Below are positions 1 through 51,446 of a DNA stretch of 51,446 nucleotides, piece after piece; the first letter of the stretch is position 1, and the number at the start of each line of letters is the position of its first letter. The translations under genes were made by a program, and so were the position numbers. The notes under the pieces are model-generated. The model was given only the letters and a program-made list of their open reading frames with translations, made no database searches and was not told the DNA's origin. The stretch comes from a bacterium (GTDB taxonomy: Bacteria > Bacillota > Clostridia > Lachnospirales > Lachnospiraceae): contig JAMPCE010000013.1 of the NCBI GenBank assembly GCA_023666335.1, forward strand, positions 10,521 to 61,966, written 5' to 3'.

Positions 1-34
1 ATCTTTCCTCTTCCCATGTTTTTCTGACTTCCAT
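1..34 (-). CDS. possible start of a gene running off the left edge
   Basis: An ATG at 34 reading leftward is preceded by a good Shine-Dalgarno sequence (GGAGGAAAC, next to the start). Only eleven codons are in the window (MEVRKTWEEER), so no family can be assigned. It could be the first gene after the DUF951-type gene, or a chance start. From 35 to 175 no other gene is seen; one short minus-strand frame ending near 86 has an early in-frame stop and looks non-coding. Confidence 0.3.
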   Translation of the reverse strand, partial: MEVRKTWEEER

Positions 35-175
35 GTTTCCTCCGTTCCTGCGCCCTTTGCGGACAGCTTTGCTGGTGCGGCAGGAGCTGTCAATGCTTCC
101 GTTTATCCTCCAAAGACAGCTTACGGAGTCCCTCTTCGACCGTCCCCGCCGCGTTTCGTTATCGTGTTACAAGTG

Positions 176-268
176 TGAGTAAGCGGCAGAAACTGCCTGA
201 ATGTGCGAATGCACAGACGCGCCTTTTACGACGCCGAAACCCGCGAAAGGGTTTCATGTGTTTACTCA
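176..268. repeat. family B palindromic intergenic element, copy 1
   Basis: Terminal inverted repeat TGAGTAAGC / GTTTACTCA, with an inner block GGCAGAAACTGCC-TGAATGTGCGAA that recurs at 50889 and, in variant form, at 20.6 kb. It also holds a hairpin, GAAACCC-gcgaaa-GGGTTTC, at 237-256. No T tract follows on either strand, so it does not look like a simple terminator. It fills most of the gap after the DUF951-type gene. The sharing between copies is seen directly; function is unknown. Confidence 0.6.
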
Positions 269-383
269 TTAAAAATAGTATATTCCTTTGCAAAATGGTT
301 GTCAAGAAAAATTTATATAAACGTTATTTCGTTTATATGTTCTTTTGTTTACTCCACGCAATCTGCCGTCGGATGATTCGCCA

Positions 384-563
384 TCAATTCCGTGTCACAC
401 CCCGCACATTCTTCTCCGCCTTGACCCGCGGGATCATGATCTGGTGTCCGCAGCCCCTACATTTCAGGCGAAAGTCCGCGCCGATCCGCAGCACCTCCCA
501 CTCCGCGGAGCCGCAGGGGTGCTGCTTCTTCATCTTTAAGACGTCACCGACCTGTATATCCAT
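384..563 (-). CDS. DUF951 family small protein (YyzM-like)
   Basis: A 59-residue protein beginning MDIQVGDVLKMKKQHPCG, with the family pattern in order: VGD-V-MKKxHPCG, a central W-V-R-GADF-LKC-GC block and a basic tail. The pairs HPCG (residues 15-18) and CRGCGH (35-40) suggest a metal- or nucleic-acid-binding fold. The length matches the family, whose members are about 60-70 residues and of unknown function, often beside DNA-replication or translation genes. The ATG at 563 has an upstream GAGGG. It lies 62 bp after the sirtuin gene on the same strand and may share its transcript. The family call rests on the MKKxHPCG and C-x2-C signature, not on a search. Confidence 0.8.
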   Translation of the reverse strand: MDIQVGDVLKMKKQHPCGSAEWEVLRIGADFRLKCRGCGHQIMIPRVKAEKNVRGVTRN

Positions 564-625
564 TCTTCTACTACCCTCGCTGCCTGCACGTCATTTCCAC
601 ACGTTTTGCCTGCACGCCATCGCAT

Positions 626-1342
626 TCAATCCAACTGCGAAAAAATCTCCCCGATACTCCCCTGCACCACGAGATCCGCGATCCCGTCCCGCGCAGTCGG
701 GGTCTTATTGACCAGCACCAGTTTCTTCCCGTTATAATAATCCAACAGCCCTGCCGCCGGATACACTGCCAACGACGTCCCGCCGACAATCAGCACATCC
801 GCCTCGCTGATGGCGCGGATCGCGCCCGAAAGTGTACTCTGGTCGAGTCCTTCCTCATAAAGGACCACGTCGGGTTTGATATCACTGCCGCAGCTGCATT
901 TCGGCACGCCCTCCGAATCCGCGATATAATGTACGTCATAAAATTTATGGCAGCGCTCACAGAAATTGCGCAGAACTGAACCGTGCAGTTCATAGACTTT
1001 TTCGCTGCCCGCCGCCTGATGCAGCCCGTCAATGTTCTGCGTCACCACCGCTTTGAGCTTTCCCTCGCGCTCCCATTGCGCCAGTTTCAAATGCGCCGCG
1101 TTCGGCTTCGCATCCAGACAGAGCATCTTATTCCGATAAAACCGATAAAATTCCTCGGTATTTTTTCTGTAAAACGTATGGCTTAAGATCGTCTCCGGCG
1201 GATAATCATACTGCTGATTGTAAAGCCCGTCCACACTCCGAAAATCCGGAATGCCGCTCTCCGTGGAGACGCCCGCTCCCCCAAAAAACACGATGTTGTC
1301 CGTCTCATTTACCCACTCACGCAACTGTTCTACCGGATTCAT
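626..1342 (-). CDS. cobB: NAD-dependent protein deacylase, sirtuin family
   Basis: Sirtuins remove acetyl or other acyl groups from protein lysines, consuming NAD+ and releasing nicotinamide and O-acyl-ADP-ribose in the cytoplasm. All core motifs are visible in the 238 residues: GAGVSTESGIPDFR (22-35) for NAD binding, TQNIDGLH (101-108), the catalytic His120 in LHGS, and four zinc cysteines (C128, C131, C149, C151). GTSLAVYPAAGL and LVLVNK complete the Rossmann fold. Length is normal for bacterial Sir2. The ATG at 1342 follows AAGGGGGT. It lies 51 bp downstream of leuA on the same strand. The sequence does not show whether it prefers acetyl- or longer acyl-lysine. Confidence 0.95.
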   Translation of the reverse strand: MNPVEQLREWVNETDNIVFFGGAGVSTESGIPDFRSVDGLYNQQYDYPPETILSHTFYRKNTEEFYRFYRNKMLCLDAKPNAAHLKLAQWEREGKLKAVVTQNIDGLHQAAGSEKVYELHGSVLRNFCERCHKFYDVHYIADSEGVPKCSCGSDIKPDVVLYEEGLDQSTLSGAIRAISEADVLIVGGTSLAVYPAAGLLDYYNGKKLVLVNKTPTARDGIADLVVQGSIGEIFSQLD

Positions 1343-1393
1343 ATGATTACCCCCTTCTCGTTTTATGCACGCTGCCTGCGTGTCGCTATTGAT

Positions 1394-3073
1394 TTACTTC
1401 AAGCCGAGTCCGAGCCTGTTCACCGCGGAAAAGATCGCCCGCACGGAAGCCCGCGTAATATTGGAACTCACGCCTACGCCGTAGGTCACGCTGCCGCTCT
1501 CCACATCGAGCAGATGAATATACGCCGCCGCCTGCGAATTGGAACCGCTCTGCAGCGCGTGCTCCTCGTAGTCAAGGATCTTGATAGAGACATTAAGCTC
1601 TTCCTGCAAGCCGCGTTTCACCGCGTCAATCGGGCCGTTTCCGACCGCCTCAAAACTCTTTTCCACACCCGCGTCAGTGTAAATGACCGTCACTTTCGTA
1701 TCAAATTCGGATTCGGTCTCGCCGCTTAAGTCATCCACCTTGAGTTTGCGGAAATGGATCGGCTCTTTCTTCATCAGATATTCGTTGCGGAAACTCTCCA
1801 TGATCTGATCGGGACTCACCTCACCCTGCTTCTCGGAGATTGCCTGAATGACATTCGCAAACTCTCTGTGCATCCCTTTCGGCAGTTTAAAGCCAAAATA
1901 CGTATCCATGATAAAGGCGACGCCGCCCTTGCCGGACTGCGAATTGATGCGCACGATCGGCTCGTATTCCCTGCCGATATCCGACGGGTCGATCGGCAGA
2001 TAGGGCACTTCCCAATACTGCCCGCCGCGTTCTTTCAAGGCTTTCACGCCCTTATTGATGGCATCCTGATGGGAGCCGGAAAAGGCAGTAAACACGAGCT
2101 TCCCCGCGTAAGGGTGTCTGGGGTGCACAGGGATCTTACAGCATCTCTCATAGATCTCAATGCTCTCGTTCACATGCTCGATGGCAAGTTTCGGGTCGAT
2201 GCCCTGCGAGAACATATTATAGGCAATGTTCAAAATATCCACATTTCCGGTGCGCTCGCCGTTTCCGAACAGCGTCCCCTCGATGCGGTCCGCCCCTGCA
2301 AGGAGCGAAAGTTCCGCGCTGGCGACGCCGGTTCCCCTGTCATTGTGGGGATGAACGCTCAAAATGATCGCCTCGCGGTTCTCCAGATGCTTATTCATCC
2401 ACTCGATGCGGTCCGCAAAGACATTCGGGGTCGTCATCTCCACCGTGGAAGGGAGATTGATGATCATGGGATCCTCTTTCGTCGGTCCCCACTCCCGCTG
2501 GACGGCATTGCAGACTTCCAGCGCGTAATCGAGTTCCGTTCCGGTAAAACTCTCGGGCGAATACTCTAAAATGATCTTTCCGGGGAAGTTCGCGGCATGG
2601 CGTTTCACCATCTTTACGCCCTCCACGGCGATGTTCGTGATCTCTTCGCGGCTCATATTGAATACAACATCTCGTTGTAAAGTCGAGGTGGAATTATAAA
2701 TATGCACGATAGCCTGCTTACACCCCTCAATGGACTCAAAGGTGCGCTCCAGAAGCTCCTCCCGGCACTGGGTAAGCACCTGTACCACCACGTCGTCGGG
2801 AATCAGTTTCCGATCCACGAGCTGGCGCAGAAAATCAAATTCGATCTGGCTGGCTGCCGGAAAACCGATCTCGATCTCCTTAAAGCCGAGTTTGATCAGA
2901 TAATTAAAAAACTCGATCTTTTCGGATACGACCATCGGATCGATCAGCGCCTGATTGCCGTCCCTGAGATCGACGCTGCACCACACGGGCGCTTTCTCGA
3001 TCTGTTTGTTCACCCATTCTCTCTCCGGATAATCCACCACCGGATTTCTGCGGTATCGCTGGTAATTTAACAT
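1394..3073 (-). CDS. leuA: 2-isopropylmalate synthase (long LeuA type)
   Basis: Condenses acetyl-CoA with 2-ketoisovalerate in the first committed step of leucine biosynthesis. The 559 residues hold an N-terminal TIM barrel with RDGNQAL (37-43), the metal-binding HPHNDRG (241-247) and GNGERTGN (270-277), then a linker and a C-terminal LeuA regulatory domain (about 430-559) with SVTYGVGVSSNITRASVRAIFSA split across its end. The N-terminus (NYQRYRRNPVV) and length match the second, longer type of LeuA. The ATG at 3073 follows GGGAGGAA. No leuB, leuC or leuD is nearby. A strong terminator-like hairpin lies only about 38 bp upstream, leaving little room for a separate promoter; leucine feedback inhibition is expected for the family. 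Confidence 0.95.
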   Translation of the reverse strand: MLNYQRYRRNPVVDYPEREWVNKQIEKAPVWCSVDLRDGNQALIDPMVVSEKIEFFNYLIKLGFKEIEIGFPAASQIEFDFLRQLVDRKLIPDDVVVQVLTQCREELLERTFESIEGCKQAIVHIYNSTSTLQRDVVFNMSREEITNIAVEGVKMVKRHAANFPGKIILEYSPESFTGTELDYALEVCNAVQREWGPTKEDPMIINLPSTVEMTTPNVFADRIEWMNKHLENREAIILSVHPHNDRGTGVASAELSLLAGADRIEGTLFGNGERTGNVDILNIAYNMFSQGIDPKLAIEHVNESIEIYERCCKIPVHPRHPYAGKLVFTAFSGSHQDAINKGVKALKERGGQYWEVPYLPIDPSDIGREYEPIVRINSQSGKGGVAFIMDTYFGFKLPKGMHREFANVIQAISEKQGEVSPDQIMESFRNEYLMKKEPIHFRKLKVDDLSGETESEFDTKVTVIYTDAGVEKSFEAVGNGPIDAVKRGLQEELNVSIKILDYEEHALQSGSNSQAAAYIHLLDVESGSVTYGVGVSSNITRASVRAIFSAVNRLGLGLK

Positions 3074-3099
3074 GATTTTATTCCTCCCTAAAATAATAA

Positions 3100-3133
3100 T
3101 AAAACAGAAAAGACCCGCCGTAACAGCGGGTCT
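3100..3133 (-). terminator. intrinsic terminator after HPr gene, just upstream of leuA
   Basis: On the minus strand AGACCCGC-tgttacg-GCGGGTCT forms a perfect 8-bp GC-rich stem followed by TTTCTGTTTTATT. It ends the HPr transcript. Because leuA starts at 3073, it also sits where it could attenuate readthrough into leuA. Confidence 0.85.
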
Positions 3134-3144
3134 GCTTTGTGACG

Positions 3145-3408
3145 TTATTCGCCGAGACCGTTTTCGATCGCGCTGACAAGCGCTTTCAGGGCTTCTTCCT
3201 CATCTTCTCCATCACACACAAACTCAATTTCATCGCCACACTTGACACACGCCCCCAGGACGCTTAGGACGCTCTTGGCGTTCGCTGTATTCTCACGAAA
3301 TGAAAACGTTATGAGAGATTTGAACTGCATCGCTTCCTTACATAGGATGCCGGCCGGTCTCAGATGGAGCCCCGTTGGATTCTTGATCACTACCTTTTGA
3401 CTTACCAT
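3145..3408 (-). CDS. ptsH: HPr family phosphocarrier protein
   Basis: An 87-residue HPr. From the ATG at 3408 (upstream GAGGACGGG), the phospho-acceptor is exactly His15 in NPTGLHLRPAG, and the HPr-kinase target is exactly Ser46 in ANAKSVLSV, so both PTS phosphotransfer and Ser46-P/CcpA-type regulation are possible. The open frame extends 20 codons further upstream, but those residues do not fit the family and lack a good ribosome site. It lies 63 bp downstream of glmM. EI (ptsI) is not in the window, so this could be the general HPr or an HPr-like (Crh-type) paralogue; the intact His15 favours HPr. Confidence 0.88.
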   Translation of the reverse strand: MVSQKVVIKNPTGLHLRPAGILCKEAMQFKSLITFSFRENTANAKSVLSVLGACVKCGDEIEFVCDGEDEEEALKALVSAIENGLGE

Positions 3409-3471
3409 AATCCCGTCCTCTTTCTTAGATGATAGTATGAGTATACCATTTTCGCAAAGATATCTCAAGTC

Positions 3472-4821
3472 CTACAACATAATATTCTGAATGAGCTCGG
3501 CGAGTTTTTTTGCCTCCGCCGTGATCAGGTCCTGATCTTTTCCCTCGATCATCACGCGTACAAGCGGCTCCGTTCCGGAAGGACGGATGAGTACGCGCCC
3601 CTCGCCTGCGAATTTCTTTTCGACAGCAGCGATCGCCTCCGCGATCTCGGGATAGTCCATAAAATTCTCTTTTTTATGATTCGGCACTTTCGCGCCGACC
3701 AGCGCCTGCGGCATCACTTCCATGATGGAAGCCAGTTCCGACAGCGGTTTTTTGGTCTCCGCGATCACCTGTAACAGATGCAGGGCACTGAGTAAGCCGT
3801 CTCCGGTCGTATTCTCGTCAAGGAAGATCACATGACCGGACTGTTCGCCGCCGAGGCTCGCTCCGATCTCACGCATCCGCTCCAGCACATAGCGGTCTCC
3901 AACTTTGGTCTGCTCGATCTTGATGCCGTTTCTTTCGCCCATCAGGAAAAAGCCGAGATTGCTCATGACGGTGGCGACAATGGTGTCGTGATTTAACTTC
4001 CCCTGCGCTTTCATGTGGGTGCCGACGATCGCCATGATCTGATCGCCGTTGACGATGTGCCCCTGTTCATCCACCGCGAGCAGTCTGTCCGCATCCCCGT
4101 CAAAGGCAAGGCCGAGCTGCGCCTTTTCATAAACGACTCTCGCCTGCAGCTCCGCCATGTGGGTGGATCCGCAGTTCGCGTTGATGTTCGTGCCGTCCGG
4201 ATTATTGTGGATGGCAACAACCTCCGCGCCCAGCTCTTTCATGGTCTCCACGGAAGTGTAAAAGGACGCGCCCTCCGCGCAGTCTAAGACGATCTTCATG
4301 CCGGTCAGATCGACGTTCACCGCTTTCATGGCGTGATTGATGTACTCCTCTCTGGCGTCCGTGCGGTACTTGATCTTACCGACGCTCGCCCCGGTGGGAA
4401 ATTTGACGCCGCGCATATCGCTCCTGATCAGTTCCTCGATCTCGTCCTCCAGAGAATCCGGCAGTTTGTAGCCGTTGCCGTCGAAAAATTTGATGCCGTT
4501 AAACTCCACGGTATTGTGGGAAGCGGAGATCACCACGCCCGCATCCACCTTATATTTTCTGGTCAGATAAGCCACGGCAGGCGTCGGCACCACGCCCACA
4601 TAGACCGCGTTCGCGCCCACGGAACACACGCCCGCCATCAGCGCGTTTGCCAGCATATCGCCCGAGATTCTCGTATCGCACCCTACCATGATCGTGGGTT
4701 TATGCGCATTTTCCCGCGTGAGGATATAAGCGCCCGCCTGCCCCAGCTGCATTGCCAGAAGGGGCGATAACTCCTCATTCGCAACGCCGCGCACGCCGTC
4801 CGTACCGAATAATCTAGCCAT
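3472..4821 (-). CDS. glmM: phosphoglucosamine mutase
   Basis: Converts glucosamine-6-phosphate to glucosamine-1-phosphate for UDP-GlcNAc and peptidoglycan synthesis. The 449 residues match the family length. Seen: N-terminal RLFGTDGVRGVAN, the phosphoserine loop ISASHNTVEFNGIKFF (Ser101), the magnesium site DGDADR, and the C-terminal phosphate-binding RPSGTEP. The usual Pro after ASHN is Thr here. The frame is open 88 codons upstream, into cdaR, but the start MARLFGTDG at 4821 follows AAAGGA and fits the family. It lies 44 bp after cdaR, giving the classic cdaA-cdaR-glmM order. In other Firmicutes GlmM binds and inhibits CdaA, linking wall-precursor supply to c-di-AMP level. Confidence 0.97.
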   Translation of the reverse strand: MARLFGTDGVRGVANEELSPLLAMQLGQAGAYILTRENAHKPTIMVGCDTRISGDMLANALMAGVCSVGANAVYVGVVPTPAVAYLTRKYKVDAGVVISASHNTVEFNGIKFFDGNGYKLPDSLEDEIEELIRSDMRGVKFPTGASVGKIKYRTDAREEYINHAMKAVNVDLTGMKIVLDCAEGASFYTSVETMKELGAEVVAIHNNPDGTNINANCGSTHMAELQARVVYEKAQLGLAFDGDADRLLAVDEQGHIVNGDQIMAIVGTHMKAQGKLNHDTIVATVMSNLGFFLMGERNGIKIEQTKVGDRYVLERMREIGASLGGEQSGHVIFLDENTTGDGLLSALHLLQVIAETKKPLSELASIMEVMPQALVGAKVPNHKKENFMDYPEIAEAIAAVEKKFAGEGRVLIRPSGTEPLVRVMIEGKDQDLITAEAKKLAELIQNIML

Positions 4822-4865
4822 AGTTTTAGAATCCTTTCTCTCTTTATAAACGAAATACCGATAAC

Positions 4866-6146
4866 TTATATATCTTCTTCCAAAATGAGATGCACGCGCA
4901 CTTCCGTCGTATTGCTCTGTCTGACATTCTCCGCCGACGCGTTCACAGGCATCCAATAACTGCCCTCGGAAAATTCTTCCATTTCTTCGGACTCCATCCA
5001 CGCATTCAAGTCGATCACCGCCGTGATATCTTCTGCCGTCATCGTCTCCAAAACCGCCGCCAGACCGGCAAAGGTCACGCTGCACTCGTTGGCAGGCTCA
5101 GTGATAACGGCGTCATATCCGTCGGGAAGCCCCTCAAAAAGAATGCTGCCGACAGGGATGCGCAGCGTACGCGTCTGCTCCGCCTCCACCCTTGCCACGA
5201 CATTGATCCTGCCCTCAAAGTTTTCCTCCGCAAGAATCACGTTCGTGGGAAGATAATCATTGATATCCACCAGCGCCGTCACATCCCCCTCCGCGTCGGT
5301 CACATCCAGAACGCCCTCCGGGATCTCGATCGCATCCAGTCTCGCCAGATAATTTGACCGCGCCGCCACGGTGACGCTCGACCTGGTAAAGGATACTTCG
5401 CCCGTAAAGCCGTAACCCTCCGCCGGTCTGCCCGTGACCTTACAGGTAAGAGGAATCTCTTTCAGTTCCAGGATATCCACGCTGACACGCACCCTGGAAA
5501 TGCTCTTTTCAATATTGTCCGCTGCGATCTCCTCACCCTCCTCGTCGTAAAGGCGGATATTGGAATCCGTGGAGATCGTGCTCGTAAAGCCGGACACATC
5601 CACCTCCGCCTGCGCTTTGGTCACGCGGGAGATCACAGACTTAGGACCCGCTATGCGGATCAGGTTCTGCTCCGTGGTCACATCGCCCACCATATAACCC
5701 TCCCGCACATCGCCCGTCGTAACGGAGCGCAGGGGAAGAGAGCGGGTCTGCTTCTCCTCGATGCTCAGTTTTACGCTGTCGATATTGCCGCGGATGCTGT
5801 CCAGTTTGTCGTTATATTTATTCGTGGAAAATTTGATGGCGACCGTGTCCACGCTGGTCAGGTCGTTTACGTCGGCTTCCGCCACGATATTGCTCTTATC
5901 CAGCGAATCAATGATGGAACGGGGCGCTGACACCGTTACCACATCCACCGTATCCGTGCCGTCGAGCACCTCGTACACCTGTCCTCTGTCCGTGATCAGG
6001 TTTGCATTCTTGATGGTGACGGGAACATCCGCCACGCGGTAAGTGACAACGGGATCGTTGATGTTGGTCACCAACAGCCAGAGTACGGCTGCGCAGAGGA
6101 AAGAAGCGATCTTTAAGCCCAGATTTTTCGTCAGCTTATTTTTCAT
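4866..6146 (-). CDS. cdaR: YbbR-domain protein, regulator of diadenylate cyclase CdaA
   Basis: A membrane-anchored extracytoplasmic protein of 426 residues. One N-terminal transmembrane helix (about 11-28, IASFLCAAVLWLLVTNI) precedes several YbbR repeats; the recurring beta-rich units with V-V-I-NxN and DVxVxxxxP patterns suggest four. It ends in the acidic tail ILEEDI. The family modulates CdaA, encoded just upstream. The ATG at 6146 lies 11 nt inside the end of cdaA, so the two are probably translationally coupled. The frame runs open further upstream within cdaA, but the hydrophobic start MKNKLTKNLGLKIASF is the family-like one. Confidence 0.9.
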   Translation of the reverse strand: MKNKLTKNLGLKIASFLCAAVLWLLVTNINDPVVTYRVADVPVTIKNANLITDRGQVYEVLDGTDTVDVVTVSAPRSIIDSLDKSNIVAEADVNDLTSVDTVAIKFSTNKYNDKLDSIRGNIDSVKLSIEEKQTRSLPLRSVTTGDVREGYMVGDVTTEQNLIRIAGPKSVISRVTKAQAEVDVSGFTSTISTDSNIRLYDEEGEEIAADNIEKSISRVRVSVDILELKEIPLTCKVTGRPAEGYGFTGEVSFTRSSVTVAARSNYLARLDAIEIPEGVLDVTDAEGDVTALVDINDYLPTNVILAEENFEGRINVVARVEAEQTRTLRIPVGSILFEGLPDGYDAVITEPANECSVTFAGLAAVLETMTAEDITAVIDLNAWMESEEMEEFSEGSYWMPVNASAENVRQSNTTEVRVHLILEEDI

Positions 6147-7017
6147 AGCGAATCCCTGCCTTTCCGGCGGTCTTGCCCTTAAAGAGTTTGCGCTTTTTCT
6201 CCTCCATAGGCTTATCCTGAATCTCCTGGAGCCGCTCGCGCAGTCTCGCCGCGTCAAGATTTCTCTCCAGCTCGCCGCCGTAAGCCACGCTGATCTTGCC
6301 CGTCTCCTCGGAGACGATCACGGTCAGGGAATCCGTCACTTCGGAGATGCCGACGCCCGCCCTGTGTCTGGTGCCAAGATCCTTACTCAGCGCCATATTG
6401 TCGGACAGCGGCAGATAACAGGTCGCGGACACAATGCGGTTGCCGCGCACGATCACCGCACCGTCGTGGAGCGGCGTATTATGCTCAAAGATATTGATCA
6501 GAAGCTGGCTGGAAATGATGCCGTCCACGTCAATACCCGTTCTCTCGTATTCTTTGAGGGACTGCTCATGTTCGATCACAATGAGCGCGCCCGTCTTGAC
6601 TTTGCCCATCTCAAAAGACGCTTTCACGATCTCACCGATGGTGCGGTCAGAAAAACGCCCGTCTTCCCGTTTGTTGGAATCCAGAAAGGTAGTGAGAAAA
6701 TTTTTGCGTCCAAGTTCTTCCAGCGCGGATCGCAGCTCCGGCTGCAACACGACGACAAAAGCGGTCGCCGCAATGCTGAAAAGATTCGGCACGATCCAGA
6801 GGATCGTATTCATCTTGCAGAAAGCCGCAATGACGATGAAGATCAGGATCATGATCACGCCCTTTAAGAGCGCCCATGCCCGCGTATTCTTGATCCACAC
6901 CAGAATGTGATACATCAGGAACGTCAGGATGGCGATCTCAGCGACGTCATTCCAGTGGATCGTGGGCATATGCAGCCTTGCGAGATAGACGCCGATCCAG
7001 CTATTCAGTTGTTCCAT
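6136..7017 (-). CDS. cdaA: diadenylate cyclase CdaA (c-di-AMP synthase)
   Basis: Makes c-di-AMP from two ATP at the membrane. The 293 residues contain three transmembrane helices (about 26-42, 50-67, 74-91) and then a DisA_N/DAC domain with HDGAVIVRGNRI (DGA at 185-187) and GTRHRAGVGISE (GTRHR at 215-219), both catalytic signatures. Length and topology match CdaA/YbbP rather than DisA. A basic tail rich in Lys follows the domain. It starts 6 bp after the preceding membrane gene and overlaps cdaR. A c-di-AMP phosphodiesterase of the GdpP type is at 43.7 kb. Potassium and osmolyte control are the known outputs in Firmicutes; no c-di-AMP riboswitch was seen here. Confidence 0.97.
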   Translation of the reverse strand: MEQLNSWIGVYLARLHMPTIHWNDVAEIAILTFLMYHILVWIKNTRAWALLKGVIMILIFIVIAAFCKMNTILWIVPNLFSIAATAFVVVLQPELRSALEELGRKNFLTTFLDSNKREDGRFSDRTIGEIVKASFEMGKVKTGALIVIEHEQSLKEYERTGIDVDGIISSQLLINIFEHNTPLHDGAVIVRGNRIVSATCYLPLSDNMALSKDLGTRHRAGVGISEVTDSLTVIVSEETGKISVAYGGELERNLDAARLRERLQEIQDKPMEEKKRKLFKGKTAGKAGIRYEK

Positions 7018-7023
7018 CTCACA

Positions 7024-7956
7024 TCACCGCCTCTTGGAATTGATCTGCTTCACTTTCTTTTCCGATCTGGTCACTGTGACCTTAGGCACAGCCTTCACAT
7101 AATAATAGTATTCATCATCCTCAAATTGAACTTTTTCCGTTCGACTGTAATCGACATAAAACACAAAAAACTGTAACACCAGCACAAGGAGCGCGGATAT
7201 GACCGTCCCCAAAAGAATCCCCAAAAGGGACTGATTCGTATCAAAGATCAGGTCGCCCACGAGGAGCACCATGATATTGACCACCGCGCCTGCGATCATA
7301 GCGATCGTCCAGGCATAGTCGATGCTCAGACGGCGCAGAAGATAGACGACGATCACCGTAAAGGCAAAAGCCGCAATGACGACCACCATCTCCTTATTTT
7401 TCAGGAGACCGTCAATGATAAACTTAAACTTGGCGGCAGTCTCCTCGTCCGCCATACCCGCGAGAATGCTTTCGTTCTGCGTCACATAGTGGAGCATATA
7501 ATAGACGATCACGCCGCAGGCAACGGAGACCGCCGAAGTCGGTCCGCCGACCAGCCCCATAGAAATGGGGATCACATACGGGATCCGCAGAAGGAAGCAG
7601 ATCGGCAGAAGCACGACCACCACCGTGTCTTTCGGAGAAAACCGCAGATACAGCAAAAAGAGCAGGAGAAATCCAGCCCCGACCACCGCCGCGCACTCCA
7701 TACTGAATGCGTAGAGGTGCAGGATCGTAAAGACCGCCCCCACCAGCACGATGAAATTCATCGGCATAAACGAGCACATGAGCGCCACGATCAGTACCAG
7801 CGTGATCCGATCCAGCCCCTCCATATAGCCGAGTCTGGAATTGATCAGAATAAGCGTGATAAACGCCAGTATAAATTTCAAAAGGGGTGTGATATACACC
7901 TCGTATCTGCCATAGATCGTCAGCAGCGTCTGTTTGATAAGCAGTAAAGTCGTCAT
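7024..7956 (-). CDS. polytopic membrane protein of unknown function
   Basis: I do not recognise a named family. The 310 residues are mostly hydrophobic, with about eight to ten predicted transmembrane segments (for example around 22-40, 51-68, 70-90, 93-106, 112-128, 185-210, 220-240, 250-275) and a basic C-terminus (SEKKVKQINSKRR). A cytosolic loop (about 160-185) is rich in acidic residues. It starts 17 bp after the gene at 7974-8369 and ends 6 bp before cdaA, so it is almost certainly co-transcribed with the c-di-AMP cluster. The start has AAAGGA upstream. A role in envelope or ion homeostasis is only an inference from position. Confidence 0.75.
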   Translation of the reverse strand: MTTLLLIKQTLLTIYGRYEVYITPLLKFILAFITLILINSRLGYMEGLDRITLVLIVALMCSFMPMNFIVLVGAVFTILHLYAFSMECAAVVGAGFLLLFLLYLRFSPKDTVVVVLLPICFLLRIPYVIPISMGLVGGPTSAVSVACGVIVYYMLHYVTQNESILAGMADEETAAKFKFIIDGLLKNKEMVVVIAAFAFTVIVVYLLRRLSIDYAWTIAMIAGAVVNIMVLLVGDLIFDTNQSLLGILLGTVISALLVLVLQFFVFYVDYSRTEKVQFEDDEYYYYVKAVPKVTVTRSEKKVKQINSKRR

Positions 7957-7973
7957 ACGAAATCTGTCCTTTG

Positions 7974-8369
7974 TCAGTTGTTCTCGTTCCTGTACATGGC
8001 GGAAAGCCTGTGCAGATTCATATAATAAGTCCGCAGGCTCTTTTTCGCCCTGCTGTATCTGACCGTATAGACCGCATACGCGATCACGGCATAGATGCCG
8101 ATGGTGGCAAGATACTGAAACAGAACATTCTTTGCAAACTCCAGAAGATCCATCTTGTAGATATCTGTCATAAAGATCTCAAAATCATAAAAAATGTACA
8201 TAGCAAAAACCACTACAAATGCGATGGATGCACTTATAATGGATTTCAGCACCTGCCAGCCTATATAGTCGTTCCGAAAATAGCTTCCTATATTCAGGTT
8301 CTTTTTCCCTTCGTTCGCTTCATAGGAAGCCATTTTGGTCATCAGAACAACTCGCTCTTCATTTAACAT
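7974..8369 (-). CDS. small membrane protein of unknown function
   Basis: A 131-residue protein with two strong transmembrane helices (about 44-63 and 89-107), a polar N-terminal part of about 40 residues and a basic C-terminal tail rich in Arg, Tyr and Asn. The ATG at 8369 follows TTGGAG. It is the first gene of the tight run leading to cdaA (17-bp gap) and follows the YvyF-like gene by 36 bp. No enzymatic motif is seen. I cannot assign a family; it is real by its spacing, codon use and membrane pattern. Confidence 0.7.
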   Translation of the reverse strand: MLNEERVVLMTKMASYEANEGKKNLNIGSYFRNDYIGWQVLKSIISASIAFVVVFAMYIFYDFEIFMTDIYKMDLLEFAKNVLFQYLATIGIYAVIAYAVYTVRYSRAKKSLRTYYMNLHRLSAMYRNENN

Positions 8370-8405
8370 AGATCATAACTCCAATCAATCAAAGACAACG
8401 CAGAA

Positions 8406-8813
8406 TTACCCCAAAAAGCGCATCTTCGGGTTTTCCTTTGTGTCCTTTTTCGGTGCGGGCTTGGGCGCCTCGGGCTTTTTGATGCTCGCACCCAGCTCAT
8501 TCGCCATGCTGTTCTTACATTTGTTGCAGAAGCGTCCCGTCAAAATAGTCGCGCCGCAGTTCTCACAGGTGAGCGTGATGCCGGAATCCGCCGAAAGCTC
8601 AAGCCGCTCCTCCCGAAGCCACTGATGGATCTGGTTCGTGGAAACGTCGCATGCTTCCGAGACCTGAGGGATCGACGCATGACCGTTATCCTGAATGTAT
8701 TTCTTTACTTCCTGGAACTTTTCTTCCAGCTTTTCCCTGCACGCAGGGCAGATCGGCGGTCCGGAGACATAGTTAAACAGATTATTGCACTTCCTACAAT
8801 TCCTTACATTCAT
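8406..8813 (-). CDS. YvyF-like flagellar-operon zinc protein (TIGR03826 type)
   Basis: A 135-residue protein with an N-terminal zinc-ribbon-like pair (NCRKCNNLFNYVSG-PPICPAC, residues about 5-24), a central helix-turn-helix region (about 45-72, IPQVSEACDVSTNQIHQWLR), a second C-x2-C...C-x2-C set (about 83-99) and a Pro/Lys-rich tail. This layout matches the regulator-like flagellar operon protein that in Bacillus subtilis (YvyF) sits between comFC and flgM. The context fits: comFC is 25 bp upstream and flagellar rod genes lie beyond recD2. No flgM follows. The ribosome site is AAGGAGGATGAGCT. Its exact role is unknown; DNA binding is plausible. Confidence 0.8.
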   Translation of the reverse strand: MNVRNCRKCNNLFNYVSGPPICPACREKLEEKFQEVKKYIQDNGHASIPQVSEACDVSTNQIHQWLREERLELSADSGITLTCENCGATILTGRFCNKCKNSMANELGASIKKPEAPKPAPKKDTKENPKMRFLG

Positions 8814-8838
8814 AGCTCATCCTCCTTAGGCTGATTTC

Positions 8839-9564
8839 TCAAGCGCCCTTTCCAATGGCAAGGGTCAAGAAATAAATGCGCTGCACACCCACTTTTTTCA
8901 GCTCGCGACTCACGGCGTCCACGGTGCTGCCCGTCGTATAGATGTCGTCGATTATAATGACTGTACTTAATTTTACATCATTTTTACGGATTTTGAAAGC
9001 CCTTTTCAGATTATTTTCTCTCTCCCGCGCAGATAAATCTTTCATCGGGGCTGTTTTTTCGATGCGGACGATCCAATCCGCCATTACCGGAATGCCTGTC
9101 AGCGCGGAAAGCTCCCGTGCAAGCGCCTCCGCCTGGTTGTATCCTCTGCGGCGCTGCCTGCTTTTGTGAAGAGGGACAGGCACGAGCGCCTGCGCCCCGC
9201 AGTCCCGGATAAAACCGCCGAGATGTGCCGCCATGCAGGAGGCGTAGAAAGCAGCGTACTCCCGCCTCCCCGCGTATTTAAAGCGAGCGAGGGAAGCCGA
9301 TACGCTCTTATAGTCAAAGAGGGCGCGTCCCCTGTCAAACAAGTGGGAATGCCGGGCGCAGTCTTTGCAGTATTCCTTTTCACCGCTGCTCAAGTGCTTG
9401 CCGCATTTCATGCAGAAAGGCGGCTCGGTGTAGACGGGAAGATGTGCGCAGCCCTTGCAGATCAGGGCATTCCACGGTTTTACGGGTTCGTCGCAGACAG
9501 GACAGCGGCGGGGATAGAAGAGGGTGAGAGCGGACTCTGCAACTGCTCTAAGATGTGATTTCAT
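8839..9564 (-). CDS. comFC: ComF family protein (ComFC-like, PRTase fold)
   Basis: A 241-residue protein with an N-terminal double zinc ribbon (CPVC...CKGC...CMKC...CKDC within residues 20-66) followed by a phosphoribosyltransferase domain ending in VIIIDDIYTTGSTVDA, the PRPP-binding loop. ComFC homologues are needed for DNA uptake and handling of imported single strands; many species keep the gene for recombination or growth without obvious competence. No comFA is adjacent. It lies between recD2 (upstream by 19 bp) and the YvyF-like gene, as part of a DNA-processing and flagellar neighbourhood. The start follows AAAGGA. Confidence 0.92.
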   Translation of the reverse strand: MKSHLRAVAESALTLFYPRRCPVCDEPVKPWNALICKGCAHLPVYTEPPFCMKCGKHLSSGEKEYCKDCARHSHLFDRGRALFDYKSVSASLARFKYAGRREYAAFYASCMAAHLGGFIRDCGAQALVPVPLHKSRQRRRGYNQAEALARELSALTGIPVMADWIVRIEKTAPMKDLSARERENNLKRAFKIRKNDVKLSTVIIIDDIYTTGSTVDAVSRELKKVGVQRIYFLTLAIGKGA

Positions 9565-9583
9565 AGAAGATTCCTTTCTTTGA

Positions 9584-11806
9584 CTATATAGACCGAAGTT
9601 GGTCGAGAAAGCCGGTATAGCGCCTGTTTTCGCGGTTGTTCGCGATCATGGCGGAGATGGTGACACGGCTCCCGAGAATGGTGACGCAGGATTTTGCGCG
9701 CGTGACGCCGGTGTAGAGAAGATTTCTGTTAAAGAGCATATGCGGACCGGAAAGAAGCGGCATAACGACCGCGGGGTACTCGCTGCCCTGCGACTTGTGG
9801 ATGGTGACGGCGTAGGCAAGTTCCAGTTCGTCCAGCCCCGCGTAAGGGTAGGTCACGCGGCGGTGCTCGTCGAACTCCACGACCACCTCGCGGGCGTACT
9901 CGTCGATCGTGCGGATAAACCCGATATCGCCGTTAAAGATACCCATACCGCTGTCAATAGGAATGTTGTAGCGGCTGACCACTTCCCACGCAAGCTGATA
10001 ATTGTTTTTGATCTGCATGACCTTATCGCCCTCGCGAAGCAGCATGTCGCCCGCCTGACATTCCCGCTTCGACGGGTCGGGCGGATTTAAGTATCGCTGC
10101 AGGATGCCGTTTAAGGTCTCGACCCCCAGCTTTCCCTTGCGCATAGGTGTGAGCACCTGAATGTCAAAGGGCGTCGCATCCACATAGCGCGGAAGCTTTT
10201 CCAGGATCAACTGTAACATATGCTTATAAATGACATCCGTGTCATTTCTTTCCAAAAAGAAAAAGTCGCGGCTCTTATTGTCAAGCACAAGTTCCTCCCC
10301 CGCGTAGATGCGGTGGGCATTCAGCACAATGTCGCTTTCCTGCGCCTGCCGGAAGATCTTTTTTAACACCACCGTCTCAAAGGCGCCGCTCTCGATCAGG
10401 TCATGTAAAACCTGCCCCGGTCCCACTGAGGGGAGCTGGTTCACATCGCCCACCAGGATCAGGCGCGTGCCCACGGGAACAGCCTTTAACAGGGATTGAA
10501 AGAGAAAGATATCCACCATAGACATCTCGTCTACGATGATTACGTCCGCCTCCAGCGGATTTTCCTCATTGCGCTCAAAACGCGCCGATTTTCCCTCAAG
10601 CGCTGCCGCGCCGGAAAGTTCCAGCAGTCTGTGGACAGTGCGCGCCTCGTAGCCCGTAGCCTCCGTCATGCGTTTCGCCGCCCTGCCCGTCGGAGCAGCC
10701 AGCAGAATATCCATGCCCTGTGAAAGAAAATAGCGGATGATCGCGTTGATGGTAGTCGTTTTGCCCGTTCCGGGACCGCCCGACAGGATAAATACGCCGT
10801 TTCGAATACTTTCCAGCACAGAATGTCTCTGTAGATCGTCCAGTTCGATCGAAAGATCCTGCTCCAGAAGAGCGATCTTTGCAAAAAGCGCTTCTTCCTC
10901 GGCAGGCAGAAGTTCTTCTTTGACATTCAAATCGTGCAGCATCTTCGCACAAGCCAGCTCCGCATAGTAGAAATTGGAAGCGTAGACCCTGCGCTCGGAC
11001 GCGGAGGCAGACTTGATCACAAGCTTCTTGTCCATAGCGAGGTTTGCCAGCTGCGGCTCCATCAGCGCGGCTTCCACGCCCAAAAGCTCCTCCGCGCGGG
11101 CGAGCAGCTTTTCCGCAGGCAGATAACAGTGCCCCTCGCCGCCAGCCTGCTGCAAGGTATAGAGAAGACCGCACCGGATCCGGTAGTCCGAGTCTGTGTG
11201 GATGCCGATCTTCGCCGCGATCTCATCCGCAATGCGAAAGCCGATACCCGAGACATCCTCCGCCAGGCGGTAGGGATTTTCCCGCATGACGCCGTAAAGC
11301 CCCATGCCGTAGGTCTCATAAATGCGAAGCGCAAGCGTATTGCCGATGCCATATCCCTGCAAAAAGGTGAGGGCATCTCTGGCGTCGCGCTTTTCATAGA
11401 GGGATGCTGCGATCTCCCTGGCTTTTTTCAGGCTGATGCCTTTCACCTCCGCAAGCCGTTCCGGCTCCTCCTCGATGATGCGGTAGGTATCTTCCCCGAA
11501 AGCCTTGACGATCCGCCTTGCAAGCGCCTCGCCCACGCCCTTGACCGCACCGGAGGAAAGGTAGCGTTCCACGCTCTGCGCATCGCTGGGCGGAATGATG
11601 TTGTAGCGTTCTATTTTGAACTGTCTGCCGTATACCTGATGCGTGGTATATTCCCCTTCCGCCTCAATGGTCTCGCCCTGATCCATCGTACGAAAAAAGC
11701 CCACGCAGGTGAGGGATTCTTCCTGCGTGAGTAGATTTAAGACCGTGTAGCCGTTTTCTTTATTACGGAAAATGATATGCTCGATGTAACCCTTAATCGT
11801 GTCCAT
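9584..11806 (-). CDS. recD2: RecD2-type ATP-dependent 5'-3' DNA helicase
   Basis: A superfamily 1B helicase of 740 residues, the normal RecD2/YrrC length. In order: an N-terminal OB-like domain (about 1-80), helix-hairpin-helix repeats including GVGEALARRIV, Walker A GGPGTGKTTT (near residue 345), Walker B DEMSMVD, the RecD motif GDVNQLPSVGPG, and a C-terminal UvrD-like motif AYAVTIHKSQGSEYPAVV. No RecB or RecC is present, consistent with RecD2, which acts in mismatch repair and at stalled replication forks. The start at 11806 has GAGGTTCT upstream, a weak site. It sits between the FlgJ-like gene and comFC. Confidence 0.95.
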   Translation of the reverse strand: MDTIKGYIEHIIFRNKENGYTVLNLLTQEESLTCVGFFRTMDQGETIEAEGEYTTHQVYGRQFKIERYNIIPPSDAQSVERYLSSGAVKGVGEALARRIVKAFGEDTYRIIEEEPERLAEVKGISLKKAREIAASLYEKRDARDALTFLQGYGIGNTLALRIYETYGMGLYGVMRENPYRLAEDVSGIGFRIADEIAAKIGIHTDSDYRIRCGLLYTLQQAGGEGHCYLPAEKLLARAEELLGVEAALMEPQLANLAMDKKLVIKSASASERRVYASNFYYAELACAKMLHDLNVKEELLPAEEEALFAKIALLEQDLSIELDDLQRHSVLESIRNGVFILSGGPGTGKTTTINAIIRYFLSQGMDILLAAPTGRAAKRMTEATGYEARTVHRLLELSGAAALEGKSARFERNEENPLEADVIIVDEMSMVDIFLFQSLLKAVPVGTRLILVGDVNQLPSVGPGQVLHDLIESGAFETVVLKKIFRQAQESDIVLNAHRIYAGEELVLDNKSRDFFFLERNDTDVIYKHMLQLILEKLPRYVDATPFDIQVLTPMRKGKLGVETLNGILQRYLNPPDPSKRECQAGDMLLREGDKVMQIKNNYQLAWEVVSRYNIPIDSGMGIFNGDIGFIRTIDEYAREVVVEFDEHRRVTYPYAGLDELELAYAVTIHKSQGSEYPAVVMPLLSGPHMLFNRNLLYTGVTRAKSCVTILGSRVTISAMIANNRENRRYTGFLDQLRSI

Positions 11807-11875
11807 AGAACCTCTGACGAAGCGCAGATGCCGCTTATGAGAATATGATCATGTAATAGGAAATTGCGACGATTT

Positions 11876-12235
11876 TTATAATCCGTAATTGATCTTCGCC
11901 TGCTCGTAGAGCATTTGCGCAAGGGAATTGGAACCCTGCGTCGCCGTCTGCTCGGAGATCTGCTGGATCACGGAATCCTTGAAATAATCCACCATCTGAG
12001 AAGCGTAGCCGTCCTCCTCGTCGCTGAAAATATCGACAGTCTTCTGCATTTCCTTGTAGACCTGCTCCCAGAGATACGCCTCAAACTGCTTGCAGGCGTC
12101 AAAGAGGGCGTCGTCCTCTTTCTGCTTCGCCGCGCGGTCCGCATTCTGTAGATTCTTTTGCAGCTGTTCCGTTGCGACGCGGTTCGTGTCGGTCATGTAG
12201 TCCGTGTAGGCTGCTAAATTTGTCAAGTCGTTCAT
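11876..12235 (-). CDS. flgJ: rod-binding protein, FlgJ N-terminal domain type
   Basis: A 119-residue protein carrying only the rod-capping domain of FlgJ, without the muramidase domain found in Proteobacteria. The diagnostic stretch is ACKQFEAYLWEQVYKEMQKT (residues about 47-66), followed by an acidic segment and a helix ending in LAQMLYEQ. It would cap the growing flagellar rod in the cell wall. In Clostridia this short form commonly follows flgF and flgG. Here a 142-bp palindromic element lies between flgG and this gene, so it may be transcribed less strongly or separately. The gene ends 69 bp before recD2. Confidence 0.85.
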   Translation of the reverse strand: MNDLTNLAAYTDYMTDTNRVATEQLQKNLQNADRAAKQKEDDALFDACKQFEAYLWEQVYKEMQKTVDIFSDEEDGYASQMVDYFKDSVIQQISEQTATQGSNSLAQMLYEQAKINYGL

Positions 12236-12270
12236 CAGGATACTCCTTATTATTTATGATATCTATGTTT

Positions 12271-12412
12271 GTGCAAATCGTATAATCATAAGCAGACCCT
12301 TGTAAATGTGGTAAATTCCTACGGAATTAACCACTCGAGCACTGCTTCGCAGGCTCGGCGCTACGCTTGGAATGGAGCGCAAGCGCGTCTGCGTTGATTA
12401 TACTATTTGCAC
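12271..12412. repeat. family A palindromic intergenic element, copy 1
   Basis: 142 bp lying between flgG and flgJ. The ends form a long inverted repeat: left GTGCAAATCGTATAATCA, right arm (reverse complement) GTGCAAATAGTATAATCA, then AAGCAGACCC on the left and CGGAATGGAGCG-like sequence before GCGTCTGCGTT on the right. The inner ends are shared with copies at 17243 and 20355; the middle differs. The DNA could fold into one long hairpin on either strand. Confidence 0.8.
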
Positions 12413-12421
12413 ATCATTCAT

Positions 12422-13240
12422 TTATCTCTTTAAATTATTAGCTACCTCAAGCATCGAATCGGAGGTCGTGATGGATTTGGAATTCATCTCGTAAGCGCGC
12501 TGCGCCACGATCAGGTTTACCATCTCGTTTGCCACCTGTACGTTGGAGCCCTCCAGATAGCCCTGGATGATGCGGCTCTTGTCCACGTCGTCGTTCGTGT
12601 CCTCATTGATGGCAGGGCCGCTCGCGTCCGTCACTTCAAAGAGGGTGTCGCCCACTCTCCGCAGACCGCCGGGATTGCTGAACTGGAATGTGCCGATGCC
12701 GACACCGATGGGCTGAGGATTGTTCAACTCGTCAGGATAGCAGATCTGCCCGTCCTCCGTAATGGAAAGGTTGCTCGCTATGTAGGTACGGGGCAGTACG
12801 ATCGCGCGTCCCGTCAGATCCAGCACCGGAAGACCGTCCGAATTGGTCAGCGCCATACCGCCGTTTGCACTGAGCGCCCAGGTAAAGTCACCGTTTCTCG
12901 TATAGTAGATTTGATTGTCATCGCCGCGCAGAGCGAAGAAACCCTCTCCCTCGATCGCGAACGCCGTATCGGAATCCGCATCCAGAAGACTCCCCTGCCG
13001 GAAGATCTGGTTGATGGAAGCGGTGCGCACGCCAAGTCCCACCTGAGAAGTGGTCGGCTTCGGATCGCCGTTTGCCGTGGTCGTCACCGATTGTAAATTC
13101 TGGTACAGAAGCGACTTAAACTGCGCCACCTGCGCCTTATAACCCACGGAATTGACGTTAGCAAGGTTATTTGCTATCGTATCTACATTTGTCTGCTGTG
13201 CATTCATGCCGGTTGCGCCCGACCACAGGCTTCTTACCAT
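12422..13240 (-). CDS. flgG: flagellar distal rod protein FlgG
   Basis: A 272-residue flagellar hook-basal body rod protein. It has the N-terminal motif LWSGATGMNAQQTNVDTIANNLAN (split here: the GMxAQQTxVDTIANNLANVNT type), a central domain with FFALRGDDNQIYYTRNGDF, and the C-terminal coiled segment ANEMVNLIVAQRAYEMNSK with a terminal VANNLKR. FlgG forms the outer, distal part of the rod and is exported by the flagellar type III system. Spacing to flgF is 74 bp. The B. subtilis equivalents FlhO and FlhP also follow the actin homologue mbl, as here. FlgG rather than FlgF is chosen from the GMNAQQT N-terminus. Confidence 0.92.
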   Translation of the reverse strand: MVRSLWSGATGMNAQQTNVDTIANNLANVNSVGYKAQVAQFKSLLYQNLQSVTTTANGDPKPTTSQVGLGVRTASINQIFRQGSLLDADSDTAFAIEGEGFFALRGDDNQIYYTRNGDFTWALSANGGMALTNSDGLPVLDLTGRAIVLPRTYIASNLSITEDGQICYPDELNNPQPIGVGIGTFQFSNPGGLRRVGDTLFEVTDASGPAINEDTNDDVDKSRIIQGYLEGSNVQVANEMVNLIVAQRAYEMNSKSITTSDSMLEVANNLKR

Positions 13241-13314
13241 GATAGTTTCCTCCTGATCTGTTCTCTTGATCCTTATTTATTCTGTCTTAACAGGCTGTTG
13301 TTCCGCCCCGAAAA

Positions 13315-14187
13315 TTAACTCAGTCTACCGTTCTGGCTCACCGCCTGCTCCAGCGTATCGTCGTAGGTGGTGATCACTTTCTGGTTGCTTTCATACTGCC
13401 TTTGCAGGGTGATCATATTGACCATCTCGGTCACTACCGAAATATTTGCCATTTCCAAGTATCCCGCGTGAACCTGCGTATCGGTCTCCATATCATCTTT
13501 CTCGATGCGCTGCGCGCCGTCGATCGTCATGAAATAATTCTCGCCGAAACGCTCGAGATAATTGTAATCTTCAAAGTCCACCACATTGATCGTTGCAACG
13601 ACCGCGCCGTCCTGCACAATGTCTCCGGTACGGTTAATGCTCACGGGAAGCGCGGGATCAAGCTGGATCCTCGCATCGGAATCATCCAGCACATAGTCGC
13701 CGTCCTGCGTTTTCAGAAAGCCCTGGCGATCCATCGTGAAATTACCGTCCCTCGTGTACATGGTGGTTCTCTCACCCAGCTTATTGGTATACTCGATCGC
13801 AAAAAAGCCTCTGTCGGTCAGCGCCAGATCCAGCTCGTTTCCCGTCTCCTTGATGGGACCCTCGGAATAATCCACATAATTCTCTCCGATCTTGACGCCA
13901 AGATTCAAACCCGTCTTACGGACTCTTCTTTCCAGATAATCCTCGTTATACGGATTGTTGACCTCATCCTGATCGATTGCCCGGTTTGTCGCCATCGGCC
14001 GCGGCAGATTGCCCGGCTCCGACAGATCCTTGATCTTGTAGGCAAGCACCGTATCGAACGCCTGACTCGTGGTTCCTTCTTTCTTAAAACCGTTCGTCGT
14101 CGCATTCGCCAGATTGTTCGTCAGAACATCCATCCGATGCTGCTCATTCAACATGCCCGTATACGCGGTGTACAGTCCTTTCAGCAT
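13315..14187 (-). CDS. flgF: flagellar rod protein, FlgF/FlhO type
   Basis: A 290-residue member of the same rod family. The N-terminus LYTAYTGMLNEQHRMDVLTN and NNLANATTNGFKKEG, a central FFAIEYTNKLGERTTMYTRDGNF block, and the C-terminal SVVTEMVNMITLQRQYESNQK are seen. It probably forms the proximal rod. Its ATG at 14187 follows GGGAGGATTAGT, which overlaps the end of the mreB-type gene, with a 1-bp gap, implying co-translation of the actin homologue and rod genes. Assignment as FlgF rather than a second FlgG is by position and divergence; the families blur in Firmicutes. Confidence 0.88.
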   Translation of the reverse strand: MLKGLYTAYTGMLNEQHRMDVLTNNLANATTNGFKKEGTTSQAFDTVLAYKIKDLSEPGNLPRPMATNRAIDQDEVNNPYNEDYLERRVRKTGLNLGVKIGENYVDYSEGPIKETGNELDLALTDRGFFAIEYTNKLGERTTMYTRDGNFTMDRQGFLKTQDGDYVLDDSDARIQLDPALPVSINRTGDIVQDGAVVATINVVDFEDYNYLERFGENYFMTIDGAQRIEKDDMETDTQVHAGYLEMANISVVTEMVNMITLQRQYESNQKVITTYDDTLEQAVSQNGRLS

Positions 14188-14188
14188 A

Positions 14189-15181
14189 CTAATCCTCCCT
14201 ATAGCCCGCTAAAAACTCCACATACTTCCCGGTCCCGATCGCAACCGCAGTCATGGGATCCTCCGCCGTCATGGTGTTGATTCCGGTCTTTGCCGCGATC
14301 AGATCTTCCAGCCCGCGAAGTAAGCTTCCGCCGCCCGTCAGGACGATGCCTCTGTCCGCGATATCCGCCGCAAGCTCGGGCGGAGTCTTTTCCAACACGC
14401 TGTGGATCGTCTCCACGATCTGCACCGTGGTCTCGTGAAGCGCTTCCTCCGTCTCCTCCGAGGAAACTTTCACGGTTCTGGGAAGTCCCGTCACCAGATT
14501 ACGTCCCCTGACGTCCATGTAGTCCACTTCGGCTCTCCTGAAAGCGGAACCGATCTTTATCTTCAAATCCTCTGCCGTCCGTTCACCGATCAGCAGATTA
14601 TGTTTTTTACGCATATAACGCACGATCGCTTCGTCAAAGTCGTCGCCCGCGATCTTGATCGAAGCGCTGACGACCGTGCCGCCTAAAGAAATCACGGCAA
14701 TGTCGGATGTACCGCCGCCGATATCCACGATCATATTGCCGCAGGGCTTCGAGATATCAATGCCCGCACCGATTGCCGCCGCGATAGGCTCCTCGATGAT
14801 GGAGACTTCCCGCGCGCCCGCCTGATACGTCGCGTCCTCAACAGCCTTTTTCTCTACCTCGGTGACGCCGCTCGGTACGCACACCGCAATGCGGGGCTTG
14901 CGGAAACTTTTCTTTCCGAGGGCTTTCTGGATGAAGTATTTCATCATCTTCTCCGTCACCTGATAGTCGGAGATAACGCCCTGACGCAACGGTCTTACCG
15001 CCACGATATTGCCCGGCGTCCTGCCGAGCATGAGGCGCGCGTCCTCACCGATCGCCTTGATCTTATTCGTGTCTCTGTCGAAAGCGACCACGGACGGCTC
15101 CTTGAGTACAACGCCCTTGCCGCGGATATATACCAGAATACTGGCTGTGCCAAGATCTATTCCAATGTCTGTAAACTGCAT
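14189..15181 (-). CDS. mreB: rod-shape-determining actin homologue (MreB/Mbl)
   Basis: A 330-residue bacterial actin. It has DIGIDLGTASILVY (phosphate 1, residues 5-18), the MreB-typical RTPGNIVAVRPLRQGVI, the connect and phosphate 2 region IVDIGGGTSDIAVISLGG, and the adenosine motif GIVLTGGGSLLRGL. MreB filaments steer lateral cell-wall synthesis under the membrane. No mreC, mreD or rodA is adjacent; instead flgF and flgG follow, which is the arrangement of B. subtilis mbl-flhO-flhP, so this may be the Mbl paralogue. A sigma-A promoter lies at 15215-15243. The gene is divergent from the ATPase gene at 15514. Confidence 0.93.
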   Translation of the reverse strand: MQFTDIGIDLGTASILVYIRGKGVVLKEPSVVAFDRDTNKIKAIGEDARLMLGRTPGNIVAVRPLRQGVISDYQVTEKMMKYFIQKALGKKSFRKPRIAVCVPSGVTEVEKKAVEDATYQAGAREVSIIEEPIAAAIGAGIDISKPCGNMIVDIGGGTSDIAVISLGGTVVSASIKIAGDDFDEAIVRYMRKKHNLLIGERTAEDLKIKIGSAFRRAEVDYMDVRGRNLVTGLPRTVKVSSEETEEALHETTVQIVETIHSVLEKTPPELAADIADRGIVLTGGGSLLRGLEDLIAAKTGINTMTAEDPMTAVAIGTGKYVEFLAGYRED

Positions 15182-15214
15182 GACCTTTCCCCTTCCTGAG
15201 AGTATAGCATTATC

Positions 15215-15243
15215 ATTATACCCTTATCCCAGAGGTTTTTCAA
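15215..15243 (-). promoter_or_regulatory. sigma-A promoter for mreB-flgF-flgG
   Basis: Minus strand: -35 TTGAAA, 17-bp spacer, -10 TATAAT, 33 bp before the ATG at 15181. The rest of the 332-bp gap to 15514 is AT-rich and shows no gene; a weak GC-rich palindrome around 15300-15330 is the only other structure noticed. Confidence 0.75.
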
Positions 15244-15513
15244 AGGTTTTTGTGATTTTTTTCAATTTTTTTGTTCTACAACTAAAAAACGCCAAAAACA
15301 GAACGGTTCCTTCCGTCCGGTTTTCGGCTTCCATGCCTTATCTGATATAGTTATCGGAGAGAGCTTGAAAAATCTTAACAGGGCAGACAAATTTCATCAA
15401 AATTATTCTTGCAGGGATGATATCGTGCGAATATACTATATTTATCATTTGTCGCCAGAGTCTTGGGCGCAATATAACAACATTATGAAAAGTTGCAGAA
15501 AGGATGACAGATC

Positions 15514-17175
15514 ATGAAAACACAGGCAGAACTGCAAAGACTCCTCCGCGATATCGACCACAAGGGCTACAAGGCGTACAAGGTGCTGGAGGGCGAATAC
15601 GATTTCGGCGCATACCGCCTCTGCATCGACCATGTGCAGGGGGATCCGTTCGCCACGCCCTCGCGGGTGCGGATCGTCTATCGAAATCAGGGCAACATTC
15701 CCGCCGCTTACTTCGAAAACAGGCATCGGCGGATCGCCGTAGAGGATCATCTTTTGCGCAGCCTGCACCGAAATCTGCGCGCAGGGGACGGCAGGGCAGC
15801 CAAAGGCTCCGGCAAGAGCGGTCTGGTGACAGCCTGCCGGACCAGTCAGGAAATTCTGGAGACAACCGCCATGCACCTTACGAAGGACGCGGTCACAGCC
15901 CGCATCGAAGTGGGCTTTCCCGCTTTCGGCAGAACGATCGCAGCGGGCGAACTTTCGCAGATCCTTTTTAAAGTTTTGCCCGAACTTTGCGAAAAGTCCT
16001 TTCACATGAATCCTTCCATGAAACAATCATTAGATAAAGTCGTGTCCCTTGCGGACGACCAGCAGTTTATCCGCGAAAGCCTTGCAGAGCAGGGGCTTGT
16101 CGCCTTCGTGGCGGACGGCTCGATCCTGCCCCGGGAGAGCGGCGTCTCCCAGCGCCCCCTAAAAGACGCTGTGGTGTTCAAAAGCCCGGACTCCCTCGCT
16201 GTCACCCTGACGCTGCCCCACCGCGGCAAAGTGCGCGGCATGGGGATCAGGCGCGGCATCACGATCATCGCAGGGGGCGGTTTCCACGGAAAGTCTACGC
16301 TCTTAAAAGCGCTGGAACGCGGCGTCTACAACCACATCGCGGGAGATGGCAGGGAACTCGTCATCACCGACGAGACCGCTTTCAAGCTGCGGGCGGAAGA
16401 GCACCGCTGCATCCACGAGACGGATATTTCCCTCTTTATCAACAATCTTCCCATGAAGTCCGACACCACGCGTTTCCAGACGGAAAACGCCAGCGGCAGC
16501 ACCTCACAGGCCGCCAATACCGTGGAAGCGCTTGCGATCGGCAGCACGACTCTCCTGATCGACGAGGACACTTCCGCCACGAATTTCATGGTGCGCGACG
16601 GACGGATGGCGCAGCTCGTCTCCGATGAAAAGGAGCCGATCACCCCCTTTATCCGCAAGATCAGAAGCCTCTATCAGGATCTGGGCGTTTCTACGATATT
16701 GGTAGCGGGAAGTTCCGGCGATTACCTGTCCGTGGCGGACACGGTCTTGCAGATGGACTGCTATGAGGCGAAAGATGTGACCGCACGGGCAAAAGAGCTC
16801 GCCGCACCCCTCACGGAAGAAACGGTGAAAGAGACCGCGTGGCTGAAAAAGAAAGTCCGCTCTCAAAGAATCGAGAAAACGCGGGTGCACGGCTGGGATA
16901 CGATCAGCCTGGACAAGAACGAGATCGACCTGCGCTATCTGGAACAGATCGTCGGCGAGAGCCAGACTGCCGCCCTCGCATACGTTTCGCAGTATATTTT
17001 AGAACGGTTAGCCGATGCCAAAAAGACCCTGCCCGAACTCGCCCGGGAAGCCTCCGAAAAAATAGAGCGGGACGGCATCCTCTCCCTTACCCCCAAGAAC
17101 TACGGCGCCGGACCTGCGGCTTATGTGCGCAGGCAGGAGATTCTGTCCTGTCTCGCAAGATATCGGATGCTATAA
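15514..17175 (+). CDS. predicted ABC-class ATPase (COG3044 / PF09818 type)
   Basis: A 553-residue soluble protein. The central part has an unusual P-loop IIAGGGFHGKSTLLKAL (near residue 250), and later TLLIDEDTSATNFMVRD, the Walker B with adjacent acidic residues, plus an ABC-like region around NASGSTSQAANTVEAL. The N-terminal 200 residues are alpha/beta and end in RRGI. This matches the widespread but uncharacterised ABC_ATPase family, which lacks transporter membrane domains. The start ATG follows AGAAAGGATGACAGATC. It is transcribed alone, divergent from mreB and convergent with uvrA. Substrate and partners are unknown; RNA or nucleotide handling is speculative. Confidence 0.88.
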   Translation: MKTQAELQRLLRDIDHKGYKAYKVLEGEYDFGAYRLCIDHVQGDPFATPSRVRIVYRNQGNIPAAYFENRHRRIAVEDHLLRSLHRNLRAGDGRAAKGSGKSGLVTACRTSQEILETTAMHLTKDAVTARIEVGFPAFGRTIAAGELSQILFKVLPELCEKSFHMNPSMKQSLDKVVSLADDQQFIRESLAEQGLVAFVADGSILPRESGVSQRPLKDAVVFKSPDSLAVTLTLPHRGKVRGMGIRRGITIIAGGGFHGKSTLLKALERGVYNHIAGDGRELVITDETAFKLRAEEHRCIHETDISLFINNLPMKSDTTRFQTENASGSTSQAANTVEALAIGSTTLLIDEDTSATNFMVRDGRMAQLVSDEKEPITPFIRKIRSLYQDLGVSTILVAGSSGDYLSVADTVLQMDCYEAKDVTARAKELAAPLTEETVKETAWLKKKVRSQRIEKTRVHGWDTISLDKNEIDLRYLEQIVGESQTAALAYVSQYILERLADAKKTLPELAREASEKIERDGILSLTPKNYGAGPAAYVRRQEILSCLARYRML

Positions 17176-17242
17176 TCAATGAGCAGATTTCCGGTCGATA
17201 CAAATTCATGGTATCTACCTTACAATTTTCTATACCGTAAAC

Positions 17243-17411
17243 GATGACACGACTGACATAATCATAAGCAGACCCTCGTAGGGCATCGGTACTTGGCGAG
17301 GTACGGAGTTGCTGTGCAACCAAAGTTGCACGGCAGCTTCCCGAGCCTAGTACCGCTATGCCCGGAATGGAGCGCAAGCGCGTCTGCGTTGATTATGTCA
17401 GTCGCGTCATC
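17243..17411. repeat. family A palindromic intergenic element, copy 2
   Basis: 169 bp between the convergent ATPase and uvrA genes. Left arm GATGACACGACTGACATAAT continues into CATAAGCAGACCC; the right arm reads, as reverse complement, GATGACGCGACTGACATAAT then CAACGCAGACG. Inner ends match copy 1 (AAGCAGACCCT.., CGGAATGGAGCGCAAGCG) but the outer arms differ from copy 1 while pairing with each other. An internal hairpin GGTTGCACAG-type core (GTTGC-tgt-GCAAC at about 17309-17321) is also present. Confidence 0.8.
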
Positions 17412-17431
17412 TCACGACATAGAAACTCTCA

Positions 17432-20287
17432 TCATCTCTCTAACATTTTCTTCACATAAACTCCCGTATACGACTTCTTATTCCGTGCGATCTGCTCCGG
17501 CGTCCCCTCGGCAATCACAGTCCCGCCGCCGTCGCCGCCCTCGGGTCCCATGTCAATGATATAATCGGCGGTCTTGATTACATCGAGGTTGTGTTCGATG
17601 ACGATCACCGTATTGCCGCCCTCTGCCAGTTTATGCAGAATGTCCACCAGCTTGTGCACATCTGCAAAATGCAGACCCGTGGTCGGCTCGTCCAGAATGT
17701 AGATGGTCTTTCCGGTACTGCGCCGGGAAAGCTCCGTCGCCAGTTTGATGCGCTGCGCCTCGCCGCCCGAAAGCGTAGTGGAGGGCTGTCCCAGTTTTAC
17801 ATAGGAAAGTCCCACATCATTCAAGGTCTCGATCTTTCTGCGGATGGACGGCAGATTCTCAAAGAAAGGCACCGCCTCCTCCACCGTCATATCGAGCACG
17901 TCAAAGATATTCTTTCCTTTATATTTTACTTCCAATGTCTCCCGGTTATAACGCTTGCCGCCGCAGACTTCGCAGGGGACATAGACGTCCGGCAGAAAGT
18001 GCATTTCTATTTTCAAAATGCCGTCGCCGCAGCAGGCTTCGCAGCGGCCGCCCTTCACGTTAAAGCTGAACCGTCCTTTTTTATAGCCTCTGGCTTTCGC
18101 GTCCTGTGTGGAGGCAAACAGATCGCGGATCTGATCAAAAACACCCGTATAGGTGGCGGGATTCGAGCGCGGCGTCCTGCCGATGGGGGACTGGTCGATA
18201 TTGATGACTTTGTCAAGCTGCTTGATGCCCTCGATCCCCTTATGCCTGCCGGGAATGGTACGCGCACGGTTCAAGTCCCTTGCCAGATGCTTATACAGGA
18301 TCTCATTTACCAGAGAACTCTTGCCCGATCCGGAAACGCCCGTCACACAGGTAAATACGCCTGTCGGGAACTTTACGTCGATCTTTTTCAGGTTATTTTC
18401 TTCCGCGCCTTTTACGGTAAGCCACCCGGTCGGCTTTCTGCGCGTCTTCGGCACGGGAATCTTTAACTTGCCCGAAAGATACTGCCCCGTCACGGATTCC
18501 GGGACCTGCATGATCTCCTCCGCCGTGCCCTGCGCCACCACTTCGCCGCCGTTTGCGCCGGCGCCCGGGCCGATATCCACGATATGATCCGCCGCCAGCA
18601 TGGTATCTTCGTCGTGCTCCACCACGATCAGCGTATTGCCCATATCTTTTAAACTTTTCAGCGCGGCGATCAGCTTATCGTTATCCCGCTGATGCAAGCC
18701 GATGCTCGGTTCGTCCAAAATATAGCAGACCCCGACAAGCCCCGATCCGATCTGGGTCGCCAGACGGATACGCTGCGCCTCGCCGCCCGAGAGCGAACCC
18801 GTTGCACGCGAAAGAGAGAGGTATTCCAGCCCCACTTCCATCAAAAAGCCGACCCGCGCCCGAATCTCCTTTAAGACGCGCTTTCCGATCAATTCCTGCT
18901 GGGGCGTAAGTTTCATATCCCCGATAAACTCATGTAATTTCGCGATAGAAAAAGACGTGATTTCATATATATTTTTATCGCACACCGTCACCGCAAGGGA
19001 CTCCTTTTTCAGGCGCATTCCCTTACATTCCTTGCAGGGCGTGATGCGCATAAACGTCTCGTACTCCTGCTTGCTCCAATCGGAATTGGTCTCCCGATAA
19101 CGCCGCTCCACATTTTTGATCAACCCCTCAAAGGTGATCGGATAAACGCCCTTTCCGCGCTGCCCCTCATAATAGACGTCCACTTTTTTGTCTGTGCCGT
19201 TGATGATAATGTCCTGCACCTCTTCCGGCAGTTCCCCGAAAGGCGTCTTCAAACTGAACCGAAATTCCTTAGCAAGAGCCTGCAGGACCGCGTTGGTAAA
19301 ACTGCCTTTGTCCCCGCTGGACTGCCAGCCCAGAACCGTGATCGCGCCGTCCTCCAAACTGACACACCTGTCAGGTATCATCAGATCAACGTCGAACTCC
19401 ATCTTGTAGCCGAGACCGAAACAGATCGGACATGCGCCGAACGGGTTGTTAAAGGAAAAACTTCTCGGCTCGATCTCGCTGATGCTGATCCCACAGTCAG
19501 GGCAGGCAAAACTCTGGGAAAACTGTATCGGCTCGCCGCCGATGATATCCAGAATCATCAGCCCCTCGGACAGTGCAAACACATTCTCCACGGAATCCGC
19601 AAGCCGCCGCTCGATCCCTCCTTTTACCACAAGGCGGTCTACCACGATCTCGATATTATGCTTGATATTTTTCTCAAGCTTAAAATCCTCAGCCTCCTCC
19701 GTCAGATCGTAGAGATTGCCGTCCACCCGCACACGCACATAGCCGCTGCGGCGCGCCCGCTCAAAGATTTTTGCATGTTCGCCCTTTCTGCCCCGCACCA
19801 CCGGCGCGAGCAGCTGGAGCTTCGTGCCCTCCGGCAGCGCCATCACCTGATCCACGATCTCATCCACTGTCTGCCGCCGGATCTCCCTGCCGCAATTCGG
19901 ACAATGGGGAATACCGATACGCGCATAGAGCAGGCGGAAATAATCGTAGATCTCCGTCACCGTCCCCACCGTGGAACGCGGGTTTCTGTTCGTCGATTTC
20001 TGATCAATGGATATCGCCGGAGAAAGCCCCTCGATCCGCTCCACATCCGGCTTCTCCATCTGCCCTAAAAACATTCTGGCATAGGAAGAGAGCGATTCCA
20101 TATAGCGCCGCTGCCCCTCCGCGTAGATCGTGTCGAAAGCCAGCGAAGACTTTCCCGAACCCGAAAGCCCCGTAAGCACCACAAACTCATTCCGCGGAAT
20201 GTCAACGTCGATCCCTTTCAAATTATGTTCTTTCGCGCCGCGGATCTTAATATATTCTTTCGGGCGTATCTTTATCGTGTCTGACAT
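17432..20287 (-). CDS. uvrA: excinuclease ABC subunit A
   Basis: Damage-recognition ATPase of nucleotide excision repair, acting with UvrB and UvrC. The 951 residues hold two ABC modules: Walker [15 protein letters not shown] near residue 38 and [14 protein letters not shown] near 645, signature motifs LSGGEAQRI in both halves, and zinc-binding pairs CPDCG...CPIC (about 265-290) and CEACCGDG...CEVCGG (about 745-770). The start [18 protein letters not shown] follows AAGGAGTAGATATGTT. uvrB lies upstream on the same strand but is separated by 372 bp of palindromic elements, so the pair may be transcribed apart. A LexA box was not evident. Confidence 0.98.
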
Positions 20288-20320
20288 AACATATCTACTC
20301 CTTCTCTTGTATAGATGTAT

Positions 20321-20540
20321 ATAGGCGATTGCGAAACGCTTTCATCATTATTGAAATTGTACAAATAGCATAACCAACGCAGACTCGCTTTCGCTCCATT
20401 CCGAGCGTAACAGACGCTAAACTCGGGAGTTACTATGTAACTCCATACCTCGTTAAGCGCTGACGCTCTGCAAGGGTCTGCTTATGGTTATCCTATTTGC
20501 ACAATTATTACAGTATTTTCTGGCATTTCGCAAACGCCTA
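20321..20540. repeat. long nested palindrome between uvrA and uvrB (outer arms)
   Basis: Left arm TAGGCGATTGCGAAACGC (from 20322) and right arm, read as reverse complement, TAGGCGTTTGCGAAATGC (ending 20540) enclose the whole family A copy 3. The entire stretch could fold as one hairpin about 220 nt long. Both sides also carry ATAGATGTATA as a direct repeat (20311 and 20541), which could be target-site duplication-like or coincidental. Confidence 0.6.
20355..20506. repeat. family A palindromic intergenic element, copy 3 (inverted)
   Basis: 152 bp in the uvrA-uvrB gap, in opposite orientation to copies 1 and 2. Left arm AATTGTACAAATAGCATAAC then CAACGCAGAC; right arm (reverse complement) AATTGTGCAAATAGGATAAC then CATAAGCAGACCC. 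The conserved inner ends CGGAATGGAGCG and GTCTGCGTT are present. Arms pair with each other but only partly match copy 1 and not copy 2. Confidence 0.8.
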
Positions 20541-20555
20541 ATAGATGTATAGATA

Positions 20556-20658
20556 GGACAGATGATGTAAGTGCATCTGCTGATCCCTGAGCAACTGTCT
20601 GAGGGCAGGAACTGCCCGAGTTTTGCGAAGGGTCACAGATCACTTACATTATCTGTCC
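20556..20658. repeat. family B palindromic intergenic element, copy 2
   Basis: 103 bp ending 2 bp from the uvrB stop codon. The ends pair: GGACAGATGATGTAAGTG against (reverse complement of the right end) GGACAGATAATGTAAGTG. The inner block GGCAGGAACTGCC-CGAGTTTTGCGAA resembles copies 1 and 4. It could act as the uvrB 3' structure, but has no T tract. Confidence 0.7.
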
Positions 20659-20659
20659 G

Positions 20660-22648
20660 TTATTTATCGAAATCCCTGATCCGAATTTTCAGTTCCACCA
20701 TCCGGTCACGCAGCTCTGCCGCCGCCTCGAAATTCAAGTCCGCCGCCGCGCGCTTCATCTGCTTCTCCACTTCCCTGACCAGCTTTTCCAGTTCCTCCCT
20801 GCTCATGGATTCCGGATCTTTCTCGAAACGCTGCTCCTCCTTTGCGATCGTCTTTGAGATGCTGATCAGATCGCGCACCGCCTTTTGGATCGTCTGCGGC
20901 GTGATGCCGTGCTCCTCATTATATGCCTGCTGGATCTCCCGGCGGCGGTTTGTCTCCGTGATCGCCGTTTTCATGGAATCCGTCATATCATCCGCATACA
21001 TGATGACCCGCCCTTTGGCGTTTCGGGCTGCCCGACCGACCGTCTGAATCAGCGAAGTAGCGGAGCGCAGAAAGCCTTCCTTATCCGCATCCAGGATCGC
21101 GACCAGTTGAATCTCCGGGATATCCAGTCCCTCCCGCAAAAGGTTGATGCCCACCAGCACATCGAACACGTCAAGGCGCATATCGCGGATGATCTCAGCC
21201 CGCTCTAATGTGTCGATATCGGAGTGCAGATATTTCACACGGACCCCCACGTCATTCATATAGGAAGTCAGGTCTTCCGCCATGCGCTTTGTGAGCGTTG
21301 TCACCAAAACTTTACCGCCGTCAGCCGTCACCCGATTGACCTCCGTGATCAGATCGTCGATCTGTCCTTCCACGGGCCGCACAGAAATCTCCGGATCGAG
21401 AAGTCCCGTCGGCCGTATGATCTGCTCCGTGCGAAACAGCTCGTGCGCCGCCTCATAGTCGGAAGGCGTCGCCGAAACGAAGAGCATCTGGTCGATATGA
21501 CTCTCAAACTCCTCAAAGCACAACGGTCTGTTGTCGAGTGCCGACGGCAGGCGGAACCCGTAGTCCACCAGCGTATTCTTGCGGGAGCGGTCCCCCGCGA
21601 ACATGCCGCGTATCTGCGGGATCGTCATATGCGATTCGTCGATGATGATCAGAAAATCATCCTGAAAATAGTCCAGCAGCGTAAAGGGCGGTTCTCCCTC
21701 TGCCATCCCGTTTAAGTGCCGCGAATAATTCTCGATGCCGGAGCAAAACCCTGTCTCCCGCAGCATCTCCACGTCAAAGTTCGTGCGCTCGGAGATGCGC
21801 TGCGCCTCTAACAGCCTGTCCTCGCTCTTAAAATATTTCACCCGCTCTTCCATTTCCGCCTCGATCACCTTGCATGCCCGGTTAATCTTTTCCTGCGGCA
21901 CGACATAATGGGAAGCCGGATAGATCATCACATGTTCCAGCGTCGCGTGCACCTGTCCCGTCAGCGGATCCGTCTCCGCGATCCTGTCGATCTCATCTCC
22001 GAAAAATTCCACACGGATTAGATAGTCGCCGCCCTGCGCCGGATAAATCTCCAGCACATCGCCGCGCACCCGAAAACAGCAGCGGTCCAGATCCATGTCG
22101 TTTCGGCTGTACTGCATCTCGATCAGGCCGCGTATCACCGCATCCCTGTCCTTTGTCATCCCCGGACGCAGGGACATGCTCATGCCCGCATACTCTTCGG
22201 GACTGCCCAGACCGTAAATGCAGGAAACGCTGGCAACCACCACCACATCCCGCCGCTCCGTCAGGGAAGCCGTGGCGGAGAGACGCAGCTTGTCGATCTC
22301 GTCATTGATGGCGGAATCTTTGGCGATATAGGTGTCGGAAGAGGGAATGTAGGCTTCCGGCTGGTAATAGTCGTAGTAGGACACAAAATACTCTACCGCA
22401 TTTTCAGGGAAAAACTCCTTGAATTCGCCGTAGAGCTGTCCCGCGAGGGTCTTATTGTGCGCGATCACCAAAGTCGGTTTGTTCAACGCCTGGATGATGT
22501 TTGCCATCGTAAAAGTCTTACCGCTGCCCGTAACGCCTAATAGCGTCTGGAATTGGTTGCCTTTTTTGAAACCTTCTACCAGTGCTTCGATGGCGGCGGG
22601 CTGGTCGCCGGTGGGAGCGTATTCGCTGTGAAGCTTAAAACATTCCAT
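20660..22648 (-). CDS. uvrB: excinuclease ABC subunit B
   Basis: DNA-damage-verifying helicase of nucleotide excision repair. The 662 residues contain Walker [15 protein letters not shown] (about 37-50), the beta-hairpin region [22 protein letters not shown] (Walker B), helicase motifs including the [14 protein letters not shown] block, QTVGRAARN, and the C-terminal UVR/UvrC-binding motif ([20 protein letters not shown]). The ATG at 22648 follows GAGGAGGTGATTTG; a TTG one codon earlier is possible but less well spaced. That ribosome site overlaps the stop of the upstream surface-protein gene, so translation is probably coupled to it, an unexpected partnership for a repair gene. Confidence 0.98.
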
Positions 22649-22652
22649 CAAA

Positions 22653-23924
22653 TCACCTCCTCACCACCACAAAAACACCGGCTGCGCACAACGCCACAAC
22701 TGCTGCCACAATACCGAAAATGATCCATTTCGTCCGTTTCTGCGCCGCCTCTTCCTGCGCGGCGGCCTGTTCCGCTTTCTCCTGCGCAAGCGCTGCCTTT
22801 TCCTGCTCGATGCGCACCGTTCTCTCGGCTTCCGCATCCGCCTGCGCTTTTTCCATGCGCTCCTTTTCCATCTTTTCGCGCTCCGCTTTTGCAGCCGCTT
22901 CTTTTTCCGCTTTTTCCTTTTCTTTTTCAGCGTGATCGTCTGTCTTTTCGGACGGCTTCTGTTCCGCTTGATCCGACTCTTTTTTGTCAGCGGTATCGCT
23001 CCCCGCTTTCTCCGGATCGTCGTGATCCGCCGTACTGCTTCCGGGCGTCTGCGTGGTCTGCGCCGCCTGATTTTGCGCCGCCTGCGCGGGATCCGGTTCG
23101 AACTCCGCCGAGATGGTATGATCCCCCTGCACATCCGTAAAATTATAAGAGGTGGCAGCGCCGACTGCCGCTCCGTCCACATACACCATGCGGACACGGA
23201 ATCCGCTGTCCGGCGTGATCGCATAACCGATCCAGGATCCTGCCGGAACAGGGCTTGTTCCCGTGGGCGTAATGATTCCGCCGACGGTCGCCACGGCAGC
23301 CGCGACTTTGTAGGTCTTTGGTGTATCCTGCTCAAAAACCGCCGTCAGGTTTCGATCTCCTGTGATATTTTCCAGTGTCATTTCCGCATCATTTCCGACA
23401 CTCTTGTCATTTTCTCTCCACTCCACAAAACGCCAGCCGTCTTTCGGCGTCGCCTTGATCGTCATGCTCTCTCCGGCATTCACAGTCTTGCTTTCAGTAG
23501 CTGTGCCGCCGTTTCCGTCGTTCACCGTGATATTGACCTTGTATGACGCGTTCCGAATGACCGCGAGCGCCGTCGCGGAATAGGCGCTGTCCTGCCGGGA
23601 TACCGCCTTTACCACAATGTTTTCCGCGCCCTCGTCCGCCGCTACGTTCAGGACGCCTTTCGTGTCGATAAATGTGCTCTGGCTGGTCTGTCCGCTGAGG
23701 CTCCATACCACTTCGCTGCTATAGTCATTCTCTCCCGTCACGGAAGCCGTAAAAGTGCAGGACGCGCCCTTTGCAACTTCCGCCGATTCCGGCGAGACCG
23801 CAACTGCATGGATCGCAGACGGCACGTCGGAAGCCGCTGCGCTCGGGATGCCCGCCGCCGAAAGTACGACCGCTGCCATCATAATTATGAAGATTTTGAT
23901 ACTGTTTCGGATTTTAGGTTTCAT
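22653..23924 (-). CDS. membrane-anchored surface protein with Ig-like and InlB-type repeats
   Basis: A 423-residue exported protein. A signal peptide (1-31, [20 protein letters not shown] then AAA) precedes a bacterial Ig-like region (about 38-125, with [20 protein letters not shown]), then two divergent InlB B-type repeats (about 130-200 and 205-280, each ending in a L-TAVFE or ISAEFEPD pattern with GWRFVEW or [11 protein letters not shown]). A low-complexity Glu/Lys/Ala stalk with coiled-coil character follows (about 325-395), then a C-terminal transmembrane helix (about 400-418) and VVRR. It would sit on the outer face of the membrane with the repeats exposed. No LPXTG is seen. It probably forms an operon with uvrB. 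The start lacks a ribosome site and lies right after a promoter -10 box. Confidence 0.85.
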
Positions 23925-23930
23925 AGATGT

Positions 23931-23959
23931 ATCATATCAAAAATCGCGTGATTTGTACA
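23931..23959 (-). promoter_or_regulatory. promoter for the surface protein-uvrB unit, likely leaderless
   Basis: Minus strand: -35 TGTACA, 17-bp spacer, -10 TATGAT. The -10 ends only 6 nt before the ATG at 23924, so the expected transcription start falls at or next to the start codon. No Shine-Dalgarno sequence is present there. Confidence 0.55.
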
Positions 23960-24016
23960 TACCAAAATCGAACTTTTGTTCCCGCTTATCATTCTTCTGA
24001 AATGTTTTTCTTCTTT

Positions 24017-24190
24017 CGCTTCTGAGTTTATGATATAATTGTCGCAGGATCGGCATCCTGCGACCAAAGAATTGCTCCGCAATTCTTTCTTGAATGATTT
24101 AAAATACTCGCTTCTGAGAATATAATATAATTGTCGCAGGATCGGCTGGATCGGCATCCCGCGGTCAGAGAATTGCCGCGAGATTCTTTC
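24017..24190. repeat. family C tandem double-hairpin repeat upstream of the GDP-mannose gene
   Basis: Two direct copies (24017-24091 and 24109-24190) share the order CGCTTCTGAG, a TATAATT box, then GTCGCAGGATCGG. In copy 1 the box is followed by two perfect hairpins: GTCGCAGGAT-cggc-ATCCTGCGAC (24041-24064) and AAAGAATTGC-tcc-GCAATTCTTT (24066-24088). Copy 2 has the same plan but has diverged, with an 8-bp insertion (CTGGATCG). The TATAAT boxes at 24034 and 24126 could be -10 elements of tandem promoters, but no good -35 was found. Nothing else is seen between 23960 and 24225. Confidence 0.65.
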
Positions 24191-24225
24191 CCGCAAAACA
24201 ATAAACGCAAAAGGAAACTTTGACT

Positions 24226-25551
24226 ATGAATATTGTTCTTCTATCCGGCGGTTCCGGCAAACGCCTGTGGCCCCTTTCCAACGACACGCGTTCCAAGCAG
24301 TTCATCAAGATATTTAGGACGGCTTCGGGCGATTTTGAATCTATGGTACAGCGTGTCTACAGGCAGATCCGCTGTCAGGATCCGAACGCCGCAGTGACAA
24401 TCGCCACCTCAAAAGCGCAGGTTTCCGCGATCCATAACCAACTGGGACCGGATGTCGGCATTTCCGTGGAACCATGCAGGCGCGACACCTTTCCGGCAAT
24501 CGCGCTGGCAGCCGCCTATCTGCATGATGTACAGGGCGTTTCCGAAACCGAATCCGTGGTGGTCTGCCCCGTGGACCCTTATGTGGAGCAGGATTATTTT
24601 GCCGCCCTGAAAAAACTCGGCGACCGCGCGACGGACGGTGCGGCAAACCTTGTGCTCATGGGAATCGAACCTACTTATCCCAGCGCAAAATACGGCTACA
24701 TCATCCCCGAGAACAAAGACGAACTCAGCCGTGTTTCCATGTTCAGGGAAAAGCCTGACGAGGAGACGGCAAAGGCTTATCTTGCAAAAGGCGCGCTCTG
24801 GAACGGCGGCGTATTTGCATTCCGCCTCGGCTATATGCTGAAAAGGGCGCATGAATTGATCGACTTTCAAGATTACCATGACCTTTACGGAAAGTACGAG
24901 AGTCTTGAGAAGATCAGCTTTGATTATGCGGTAGCGGAACAGGAACCGCACATCGAAGTCATGCGTTTCGGCGGCATGTGGAAAGATATGGGCACCTGGA
25001 ATACGCTGACGGAAGCGATGGAGAGCGAAAGCATCGGCAAGGCGATCCTGAACGAGACCTGCGAAAATGTCCATGTGCTGAATGAATTGGATGTGCCCGT
25101 ACTGTGCATGGGCTTAAAGGATGCGGTTGTCTCGGCAAGCCCCGAGGGCATCCTGGTCTCCGACAAGGCGCAGTCCAGCTATATCAAACCCTTTGTGGAC
25201 GCGATCGACCAGCAGATCATGTTTGCCGAGAAATCCTGGGGAAGCTTTCGCGTCATCGACATCGAGGAAAGCAGCATGACCATCAAGGTCACTCTGAATG
25301 CCGGTCATCGGATGAATTATCACAGTCATGAGAGACGCGATGAAGTCTGGACCGTGATCGAGGGCGAGGGGCGCGCCGTCATTGACGGCATAGAGCGGAA
25401 AGTCCGCGCGGGGGACGTGATCGGTATGAAAGCGGGGACGCCACACACGATCATCGCGGACACACCGCTGCAAGTGATCGAGGTGCAGATCGGGCAGGAG
25501 ATCAGCGTGGGGGATAAGAAAAAACTGGATCTCCCGCTCAAATCCGAATAA
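24226..25551 (+). CDS. manC: mannose-1-phosphate guanylyltransferase (GDP-mannose pyrophosphorylase), ManC type
   Basis: Makes GDP-mannose from mannose-1-phosphate and GTP for surface polysaccharide. The 441 residues start with the nucleotidyltransferase signature LSGGSGKRLWPLS (residues 6-18), contain CRRDTFPAIALAAAY, FREKPDEETAKAYL and WNGGVFAFR, and end with a cupin-like domain (about 340-430; HSHERRDEVW, MKAGTPHTI), the layout of type II mannose-phosphate isomerase/guanylyltransferases. The ATG at 24226 is 10 nt after AAGGA; a TTG two codons upstream is an alternative. It stands alone, with no glycosyltransferases nearby, and converges on ldhA. Whether the cupin part retains isomerase activity cannot be told. 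Confidence 0.92.
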   Translation: MNIVLLSGGSGKRLWPLSNDTRSKQFIKIFRTASGDFESMVQRVYRQIRCQDPNAAVTIATSKAQVSAIHNQLGPDVGISVEPCRRDTFPAIALAAAYLHDVQGVSETESVVVCPVDPYVEQDYFAALKKLGDRATDGAANLVLMGIEPTYPSAKYGYIIPENKDELSRVSMFREKPDEETAKAYLAKGALWNGGVFAFRLGYMLKRAHELIDFQDYHDLYGKYESLEKISFDYAVAEQEPHIEVMRFGGMWKDMGTWNTLTEAMESESIGKAILNETCENVHVLNELDVPVLCMGLKDAVVSASPEGILVSDKAQSSYIKPFVDAIDQQIMFAEKSWGSFRVIDIEESSMTIKVTLNAGHRMNYHSHERRDEVWTVIEGEGRAVIDGIERKVRAGDVIGMKAGTPHTIIADTPLQVIEVQIGQEISVGDKKKLDLPLKSE

Positions 25552-25574
25552 CGGCGAAGCCAATCACTTCGCCG
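25552..25574. terminator. hairpin between convergent manC and ldhA
   Basis: CGGCGAAG-ccaatca-CTTCGCCG, an 8-bp stem lying across the ldhA stop. It could terminate both genes but lacks a clear T tract on either side. Confidence 0.4.
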
Positions 25575-26556
25575 CCTCACTCCCCACCTTATTCACAAGC
25601 GGCAGTCCGTTTTCCAGCGCATAAGCGTTTTCCAGCGTCACTTTCGCGATCGCCTGCATGGCTTCCTTTGTAAAGAATCCCATATGCGAAGTGATCAGCA
25701 CGTTAGGGAAAGTCATCAGCCTTGCGAGATTTTCATCCCGCATGATCTCATTGGATTTATCCTCATAGAAAATCCCCTCTTCCTCCTCATAGACATCCAG
25801 CCCTACGCCGCCGAACTTTCCAGCGACCAGCCCGTCTATCAGGGCGTCGGTGTCGATCAGACCGCCGCGGGACGTATTGACCAGATACACGCCGTCACGC
25901 ATTTTTTCAATCGTTTCATCGTTTATAAGATGTTTTGTTTCAGAAGTCAGAGGACAGTGCAGCGAAATCACATCCGACCGTGCCATCAGCTCCTCTACGG
26001 ATACATATTCCACATCGAGGGATTTGTTCGGATAAGGATCGTATGCCAAAATTTCCATGCCGAAACCGTTACAGATGCGGATCATCGCCTGACCGATCTT
26101 ACCCGTACCCACCACGCCGACAGTCTTTCGGTAGAGATCGACGCCCATCAGCCCGTTTAAGCTCATGTTAAATTCTCTGGTGCGGTTATAAGCCTTGTGG
26201 GTATAGCGGTTTACGGTCATCAGCATGGTCATGGCAAACTCGGCAACCGCTTCGGGCGAGTAGCTGGGGACTCGGAGCACCTGGATCTTATCCTCCGCCG
26301 CTTTGACATCGACGTGGTTAAATCCGGCGCTGCGCAGCAGGATCGCCTTGACGTGCATATCGTAGAGCTGCCCGATCATCGTTTCATTGACATAGTCGTT
26401 CACAAAAATGCAGACGGCGTCATAGCCCTTTGCCAGCAAGACGGTCTCCTCGTGGAAAGGCACTTCGTAAAAATGGATCTCGAAGCCGTATTCTTTGCCC
26501 ATCGGCTCAAACCAGATCCTGTCGTATGGTTTTGTACTGAAAAATGCGATCTTCAT
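25564..26556 (-). CDS. ldhA: D-lactate dehydrogenase (2-hydroxyacid dehydrogenase family)
   Basis: Reduces pyruvate to D-lactate with NADH in fermentation. The 330 residues show the D-isomer-specific 2-hydroxyacid dehydrogenase plan: RSAGFNHVD (about 75-83), the Rossmann motif GVVGTGKIGQA (147-157), then the catalytic Arg in NTSRGGLID, Glu in the YEEEEGIFYED loop and His in ITSHMGFFTKEA. The GIFYED insertion and the substrate loop resemble D-LDH rather than phosphoglycerate or glyoxylate dehydrogenases. The start follows AAGGAGAATGTAAACC. It is a single gene, following a terminator at 26599-26623. Confidence 0.93.
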   Translation of the reverse strand: MKIAFFSTKPYDRIWFEPMGKEYGFEIHFYEVPFHEETVLLAKGYDAVCIFVNDYVNETMIGQLYDMHVKAILLRSAGFNHVDVKAAEDKIQVLRVPSYSPEAVAEFAMTMLMTVNRYTHKAYNRTREFNMSLNGLMGVDLYRKTVGVVGTGKIGQAMIRICNGFGMEILAYDPYPNKSLDVEYVSVEELMARSDVISLHCPLTSETKHLINDETIEKMRDGVYLVNTSRGGLIDTDALIDGLVAGKFGGVGLDVYEEEEGIFYEDKSNEIMRDENLARLMTFPNVLITSHMGFFTKEAMQAIAKVTLENAYALENGLPLVNKVGSEAAK

Positions 26557-26598
26557 GGTTTACATTCTCCTTATATTCTATAAAAATCAGTATATGCA

Positions 26599-26623
26599 AA
26601 AGAGCGGAAAACATCCGCTCTTT
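26599..26623 (-). terminator. intrinsic terminator after the metG-hydrolase-small protein operon
   Basis: Minus strand AAAGAGCGGA-tgttt-TCCGCTCTTT, a perfect 10-bp stem, overlapping the stop codon of the gene at 26623 and ending in TTT. The mirror also works on the plus strand. Confidence 0.75.
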
Positions 26624-26952
26624 CAGGGAAACAATTTCTCCCAAAAATCACTTGCACTTTTTTTCAAACTTTCGATAAATCCCTGCTTCGCCCCTTCGGC
26701 GGCGCTCGCAACTGCATCCGAGATCGCTTCGTCCGCCTGCTCTACCGCGCTTCCCAGCGTCTCATCCGCCCGTTTGACAGCATCGTCGATCGCTTCATCC
26801 GCCTGCGTTACGACATCGTCTATCACCTCGCCGGCCTGCCTGACGGCGTCCTGCCCGACCGCTTTCATCTGATCGGTATGCGGAGTCGTAAGCGCCAGAT
26901 ACAACAGGCATAAAATCGCGGCAAGACCGATCAATCTGAATATTCTTTTCAT
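26623..26952 (-). CDS. small membrane-anchored helical protein
   Basis: A 109-residue protein with an N-terminal hydrophobic helix (about 7-23, IGLAAILCLLYLALTT) and a mostly amphipathic, Ala/Asp/Glu-rich body with a repeating pattern: VVTQADEAIDDAVKRADETLG and related 11-residue units (about 45-90), ending in FWEKLF. The repeat resembles apolipoprotein- or LEA-like 11-mers. No catalytic motif is visible. It is the third gene of a run starting at metG, 35 bp after the alpha/beta hydrolase. The helical repeat suggests membrane or surface association; function is unknown. Confidence 0.65.
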   Translation of the reverse strand: MKRIFRLIGLAAILCLLYLALTTPHTDQMKAVGQDAVRQAGEVIDDVVTQADEAIDDAVKRADETLGSAVEQADEAISDAVASAAEGAKQGFIESLKKSASDFWEKLFP

Positions 26953-26987
26953 GCTTTCTCCATTTCCCGATCGCAGTTTCCTGTCTG

Positions 26988-27926
26988 TCAGGATATTCTC
27001 TGTAAGATAAAGCGGTAGATATCTCCGTATACCTGCTCCTTATCCGCTTCGTTTAAGATCTCATGCCGATCTTTCGGGTAAAGCCGCATCTGCACGTTTT
27101 CCATCCCCAGCGCTTCAAAAGAACGGAAGACTTTTTCCACACTCTTACCGAAGTCGCCTACGGGATCGTCCTGACCGGATACAAAAAGGACAGGGAGGTC
27201 TTTCGGCATCTGCGCAAGCTTTTCCTCGTCATAAAGGTTTAAGATCAACTGCATCAGGGTCTTGAAACCATTGGCAGTAAACACAAACTGACAGAGCGGA
27301 TCGGCACGAAAAGCTTTCACATTTTCGATGTTGACACTGACCCAGTGACCGGAATCCTCCGGTCCCGCCGTAAAATGCTTATTATAAACACCAAAGAGCG
27401 CGCGGTCCATCCCTTTGCAGACATATTTCGAACCTCTCAAAAGGCTGATGAGCGAAGCCTGAATCCAGCCGAGTCTCACCATGAATTTCGGCTGCATTCC
27501 CGTGCCCATGATGATGGCGCCGTCGATGCCGCTGCCGTAGCGCATCAGATAATTACGCAGGATAAAAGAACCCATGCTGTGCCCAAGAATGATATAGGGA
27601 ATGCCGGGATATTGTTCCTGCATCATCTTTTTCAGCCTGTGCTCGTCTCTGACCAGAACCGTGGCGGCATCCTCTTCGCAGAAATACCCCATAGGCTCTC
27701 CCTCCGGCACGGACAGACCGTGCCCCAGATGATCGTCGCCCACGACGAGGATCCCTTTTTTTGCCATCGCCAGTGCAAAATCCGCATAGCGGCCGATATA
27801 CTCGGTCATCCCATGTACGATCTGCAAGATGCACACGGGCTTTTCCGTTTCCGGAATCCATTTCATGGCATGCAGTTTGTGCTTTCCGTCCCGGGAAGCA
27901 AAATAGAATTCTTCTTTGTTTATCAT
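26988..27926 (-). CDS. alpha/beta hydrolase, monoacylglycerol-lipase/lysophospholipase type
   Basis: A 312-residue serine hydrolase. The nucleophile elbow GHSMGS places Ser117; the acid is in the FVSGQDDPVGD segment and the base His is in YPKDRHEIL near the C-terminus, the catalytic triad order of the family. LQIVHGMTEYIGRY, with the oxyanion HG, fits the Hydrolase_4 (monoacylglycerol lipase-like) branch. It is predicted to be cytoplasmic, without a signal peptide. Its ATG overlaps the metG stop by one base (TGATG), so it is translationally coupled to a tRNA synthetase gene. The substrate, a lipid ester or similar, is unproven. Confidence 0.87.
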   Translation of the reverse strand: MINKEEFYFASRDGKHKLHAMKWIPETEKPVCILQIVHGMTEYIGRYADFALAMAKKGILVVGDDHLGHGLSVPEGEPMGYFCEEDAATVLVRDEHRLKKMMQEQYPGIPYIILGHSMGSFILRNYLMRYGSGIDGAIIMGTGMQPKFMVRLGWIQASLISLLRGSKYVCKGMDRALFGVYNKHFTAGPEDSGHWVSVNIENVKAFRADPLCQFVFTANGFKTLMQLILNLYDEEKLAQMPKDLPVLFVSGQDDPVGDFGKSVEKVFRSFEALGMENVQMRLYPKDRHEILNEADKEQVYGDIYRFILQRIS

Positions 27927-29962
27927 CAGCAGATCTCCGCGCCTGACGGCATGAATCGTTCGGGTGTCATCACGGCAAGGTTTCCGTCCTCGTCCGCCGC
28001 GCTTAAGATCATGCCCTCAGACATTTGTCCCGCGATCTCCCGCGGCTTTAAGTTCGTGAGCACCATCACGCGTTTCCCGACAAGTTCTTCCGGCTTATAA
28101 TACTGCTTGATACCGGAAAGAATCTGGCGTTTGGACGAGCCTACCTGTATCTCAAACCGCAGCAGTTTTTTGGACTTCGGCACTTCCTCGCAGGAGAGCA
28201 CCAGCCCCACCTGAAACTGGCATTTATCGAAATCATCGTAAGTGATCTCGGGCTTCGACTCAAGATCGACAACTTTTTCCTCCGCGTTTCCGTCAGCCCC
28301 CGCCGCGGTCTCTTCTTCACTTTCGCCCGCCGCCTTTTTCCGCTCGGCAAACATCGCATTCACTTTCTCCATCACTTCCGCAAGATCCTGTCTCGCGAAA
28401 AGGATCTCGGGCTTTGGCGTCACGCTATTGCCCGACGGATAAAGCGCCGACGCCCTTGCCGTATCGTTTGTGGCCGCACACTCTTCCAGCACGGAAAAGT
28501 CGATGAGCGGCGCGTTCATCTGCTCCGCGATCCGCTTTGCCGTTTCAGGCATATAAGGCTCCAGAAGCGACGCTCCCACAAGGATCGCGTTGGAGAGATT
28601 ATAGAGAACGGTCGCAAGCCTGTCCTGCTTCGTCTCGTCTTTTGCCAGCGCCCAGGGCATGGTCTCGTCGATGTATTTGTTGCTGCGCTTAAAGAGCGCA
28701 AAAATCTCCGTGATGGCGTCCGCCACCCGCAGATCGTCCATCTTTTTCGACACGCGGCTGTAGGTGTCCGTAAGCACCGTAAAGAGGTCCGCATCCACAT
28801 CCTCCGCGCCTGCGTCCACGCCGATTTTTTTGTTCTCTACTTTACCGCCGAAATATTTATTGCTCATGGAAATGGTGCGGTTCACCAGATTCCCCAGCGT
28901 GTTTGCCAGATCGGCGTTCATGCACTCCACCATCAGCTCCCAGGTGATCACGCCGTCGTTTTCAAACGGCATTTCATGCAGTACAAAGTAGCGCACCGCG
29001 TCCACGCCGAAAAAGTCGATCAGGTCGTCCGCATAAATGACGTTTCCTTTGGACTTACTCATCTTGCCGTCTTTCTGCAAAAGCCAGGGGTGCCCGAAGA
29101 CCTGCTTCGGCAGCGGCTCGCCGAGCGCCATCAGAAAGATGGGCCAGTAGATCGTGTGGAAGCGGATGATATCCTTGCCGATCAGATGCAGATCCGCCGG
29201 CCAGAATTTCCGATATTGATCGGAACTTTCACCGTCCGCCTCGTAACCGATGCCGGTGATATAGTTTGTCAGCGCGTCCAGCCACACATAGACTACATGT
29301 TTGTCGTCAAAATCCACGGGGATGCCCCACTTGAAAGAAGTTCTGGACACACACAAGTCCTGTAAGCCCGGCAGGAGGAAGTTATTCATCATCTCGTTTT
29401 TGCGGGAAACAGGCTGGATAAATTCGGGATGCGCATTGATGTGCTCGATCAGCCTGTCCGCGTATTTGCTCATCTTAAAGAAGTAGGCTTCCTCTTTCGC
29501 GGGTTTCACTTCCCTGCCGCAGTCGGGGCACTTTCCGTCCACAAGCTGAGACTCCGTCCAGAAAGACTCGCAGGGCGTACAGTAAAGCCCCTCGTAAGCG
29601 CCCTTGTAAATATCTCCCTGATCGTAAAGCTTCTTAAAGATCTTCTGCACCTGTTTTTCGTGGTAATCATCCGTGGTGCGGATAAATTTATCGTAGGAGG
29701 TGCCCAGAGAGTCGCAGATCCTGCGGATCTCTCCAGCCACCCGGTCCACATAGGCTTTTGGCGTAACGCCCGTCTCCTGTGCCTTTAATTCGATCTTTTG
29801 TCCGTGCTCGTCCGTCCCTGTCTGAAAATAGACGTCGTAGCCGTCTTTTCTCTTAAAGCGGGCGATGCTGTCCGCCAGCACGATCTCATAGCTGTTACCG
29901 ATATGGGGCGTGCCGGAGGTGTAAGCGATCGCCGTTGTGATATAATATTTTCCCTTGTTCAT
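27926..29962 (-). CDS. metG: methionyl-tRNA synthetase
   Basis: Charges tRNA-Met in the cytoplasm. The 678 residues have a class I catalytic core with the HIGH-like HIGNS (about 20-24) and the KMSKS loop as DGKMSKSKGN (about 297-306), the zinc-binding insert CTPCESFW...CPDC, an anticodon-binding helical domain, an acidic Ala/Glu linker (about 540-570), and a C-terminal OB-fold tRNA-binding domain (about 578-678; FDKCQFQVGLVLSCEEVPKS then KRVMVLTNLKPREIAGQMS split across). This C-terminal domain dimerises the enzyme in many bacteria. A strong promoter is at 29998-30026. Ribosome site AAAGGAAGCGCATC. Confidence 0.97.
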   Translation of the reverse strand: MNKGKYYITTAIAYTSGTPHIGNSYEIVLADSIARFKRKDGYDVYFQTGTDEHGQKIELKAQETGVTPKAYVDRVAGEIRRICDSLGTSYDKFIRTTDDYHEKQVQKIFKKLYDQGDIYKGAYEGLYCTPCESFWTESQLVDGKCPDCGREVKPAKEEAYFFKMSKYADRLIEHINAHPEFIQPVSRKNEMMNNFLLPGLQDLCVSRTSFKWGIPVDFDDKHVVYVWLDALTNYITGIGYEADGESSDQYRKFWPADLHLIGKDIIRFHTIYWPIFLMALGEPLPKQVFGHPWLLQKDGKMSKSKGNVIYADDLIDFFGVDAVRYFVLHEMPFENDGVITWELMVECMNADLANTLGNLVNRTISMSNKYFGGKVENKKIGVDAGAEDVDADLFTVLTDTYSRVSKKMDDLRVADAITEIFALFKRSNKYIDETMPWALAKDETKQDRLATVLYNLSNAILVGASLLEPYMPETAKRIAEQMNAPLIDFSVLEECAATNDTARASALYPSGNSVTPKPEILFARQDLAEVMEKVNAMFAERKKAAGESEEETAAGADGNAEEKVVDLESKPEITYDDFDKCQFQVGLVLSCEEVPKSKKLLRFEIQVGSSKRQILSGIKQYYKPEELVGKRVMVLTNLKPREIAGQMSEGMILSAADEDGNLAVMTPERFMPSGAEIC

Positions 29963-29997
29963 GATGCGCTTCCTTTCACGTTTCCTTCTAACATTTC

Positions 29998-30026
29998 AGT
30001 CTAACGTAAAGGGGCGGGATTGTCAA
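29998..30026 (-). promoter_or_regulatory. sigma-A promoter for metG
   Basis: Minus strand: perfect -35 TTGACA, 17-bp spacer, -10 TAGACT, 36 bp before the ATG. The leader is too short for a T-box riboswitch. Confidence 0.8.
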
Positions 30027-30056
30027 ATCTCATGCGGGAAATATCTTTCCACGCAT

Positions 30057-31376
30057 TTAATAGAAAAGGACGCCGTTTTTATGCTTTGAGATCACCGTTT
30101 CCGCTTTCAATTCCGGTATGTAATACAGGCTGAACGAATAATACAACGGATTCCCTTCACTGTCATCATTATAAGAAAGCGTATACTTTGCCATCTGTTT
30201 GAACGCCACTATGGGATTTCCCGCCGCTTCCTGAAAAGCAGGATCCGCAGCGGAACCGCATTGCAGCAATATTACGTCCTCCCGGTCCTCCTGGACATAG
30301 TAAGAATCGGCGGATAACGTTTCCGCTGTGATCTGACCGCTTTTCTTATTCGGGTCTTTTACATGCAGCAGATAACAGGCTTCATTTCTGATATTGATGC
30401 CGGTTCCCTTTTTCAGTTCCGGAATAAAATATATGGTACAGCTCACATTGTTCCACACTCCCGTATGCACTTTGTTGAACACCTCTTTATATGTGACAAC
30501 TTCGGATGATGCAAAGGACAACTGAAATTTGGATTTTCCAAAAAACACGAGCATAACATCATTCATGTCTTCCGGAGCAACATAGACATTTGCGCTGTTA
30601 TTCATCTTGATACATTCCATTCGCTCTACGCCGGATATCGTCGGTTCGGGATTCTCCGGCGCATCGCCGGAATCGTCTCCCTGATCCCCGGAGTCTCCCG
30701 GATCCCCGGCGCCCCCTCCCTGATCCCCGGAATCACCTTTCTCTTCTATGCCTTCCTGATATCCCCGGTCATGATAAGACTGATTATCCTCTCCTGTCCC
30801 CAGGATCAGGCGGCCATTTACCCATGCTGCGGTACCGGCAGAAAGATTTTCGGCAGCCGCCGCCTGAATACGAATCGGTTCTGCTCCTTCCTGTGCGATG
30901 CTGCTCAGTTTTCCATCTGCTGTTTTATAGAGTGTCGTTCCCGTTCCCATTCCATAGGCAGCAGGGTCAGTAGAAATGCTCTGGCTGGCTGCGATTCCCT
31001 CTAAGATCGTTTCGAAAGACAGGGAGAGCGGATCCGTTTCGTCGGAGGAAGACGGTTTTTGATGCGCCGCGTAAATACCGGCTTCACTTGTAAGCGGTAT
31101 CCCTCCCGGATCTTTTGAGAGGTAAGTGCCGATTGCGCCAAGCTGCTGCGCTGTCCGTACCTTAAACAGATCCAGTTTATCCGCAAGCGTATAGAGATCG
31201 GCAGAGTCGATCACTACGCTTTCCGTTCCATCCTCATAGCGGACCGCCCCCTGCGAGCGGAGACTGTCTCTGGTTGCAGTGGAATTGCCGGCTGCCGTTG
31301 AAACCATACAGACGCCGGACAGCATTCCCAAAATAAGCATAATGGATATGATTTTTTTATTTTTCCTGTTTTTCAT
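30057..31376 (-). CDS. exported protein of unknown function with Gly/Asp-rich linker
   Basis: A 439-residue protein with a signal peptide (about 1-29, KKIISIMLILGMLSGVCMVST then AAG). A first domain (about 30-205) is followed by a low-complexity linker rich in Gly, Asp and Gln (GDSGDQGGGAGDPGDSGDQG, about 215-245) and a second, beta-rich domain (about 250-439) in which two or three similar units end with YYIPELK or FIPELK (CTIYFIPELKKGTGI, SLYYIPELKAETVI). No named family is recognised. It is the third gene of a run from 32776, 52 bp after the preceding gene. Its position and partners suggest a secreted or surface complex. An AAGGAGGACTTTATCCAA ribosome site supports the ATG. Confidence 0.7.
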   Translation of the reverse strand: MKNRKNKKIISIMLILGMLSGVCMVSTAAGNSTATRDSLRSQGAVRYEDGTESVVIDSADLYTLADKLDLFKVRTAQQLGAIGTYLSKDPGGIPLTSEAGIYAAHQKPSSSDETDPLSLSFETILEGIAASQSISTDPAAYGMGTGTTLYKTADGKLSSIAQEGAEPIRIQAAAAENLSAGTAAWVNGRLILGTGEDNQSYHDRGYQEGIEEKGDSGDQGGGAGDPGDSGDQGDDSGDAPENPEPTISGVERMECIKMNNSANVYVAPEDMNDVMLVFFGKSKFQLSFASSEVVTYKEVFNKVHTGVWNNVSCTIYFIPELKKGTGINIRNEACYLLHVKDPNKKSGQITAETLSADSYYVQEDREDVILLQCGSAADPAFQEAAGNPIVAFKQMAKYTLSYNDDSEGNPLYYSFSLYYIPELKAETVISKHKNGVLFY

Positions 31377-31428
31377 TTGGATAAAGTCCTCCTTAATATT
31401 TTCATAGAGATTTTTTCATCTCCCGGTG

Positions 31429-31698
31429 TCAGGTATCTCCATAGCTTGCGGGATCAAAGCACTGTGCCGGAATGGTCGAAATCTTTTCCTCCAGCAGCAG
31501 GATATCCGCCGCATACAGACACGCGTTTCCCTGCTTTCTCTCATAGACCAGATTCCCGTGGGACACGACAGTTTGTATAGCTTTTGCCTGCATTTTCGGC
31601 AGTCCCGCTCCGATAACCGGACCGACTGACAGAAGAAATACCTGTAGAAACTGTCTGACCGCCTGTTTTTTGATCATATCTCTCGCAGTCTTTTTCAT
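31429..31698 (-). CDS. small exported or membrane protein of unknown function
   Basis: An 89-residue protein with a basic N-terminus (MKKTARDMIKKQAVRQF) and a hydrophobic stretch (about 18-33, LQVFLLSVGPVIGAGL) that reads like a signal or anchor. The rest (about 36-89) carries one or two short beta-like segments and a single Cys pair (CLYAADILL, QCFDP). No family is recognised. It starts 4 bp after the coiled-coil gene; its ribosome site GGGAGGTGAAGCC overlaps that gene's stop codon, so the two are translationally coupled. Confidence 0.6.
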   Translation of the reverse strand: MKKTARDMIKKQAVRQFLQVFLLSVGPVIGAGLPKMQAKAIQTVVSHGNLVYERKQGNACLYAADILLLEEKISTIPAQCFDPASYGDT

Positions 31699-31702
31699 GG
31701 CT

Positions 31703-32776
31703 TCACCTCCCGGATGGCATCAGGTAGAGCGTGTTTGCATTTTGATCATAACGATAGGAGAGCGTGCTCTGAGACATTTCATCCATTTTTTCTTCCATCT
31801 GCCGCATTCCCTCTTTTATGCTCTGATCCATCTGCTGTAAGCCCTCCTTCATGTTTTGATCCGCCTGCTGCAAGCCTGCCTTCATGTTTTGATCCGCCTG
31901 CTGCAAGCCTGCCTTCATGTTTTGATCCGCCTGCTGCAAACCCTCTTTCATATCCTGATCTACCTGTTTGATGCCGGCTTTGGCTTTATCCAGTTCTTCT
32001 TCGATATTCTGTATGTTTTTTGCCGTCTTTTCCAGTTGCCCGTCGATCTCTTTCAGGTTTTTATCGATCGCCTTATCCAGATTTCTTTCCACCGCCGCCA
32101 ATTCTTTCCAGAGTTTTTCATCCTCCTGCTGCAATGATGAAACCGATTCCCGAATGCCCGAGACCTCCGTATGGTTCCGCTCGATCTCGGTGCGGACATC
32201 CTTGATCTGCGCCTGGATCGCCGGAAGTTTCTCAAGATTTACCACCTGCATCATATCGCTCAGATCCGCCAGTTTGCTTTCTGTCTGCCTGATATTTTCC
32301 GTCGCTTTTCTGATGGAACTTTCCAGTGTACTTAAGGTCTCCTTTTGTGAGACGTCGCTCTCGCTGCGCTCGACGATCACTTTCGTCACTTCCTTTTCTA
32401 CCGTTTCCATCGTACTCTGCAGCTCGCGCACTTTTTCCGCAAGCGCATTTGTGTCGCTTAAGAATTCCTGCCGCAGTTCCTCCCCGTTATTCTGCGACAG
32501 ATATTCTTTCATTTTCTCCTCATAAGTAGCCATCGCAAGCTCCTGTGATTCCTCCTGCATACTGACAAGTTCCGCGCTCTCCTGCAACGCTTTCGCTTTG
32601 TTTGCAGCCTCCTTTTTTTCGTGAGCGGCATATCCCCACCAAAAGAGCAGGAGCAGGACAACGACGACAATCACCACGGCAGCGATCACCGCAGCTGAAA
32701 GCCTGTCCTCCTTTCGCTCCGGATCCTCCCTTCTCTCACTGAAATAATCTGACACTCTTGTCATAAATTCTCGCAT
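31703..32776 (-). CDS. membrane-anchored coiled-coil protein with 11-residue tandem repeats
   Basis: A 357-residue protein. A short cytosolic part (1-26) precedes one transmembrane helix (about 28-46, AAVIAAVVIVVVVLLLLFW), then an almost continuous coiled coil of about 270 residues without proline breaks. Near the end come about five 11-residue units of the form ADQNMKAGLQQ. The last 20 residues (TLSYRYDQNANTLYLMPSGR) look globular. The ATG at 32776 follows AAAAAAGGAGGTTATT exactly; the frame is open ten codons further but without a ribosome site. It leads a three-gene run with two other envelope proteins. Such architecture suggests a rod-like spacer or scaffold; I recognise no family. Confidence 0.72.
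   Translation of the reverse strand: MREFMTRVSDYFSERREDPERKEDRLSAAVIAAVVIVVVVLLLLFWWGYAAHEKKEAANKAKALQESAELVSMQEESQELAMATYEEKMKEYLSQNNGEELRQEFLSDTNALAEKVRELQSTMETVEKEVTKVIVERSESDVSQKETLSTLESSIRKATENIRQTESKLADLSDMMQVVNLEKLPAIQAQIKDVRTEIERNHTEVSGIRESVSSLQQEDEKLWKELAAVERNLDKAIDKNLKEIDGQLEKTAKNIQNIEEELDKAKAGIKQVDQDMKEGLQQADQNMKAGLQQADQNMKAGLQQADQNMKEGLQQMDQSIKEGMRQMEEKMDEMSQSTLSYRYDQNANTLYLMPSGR
31817..31981 (-). repeat. 33-bp tandem repeats coding 11-residue units
   Basis: Five 33-bp units within the coiled-coil gene. The three at 31850, 31883 and 31916 are nearly identical (CATGTTTTGATCCGCCTGCT... each); the flanking two have diverged. The unit is in frame, so copy number could vary without breaking the protein. 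It is not a CRISPR: there are no spacers. Confidence 0.85.
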
Positions 32777-32892
32777 AATAACCTCCTTTTTTGTGTGTTC
32801 TTTCACATGATCCTGTGTATGTTTCTTTCAAGGTCCCTCTCAACATTTGGAATGATTGGGCGAACCGCCCTCGGATCCGCACAGCGCGCGGA

Positions 32893-32908
32893 ATAAAGTA
32901 TACTTTAT
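32893..32908. promoter_or_regulatory. perfect 16-bp palindrome, possible operator
   Basis: ATAAAGTATACTTTAT is perfectly self-complementary and contains TATACT on the minus strand, about 115 bp before the coiled-coil gene. No matching -35 at 17 bp was found. Function is a guess. Confidence 0.3.
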
Positions 32909-32994
32909 GATAGTTCCAAAGATTGTATGCTTACGATACCAGAGAATCGTTTCCTTTGCAATATCGGAAAGATGCACAATTTTTTGTAAAAGAA

Positions 32995-33036
32995 AAAGCC
33001 GAAGCGCACCTCGCTTTCCGATGCACTCGGGCTTTT
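32995..33036. terminator. bidirectional terminator-like hairpin after map
   Basis: AAAGCCGAAGCGCA pairs imperfectly with TGCACTCGGGCTTT around a 14-nt loop, followed by TTTTCTTTT on the minus strand. It is placed 45 bp past the map stop codon. Confidence 0.65.
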
Positions 33037-33081
33037 GTTATGACAAACGAAATTACGTCTTGCTAAAATTTCTTTTATTCT

Positions 33082-33954
33082 TTAATAGGTCAGGATCTCG
33101 TAGCCGTCCTCCGTTACAGCCAGCGTGACTTCCCACTGGGCGGAGGGAAGACCGTCATCGGTGTAGACCGTCCAGCCGTCCTCGTCGTCAATATAGATGT
33201 TTGCCTTTCCCATATTGACCATCGGTTCAATGGTGAAGACCATGCCCGGCACCATCAGCATTTCTGTACCTTTCCTTGTCACATAGCTGACAAAAGGCTC
33301 CTCGTGAAATTCCAGACCGATGCCGTGGCCGCCGATCTCGCGCACGATGGAATAACCGTGCTGCATCGCATAGTCGTTGATCGCCTGCGCCATATCTCCG
33401 AGGAAATTCCACGGCTTTACCTCTTTGAGTCCCACGTCGATACACTCCCTTGCCACCTGTACGAGTTTTCTCGTCTCCTCCGGGACATTTCCCAGCATAT
33501 ACATGCGCGAAGAGTCGGAGAAATATCCTTTATAAAGGGTAGAAACATCCACATTGATAATGTCGCCGTCCTTTAAGATGCGGTTTTCATCGGGAATACC
33601 GTGGCAGACCACTTCGTTGATGGAAGTGCAGACGCTTTTCGGAAAGCCGTCGTAACCAAGCGGCGCGGCGATCCCGCCCATCGCTTTCGTCTTCTCGCGC
33701 ACGATCCTGTCGATCTCCTCCGTACTCATACCGATACAGATCTTTTCTTCGATTTCATCCAGAATGGCAATGTTCAACTTGCTGCTCTCGCGGATGCCCT
33801 GAATCTGCTCGGGTGTTTTCAGAATATCGTGACTCGGCACGATGCACCCCCGCAGTTCGTAACTCTCGATCTTCTCATCCATCGCCATGTGGCAGGCTTT
33901 ATATTTTTTTCCGCTGCCGCACCAGCAATGGTCGTTTCTTCCCGGTTTTTTCAT
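33082..33954 (-). CDS. map: type I methionyl aminopeptidase with SEC-C zinc motif
   Basis: Removes the initiator methionine from nascent proteins. The 290 residues begin with a SEC-C metal-binding motif (NDHCWCGSGKKYKACH, 5-20), then the catalytic pita-bread domain with metal ligands in order: Asp in IINVDVSTLY and Asp in GYFSDSSRM, His in GHGIGLEFHE, Glu in TIEPMVNMG and Glu near the end in AQWEVTLAVTEDG. The SEC-C extension, as in SecA and in MetAPs of many Firmicutes, may help ribosome docking. Start ATG after GACGGAGGAAGAC. It is divergent from the MATE gene and not in a ribosomal operon, so it may be a second MetAP in this genome. Confidence 0.95.
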   Translation of the reverse strand: MKKPGRNDHCWCGSGKKYKACHMAMDEKIESYELRGCIVPSHDILKTPEQIQGIRESSKLNIAILDEIEEKICIGMSTEEIDRIVREKTKAMGGIAAPLGYDGFPKSVCTSINEVVCHGIPDENRILKDGDIINVDVSTLYKGYFSDSSRMYMLGNVPEETRKLVQVARECIDVGLKEVKPWNFLGDMAQAINDYAMQHGYSIVREIGGHGIGLEFHEEPFVSYVTRKGTEMLMVPGMVFTIEPMVNMGKANIYIDDEDGWTVYTDDGLPSAQWEVTLAVTEDGYEILTY

Positions 33955-34105
33955 GTCTTCCTCCGTCTATCTGTACGCTTTTAAGCAGCTTCACAGTGCG
34001 CGCTTGGAAATCCTGTGGATTTTTTCATCTTCCGTCTGTGCACTGTTCATTGCCACCGTGGATATTTTAGCACAATTTTGCTCCGCTGTAAAAAGGTGTT
34101 TTTGC

Positions 34106-34134
34106 TTGCGTTTCCGGGAGAGATAAGATAAAAT
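34106..34134 (+). promoter_or_regulatory. promoter for the MATE transporter
   Basis: -35 TTGCGT, 17-bp spacer, -10 TAAAAT, 39 bp before the ATG at 34174. Confidence 0.55.
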
Positions 34135-34173
34135 AGGAAATTACACGAATACGATACGGAAACGGAGAAGGGC

Positions 34174-35571
34174 ATGGAAAACATACAGAAAAAACAACGC
34201 CGCTTCATCGGCGATAAGGCGTTTTACAAGATGGTGCTCCTGATCGCTGTTCCAATCATGATCCAAAACGGCATCACGAACTTTGTGGGGCTTCTGGACA
34301 ACATCATGATCGGGCGGATCGGCACGGAGCAGATGTCGGGCGTGGCGATCGTGAACCAGCTGCTCTTTGTCTATAACCTCTGCCTGTTCGGCGCGGTGTC
34401 CGGCGCGGGCATTTTTACGGCGCAGTATTTCGGACAGAAAAATCAGGAAGGCATCCGTGAGACCGTCCGTTTCAAACTCTGGATGGTCTCCCTGATCACG
34501 CTCATCACCGTGCTATTATTTCTGTTTGCAGGGGACAGTCTGATCTCCCTTTATCTACAGGGGGACGGCACGGCAGGAAGCGCGGAAGACACGCTGCGTT
34601 ACGGCAGGCAGTATCTTATGATCATGCTGCCTGGACTTGTGCCTTTTATGCTGGTTCAGGTCTATTCCAGCACCCTGCGGGAGTGCGGACAGACCATTCT
34701 TCCCATGAAAGCGGGGGTGATTGCAGTTTTTGTCAATCTGGCGCTGAACTACATATTGATCTACGGCAAATTCGGCGCCCCGGCTCTTGGCGTACAGGGT
34801 GCAGCCATCGCCACTGTTGTGTCACGTTTTGTGGAAGCCGCCGTCGTGCTCATTCATACGCATTGTCATCGGGAGCAGAATCCTTTTGTCATAGGGCTGT
34901 ATACCACGCTGAAAGTCCCTGCCGCCCTGACGACAAAGATCATCGCCAAAGGAATGCCCCTTATGCTGAACGAGGCTTTGTGGGGTTCCGGCATGGCGGT
35001 GTTGACACAGTGCTACTCGATCCGCGGCTTACATGTGATCGCGGCGCTTAACATAGCGAATACGATCAACAATGTGTTTAATATTGTCTTCCTTGCGCTG
35101 GGCGATTCGGTGGCGATCATCGTCGGACAGCTCCTCGGCGCGGGCAAGATGGAAGAGGCAAGGGATACGGATAACAAGATGATCGCTTTTTCGGTTTTCA
35201 GCTGCACGCTGGTCGCGCTCGTCATGCTCCTGCTGGCGCGGTTTTTCCCGCTCCTCTATAATACGGACGCAGCCGTGCGGTCTCTTGCGGCATACTTCAT
35301 TGTGGTCAATGCGGTCTTTATGCCGCAGAATGCTTTTCTTCACGCGTCCTATTTTACGCTGCGCTCCGGCGGAAAGACCATCATCACCTTTCTTTTCGAC
35401 AGCGTTTTCATCTGGTGCGTCAGCGTGTCGATCGCTTATGGCTTAAGCCGCTTTACAACGCTGCCCGTTCTGGCTGTCTATGTATTCGTGCAGATGGGAG
35501 ACTGGATCAAGTGTGCGATCGGCTTTATTCTGGTCAAAAAAGGGGTCTGGCTGCAAAATATCGTGTCCTGA
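34174..35571 (+). CDS. MATE family efflux transporter
   Basis: A 465-residue inner-membrane antiporter with about twelve transmembrane helices in two MatE halves (about 15-175 and 240-400). The opening segment VLLIAVPIMIQNGITNFVGL and DNIMIGRIGTEQMSG is typical of the family, as is the second-half DSVAIIVGQLLGAGKMEEA. MATE proteins export cationic drugs or metabolites using Na+ or H+ gradients. The substrate cannot be told, and no regulator adjoins it. It is a single gene, closed by the strong hairpin at 35584. The ATG follows GGAGAAGGGC. Confidence 0.93.
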   Translation: MENIQKKQRRFIGDKAFYKMVLLIAVPIMIQNGITNFVGLLDNIMIGRIGTEQMSGVAIVNQLLFVYNLCLFGAVSGAGIFTAQYFGQKNQEGIRETVRFKLWMVSLITLITVLLFLFAGDSLISLYLQGDGTAGSAEDTLRYGRQYLMIMLPGLVPFMLVQVYSSTLRECGQTILPMKAGVIAVFVNLALNYILIYGKFGAPALGVQGAAIATVVSRFVEAAVVLIHTHCHREQNPFVIGLYTTLKVPAALTTKIIAKGMPLMLNEALWGSGMAVLTQCYSIRGLHVIAALNIANTINNVFNIVFLALGDSVAIIVGQLLGAGKMEEARDTDNKMIAFSVFSCTLVALVMLLLARFFPLLYNTDAAVRSLAAYFIVVNAVFMPQNAFLHASYFTLRSGGKTIITFLFDSVFIWCVSVSIAYGLSRFTTLPVLAVYVFVQMGDWIKCAIGFILVKKGVWLQNIVS

Positions 35572-35583
35572 TCGGAAGCAATC

Positions 35584-35610
35584 AAAAAGGAACGCCGGGC
35601 GTTCCTTTTT
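35584..35610. terminator. bidirectional intrinsic terminator between MATE gene and rpe
   Basis: AAAAAGGAACGC-cgg-GCGTTCCTTTTT: a perfect 12-bp stem with A and T tracts on either side, serving both converging transcripts. Confidence 0.9.
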
Positions 35611-35625
35611 GCGTACTGCGCGCAA

Positions 35626-36279
35626 TTAAAACTGCGCCAGATATTTTTTTACATTTTCCGTGATATTGCCGCCGAAGACTGCAGATCCCGCCACGATCAC
35701 ATTGGCGCCTGCCGCAAGCACCACTTTGGCATTGCCCACGGTGATGCCGCCGTCCACCTGAATATCGAGGTCAATGCCCATCTCATCCGCCATCTGTCTG
35801 GCAAGGCGGATGCGCTCCGTTGATTCCGGTATGTATTTCTGCCCGCCAAACCCCGGCTCCACCGTCATCACGAGCAGCATATCGAGCTTCGAGAGATATT
35901 TCTTCGCTGCCTCCACGGGAGTCTTTGGCTTGATGGACATTCCGACCCGACAGCCGAGGCTCCTGATCAGATCGATCGTCTCATCCGCGTCCTCCGTCGC
36001 CTCCAGATGAAAGGTGATGCTGTCCGCGCCGCATTCCTTAAATTCCCGAATATAGCGATCCGGCTCGACGATCATCAGATGTACGTCAAAGGGCAGGACC
36101 GTCGCCTTGCGAATCGTACGGATCACCGGCATCCCAAAGGAGATCGAGGGCACGAACACTCCGTCCATCACATCGATATGAATACAATCTGCGCCTGCCG
36201 CGTCGGCTTCTCTGATCTGTTCCCCCAGCCTGGTGAAATCAGCTGCCAGAATGGAGGGCGATAACATGTTTTTTCTCAT
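35626..36279 (-). CDS. rpe: ribulose-phosphate 3-epimerase
   Basis: Interconverts ribulose-5-phosphate and xylulose-5-phosphate. The 217 residues form a TIM barrel with the family marks LSPSILAADFTRLG (6-19), HIDVMDGVFVPSISFG, DVHLMI, the MTVEPGFGGQKYIPE loop, and DGGI plus AGSAVFGG near the end for phosphate binding. It is the last gene of the pentose operon; its ATG overlaps the stop of the transketolase C-subunit gene (ATGA). It links this operon to the pentose phosphate pathway and is closed by the terminator at 35584. Confidence 0.97.
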   Translation of the reverse strand: MRKNMLSPSILAADFTRLGEQIREADAAGADCIHIDVMDGVFVPSISFGMPVIRTIRKATVLPFDVHLMIVEPDRYIREFKECGADSITFHLEATEDADETIDLIRSLGCRVGMSIKPKTPVEAAKKYLSKLDMLLVMTVEPGFGGQKYIPESTERIRLARQMADEMGIDLDIQVDGGITVGNAKVVLAAGANVIVAGSAVFGGNITENVKKYLAQF

Positions 36280-37217
36280 TTTACAAACGCCTTCGTTTTC
36301 TCATAGATGCCTTTTCCGTCCAGACCGTACTTTTCCACCAGCGCGTTTGCCGGACCGGACTCGCCGAACGTATCCTGCATACCGATCCGCAGTACGGGCG
36401 TCGGGCATTTCTCAGAAAGACAGTCGCAGACTGCGCTGCCTAAGCCCCCGATCACCGTATGTTCCTCCGCCGTCACGACCTTGCCGGTCTTCTTTGCGGA
36501 TGCGAGCACCAGCGCCTCGTCCAGAGGCTTGATGGTGTGGATGTTGATCACTTCCGCGCTGACGCCGTCTTTTTCCAGCATCTCGGCAGCCTCTAATGCA
36601 GAAGAGACCGTGATGCCGCTGGCGATGATCGTCACGTCCTTTCCCTCTTTCAGCAGAACGCCTTTACCGATCTCAAATTTGTAATCCGGTCTGTCGTTGA
36701 TCACCGGCACCGCCGCACGGCCGAAGCGGAGATACACGGGGCCTTCCATTTCGATCGCCGCACGCACCGCCGCTTTTGCCTCCACGTCGTCGGAGGGCAC
36801 GATCACAGTCATGCCGGGAATCGTGCGCATCAGCGCCACGTCTTCGTTACACTGATGGGTCGCGCCGTCTTCGCCTACGGTGATGCCCGCGTGGGTCGCG
36901 CCGATCTTGACATTCAGGTGCGGATACCCGATGGAGTTGCGCACCTGCTCATAGTTGCGGCCTGCCGCAAACATCGCAAAAGAACTGATAAAAGGAATCT
37001 TGCCGCAGGTCGCAAGACCTGCCGCGATGCCCGTCATATTGCATTCCGCGATACCGCAGTCGATGTGGCGGTCGGGAAACGCTTTCATAAATACGCCCGT
37101 CTTCGTTGCGCCCGCAAGGTCTGCATCCAGCACCACCAGATTCGGAAACTCTGCGCCGCACGCAGCCAGTGCGTTACCATAGCTTTCTCTCGTTGCAATC
37201 TTTTTTACATCTGCCAT
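36276..37217 (-). CDS. transketolase, C-terminal subunit
   Basis: A 313-residue protein equal to the pyrimidine-binding and C-terminal domains of transketolase. Seen: ATRESYGNALAACG at the start, IDCGIAECNMTGIAAGLATCG, with the Glu that activates thiamine pyrophosphate, the GVGEDGATHQ-type run ITVEDGATH-like (here ITVGEDGATHQCNEDVALMR), and a C-terminal domain with AEEHTVIGGLGSAV. It pairs with the N-terminal subunit encoded just upstream; the stop of that gene coincides with this gene's start at 37217. Split transketolases are common in Clostridia and Archaea. Acts on xylulose-5-phosphate with aldose phosphates. Confidence 0.93.
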   Translation of the reverse strand: MADVKKIATRESYGNALAACGAEFPNLVVLDADLAGATKTGVFMKAFPDRHIDCGIAECNMTGIAAGLATCGKIPFISSFAMFAAGRNYEQVRNSIGYPHLNVKIGATHAGITVGEDGATHQCNEDVALMRTIPGMTVIVPSDDVEAKAAVRAAIEMEGPVYLRFGRAAVPVINDRPDYKFEIGKGVLLKEGKDVTIIASGITVSSALEAAEMLEKDGVSAEVINIHTIKPLDEALVLASAKKTGKVVTAEEHTVIGGLGSAVCDCLSEKCPTPVLRIGMQDTFGESGPANALVEKYGLDGKGIYEKTKAFVK

Positions 37218-38056
37218 CAGTCCGCACCTCCTAATTCTTTGCCGATCTTTTCCAGATCCGCCATCGCCGTCGCATACTCGTCATCGTTGGGAGCCTTGCC
37301 GTGCCAGCCCGCATTGTTCTCCATGAAAGAAACGCCCTTGCCTTTCACCGTCTTACAAATGATCGCGGTGGGCTGTCCCTTGGTGGCTCTCGCCTCCTTG
37401 AATGCCTTGTCGATCTGGTCAAAATCGTTTCCGTCGATGTCGATCACATGGAAATTGAACGCCTCAAATTTTTTGTCGATCGGATAGGGCGAGCAGACGT
37501 CGTCGATCTTTCCGTCGATCTGCAAACCGTTGTTATCCACGATGACGACCAGATTGTCAAGTTTTCTGTGACCTGCAAACATTGCCGCCTCCCAAACCTG
37601 CCCTTCCTGGATCTCACCGTCGCCCAACAGGGTGTAGGTGCGATAATCTTTGCCGTCCATCTTTGCTGCCAGCGCCATGCCAACCGCCGCGGAGATTCCC
37701 TGTCCGAGAGAGCCGGAGGACATATCCACGCCCGGCGTCTCCTGCATACAGGGATGCCCCTGTAGATAAGAGCCGAGATGACGGAGTGTCGGCAGATCTT
37801 CTACCGGAAAGTATCCGCGGTTTGCGAGAGCGGAGTAGAGTCCCGGCGCCGTGTGCCCCTTGGAGAGCACGAAGCGGTCCCGATCCGCTTTCTTCGGATC
37901 TTTCGGATCGATGTTCATCTCCTCAAAATAGAGATAGGTAAAGATATCCGCTGCGGAGAGCGATCCGCCCGGATGGCCCGCCTTCGCGCCGTGTACTGCG
38001 GTCACGATACCCTTGCGGACCTCGTTCGCTGTTTTCTGTAACTTTAATTTGTCCAT
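37217..38056 (-). CDS. transketolase, N-terminal subunit
   Basis: A 279-residue protein carrying the thiamine pyrophosphate-binding domain: GHPGGSLSAADI near residue 30, SKGHTAPGLYSALA, and the diphosphate motif GDGEIQEGQVWEAAMFAG followed by VVIVDNNGLQIDG. Together with the next gene it makes a complete transketolase. The ATG at 38056 follows GGAGGAAAGTG; the GTG just before is less likely. It lies 12 bp after araD, in the operon kinase-araD-tktN-tktC-rpe. Confidence 0.94.
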   Translation of the reverse strand: MDKLKLQKTANEVRKGIVTAVHGAKAGHPGGSLSAADIFTYLYFEEMNIDPKDPKKADRDRFVLSKGHTAPGLYSALANRGYFPVEDLPTLRHLGSYLQGHPCMQETPGVDMSSGSLGQGISAAVGMALAAKMDGKDYRTYTLLGDGEIQEGQVWEAAMFAGHRKLDNLVVIVDNNGLQIDGKIDDVCSPYPIDKKFEAFNFHVIDIDGNDFDQIDKAFKEARATKGQPTAIICKTVKGKGVSFMENNAGWHGKAPNDDEYATAMADLEKIGKELGGAD

Positions 38057-38068
38057 CACTTTCCTCCT

Positions 38069-38764
38069 TTATTTTTGACCATAGTATGCATTCGCCCCGT
38101 GCTTCCGGAAATAATGCTTATCCTGCAATTCCTGCGGCGCAGGCTGGATCCGCGCGTTGATCGTCTCCGCTCGGTAAGCCATTTTTGCCACCTCTTCCAG
38201 AACTACCGCATTGTGCACCGCTTCGTGCGCATCCCTGCCCCAGGCGAAAGGTCCGTGATTTTTGCAGAGCGCCGCAGGCACAGCCGCGGGGTCCTTTCCC
38301 ATTCTCTGAAACTCATTCACAATCAAAAGCCCGGTGTTCTTCTCGTAGGCGTCCTCGATCTCCTCCGCACTTAAGCAGCGCAGACAGGGGATCTCGCCGT
38401 AGTAGTAATCCGCATGGGTCGTGCCGTAGCAGGGAATGCTTCTGCCCGCCTGCGCCCAGCTCGTCGCATAGGAAGAATGCGTATGTACCACGCCGCCGAC
38501 CTCAGAAAATGCCTTGTAAAGTTCCACATGCGTCGCCGTATCCGAAGACGGATTGTATTCGCCCTCCACCTTTTTCCCGCTTAAATCTACCAATACCATA
38601 TCGTCCGGCGTCAGCCTCTCGTACTCGACGCCGCTCGGCTTGATCGCTAAGATGCCGCTCTTCCGGTCGATCTCACTCACATTCCCCCATGTGAACGTCA
38701 CCAACCCGTATTTAGGCAAAAGCATGTTCGCTTCATACACTCGTTGTTTTAATTTCTCTAACAC
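38069..38764 (-). CDS. araD: L-ribulose-5-phosphate 4-epimerase
   Basis: Class II aldolase-type zinc enzyme converting L-ribulose-5-phosphate to D-xylulose-5-phosphate. Motifs: [37 protein letters not shown] (substrate and zinc region), [14 protein letters not shown] with zinc-binding His-x-His, and KNHGPFAWG with the third His. I place the start at the GTG at 38764: it gives 231 residues, the E. coli AraD length, aligns [12 protein letters not shown] with LEDLKRQVLEAN of that enzyme, and has AAAGGA upstream. An ATG 8 codons earlier (38788) has no ribosome site and sits 10 bp from a palindromic element. It feeds the transketolase that follows. Confidence 0.93.
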
Positions 38765-38798
38765 AAGGTTCAATTCCTTTCTGTTCATTAACTTATAT

Positions 38799-38910
38799 CA
38801 GGGTTTGAGCTATATTCCTGAAAATCCCGAAGCACTGTTTGAGCGCTGAGCTTGCAATGCAAGGTGAGCGCGAGTTTGCGCAGGGATTGAAGGAATATAC
38901 TCAAACCCTG
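38799..38910. repeat. family B palindromic intergenic element, copy 3 (divergent)
   Basis: 112 bp inside the pentose operon, between the kinase and araD. Ends pair: CAGGGTTTGAGCTATATTCC against (reverse complement of right end) CAGGGTTTGAGTATATTCC. The core carries CTTGC-aat-GCAAG and GCGAGTTTGCGCAGGGATT, resembling copy 2 (CGAGTTTTGCGAAGGG). On mRNA it would form a long stem separating the kinase and epimerase cistrons, perhaps protecting one side from decay. Confidence 0.65.
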
Positions 38911-38915
38911 TTTAT

Positions 38916-40508
38916 TCATTTTAATGCTTGAACCGCCGCCCTCTCGATCGCCAGCCCCGCGCCATACCGCTTCATAAACGCTTCAAACCCTTTCACGTCA
39001 CGCTCCTGCGGCGCCATCTTTTCCCCTTTCTGCCCCGCGAACACCTTACTGTCGAGGAATGCCGCAAGGCTCTCTCCCGCATCTTTATGGATCATGTAAG
39101 AAGCAAGAAGCGCAATACCCCACGCACCGCCTTCGCCCGCCGTCTCCATCACGCTCACCGGCGCATTCATGGCTGCCGCGAGGATCCCCTGACCTACGCC
39201 TTTTGTCTTAAAGAGACCGCCGTGCCCGAAGATCTCATCCGCCTGCACGTTCTCCTCTTTGAACAGGATGTCGAAACCTGTCTTCAAAGCGCCCAGAGAG
39301 GTGAACAGATGCACCCGCATAAAGTTCGCCAGATTGAATTTTGCGTCGGGCGTGCGTACAAATAACGGTCTGCCCTCATTGAAGCCCGTCACATGTTCTC
39401 CGGAGAAATAATTGTAAGCCAACAGCCCTCCGCAGTCGTCATCGCCCTCAAGCGCCTTGCGGTAGAGCGTGCCGTACAGTTCGTTCCTGTCCACTTTCAT
39501 GCCCATCGCTTCCGAATATTCCTGAAACAGATCGACCCAGGCGTTCAGATCGGAAGTACAGTTGTTACAGTGCACCATCGCCACCAAACTGCCGTCCGGC
39601 GTGGTCACAAGGTCGATCGCGTCGTACACTTTCGACAGTTCCCTCTCCAAAACGATCATGCCGAATACGCTGGTGCCCGCCGATACGTTACCGGTACGTT
39701 TCGCCACGCTGTTGGTCGCAGCCATGCCCGTGCCCGCGTCACCCTCGGGAGGGCAGAAAGGAATGCCTGCCTGCAATGTCCCCGTCGGATCGAGAAGCTT
39801 TGCGCCCGCCGCTGTCAGCGTTCCCGCCTGCTGCCCCGCGGTATATACGGCAGGAAGAATATCTTTTAACTTCCAATCGTATTTTTTATCTGCCACCGCC
39901 TCGTCAAACTGCGCGATCATCTTTTCATAAAACTGCCCCGTCGCGATGTCGATCGGGAACATGCCGGACGCCTCGCCGACGCCGACGATCTTTTCTCCGG
40001 TCAGCTTCCAGTGGATATAACCTGCCAGCGTGATCACGAATCTCAGATCCGCCACATGCTCCTCGCCGTTAAGAATCGCCTGATACAGATGCGCAATCGT
40101 CCATCTCTGCGGAATGTGATAATGGAACAGCTCCGTCAGTTTTTCGGAAGCCTCCTCGGTGATGGTGTTTCTCCAGGTGCGGAAAGGCACCATCAGTTCA
40201 TCCTTTTCATTGAAAGCCATATAACCGTGCATCATCGCCGAAAAACCGATCGCGCCGAGCGTCACAAGCTTCTCGCCGTACTGCGCCTGCACGTCTTCGG
40301 CAAGTTTTTTGTAACAATCCTGAAGCCCCGCCCAAATATCATCGAGACTGTAAGTCCAGATGCCGTTCTCCAGGCGGTTTTCCCAGTCGTGCGCGCCGGA
40401 CGCGATGGGTCTGTTGCTCTCGTCCGTAAGTACGGCTTTGATGCGCGTCGATCCGAATTCGATCCCCAGCACGGCTTTTCCGCCCGCAATACACTCTTTT
40501 GCTCCCAT
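38916..40508 (-). CDS. FGGY family carbohydrate kinase, probable L-ribulokinase-type
   Basis: A 530-residue sugar kinase with the actin-like ATPase fold. N-terminal phosphate loop [17 protein letters not shown] (13-29), the first FGGY signature region around MHGYMAF and [32 protein letters not shown], and the second-half [21 protein letters not shown] adenosine site near residue 430. By family alone it could phosphorylate xylulose, ribulose or another ketose; adjacency to araD makes L-ribulose the best guess. It starts the operon with GAGGAGGGTAT before ATG, and no transporter or regulator accompanies it. A hairpin (CAGGCAAG/CTTGCCTG, 40549-40578) and the chemoreceptor gene lie upstream. Confidence 0.85.
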
Positions 40509-40635
40509 ATACCCTCCTCATATTCTGACAACAGGTTCCCCATATATTCAGGCAAGCTGCACACATACAACTTGCCTGTCATCCTCCTGATCGGTATGCA
40601 CTCTCTGACAGCCGCCCGAACCGCCGGGCACTTCG

Positions 40636-42354
40636 CTACCCCTGGAAGCAGGCGGTCTGTTCGCTCAGATTGCCCACGACGCCCGAAACCTGATCCAGCG
40701 CTTTGATGATATCCTGCATATTATTTGCCAGCGCGGTGGTGTTGTCCACAACGCCGCCGACGCCCTGCGTACTCTCGCGCACCGTATTCGTGATGTTGTC
40801 GTTGGATTCTGCGACCACCTGCATCATGGAACCGATATGTTCCATAGAGGAACGCATCTCACCCATAAGCTGATCCACCGTATTGGAATCATCCAGATAC
40901 TGCCCGCCCGTGCGCTCTAAGATCTCATAGTCCGGCATCACGCGCTCATTGATGAAGTCCACCAGTTTTTTGGCGTTTTGCGCCAACGATGTGACCGCCG
41001 TCACCACGCTCTCGGAGATCTGCTGAATATTCCCTGCCGTCTCCTTGGAATTATCCGCCAGAGCGCGGATCTCGTCCGCCACGACCGCAAAGCCCTTACC
41101 CGCTTCACCCGCTCTTGCCGCCTCGATGGAGGCATTCAGCGCAAGAAGGTTTGTCTTGGAGGCAATGCTCAAAATATCGCCTGTCAGGTTGTTGATATTC
41201 TCGATCTGCCTGCTGTCTTCAATGGAAGCGTTCAGCGTTACGTCAAATTCCCGGATGATCGCTTCCGCGGTCGCATGGCTGTCCTTTGCAAGCTTTTGCA
41301 GCTCCTCTGCACGGCTCTTGATCTCCTGCGCGAATTTTGTGCCGTTCACGGCTTTTTCGACCATCTCGCCCACGGAAGCTTCTGCCTCGCGGGTATTCTC
41401 ATTGACATATGTAACCATAGCGGACATTTCTTCCATGCCCGCCGCCAGCTCCTCCATCGTCGCAGAAGTGTCGCTCGCGTGCCGGTTCGTCTCGTCCACC
41501 ACGCTGCTCACATTCGTTTGCAGCCGATCGATCTCATTGCTGCAAGAGATCACACCGCCGATCATATCCTGTAAGATATCCAGAAACTGATTGACGCCGC
41601 GCGCCAGATCGGCGATCTCGTCGTTGGTCAAAACAGGCACCCTTTCATTTAAATTTCCCCTGCTTTGGTTGATATTTTCGATCATCCCATTGATGACCTG
41701 CGCGATCTTCCGGATCGGTATCACGATGATGTTACGCGCGATCAGCACCGACAGCACAACCGCTACGATCAAAACCGCAATGACCACTACGATCATAATA
41801 TAGGAAGTATCCGCTTTCCGCTGCAAAAAGGTTTTGCTGCTTTCCAGTTCTGCCGCGGAATAATCAAGCAGATCCGTCATGCACTTATCGATGACATTGT
41901 TTAACATCCCCAGATTATTTGAGATCTGTGAACGCGCGCGGTCTTTGTCCATATCGCGGCTCGCCTGTAAAATAGCGTCCACATAATTGTCAAAACTCTC
42001 AAGGCGGTTATGTAAAGAATCATAGCTCTCCCGCACCTCGTCGGACGTGATCATCGTCTCGTAAGCCGTCATGGAAGCCCACATATTCTCCCGCAGTTCC
42101 AGAATATCGTCGGCTTTTTTGTTCATCGTCTTCAACAGCTTCGAGTTGACATGGTCGTTGACTGTCGTGCTGATGCTCAAGTAGTCTTCATACACGCTGT
42201 GAATCAGATTGATCTTCTCCACCTCAACATTCATGGCGCTCTGACTGCTGGACGCAATCGTCATCATATTATTTGCCAGAACCCCCAGTGATATGATGGA
42301 GATCAGAGCAAGCACCATGATCGCCGCCGCTACTTTCAAACCGATTTTTTTCAT
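40636..42354 (-). CDS. methyl-accepting chemotaxis protein
   Basis: A 572-residue membrane chemoreceptor. TM1 (about 8-29), a periplasm-side four-helix bundle (about 35-185) without recognisable ligand motif, TM2 (about 190-212), HAMP (about 213-270), then the long signalling coiled coil containing the conserved hairpin tip IEAARAGEAGKGFAVVADEI followed by RALADNS. It senses an unknown ligand and controls CheA. The ATG at 42354 follows AAGGAGGTCTTCCTT; the frame is open 65 codons upstream but with no membrane start. A sigma-A promoter lies at 42391-42419, divergent from that of rpsF. Confidence 0.95.
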   Translation of the reverse strand: MKKIGLKVAAAIMVLALISIISLGVLANNMMTIASSSQSAMNVEVEKINLIHSVYEDYLSISTTVNDHVNSKLLKTMNKKADDILELRENMWASMTAYETMITSDEVRESYDSLHNRLESFDNYVDAILQASRDMDKDRARSQISNNLGMLNNVIDKCMTDLLDYSAAELESSKTFLQRKADTSYIMIVVVIAVLIVAVVLSVLIARNIIVIPIRKIAQVINGMIENINQSRGNLNERVPVLTNDEIADLARGVNQFLDILQDMIGGVISCSNEIDRLQTNVSSVVDETNRHASDTSATMEELAAGMEEMSAMVTYVNENTREAEASVGEMVEKAVNGTKFAQEIKSRAEELQKLAKDSHATAEAIIREFDVTLNASIEDSRQIENINNLTGDILSIASKTNLLALNASIEAARAGEAGKGFAVVADEIRALADNSKETAGNIQQISESVVTAVTSLAQNAKKLVDFINERVMPDYEILERTGGQYLDDSNTVDQLMGEMRSSMEHIGSMMQVVAESNDNITNTVRESTQGVGGVVDNTTALANNMQDIIKALDQVSGVVGNLSEQTACFQG

Positions 42355-42390
42355 AAGGAAGACCTCCTTCTCCGTATAACCCCTGTTCTC

Positions 42391-42419
42391 AGTATACCAC
42401 ATGCGAAATATAAAGTCTA
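42391..42419 (-). promoter_or_regulatory. promoter for the chemoreceptor gene
   Basis: Minus strand: -35 TAGACT, 17-bp spacer, -10 TATACT. It looks like sigma-A, not the sigma-D/28 type usual for chemoreceptors. Confidence 0.6.
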
Positions 42420-42442
42420 TTTGCAAAACCTCGAAATTTTGC

Positions 42443-42471
42443 TTGCACATTTTTCGCGGCTGTGTTATCAT
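42443..42471 (+). promoter_or_regulatory. promoter for rpsF-ssb-rpsR, with long leader
   Basis: -35 TTGCAC, 17-bp spacer, -10 TATCAT. The leader of about 87 nt contains TGGCA-gta-TGCCA (42495-42507) and CTTTC-tattaag-GAAAG-like pairing near 42520-42537, a place where S6/S18 autoregulation is known in bacteria. Confidence 0.6.
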
Positions 42472-42564
42472 AGATACCCGTGATATATTATTTTTGGCAG
42501 TATGCCATACATCCTTGCTCTTTCTATTAAGGAAAGGGCCAGAGACCAAAAGGAGGTAGAAAGC

Positions 42565-42855
42565 ATGAACAAGTATGAGTTAGCCGTTGTTGTCACCGCT
42601 AAGATCGAAGATGACGAGCGCGCCGCTGTTTTGGAGAAAGTAAAAGCTCTGGTGGAGCGGTTCGGCGGAAAGATCACGGAAGTGGACGACTGGGGTAAGA
42701 AAAGACTCGCCTATGAGATCCAGAAGATGAAAGAGGCTTTTTATTACTTCATCCGGTTCGAAGCTGAGAGCACCGCTCCCGCTGAGATCGAGAGCCGCAT
42801 GCGCATCATGGACAACGTCATCCGATACCTGTGCGTCAGACAAGACGAGAAATAA
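42565..42855 (+). CDS. rpsF: 30S ribosomal protein S6
   Basis: A 96-residue S6, a small-subunit protein binding 16S rRNA with S18. Family marks: MNKYELAVVVTAK at the start, VEDWGKKRLAY-like VDDWGKKRLAYEIQKMKEAFYYF-type core (split by me to respect length), and RIMDNVIRYLCVR at the end. The ATG at 42565 follows AAAAGGAGGTAGAAAGC. First of three genes, rpsF-ssb-rpsR, 15 bp before ssb. Confidence 0.98.
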   Translation: MNKYELAVVVTAKIEDDERAAVLEKVKALVERFGGKITEVDDWGKKRLAYEIQKMKEAFYYFIRFEAESTAPAEIESRMRIMDNVIRYLCVRQDEK

Positions 42856-42870
42856 GAAAGAGGTATTCGT

Positions 42871-43314
42871 ATGAATAAAGTGATTTTGATGGGACGTTTG
42901 ACAAGAGACCCCGAGGTGAGATATTCTCAGGGAGAAAATTCATTGGCGATCGCCAGATATACGCTGGCGGTGGACCGCAGATTTAACCGTAATAACGACG
43001 AACAGACGGCGGATTTTATCAACTGCGTCGCTTTCGGGAGAACCGGCGAATTTGCCGAAAAGTATCTCCACAAAGGCACAAAGATCGCCGTCACGGGTCG
43101 TATCCAGACAGGAAGCTACACGAATAAAGACGGCGTCAAAGTATACACCACGGAAGTGGTCGTGGAGGATCATGAGTTCGCGGAGAGCAAGAACGCTTCC
43201 GCAGGGGACGGCGGGTACACGCCCGCAGCCAGATCCGCTTCCGCGCCTGCGGCGGCAGGAGACGGCTTTATGAATATTCCTGACGGGATCGACGAGGAGT
43301 TACCTTTTAATTAG
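42871..43314 (+). CDS. ssb: single-stranded DNA-binding protein
   Basis: A 147-residue SSB. OB-fold (about 1-108) with MNKVILMGRLTRDPEVRYSQ at the start and FINCVAFGRTGEFAEKYL, then a Gly/Ala/Ser-rich linker (109-137) and the acidic tip DEELPF used to recruit repair and replication proteins. It lies between rpsF and rpsR, the conserved Firmicutes order. It protects ssDNA in replication, repair and recombination. Confidence 0.98.
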   Translation: MNKVILMGRLTRDPEVRYSQGENSLAIARYTLAVDRRFNRNNDEQTADFINCVAFGRTGEFAEKYLHKGTKIAVTGRIQTGSYTNKDGVKVYTTEVVVEDHEFAESKNASAGDGGYTPAARSASAPAAAGDGFMNIPDGIDEELPFN

Positions 43315-43330
43315 ATAGGAGGAATGAGTC

Positions 43331-43591
43331 ATGGCATTTAATAAATCGGATAAGCCGGATTTCCCGAAGAAAAAGGGAGGGATGCGCAGAAGAAAGAAAG
43401 TCTGCGTATTCTGCGGCAAGGATAACGTAATCGATTACAAGGACGCTAACAAACTCCGCAGATACATTTCCGAGCGGGGCAAGATCCTCCCCAGAAGGAT
43501 CACCGGAAACTGCGCAAAGCATCAGAGAGCGCTGACCGTTGCGATCAAGCGGGCAAGACATTTGGCGATCATGCCTTATGTGCAGGATTAA
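43331..43591 (+). CDS. rpsR: 30S ribosomal protein S18
   Basis: An 86-residue S18, partner of S6 on the platform of the 30S subunit. Seen: [20 protein letters not shown], including the C-x2-C, then [20 protein letters not shown], the family signature, and [12 protein letters not shown] at the end. The two cysteine positions suggest a zinc-binding (C+) form. It is the last gene before the terminator at 43605. Confidence 0.98.
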
Positions 43592-43604
43592 AGTAAATTT
43601 TGGG

Positions 43605-43633
43605 ACCCCGGGTGTTACGGCGCTCGGGGTTTT
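43605..43633 (+). terminator. intrinsic terminator after rpsR
   Basis: ACCCCGGGTG-ttacg-GCGCTCGGGGT, a stem with one mismatch or so, followed by TTTT. Confidence 0.75.
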
Positions 43634-43703
43634 CCTATACCATATTCTGTCATTTTTACACGAAAAACCTCTATATATTGGTGTAGCGGTCTTTCCGAAA
43701 AAA

Positions 43704-43712
43704 TGCTATACT
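43704..43712 (+). promoter_or_regulatory. extended -10 promoter for the gdpP-type gene
   Basis: TGCTATACT (TGn plus -10 TATACT), 35 bp before the ATG at 43748; the -35 region is poor, as expected for an extended -10. It argues against the more upstream ATG at 43703, which would lie before the transcription start. Confidence 0.5.
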
Positions 43713-43747
43713 TAATTGAATATCATAGTTTATCATTGAGGAATCTT

Positions 43748-45805
43748 ATGAAAAATACGGTAAAGCTGAAAGGGAGGATGAAGTCGTATCTGCAATCCTC
43801 CTTATATCTGGGGTTTTTGCTTGCGGTCGTGGATATCATGATCTATATGCTGGACTATCGGGCAGGGCTCGTACTCACCGCCTATCTGGTCTTTTATATT
43901 GCGATCGTACTGGCGATGATGCTCTATAATAAGCCCATTATCATCAATGAACTGATCAGTTTTGCGACGCAGTACGGGCAGATCCAGCGGCGGCTTTTGC
44001 GCGATCTGGAGCTTCCCCATGCGCTTTTGGACGATTCGGGCAAGATCATCTGGACAAATATCGCTTTCGAAAAACTCACGCATCAGGAAAAGGGGTATCA
44101 TAAGTCGGTGACGTCCCTCTTTTCCACCATCACGAAGGACAAGCTGCCGGGGCAGGAAGACGCCGGCGACGAGGTGGAGTGCCGTGTGGAGTACGAGAAC
44201 GGAAATTACCTCGCAAAGCTGAAAAAGATCTCCCTAAAGGAGATGGCGGAAAACAGCGATATCATTGAAGCGCAGGGCTATGACGGCTATCTGATCGCCC
44301 TGTATCTGTTCGACGAGACCGCGCTGCAGATCGCCTTAAAAGAGGTGGACGACCAGTCCCTTGCGGTGGCGCTCATTTATCTGGACAACTACGAAGAGGC
44401 GCTTGAGAGCGTGGAGGAAGTCAGACGTTCCCTCCTGATCGCCCTCATCGACCGAAAAGTAAACAAATATATCGCCGCATTGGACGGCATCTGTAAGAAA
44501 CTGGAAAAAGATAAATATCTTGTCATCCTGCGCAAGGAGGCGGCAACGCATCTTAGGGAAAACCGCTTCGACCTCTTAGAGGATGTAAAGACCGTCAATA
44601 TCGGCAATGAGATGGCAGTCACCATCAGCATCGGCATGGGGCTAAACGGTCTTTCCTATGCGCAGAATTACGAGTTTGCGAGAAACGCAATCGATATCGC
44701 CCTTGGACGCGGCGGCGACCAGGCTGTGGTAAAAGTTCCCGAGAATGTGATCTACTACGGCGGCAAGAGCCAGCAGGTAGAGAAGAGCACGCGCGTCAAA
44801 GCGAGAGTGAAAGCGCACGCCCTCCGCGAGATCATTTCCGTCAAGGACGAGGTCTACGTCATGGGGCACCGCCTAGGCGACGTGGACAGCTTCGGCGCGT
44901 CCGTCGGCATTTATCGAATCGCGCAGGTTCTGGACAAAAAGGCGCACATCGTATTGGATGACGTGACCAGTTCCATGCAGCCGATGGTCGAGATGTTCCG
45001 CGGCAGGGAAGAATATGCGGAGGACATGATCGTCAGCAGCCAGTTTGCCCTGGAAACGGTGGGGAACAATGCCGTGCTGGTGGTGGTGGATGTGAACAAA
45101 CCCAGCATCACGGAATGCCCCGAACTTTTGAAACGCTGTAAATCCATTGTGGTTTTGGATCATCACCGACAGGGCACGGAGATCATTGAGAATGCGACGC
45201 TTTCCTACATTGAGGCTTACGCTTCCTCCGCCTGCGAGATGGTCTCGGAGATCTTACAGTATATCAGCGACGATCTGCGGCTTAAACCCGAGGAAGCCGA
45301 CTGTATGTATTCCGGCATCATGATCGACACCAATAATTTTATGACAAAGACAGGCGTAAGGACTTTCGAGGCGGCAGCTTATCTGCGCAGGAACGGCGCG
45401 GATGTAACGCGCGTCAGAAAGCTTTTCCGGGACGACGCCGCAGAATATAAAGCAAAAGCGGATGCGGTGAGTCAGGCGGAGATCTACCGCCACTTTTACG
45501 CGATCTCCATCTGTACCGGCGAAGATGTGGCAAGTCCCACCGTCGTCGGCGCGCAGGCAGCCAACGAACTGCTCAATATCAAGGGGATCCGCGCCAGCTT
45601 TATCCTGACGAAATACAACGGGATCATCTATATCAGCGCGCGTTCGATCGACGAGGTAAACGTGCAGCTCATCATGGAACGGATGGGCGGCGGCGGACAT
45701 TTGAACGTCGCGGGGGCACAGTTGGAAAACGGCACGATCGAGGAGGGGATCGAGAGTATCAAGAGGACGCTGGATGCGATGATCGAAGAGGGCGAGCTGG
45801 AGTAA
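43748..45805 (+). CDS. gdpP: GdpP-type c-di-AMP phosphodiesterase
   Basis: A membrane-bound phosphodiesterase of 685 residues that hydrolyses c-di-AMP. In order: two transmembrane helices (about 12-32 and 38-54), a PAS-like domain (about 70-150), a degenerate GGDEF domain (about 170-300), then DHH with [21 protein letters not shown] and [13 protein letters not shown], and DHHA1 with [16 protein letters not shown]. The ATG at 43748 follows GAGGAATCTT. It leads the operon gdpP-rplI-dnaB, the usual order. Together with cdaA at 6.1 kb, both synthesis and breakdown of c-di-AMP are covered. No heme-binding claim can be made for the PAS domain. Confidence 0.96.
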
Positions 45806-45815
45806 GGAGGCACAT

Positions 45816-46262
45816 ATGAAAGTTATACTGCTTGAAGATGTGAAGAAGCTCGGAAAGAAGGGCGATATCGTGGAGGTCAGCGACGGGTATGCGCGGAACT
45901 TTGTGCTGCCGAAGAAACTGGGCGTGGAGGCAAATGCGAAGAATCAGAACGATTTAAAGCTACAGAAAGCCAATGCCGATAAAATCGCGGCTGCGCAGCT
46001 TGCGGAAGCAAAAGATCTGGCACAGCTTTTGGAAACGAAAGAAGTGGTCGTAAAGATCAAGTCCGGCGAGGGCGGCAGGACTTTCGGTTCCGTCTCCTCC
46101 AAAGAGATCGCGCAGGAAGCGAAGACGCAGTGTGGTCTTGATCTTGACAAGAAAAAGATCCAGCTTTCGGAGCCGATCAAGGCGCTCGGCGCGTACGAGG
46201 TGGGCGTGAAGCTCCATCCGAAAGTAACCGGAACACTGAAAGTCAAAGTAATTGAGGAATAG
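45816..46262 (+). CDS. rplI: 50S ribosomal protein L9
   Basis: A 148-residue L9. N-terminal rRNA-binding domain with [20 protein letters not shown] and [13 protein letters not shown], a connecting helix (about 42-75), then the C-terminal domain ([16 protein letters not shown], and the terminal [13 protein letters not shown]). It starts 10 bp after gdpP with AAGGAGGCACAT before ATG. Confidence 0.98.
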
Positions 46263-46289
46263 AATGCTTAAAAGACAGCATTCTCCGTT

Positions 46290-47642
46290 ATGGAGGACAC
46301 CCTTTTGGCGGCAGAGGAAGCATTGTTAAAAAGAATATTACCGCACAGCATGGAGGCGGAGCAGTCCGTCGTCGGCGCCATGATCATGGACGCGGAAGCC
46401 ATTGTTGCCGCTTCGGAGATCGTGACAGCGGAGGATTTTTATAATAAGCAGTACGGCGTCCTCTTCGACGCCATGTGTGAATTAAACGACGAGGGAAAGC
46501 CTGTCGATCCGGTGACGCTGCAAGACCGTCTGAAAGAAAAGGACGTGCCCTCCGAAGTCACCAGCCCCGAATTTATCAGGGATCTGATCACGGCGGTGCC
46601 GACCTCCGCCAATGTGAAATACTATGCGGGCATCGTGGCGGACAAAGCGGTTCTCCGGCGGCTGATCCGCCTGAATGAAGAGATCGCGAACGACTGCTAT
46701 GTAGGCAGAGAGAGCCTCGAAACCATTCTCGAAGATACGGAAAAACGGGTCTTTGACCTGATCCAGCGGCGCGGCGGCGGTGATTTTGTTCCCATCCGGC
46801 AGATCGTGATGGATGTGATGGACAATATCGAGCGCGCTTCCCGCAACAAAGGCAATGTCACGGGCGTTGCGACAGGCTTTCTGGATCTGGACTACAGGAC
46901 AGCCGGCTTACAGCCTTCCGACCTTATCCTGATCGCAGCGAGACCTTCTATGGGAAAGACTGCTTTTGTCCTGAATGTGGCGGAGTATGTCGCTTTTAAG
47001 CAGAACAAGACCGTGGCAGTATTCAGTCTGGAAATGTCCAAAGAGCAGCTTGTGAACCGCCTTTTCGCTATGGAGGCGAAAGTGGATTCCCAGCATCTTA
47101 GGACAGGCAATCTCTCAGATGCGGAGTGGGAAAAACTGATCGAGAGCGCTGCCGAGATTGGAAAATCGAACCTCATCATAGACGACACGCCCGGTATCAG
47201 CGTTTCGGAACTTCGCTCCAAGTGCCGCAAGTACAAGTTGGAACATAACCTGGAAATGGTCATCATCGACTATTTGCAGCTCATGTCGGGAAGCGGCCGT
47301 TCGACCGATTCCAGGCAGCAGGAGATCTCCGATATCTCCCGTTCCCTAAAGGCGCTTGCCAGAGAACTCCGCGTGCCCGTGGTGGCGCTGTCGCAGCTTT
47401 CCCGCGCCGTGGAGCAGCGGCCGGATCACAGACCCATGCTCTCGGATCTGCGTGAATCGGGAGCCATCGAGCAGGACGCCGACGTCGTCATGTTCATTTA
47501 CCGCGACGATTATTATAACAAGGATACGGAAAAGAAAGGCATCGCGGAGATCATCATCGCGAAGCAGAGGAACGGTCCCATCGGAACGGTGGAGCTGGTA
47601 TGGCTGCCGGATTACACGAAATTTGCGAATTTGGCAAAATAA
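46290..47642 (+). CDS. dnaB: replicative DNA helicase DnaB
   Basis: Hexameric 5'-3' replicative helicase, 450 residues. N-terminal primase-binding domain (about 15-115, PHSMEAEQSVVGAMIMD), a linker, and a RecA-like core with Walker A AARPSMGKTAFVLNVAE (near residue 218), FSLEMSKEQLVNR, the Walker B IIDYLQLMSG, LSQLSRAVEQRPDHRP and LRESGAIEQDADVV. No intein is present. The ATG at 46290 has only a weak ribosome site; a TTG at 46323 (LLKRILPHS) with AGAGGA is a possible alternative. It is the last gene of the operon, 27 bp after rplI, before a strong terminator. Confidence 0.97.
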   Translation: MEDTLLAAEEALLKRILPHSMEAEQSVVGAMIMDAEAIVAASEIVTAEDFYNKQYGVLFDAMCELNDEGKPVDPVTLQDRLKEKDVPSEVTSPEFIRDLITAVPTSANVKYYAGIVADKAVLRRLIRLNEEIANDCYVGRESLETILEDTEKRVFDLIQRRGGGDFVPIRQIVMDVMDNIERASRNKGNVTGVATGFLDLDYRTAGLQPSDLILIAARPSMGKTAFVLNVAEYVAFKQNKTVAVFSLEMSKEQLVNRLFAMEAKVDSQHLRTGNLSDAEWEKLIESAAEIGKSNLIIDDTPGISVSELRSKCRKYKLEHNLEMVIIDYLQLMSGSGRSTDSRQQEISDISRSLKALARELRVPVVALSQLSRAVEQRPDHRPMLSDLRESGAIEQDADVVMFIYRDDYYNKDTEKKGIAEIIIAKQRNGPIGTVELVWLPDYTKFANLAK

Positions 47643-47656
47643 CGAAAATAATTTAC

Positions 47657-47694
47657 AAAAGAGACGAACCCTGATCGGGAACGTCTCTTTTTTT
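47657..47694 (+). terminator. intrinsic terminator after dnaB
   Basis: AAAAGAGACG pairs with CGTCTCTTTT around an inner CCTGATCGGG stem, followed by a long T run. Confidence 0.85.
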
Positions 47695-47758
47695 CTTTGC
47701 AAGACAGCAAATCATAAAGCAGGAACTATATGCCAGAAAGGAGGAAGGGAAAACGCGA

Positions 47759-48409
47759 ATGGAGGGAAAAACGGTTTATTATATCTCGGAAGCTTCAAAG
47801 CTGGTACAAGTGGAGCCGCATGTGCTCCGCTACTGGGAGGACGAGCTTGCGCTGCCCATCGAACGCAACGAGATGGGACACCGCAGTTACACGCAGGGGG
47901 ACATCGAGCGTTTCCGGCAGATCAAACACTTAAAAGAGCAGGGATTACAGCTCAAAGCGATCCGGATGGTGCTGCATGGAGACGCGGAACAGGATATCAC
48001 AGAAAAAGTGGAGGATATGGTCATGAAGAAAGCGAAAAAATATATGGTCACGATGTCGAAAGGAAAAGAGACGGTATTGGAACTCCCGCAGGAGGAATTG
48101 CAGGAATATGAGACCACCGCCGACACGGAAGACGAGAAAGCAAAGAAAGCCGCCCGCTTACAGTATCTGTTACAGCATCTGGTGACAGACGCCGTAAAGA
48201 GCGCCAATCAGGAAATGTGCACGGAGATCAAGGAGAGCATCCTAAAAGAACTGGATTATCAGTTCCGGCAGCAGGAGGAACGCGACGAAGCGCACCGCAA
48301 GATCGAGGAGGAGCATTACCGGAAGATCGACGAGATGATCCGCAAACGGCATCAGCCTCGCGAACGCTTCAGCATGGGCAAAAAGAAAGAACCGCTTCCC
48401 CCGAAATAG
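47759..48409 (+). CDS. MerR-type DNA-binding regulator
   Basis: A 216-residue protein. An N-terminal winged helix of MerR type (about 5-72; YYISEASKLVQVEPHVLRYW then RSYTQGDIERFRQIKHLKEQ) is followed by a long, charged, mostly helical region (about 75-216) rich in Glu, Lys and Gln. No metal- or drug-binding cysteine cluster is seen. Resembles the RacA-like or DUF3967-adjacent helix-rich MerR proteins that bind chromosome sites, or a phage-type regulator. No target gene adjoins it on this strand; the ferredoxin gene converges on it. Start has AAGGGAAAACGCG upstream. Confidence 0.82.
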   Translation: MEGKTVYYISEASKLVQVEPHVLRYWEDELALPIERNEMGHRSYTQGDIERFRQIKHLKEQGLQLKAIRMVLHGDAEQDITEKVEDMVMKKAKKYMVTMSKGKETVLELPQEELQEYETTADTEDEKAKKAARLQYLLQHLVTDAVKSANQEMCTEIKESILKELDYQFRQQEERDEAHRKIEEEHYRKIDEMIRKRHQPRERFSMGKKKEPLPPK

Positions 48410-48424
48410 GAGAACGGTTCTTCC
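48386..48424. terminator. bidirectional hairpin between MerR-type gene and ferredoxin
   Basis: AAGAACCG pairs with CGGTTCTT across about 22 nt that includes the MerR stop codon; serves the converging genes. T tract is short. Confidence 0.5.
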
Positions 48425-48443
48425 TCATCCGTCCGTACCGAAA

Positions 48444-48614
48444 TCAACCCTGAGAGATAGAGCCTGTCGGGCAGACACCTGCGCAGGATCCGCAGTCGAT
48501 GCACTTTGCCGCATCGATCTCAAACTTGCCGTCTCCCATGCTGATCGCGCCTACCGGGCACTGACCTTCACATGCGCCGCAAGCGACACAAGCATCACTG
48601 ATTACATATGCCAT
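48444..48614 (-). CDS. 2[4Fe-4S] ferredoxin
   Basis: A 56-residue clostridial-type ferredoxin, too short to stand out as an open frame. Two cluster motifs are seen: CVACGACEGQCP (C9, C12, C15, C19) and CIDCGSCAGVCP (C38, C41, C44, C48), each C-x2-C-x2-C-x3-C-P. It starts MAYVISDAC and ends TGSISQG, the family's usual ends. It carries electrons for pyruvate:ferredoxin oxidoreductase, hydrogenases and similar enzymes in the cytoplasm. ATG at 48614 follows AAGGAGGGTATCGTC. A sigma-A promoter and palindrome are just upstream. Confidence 0.97.
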   Translation of the reverse strand: MAYVISDACVACGACEGQCPVGAISMGDGKFEIDAAKCIDCGSCAGVCPTGSISQG

Positions 48615-48642
48615 GACGATACCCTCCTTATGTGATAAAGTG

Positions 48643-48701
48643 AATTGATAACGATATCAATTGCTTCTTTCTATTGTAATATAAAAGGTGCAAATATACA
48701 A
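48643..48701 (-). promoter_or_regulatory. ferredoxin promoter with Fur-like palindrome
   Basis: Minus strand: -35 TTGTAT (48701-48696), 17-bp spacer, -10 TACAAT (48678-48673). Just downstream, at the expected transcription start, is the palindrome AATTGATA-tcgt-TATCAATT (48643-48662), resembling Fur-type iron boxes in composition, though not an exact match. Confidence 0.6.
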
Positions 48702-48714
48702 GTGTTAAAATATT

Positions 48715-48933
48715 GACAAAGCCCTGCTGGCGGAAGGGAAATACAGTCACCTGACGACTGTAAGCGAATGGTCCTTAAAATCCGTCAGTGTGATACAAGG
48801 CATCATTGGCGGTTTTAACAGCACTACTAGGACCAGTGTAGAACAAAAAGTGGATGCAAAGCCGATCGCACCCGGCAGGACGCTGTTCCGACCGGGATGT
48901 AGTATCGTATGTGTTATGAAACATGCTCCGTAA
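48715..48933 (+). pseudogene. 3'-end fragment of an unknown gene, paralogue of the gene at 51213
   Basis: An open frame of 72 codons without a start, from DKALLAEGKYSHLTTVSEWS to VMKHAP and a TAA. Its first 27 residues match residues 52-78 of the gene at 51213 almost exactly (DKALLVEGKYSHLTTVSEWS), so this is the decapitated copy of that family. It predicts what lies beyond the window edge: a hydrophobic, Gly-containing segment (VIQGIIGGFNS), then a basic stretch and GRTLFRPGC. Its end overlaps the Uma2 gene tail on the other strand. No promoter or ribosome site is seen upstream. Confidence 0.75.
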
Positions 48934-49465
48934 GATCAAGATACAGATCTTCATAAATGCCAACCTTGATCTGTTCGGAGAAAGGATATTCAACAGCCTC
49001 CGCGCCGTGCTCCAGATCATATACCGTAACGATCTGCCGCTGCGGATCTACGATCCAGTATTCACGGACGCCTGCTTCACGGTAAAGTTTGAGTTTGCGC
49101 TCGTAGTCCATGTGTTTGCTGGACGGGGAGACGATCTCGATGACAAAGTCCGGTGCGCCGAAACAGCCTTTTTCTTCAACCTTATTTTTATCGCAGATGA
49201 CAGAAATATCCGGCATCACAAAGTGGCGGTCGTCATCTTTGATATAGATTCCATAAGGTGCGGAAAACACTTCACAATTTCCTTTGTTCTTTCTGATGTA
49301 AAAACCAATATCCAAAAAGAGTTTTGCAAAAATCCTCTGGTGTGTTGTCGTCGGCGCTTCCATCCGAAACATTTCGCCATCGATCAGTTCCGCATACTCT
49401 CCCTCAGGGAGTGCCTCAATATCCGCGACTGTGTAGACCTTTCCGCCTTTTCCTTCCAGTACCAT
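48914..49465 (-). CDS. Uma2 family protein (DUF820), copy 1
   Basis: A 183-residue member of the Uma2/DUF820 family, which has a PD-(D/E)XK nuclease-like fold. Seen: YTVADIEALPEGEYAELIDG at the start, then APDFVIEIVSPSSKHMDYER, with the Asp and Glu of the fold, then KLKLYREAGVREYWIVDPQ. It starts MVLEGKGGK at 49465 after GAGGAACGTTTT; an ATG 16 codons earlier lacks one. The C-terminal two fifths is almost identical to copy 2 at 50.3 kb, while the middle differs (RIFAKLFLDIGFYIRKNKGN here). Function of the family is unsettled; most such genes occur in many copies per genome. Confidence 0.87.
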   Translation of the reverse strand: MVLEGKGGKVYTVADIEALPEGEYAELIDGEMFRMEAPTTTHQRIFAKLFLDIGFYIRKNKGNCEVFSAPYGIYIKDDDRHFVMPDISVICDKNKVEEKGCFGAPDFVIEIVSPSSKHMDYERKLKLYREAGVREYWIVDPQRQIVTVYDLEHGAEAVEYPFSEQIKVGIYEDLYLDLTEHVS

Positions 49466-49503
49466 AAAACGTTCCTCTCTGATTCTTATCGGTTCCATGC
49501 GTT

Positions 49504-49536
49504 TTACGCCCACTCCGTAAGATCAAGATACAGATC
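49504..49536 (-). pseudogene. tail of a third Uma2 gene
   Basis: Reading DLYLDLTEWA then stop, it matches the last residues of both intact copies (DLYLDLTEHV, DLYLELTEHV) and the DNA CTCCGTAAGATCAAGATACA is the same as at copy 1's end. The rest of that gene is gone; the vapC stop lies 11 bp away. It marks a past deletion or replacement. Confidence 0.75.
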
Positions 49537-49547
49537 ATACGCCGTAA

Positions 49548-49949
49548 TTATACCCAATCTTCCACAGTTAAACCAGCCACACGATCAAATTCCCTTGTGT
49601 TGTTCGTTACAAGTGTAAACCCTCCTGACTTTGCATGGCCCGCTATCAACGTGTCCATCGGTCCAATAGGCGTTCCTTTCTTTTCAAGCTCTGCCTTGAT
49701 TCTTCCATATTCTTCTGCAGCCCGTCCGTCAAATTCCAAAATCATAATCGGGGATAAGAACAAAGATATTGCAATGCGGTTTCTCTCCACTGCCATGCTT
49801 TTTTCAACACCATGCATCAATTCTGCGTATGTAATTGCTGAAATGTACAATTCTTCCGGATCATGCGACAGAAATCTTTTGATTACAGTATCCGGTTTAT
49901 GCTTTATTACATAAATACAAATGTTCGTGTCTAACATATACTTCTTCAC
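49548..49949 (-). CDS. vapC: VapC-type PIN-domain toxin ribonuclease
   Basis: A 133-residue PIN-domain RNase of a type II toxin-antitoxin system. The acidic residues of the active site are in place: Asp in YMLDTNICIYVIK (near 7), Glu in ITYAELMHGVEK (near 45), Asp in GPMDTLIAGHAK (near 99) and the NNTREFDRV end (Asp near 120). The GTG at 49949 overlaps the vapB stop by four bases (GTGA) and has GGAGAGGGAG upstream; an ATG four codons later is an alternative. Length and order (antitoxin first) match VapBC. Such toxins cleave tRNA or rRNA; the target is not visible here. Confidence 0.93.
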   Translation of the reverse strand: MKKYMLDTNICIYVIKHKPDTVIKRFLSHDPEELYISAITYAELMHGVEKSMAVERNRIAISLFLSPIMILEFDGRAAEEYGRIKAELEKKGTPIGPMDTLIAGHAKSGGFTLVTNNTREFDRVAGLTVEDWV

Positions 49950-50176
49950 AGCATCTCCCTCTCCTGATTCGCAGACTTTATGCGCCCGTCTTTCATAAAA
50001 TCCTCTGAAAAAAGATTCAGGCTGTCCAAAAAGCCAGACCACTTATTCTCTTTTGGCATCAAAATCACAACATCACCAATTTTATTTACAGCCACTTCCT
50101 CATCACTAAAGCGATATTCTTTCGGAAGTCTGACTGCCTGACTTCTACCATTTTCAAATATTTTTGCCGTCATCAT
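49946..50176 (-). CDS. vapB: VapB-type antitoxin (SpoVT/AbrB-like DNA-binding)
   Basis: A 76-residue antitoxin. Its N-terminal half (residues 1-47) has the swapped-hairpin AbrB-like pattern AKIFENGRSQAVRLPKEYRF followed by VNKIGDVVILMPK, which binds the operator DNA. The C-terminal half, with WSGFLDSLNLFSEDFM, would wrap around and block VapC. Start at 50176 follows GGGAGGTGCATAAAG. The promoter contains a perfect 22-bp palindrome, the expected autorepression site. Confidence 0.92.
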   Translation of the reverse strand: MMTAKIFENGRSQAVRLPKEYRFSDEEVAVNKIGDVVILMPKENKWSGFLDSLNLFSEDFMKDGRIKSANQEREML

Positions 50177-50196
50177 CTTTATGCACCTCCCTATAT

Positions 50197-50225
50197 AGTA
50201 TATATCGCGATATATACTGCGTCAA
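50197..50225 (-). promoter_or_regulatory. vapBC promoter with perfect palindromic operator
   Basis: Minus strand: -35 TTGACG, 17-bp spacer, -10 TATACT. The 22-bp perfect palindrome at 50197-50218 (arms AGTATATATCG) covers the -10 and most of the spacer, so VapBC binding would exclude RNA polymerase. Confidence 0.8.
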
Positions 50226-50291
50226 TACAATTGAAATTTTTGTCATTATCATACCATATTCCTCCGTTAATATACGTTTATATCGTATGTG

Positions 50292-50843
50292 TTATGAAAC
50301 ATGCTCCGTAAGCTCAAGATACAGATCTTCATATATGCCAACCTTGATCTGTTCGGAGAAAGGATATTCAACAGCCTCCGCGCCGTGCCCCAGATCATAT
50401 ACCGTAACAATCTGCCGCTGCGGATCCACGATCCAGTATTCACGGACGCCTGCTTCACGGTAAAGTTTGAGTTTGCGCTCGTAGTCCATGTGTTTGCTGG
50501 ACGGGGAGACGATCTCAATGACAAAGTCCGGTGCGCCGAGGCAGCCTTTTTCATCCAATTTATCTTTATCACAAACGACTACGATATCCGGTTCTACATA
50601 ATTGCGATCGTCATCTTTAATATAAACGCCAAAAGGCGCAGGCAATACTTCGCAGTTTCTTTTGTTCCTCTCAATATAATCGCTAAGTCTTCTAAGCAGT
50701 TGGACAAGAATCCTCTGGTGCGTCAAAGTCGGCGCTTCCATCTTAAACAGTTCCCCATCAATGAGTTCCGCGCGTTCCCTCTCCGGGAGCGCTTCAATGT
50801 CCGCGACTGTGTAGGTCTTTCCGCCCTTTCCTTCCAATACCAT
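50292..50843 (-). CDS. Uma2 family protein (DUF820), copy 2
   Basis: A 183-residue paralogue of the gene at 48914, of the same length. Starts MVLEGKGGKTYTVADIEALP at 50843 after AGAGGAACGTTTT. The C-terminal 75 residues (from APDFVIEIVSPSS on) are almost the same as copy 1, and the DNA downstream (TATCGTATGTGTTATGAAAC) is identical to that after copy 1, marking the edge of a duplication; the middle (RILVQLLRRLSDYIERNKRN) has diverged. The PD-(D/E)XK-like residues are intact. The nucleotide identity at one end and divergence in the middle suggest gene conversion. Confidence 0.87.
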   Translation of the reverse strand: MVLEGKGGKTYTVADIEALPERERAELIDGELFKMEAPTLTHQRILVQLLRRLSDYIERNKRNCEVLPAPFGVYIKDDDRNYVEPDIVVVCDKDKLDEKGCLGAPDFVIEIVSPSSKHMDYERKLKLYREAGVREYWIVDPQRQIVTVYDLGHGAEAVEYPFSEQIKVGIYEDLYLELTEHVS

Positions 50844-50887
50844 AAAACGTTCCTCTTTTCTGCATCTCTGCCGTCTGTTAATAGTTG

Positions 50888-50943
50888 TTGAGTAAACGGC
50901 AGAAACTGCCTGAATGTGCGAACGCACGGTTCTTTTGATTACT
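50888..50943. repeat. family B palindromic intergenic element, copy 4 (short)
   Basis: GGCAGAAACTGCC-TGAATGTGCGAA is identical to copy 1 at the left edge of the window, and the ends GAGTAAAC / GATTACTC pair. At 56 bp it is a shorter version. Between 50944 and 51084 the DNA is AT-rich and shows no gene. Confidence 0.6.
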
Positions 50944-51084
50944 CGATTGGATTAAGTATACTTCCTGCTCTAATCTTTGTCAATAGTTTGCGGGGGATTT
51001 TATTAACGCAATTCCGTTAATGCAACTTGATTCTGAATAACTACGCTTCTATTTTTGATATAAATAAAATTTTTCTTTTTCCAC

Positions 51085-51159
51085 TTGACATATGCTTATC
51101 GACGATATGGAATATCGTCGATAAGCATATCTAACATATGCTTATATCTATTATATACT
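51085..51159 (+). promoter_or_regulatory. tandem promoters with 41-nt perfect operator palindrome
   Basis: P1: -35 TTGACA (51085), 17-bp spacer, -10 TGGAAT (51108). P2: CTAACA (51131), 17-bp spacer, TATACT (51154). Both -35 boxes are followed by TATGCTTAT. A perfect palindrome with 19-bp arms (ATATGCTTATCGACGATAT and mirror) around GGA spans 51090-51130, covering P1; a third half-site, ATATGCTTAT, is at 51136-51145 within P2. A further hairpin CAGGTCAT-cc-ATGACCTG (51167-51184) is in the leader. Confidence 0.75.
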
Positions 51160-51212
51160 TGCCTTACAGGTCATCCATGACCTGAAAACAAACAAGAAAG
51201 GAAATAGAAATT

Positions 51213-51446
51213 ATGGGAAAATCAAAAACGATCCGGGATCAACAAAAAACAAATCAGGAATTTCAGCAGTATCTTGATGAAATGACCCGAGACATGGCAC
51301 AGCGGCAGAATATGCTTGCCGAGCAGCTTGAAAAAATGGAGCAGGACCATTACGCCTGTTTTCCTGACAAAGCTCTGCTGGTTGAAGGAAAATACAGTCA
51401 TTTGACGACTGTAAGCGAATGGTCCTTAAAATCCGTCAATGTGATC
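51213..51446 (+). CDS. unrecognised protein, partial (runs off right edge)
   Basis: The first 78 residues of a protein start MGKSKTIRDQQKTNQEFQQY, with a highly charged helical region (about 8-46) rich in Gln, Glu and Met that could form a coiled coil, then a CFPDKALLVEGKYSHLTTVS segment shared with the fragment at 48715. The ATG follows AAAGGA (10 nt). By comparison with that fragment about 45 more residues follow, including a Gly-rich hydrophobic run, giving about 123 in total. I recognise no family. Its elaborate operator and decapitated second copy suggest a tightly controlled accessory gene, perhaps mobile, defensive or toxic; this is inference. Confidence 0.7.
   Translation, partial: MGKSKTIRDQQKTNQEFQQYLDEMTRDMAQRQNMLAEQLEKMEQDHYACFPDKALLVEGKYSHLTTVSEWSLKSVNVI

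Follow-up and report, generated by a model that had tools for sequence, protein, structure and literature searches.

A family of hairpin elements with shared RNA-like cores and site-specific, self-matched arms in Lachnospiraceae

Three window copies and their family

The window, the whole 51,446-nucleotide stretch of DNA analysed here, contains three copies of a hairpin element, all coordinates of which are positions in the window. Copy 1 lies at 12271..12412 on the plus strand (core ~12288-12395; R1 match 12273-12411, 70.5 bits), copy 2 at 17243..17411 on the plus strand between convergent ORFs (core ~17264-17390; R1 match 17249-17406, 123.1 bits), and copy 3 at 20355..20506 on the minus strand (core ~20376-20485; R1 match 20360-20500, 123.3 bits). 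The positions and the inversion of the third copy agree with an earlier note on this DNA. Compared with dinucleotide shuffles, folding gives z values of -9.3, -11.7, and -9.5 for copies 1, 2, and 3, and none of 200 shuffles folds as well as any of them. In all three copies the outer arm is matched by its own complement, as the note had observed. Its further statement that the outermost arms differ among the three is true of copy 2, the only window copy with a wholly different arm, the site-specific GATGACACGACTGAC; copies 1 and 3 belong to a shared-arm lineage and, on the core strand, carry variants of TTGTGCAAAT.G.ATAA.CAT, an arm common to many copies in the genome. Copy 1 is an inner variant (A) in which a TGTGGTAAATTCC hairpin replaces most of the second stem of the core.

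The note had considered an element family unlikely if the genome held only these three copies. The genome, that of a Lachnospiraceae gut bacterium, contains 86, the three window copies among them, and of 200 Lachnospiraceae genomes that were sampled, 86 have matches to the family. Copies are ~140-170 bp long and reach 219 bp when terminal repeats are included (copy 3). Rfam 15 at the gathering score has no match in the window, and the sole Rfam match among 12 loci of diverse members is a T-box in locus L255, away from the element. At E values up to 10, three sub-cut-off snoRNA matches appear around copy 3, all outside the copy. Plasmid and phage collections queried with one 125-base copy gave no match, and no title among the matches listed in a literature search on repeats and structured RNAs, with subscription papers mostly outside its scope, describes the family. 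It is apparently undescribed so far in this major gut bacterial family.

One lineage, in this genome and in relatives, combines an unvarying arm with terminal inverted repeats and is best explained as having spread in the manner of a MITE that duplicates 11 bp of its target. Copy 3 belongs to it. The whole MITE-like unit of this copy (20322..20540, minus strand) includes the terminal repeats (TAGGCG.TTGCGAAA.) and lies between a left (20311..20321) and a right (20541..20551) copy of the target-site duplication ATAGATGTATA, which match at 11 of 11 bases. Genome-wide, both ends are recognised, with up to four mismatches each, in 24 of the 86 copies and not in the other 62. Target duplication among these 24 is clear for a few copies only: three match at 11 of 11 bases and five at 9 or more, against 1 of 552 at 9 or more in a crossed-flank control. 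Furthermore, element-free sites occur in relatives at all three window sites, with no R1 match in the 12, 11, and 16 relatives in which both flanks of copies 1, 2, and 3, respectively, were found.

An end-pattern search for an autonomous transposon found 111 places in the genome versus 80 in a reversed control, and none of the eight places examined in detail, nor any of the four examined among 32 pattern places in genome G171, holds a transposon with the same ends. At one of the G171 places, L407, the outer frame is the same but encloses another core. The RAYT transposase (Y1_Tnp, PF01797) has no match in the genome, and the same search was positive in 5 of 14 control genomes. The earlier suggestion of a REP- or MITE-like mobile element survives as MITE-like for the lineage of copy 3, with its element-free sites and target duplications, whereas a REP/REPIN identity is not supported: no Y1/RAYT transposase was found in the genome, and copies of ~140-170 bp are far longer than a hairpin unit of 20-40 bp.

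The conserved core and its setting

The conserved core is 92-130 nt long and has an RNA-like three-way junction fold. In this genome its closing stem is GCAGAC/GTCTGC. The second stem is long and contains a nearly invariant CTT-NNN-GAGG / CGA-NNN-TAG module, and the third element is a short hairpin with a GNRA tetraloop, which is present in 85 of the 86 copies. For covariation, 46 diverse cores were aligned with MAFFT, without fitting the alignment to the structure, and scored against a structure of 42 pairs. Here 95.4% of cells are paired, and 31 of the 42 pairs have changed on both sides, in 283 cells, compared with a mean of 77 in shuffled controls and a maximum of 63 when partners are slid. 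As structured RNAs do as a class, this family has covarying helices and conserved loop motifs; the covariation and the GNRA tetraloop support the RNA structure proposed earlier. The functional molecule would probably be RNA rather than single-stranded DNA, and selection maintaining the core fold best explains these patterns.

Selection could in principle account for the arms as well. If the stem functioned as RNA (or as single-stranded DNA), it would have to pair while its sequence remained free, point mutations would be compensated singly, and differing arms would go back to numerous source copies that diverged long ago. The second stem agrees with this proposal, as it covaries strongly yet retains conserved mismatches and loops, which copying would erase, and its changes comprise 148 transition-type and 7 transversion-type swaps, as expected via G-U intermediates. 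As an account of the whole element we nevertheless regard selection alone as doubtful, given the behaviour of the arms (see below).

Copies occur in tandem, convergent, and divergent ORF settings. Twenty of 81 lie between convergent ORFs, and in tandem settings 42 of 52 are antisense to the neighbouring ORFs and 10 are sense. In a sample of 44 copies, drawn from the window and from 20 regions no longer than 20 kb and chosen to cover all 10 sense exceptions, 30 copies oppose the majority coding strand and 14 run along it; GC skew gives the same split, which favours neither replication nor transcription as the reference for orientation. The antisense bias suggests a role for selection or replication direction, as mutation alone does not explain it. 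The convergent and antisense placements would also suit a cis-acting transcript element, either a bidirectional terminator or an mRNA stabiliser, spread by a MITE, as would several copies in genus g112 that lie between convergent ORFs with near-identical terminator-like hairpins on both sides. However, no U-tract was seen after the core, all three ORF settings are occupied, and most relatives are without the element at the sites examined, making a transcript element improbable.

Arms that match within copies and differ between sites

An inverted repeat of 20-45 bp flanks the core. Its sequence is particular to each site or lineage, and the two arms are complementary. In one other genus it is longer by up to ~120 bp. 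The outer repeats of genus g112 span 61-124 nt with identities of 0.85-1.00 in 19 copies. One arm is common to 44 of the 86 genome copies, and the others carry arms peculiar to their site. Mean arm identity is 0.813 within a copy and 0.532 between a 5' arm and the 3' arm of another copy; shuffled arms give 0.350. The note would have doubted a family had outer-arm pairing been no better than in shuffled flanks. A 5' arm finds its best match, alone or tied, in the 3' arm of its own copy in only 51 of the 86 cases (16 of 44 shared-arm copies, 35 of 42 others), because the 44 copies that share an arm are indistinguishable. In another genus, where 18 of the 36 extracted copies suited the test, all 18 match their own 3' arm best.

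Core and arm sequences vary independently. For example, copies C23:27048 and C23:14598 have a core identity of 0.99 and an outer arm identity of 0.19, and the arms of each are self-complementary; the core of C62:83288 is 0.97 identical to both, and its arm is a third sequence. Such pairs leave little time for compensated change at most arm positions under selection alone, unless cores are homogenised separately, and the 61-124-nt repeats of g112 seem long for per-base selection. Arm changes in the structure alignments are mixed, 57 transition-type and 58 transversion-type, which is expected under any model because the aligned arms come from unrelated sites.

Orthologous sites permit a closer comparison, made in five species pairs at three sites that share species and sites and are therefore not independent. 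Of 22 differing arm positions, 15 show the same change in both arms (six of them transversion-type), five are one-sided, as selection with single compensation allows, and two have changed differently in the two arms. This count leaves out site beta in G003, where the arms pair at only 15 of 22 positions. A further observation counts against selection alone: at a site flanked by the same genes in all three genomes, the core of G010 is inverted relative to those of G012 and G005, and the arms of G010 and G005 at this site are paired at 22 of 22 positions and stand one coupled change apart. This is one instance of inversion, and the genomes are drafts, in which assembly of inverted repeats can go wrong.

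Taken together, we lean, at somewhat better than even chances, toward a structured core that is mobile and whose arms remain complementary because each is copied from the other through template switching, with selection acting on the core fold. The conserved 92-130-nt core would be the unit that spreads to new sites. Template switching during replication, or recombination, between the arms would repeatedly rewrite one arm from the other, as the main cause of their matching, and may occasionally invert the core. Published work reports that template switching makes the arms of inverted repeats more alike and flips the spacer between them (PMC8604942), and that it can generate RNA stems and maintain them (PMC8794818). 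The one-sided (5 of 22) and differently changed (2 of 22) positions count against arm copying in that they are also expected from slow compensatory selection, and gene conversion homogenising cores could also yield shared cores with different arms.

A bolder version, which we hold more tentatively though it is a serious contender, is that the arms are produced by the element itself. Once a core had landed at a new site, template switching would copy one flank to the other side in inverted form, so that a private palindrome grows outward in each copy, sometimes far enough to take in the terminators of adjacent genes. Thereafter the arms would be continually re-matched, and the core would flip. 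Orthologous intergenic sequence is too diverged for comparison with regard to an origin from one flank. The earlier note had raised a copying mechanism linked to a hairpin and an element that reaches into its flanks, and one or the other probably fits the site-specific arms best.

Site-specific arms around shared cores would also result if cores inserted into the centres of pre-existing palindromes. A census of near-perfect inverted repeats with arms of at least 16 in 440,581 bp of the genome (the window and 20 regions chosen around copies) found 3 with loops of up to 20 nt, 4 with 21-59 nt, and 30 with spacers of 60-260 nt, at least 18 of which are the hairpin family; across all spacer sizes, 9 raw matches came from two block shuffles. 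Short-loop palindromes, though more numerous than shuffles would give, are thus much too rare to be the source of the arms. Moreover, 12 of 18 element-free gaps at site beta are shorter than 40 bp, although deletion could account for some. This origin of the arms is very improbable.

Comparison with known systems

Like BOX and RUP of Streptococcus pneumoniae (PMC3049150), the family consists of small, interspersed, multi-copy tight hairpins with paired termini, and BOX is modular. It differs in its host group, in its GNRA and three-way-junction core conserved over many genera, and in its many site-specific arms; the word "compensatory" is absent from the main text of the BOX/RUP paper. As in MITEs, a subset has terminal inverted repeats, 11-bp target duplications, and element-free sites in relatives, whereas many copies are without such repeats and have private arms, and no parent transposon was found. 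REP/REPIN and RAYT systems are similarly palindromic, intergenic, and high in copy number, but lack the length (~140-220 bp) and structured core seen here, and they have a transposase that was not found in this genome. Among candidate structured RNAs from human microbiomes (PMC8040213), the palindromic ones resemble the family in that both strands of a single region carry structures. That paper's text gives four palindromic examples, which are mostly or entirely from Bacteroidetes, and its main text contains no Lachnospir- word; the distinction is drawn on the main text alone, and the family may coincide with one of its 3161 candidates.

A parallel in mechanism is hairpin evolution by template switching (PMC8794818, PMC8604942), which shares coupled two-arm changes and spacer inversion. 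These sources describe it in RNA genes and in yeast coding genes with short inverted repeats, rather than in a dispersed family with a conserved 92-130-nt spacer. The hairpin family also carries a caution, in that compensatory stem changes alone do not prove a functional RNA. Whether stems reflect selection on a fold or mutational re-matching has been asked of RNA stems (PMC8794818) and is hard to test with single-copy genes. Some genomes offer dozens of natural replicates of the hairpin family, and the family separates the two processes because its cores are shared and its arms are private.

The hairpin family and its distribution

The three hairpins placed by the earlier note at window 12271-12412 (copy 1, + strand), 17243-17411 (copy 2, +) and 20355-20506 (copy 3, -) are present there, and their folding lies 9 to 12 standard deviations below dinucleotide shuffles, in keeping with the long hairpins it described. 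Their outer arms had been read as all different; the copy 2 arm is indeed distinct, but those of copies 1 and 3 are variants of a single arm. The neighbours of copy 1 are a flagellar hook-basal body gene (above the cut-off of NCBIfam TIGR03506, below those of the FlgG models) and an ORF weakly matching FlgJ. Copy 2 stands between uvrA and an ORF without NCBIfam match, and copy 3 between uvrA and uvrB. A second hairpin, at 20556-20658 (GGACAGATGATGTAAGTG...CACTTACATTATCTGTCC), adjoins copy 3 and is unrelated to it; its orthologous copy in the related genome G002 has an outer stem that is altered yet still matching. Elsewhere in the window, five 33-bp direct repeats (31794-31958) lie within a 284-codon open frame on the - strand and perhaps encode an 11-residue protein repeat.

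The genome holds more than these three copies. Copy 1 as BLAST query gives 67 matches, grouped into about 41 places; 41 of 44 extracted sequences have the whole core, with an inner part of type A (as in copy 1) in 10 and type B in 31. R1, a covariance model derived from 46 diverse cores, detects 86 of them (E up to 0.01). Across the family, R1 matches 86 of 200 sampled genomes and 85 of 199 genera (E up to 1e-4); 17 candidates were scored per genome, making copy numbers there lower bounds. A class-wide sample gives matches at 1e-6 in 7 of 291 genomes, all in the same family: the 27 rows listed comprise 7 matches among 10 family members and none among 17 others, and the remaining 264 genomes have no match. 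A 25-letter core pattern occurs in 62 stretches of named records, 56 titled Lachnospiraceae and 6 otherwise (Butyrivibrio, Clostridiales bacterium twice, uncultured bacterium and two unnamed isolates). Two loci from MAGs named Lapin (L083, L103) hold the core in tandem arrays, some units lacking the 5' arm.

Structure of the core

In a 46-row MAFFT alignment, not fitted to structure, 95.4% of cells are paired and both sides have changed in 31 of 42 pairs (283 cells, versus a shuffled mean of 77 and at most 63 with slid partners); its CTT, GAGGT and CGA/TAG columns vary little or not at all. Fitting the 86 distinct own-genome copies to R1, which biases the alignment towards structure, gives 96.8% paired cells and 667 changed on both sides, versus 163 when shuffled. 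A GNRA tetraloop caps the small hairpin in 85 of the 86 (GCAA 45, GAAA 30, GAGA 6, GGAA 2, GGGA 2, other 1). As read from sequence, covariation, loop and conserved columns appear RNA-like on the core strand; a single-stranded DNA structure is also possible.

The type A inner module (GTGGTAAATTCC..GGAATTAACCAC CGAGC..GCTCGG) is an independent hairpin family, present also inside the copy 1 core. It stands alone at L031, L032, L035, L042 and L043 (genomes G002, G022, G003 and G018), where in each case a start codon follows within about 50 nt; L032 and L042 appear to be the same orthologous site. Other species carry another extra hairpin (GTTTAAATCC TTC GGATTAAAAC) at the same second-stem insertion point (L080, L090, L094, L100, L124).

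By simple ORF calls, and excluding five contig-edge copies, 81 own copies have flanking ORFs that are tandem in 52 cases, convergent in 20 and divergent in 9. In tandem settings the core strand runs antisense 42 times and sense 10 times, a bias that may stem from the direction of transcription or of replication.

Private arms around shared cores

A common arm, shared also by other genomes of the family, is carried by 44 of the 86 own copies and absent from 42, a split resting on a similarity threshold chosen by the analyst. In these 42, arm identity is 0.817 within a copy versus 0.422 between a 5' arm and another copy's 3' arm. The clearest case of independence between core and arm is the subgroup with cores starting AAGGAGCCCC. 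Between the copies at contig positions C23:27048 and C23:14598, identity is 0.99 in the core and 0.19 in the outer arms (16 positions), each arm pair being self-complementary, and C62:83288 joins a core 0.97 identical to both with a third arm. Such near-identical cores between unrelated, self-complementary arms show that the history of the core is separate from that of the arms. Gene conversion among resident cores could also have led to this combination. Short-loop, near-perfect inverted repeats that a core could have entered are scarce: 440,581 bp selected around copies plus the window contain 3 whose loops are up to 20 nt and 4 with loops of 21-59.

Three orthologous intergenic sites were compared between species. 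Of 20 congeners compared at sites alpha and beta, G055 has an R1 match at each, and G003 has one at beta and a decayed copy at alpha. R1 matches nothing in the remaining 18; what G050 and G002 have at alpha resembles remnants. At gamma (30 loci), R1 matches five (G012, G010, G005, G016 and the own genome), G003 is decayed, and the remaining loci contain either nothing or other hairpins, G002 and G042 among them lacking one flank. Read by eye, the gamma gaps of G050, G075, G068, G043, G001 and G018 seem to hold other hairpin elements, and the spot is possibly a hot spot for them. The gamma core of G010 is inverted relative to those of G012 and G005.

Across the inner 18-20 bp, compared gap-free in five species pairs, 22 arm positions differ: at 15 the two arms changed identically (9 transition-type, 6 transversion-type), at 2 they changed differently and at 5 the change is one-sided. 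This count excludes beta of G003, where the arms pair at only 15 of 22 positions.

G171, from a second genus, has 37 hits, 36 of them extracted (23 with both anchors, 20 with a common outer frame, 18 usable for the arm test). For all 18 of these, the best-matching 3' arm is the copy's own, and identity is 0.917 within versus 0.729 between copies. In 19 copies read, a second copy-specific repeat (61-124 nt, identity 0.85-1.00) lies farther out. By a loose fold rule, several copies located between convergent ORFs (L378, L383, L385, L390) are flanked on either side by terminator-like hairpins that are nearly identical. Copies between tandem ORFs vary: L387, L389 and L399 have a hairpin on a single side, L371 has none, and L380, L395, L396, L400 and L402 have something on each side, alike in L400 only. 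L407 (G171:C3:39857) has the usual outer frame, but the core inside it is entirely different and has long matching arms of its own, forming nested hairpins.

Template switching between inverted repeats is reported to give coupled arm changes and inverted spacers (PMC8794818, PMC8604942). Because the private self-matching arms, coupled transversion-type changes and inverted core fit such products, the arms may be kept matched by copying. The core fold, in the same proposal, would be kept by selection, since nearly all changes in the second stem are transition-type swaps and its conserved mismatches persist, which looks like selection on a fold. Cores would reach new sites without their arms, which might then be made from the DNA alongside.

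Mobility and known repeat types

Sites lacking the element do occur in relatives: where both flanks align, R1 has no match at window sites 1, 2 and 3 in 12, 11 and 16 relatives, those at site 2 including two with gaps of 1.5 and 9 kb, judged by R1 alone. Conversely, G002 has a copy at L161:11681-11808, within a syntenic stretch that carries none in the own genome. Both terminal repeats are recognisable in 24 own copies; an 11-bp target duplication is perfect in 3, window copy 3 among them, and matches at 9 or more of 11 in 5, versus 1 of 552 crossed-flank controls at 9 or more.

No description of the hairpin element was found in the open-licence literature among the matches listed. Of the REP/MITE-like character suggested by the earlier note, the REP part fell away, the tested REP features being absent. 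The MITE part held in one lineage, which works like a MITE, some MITE features being clear in part of the copies only. The element also resembles BOX-type repeats.
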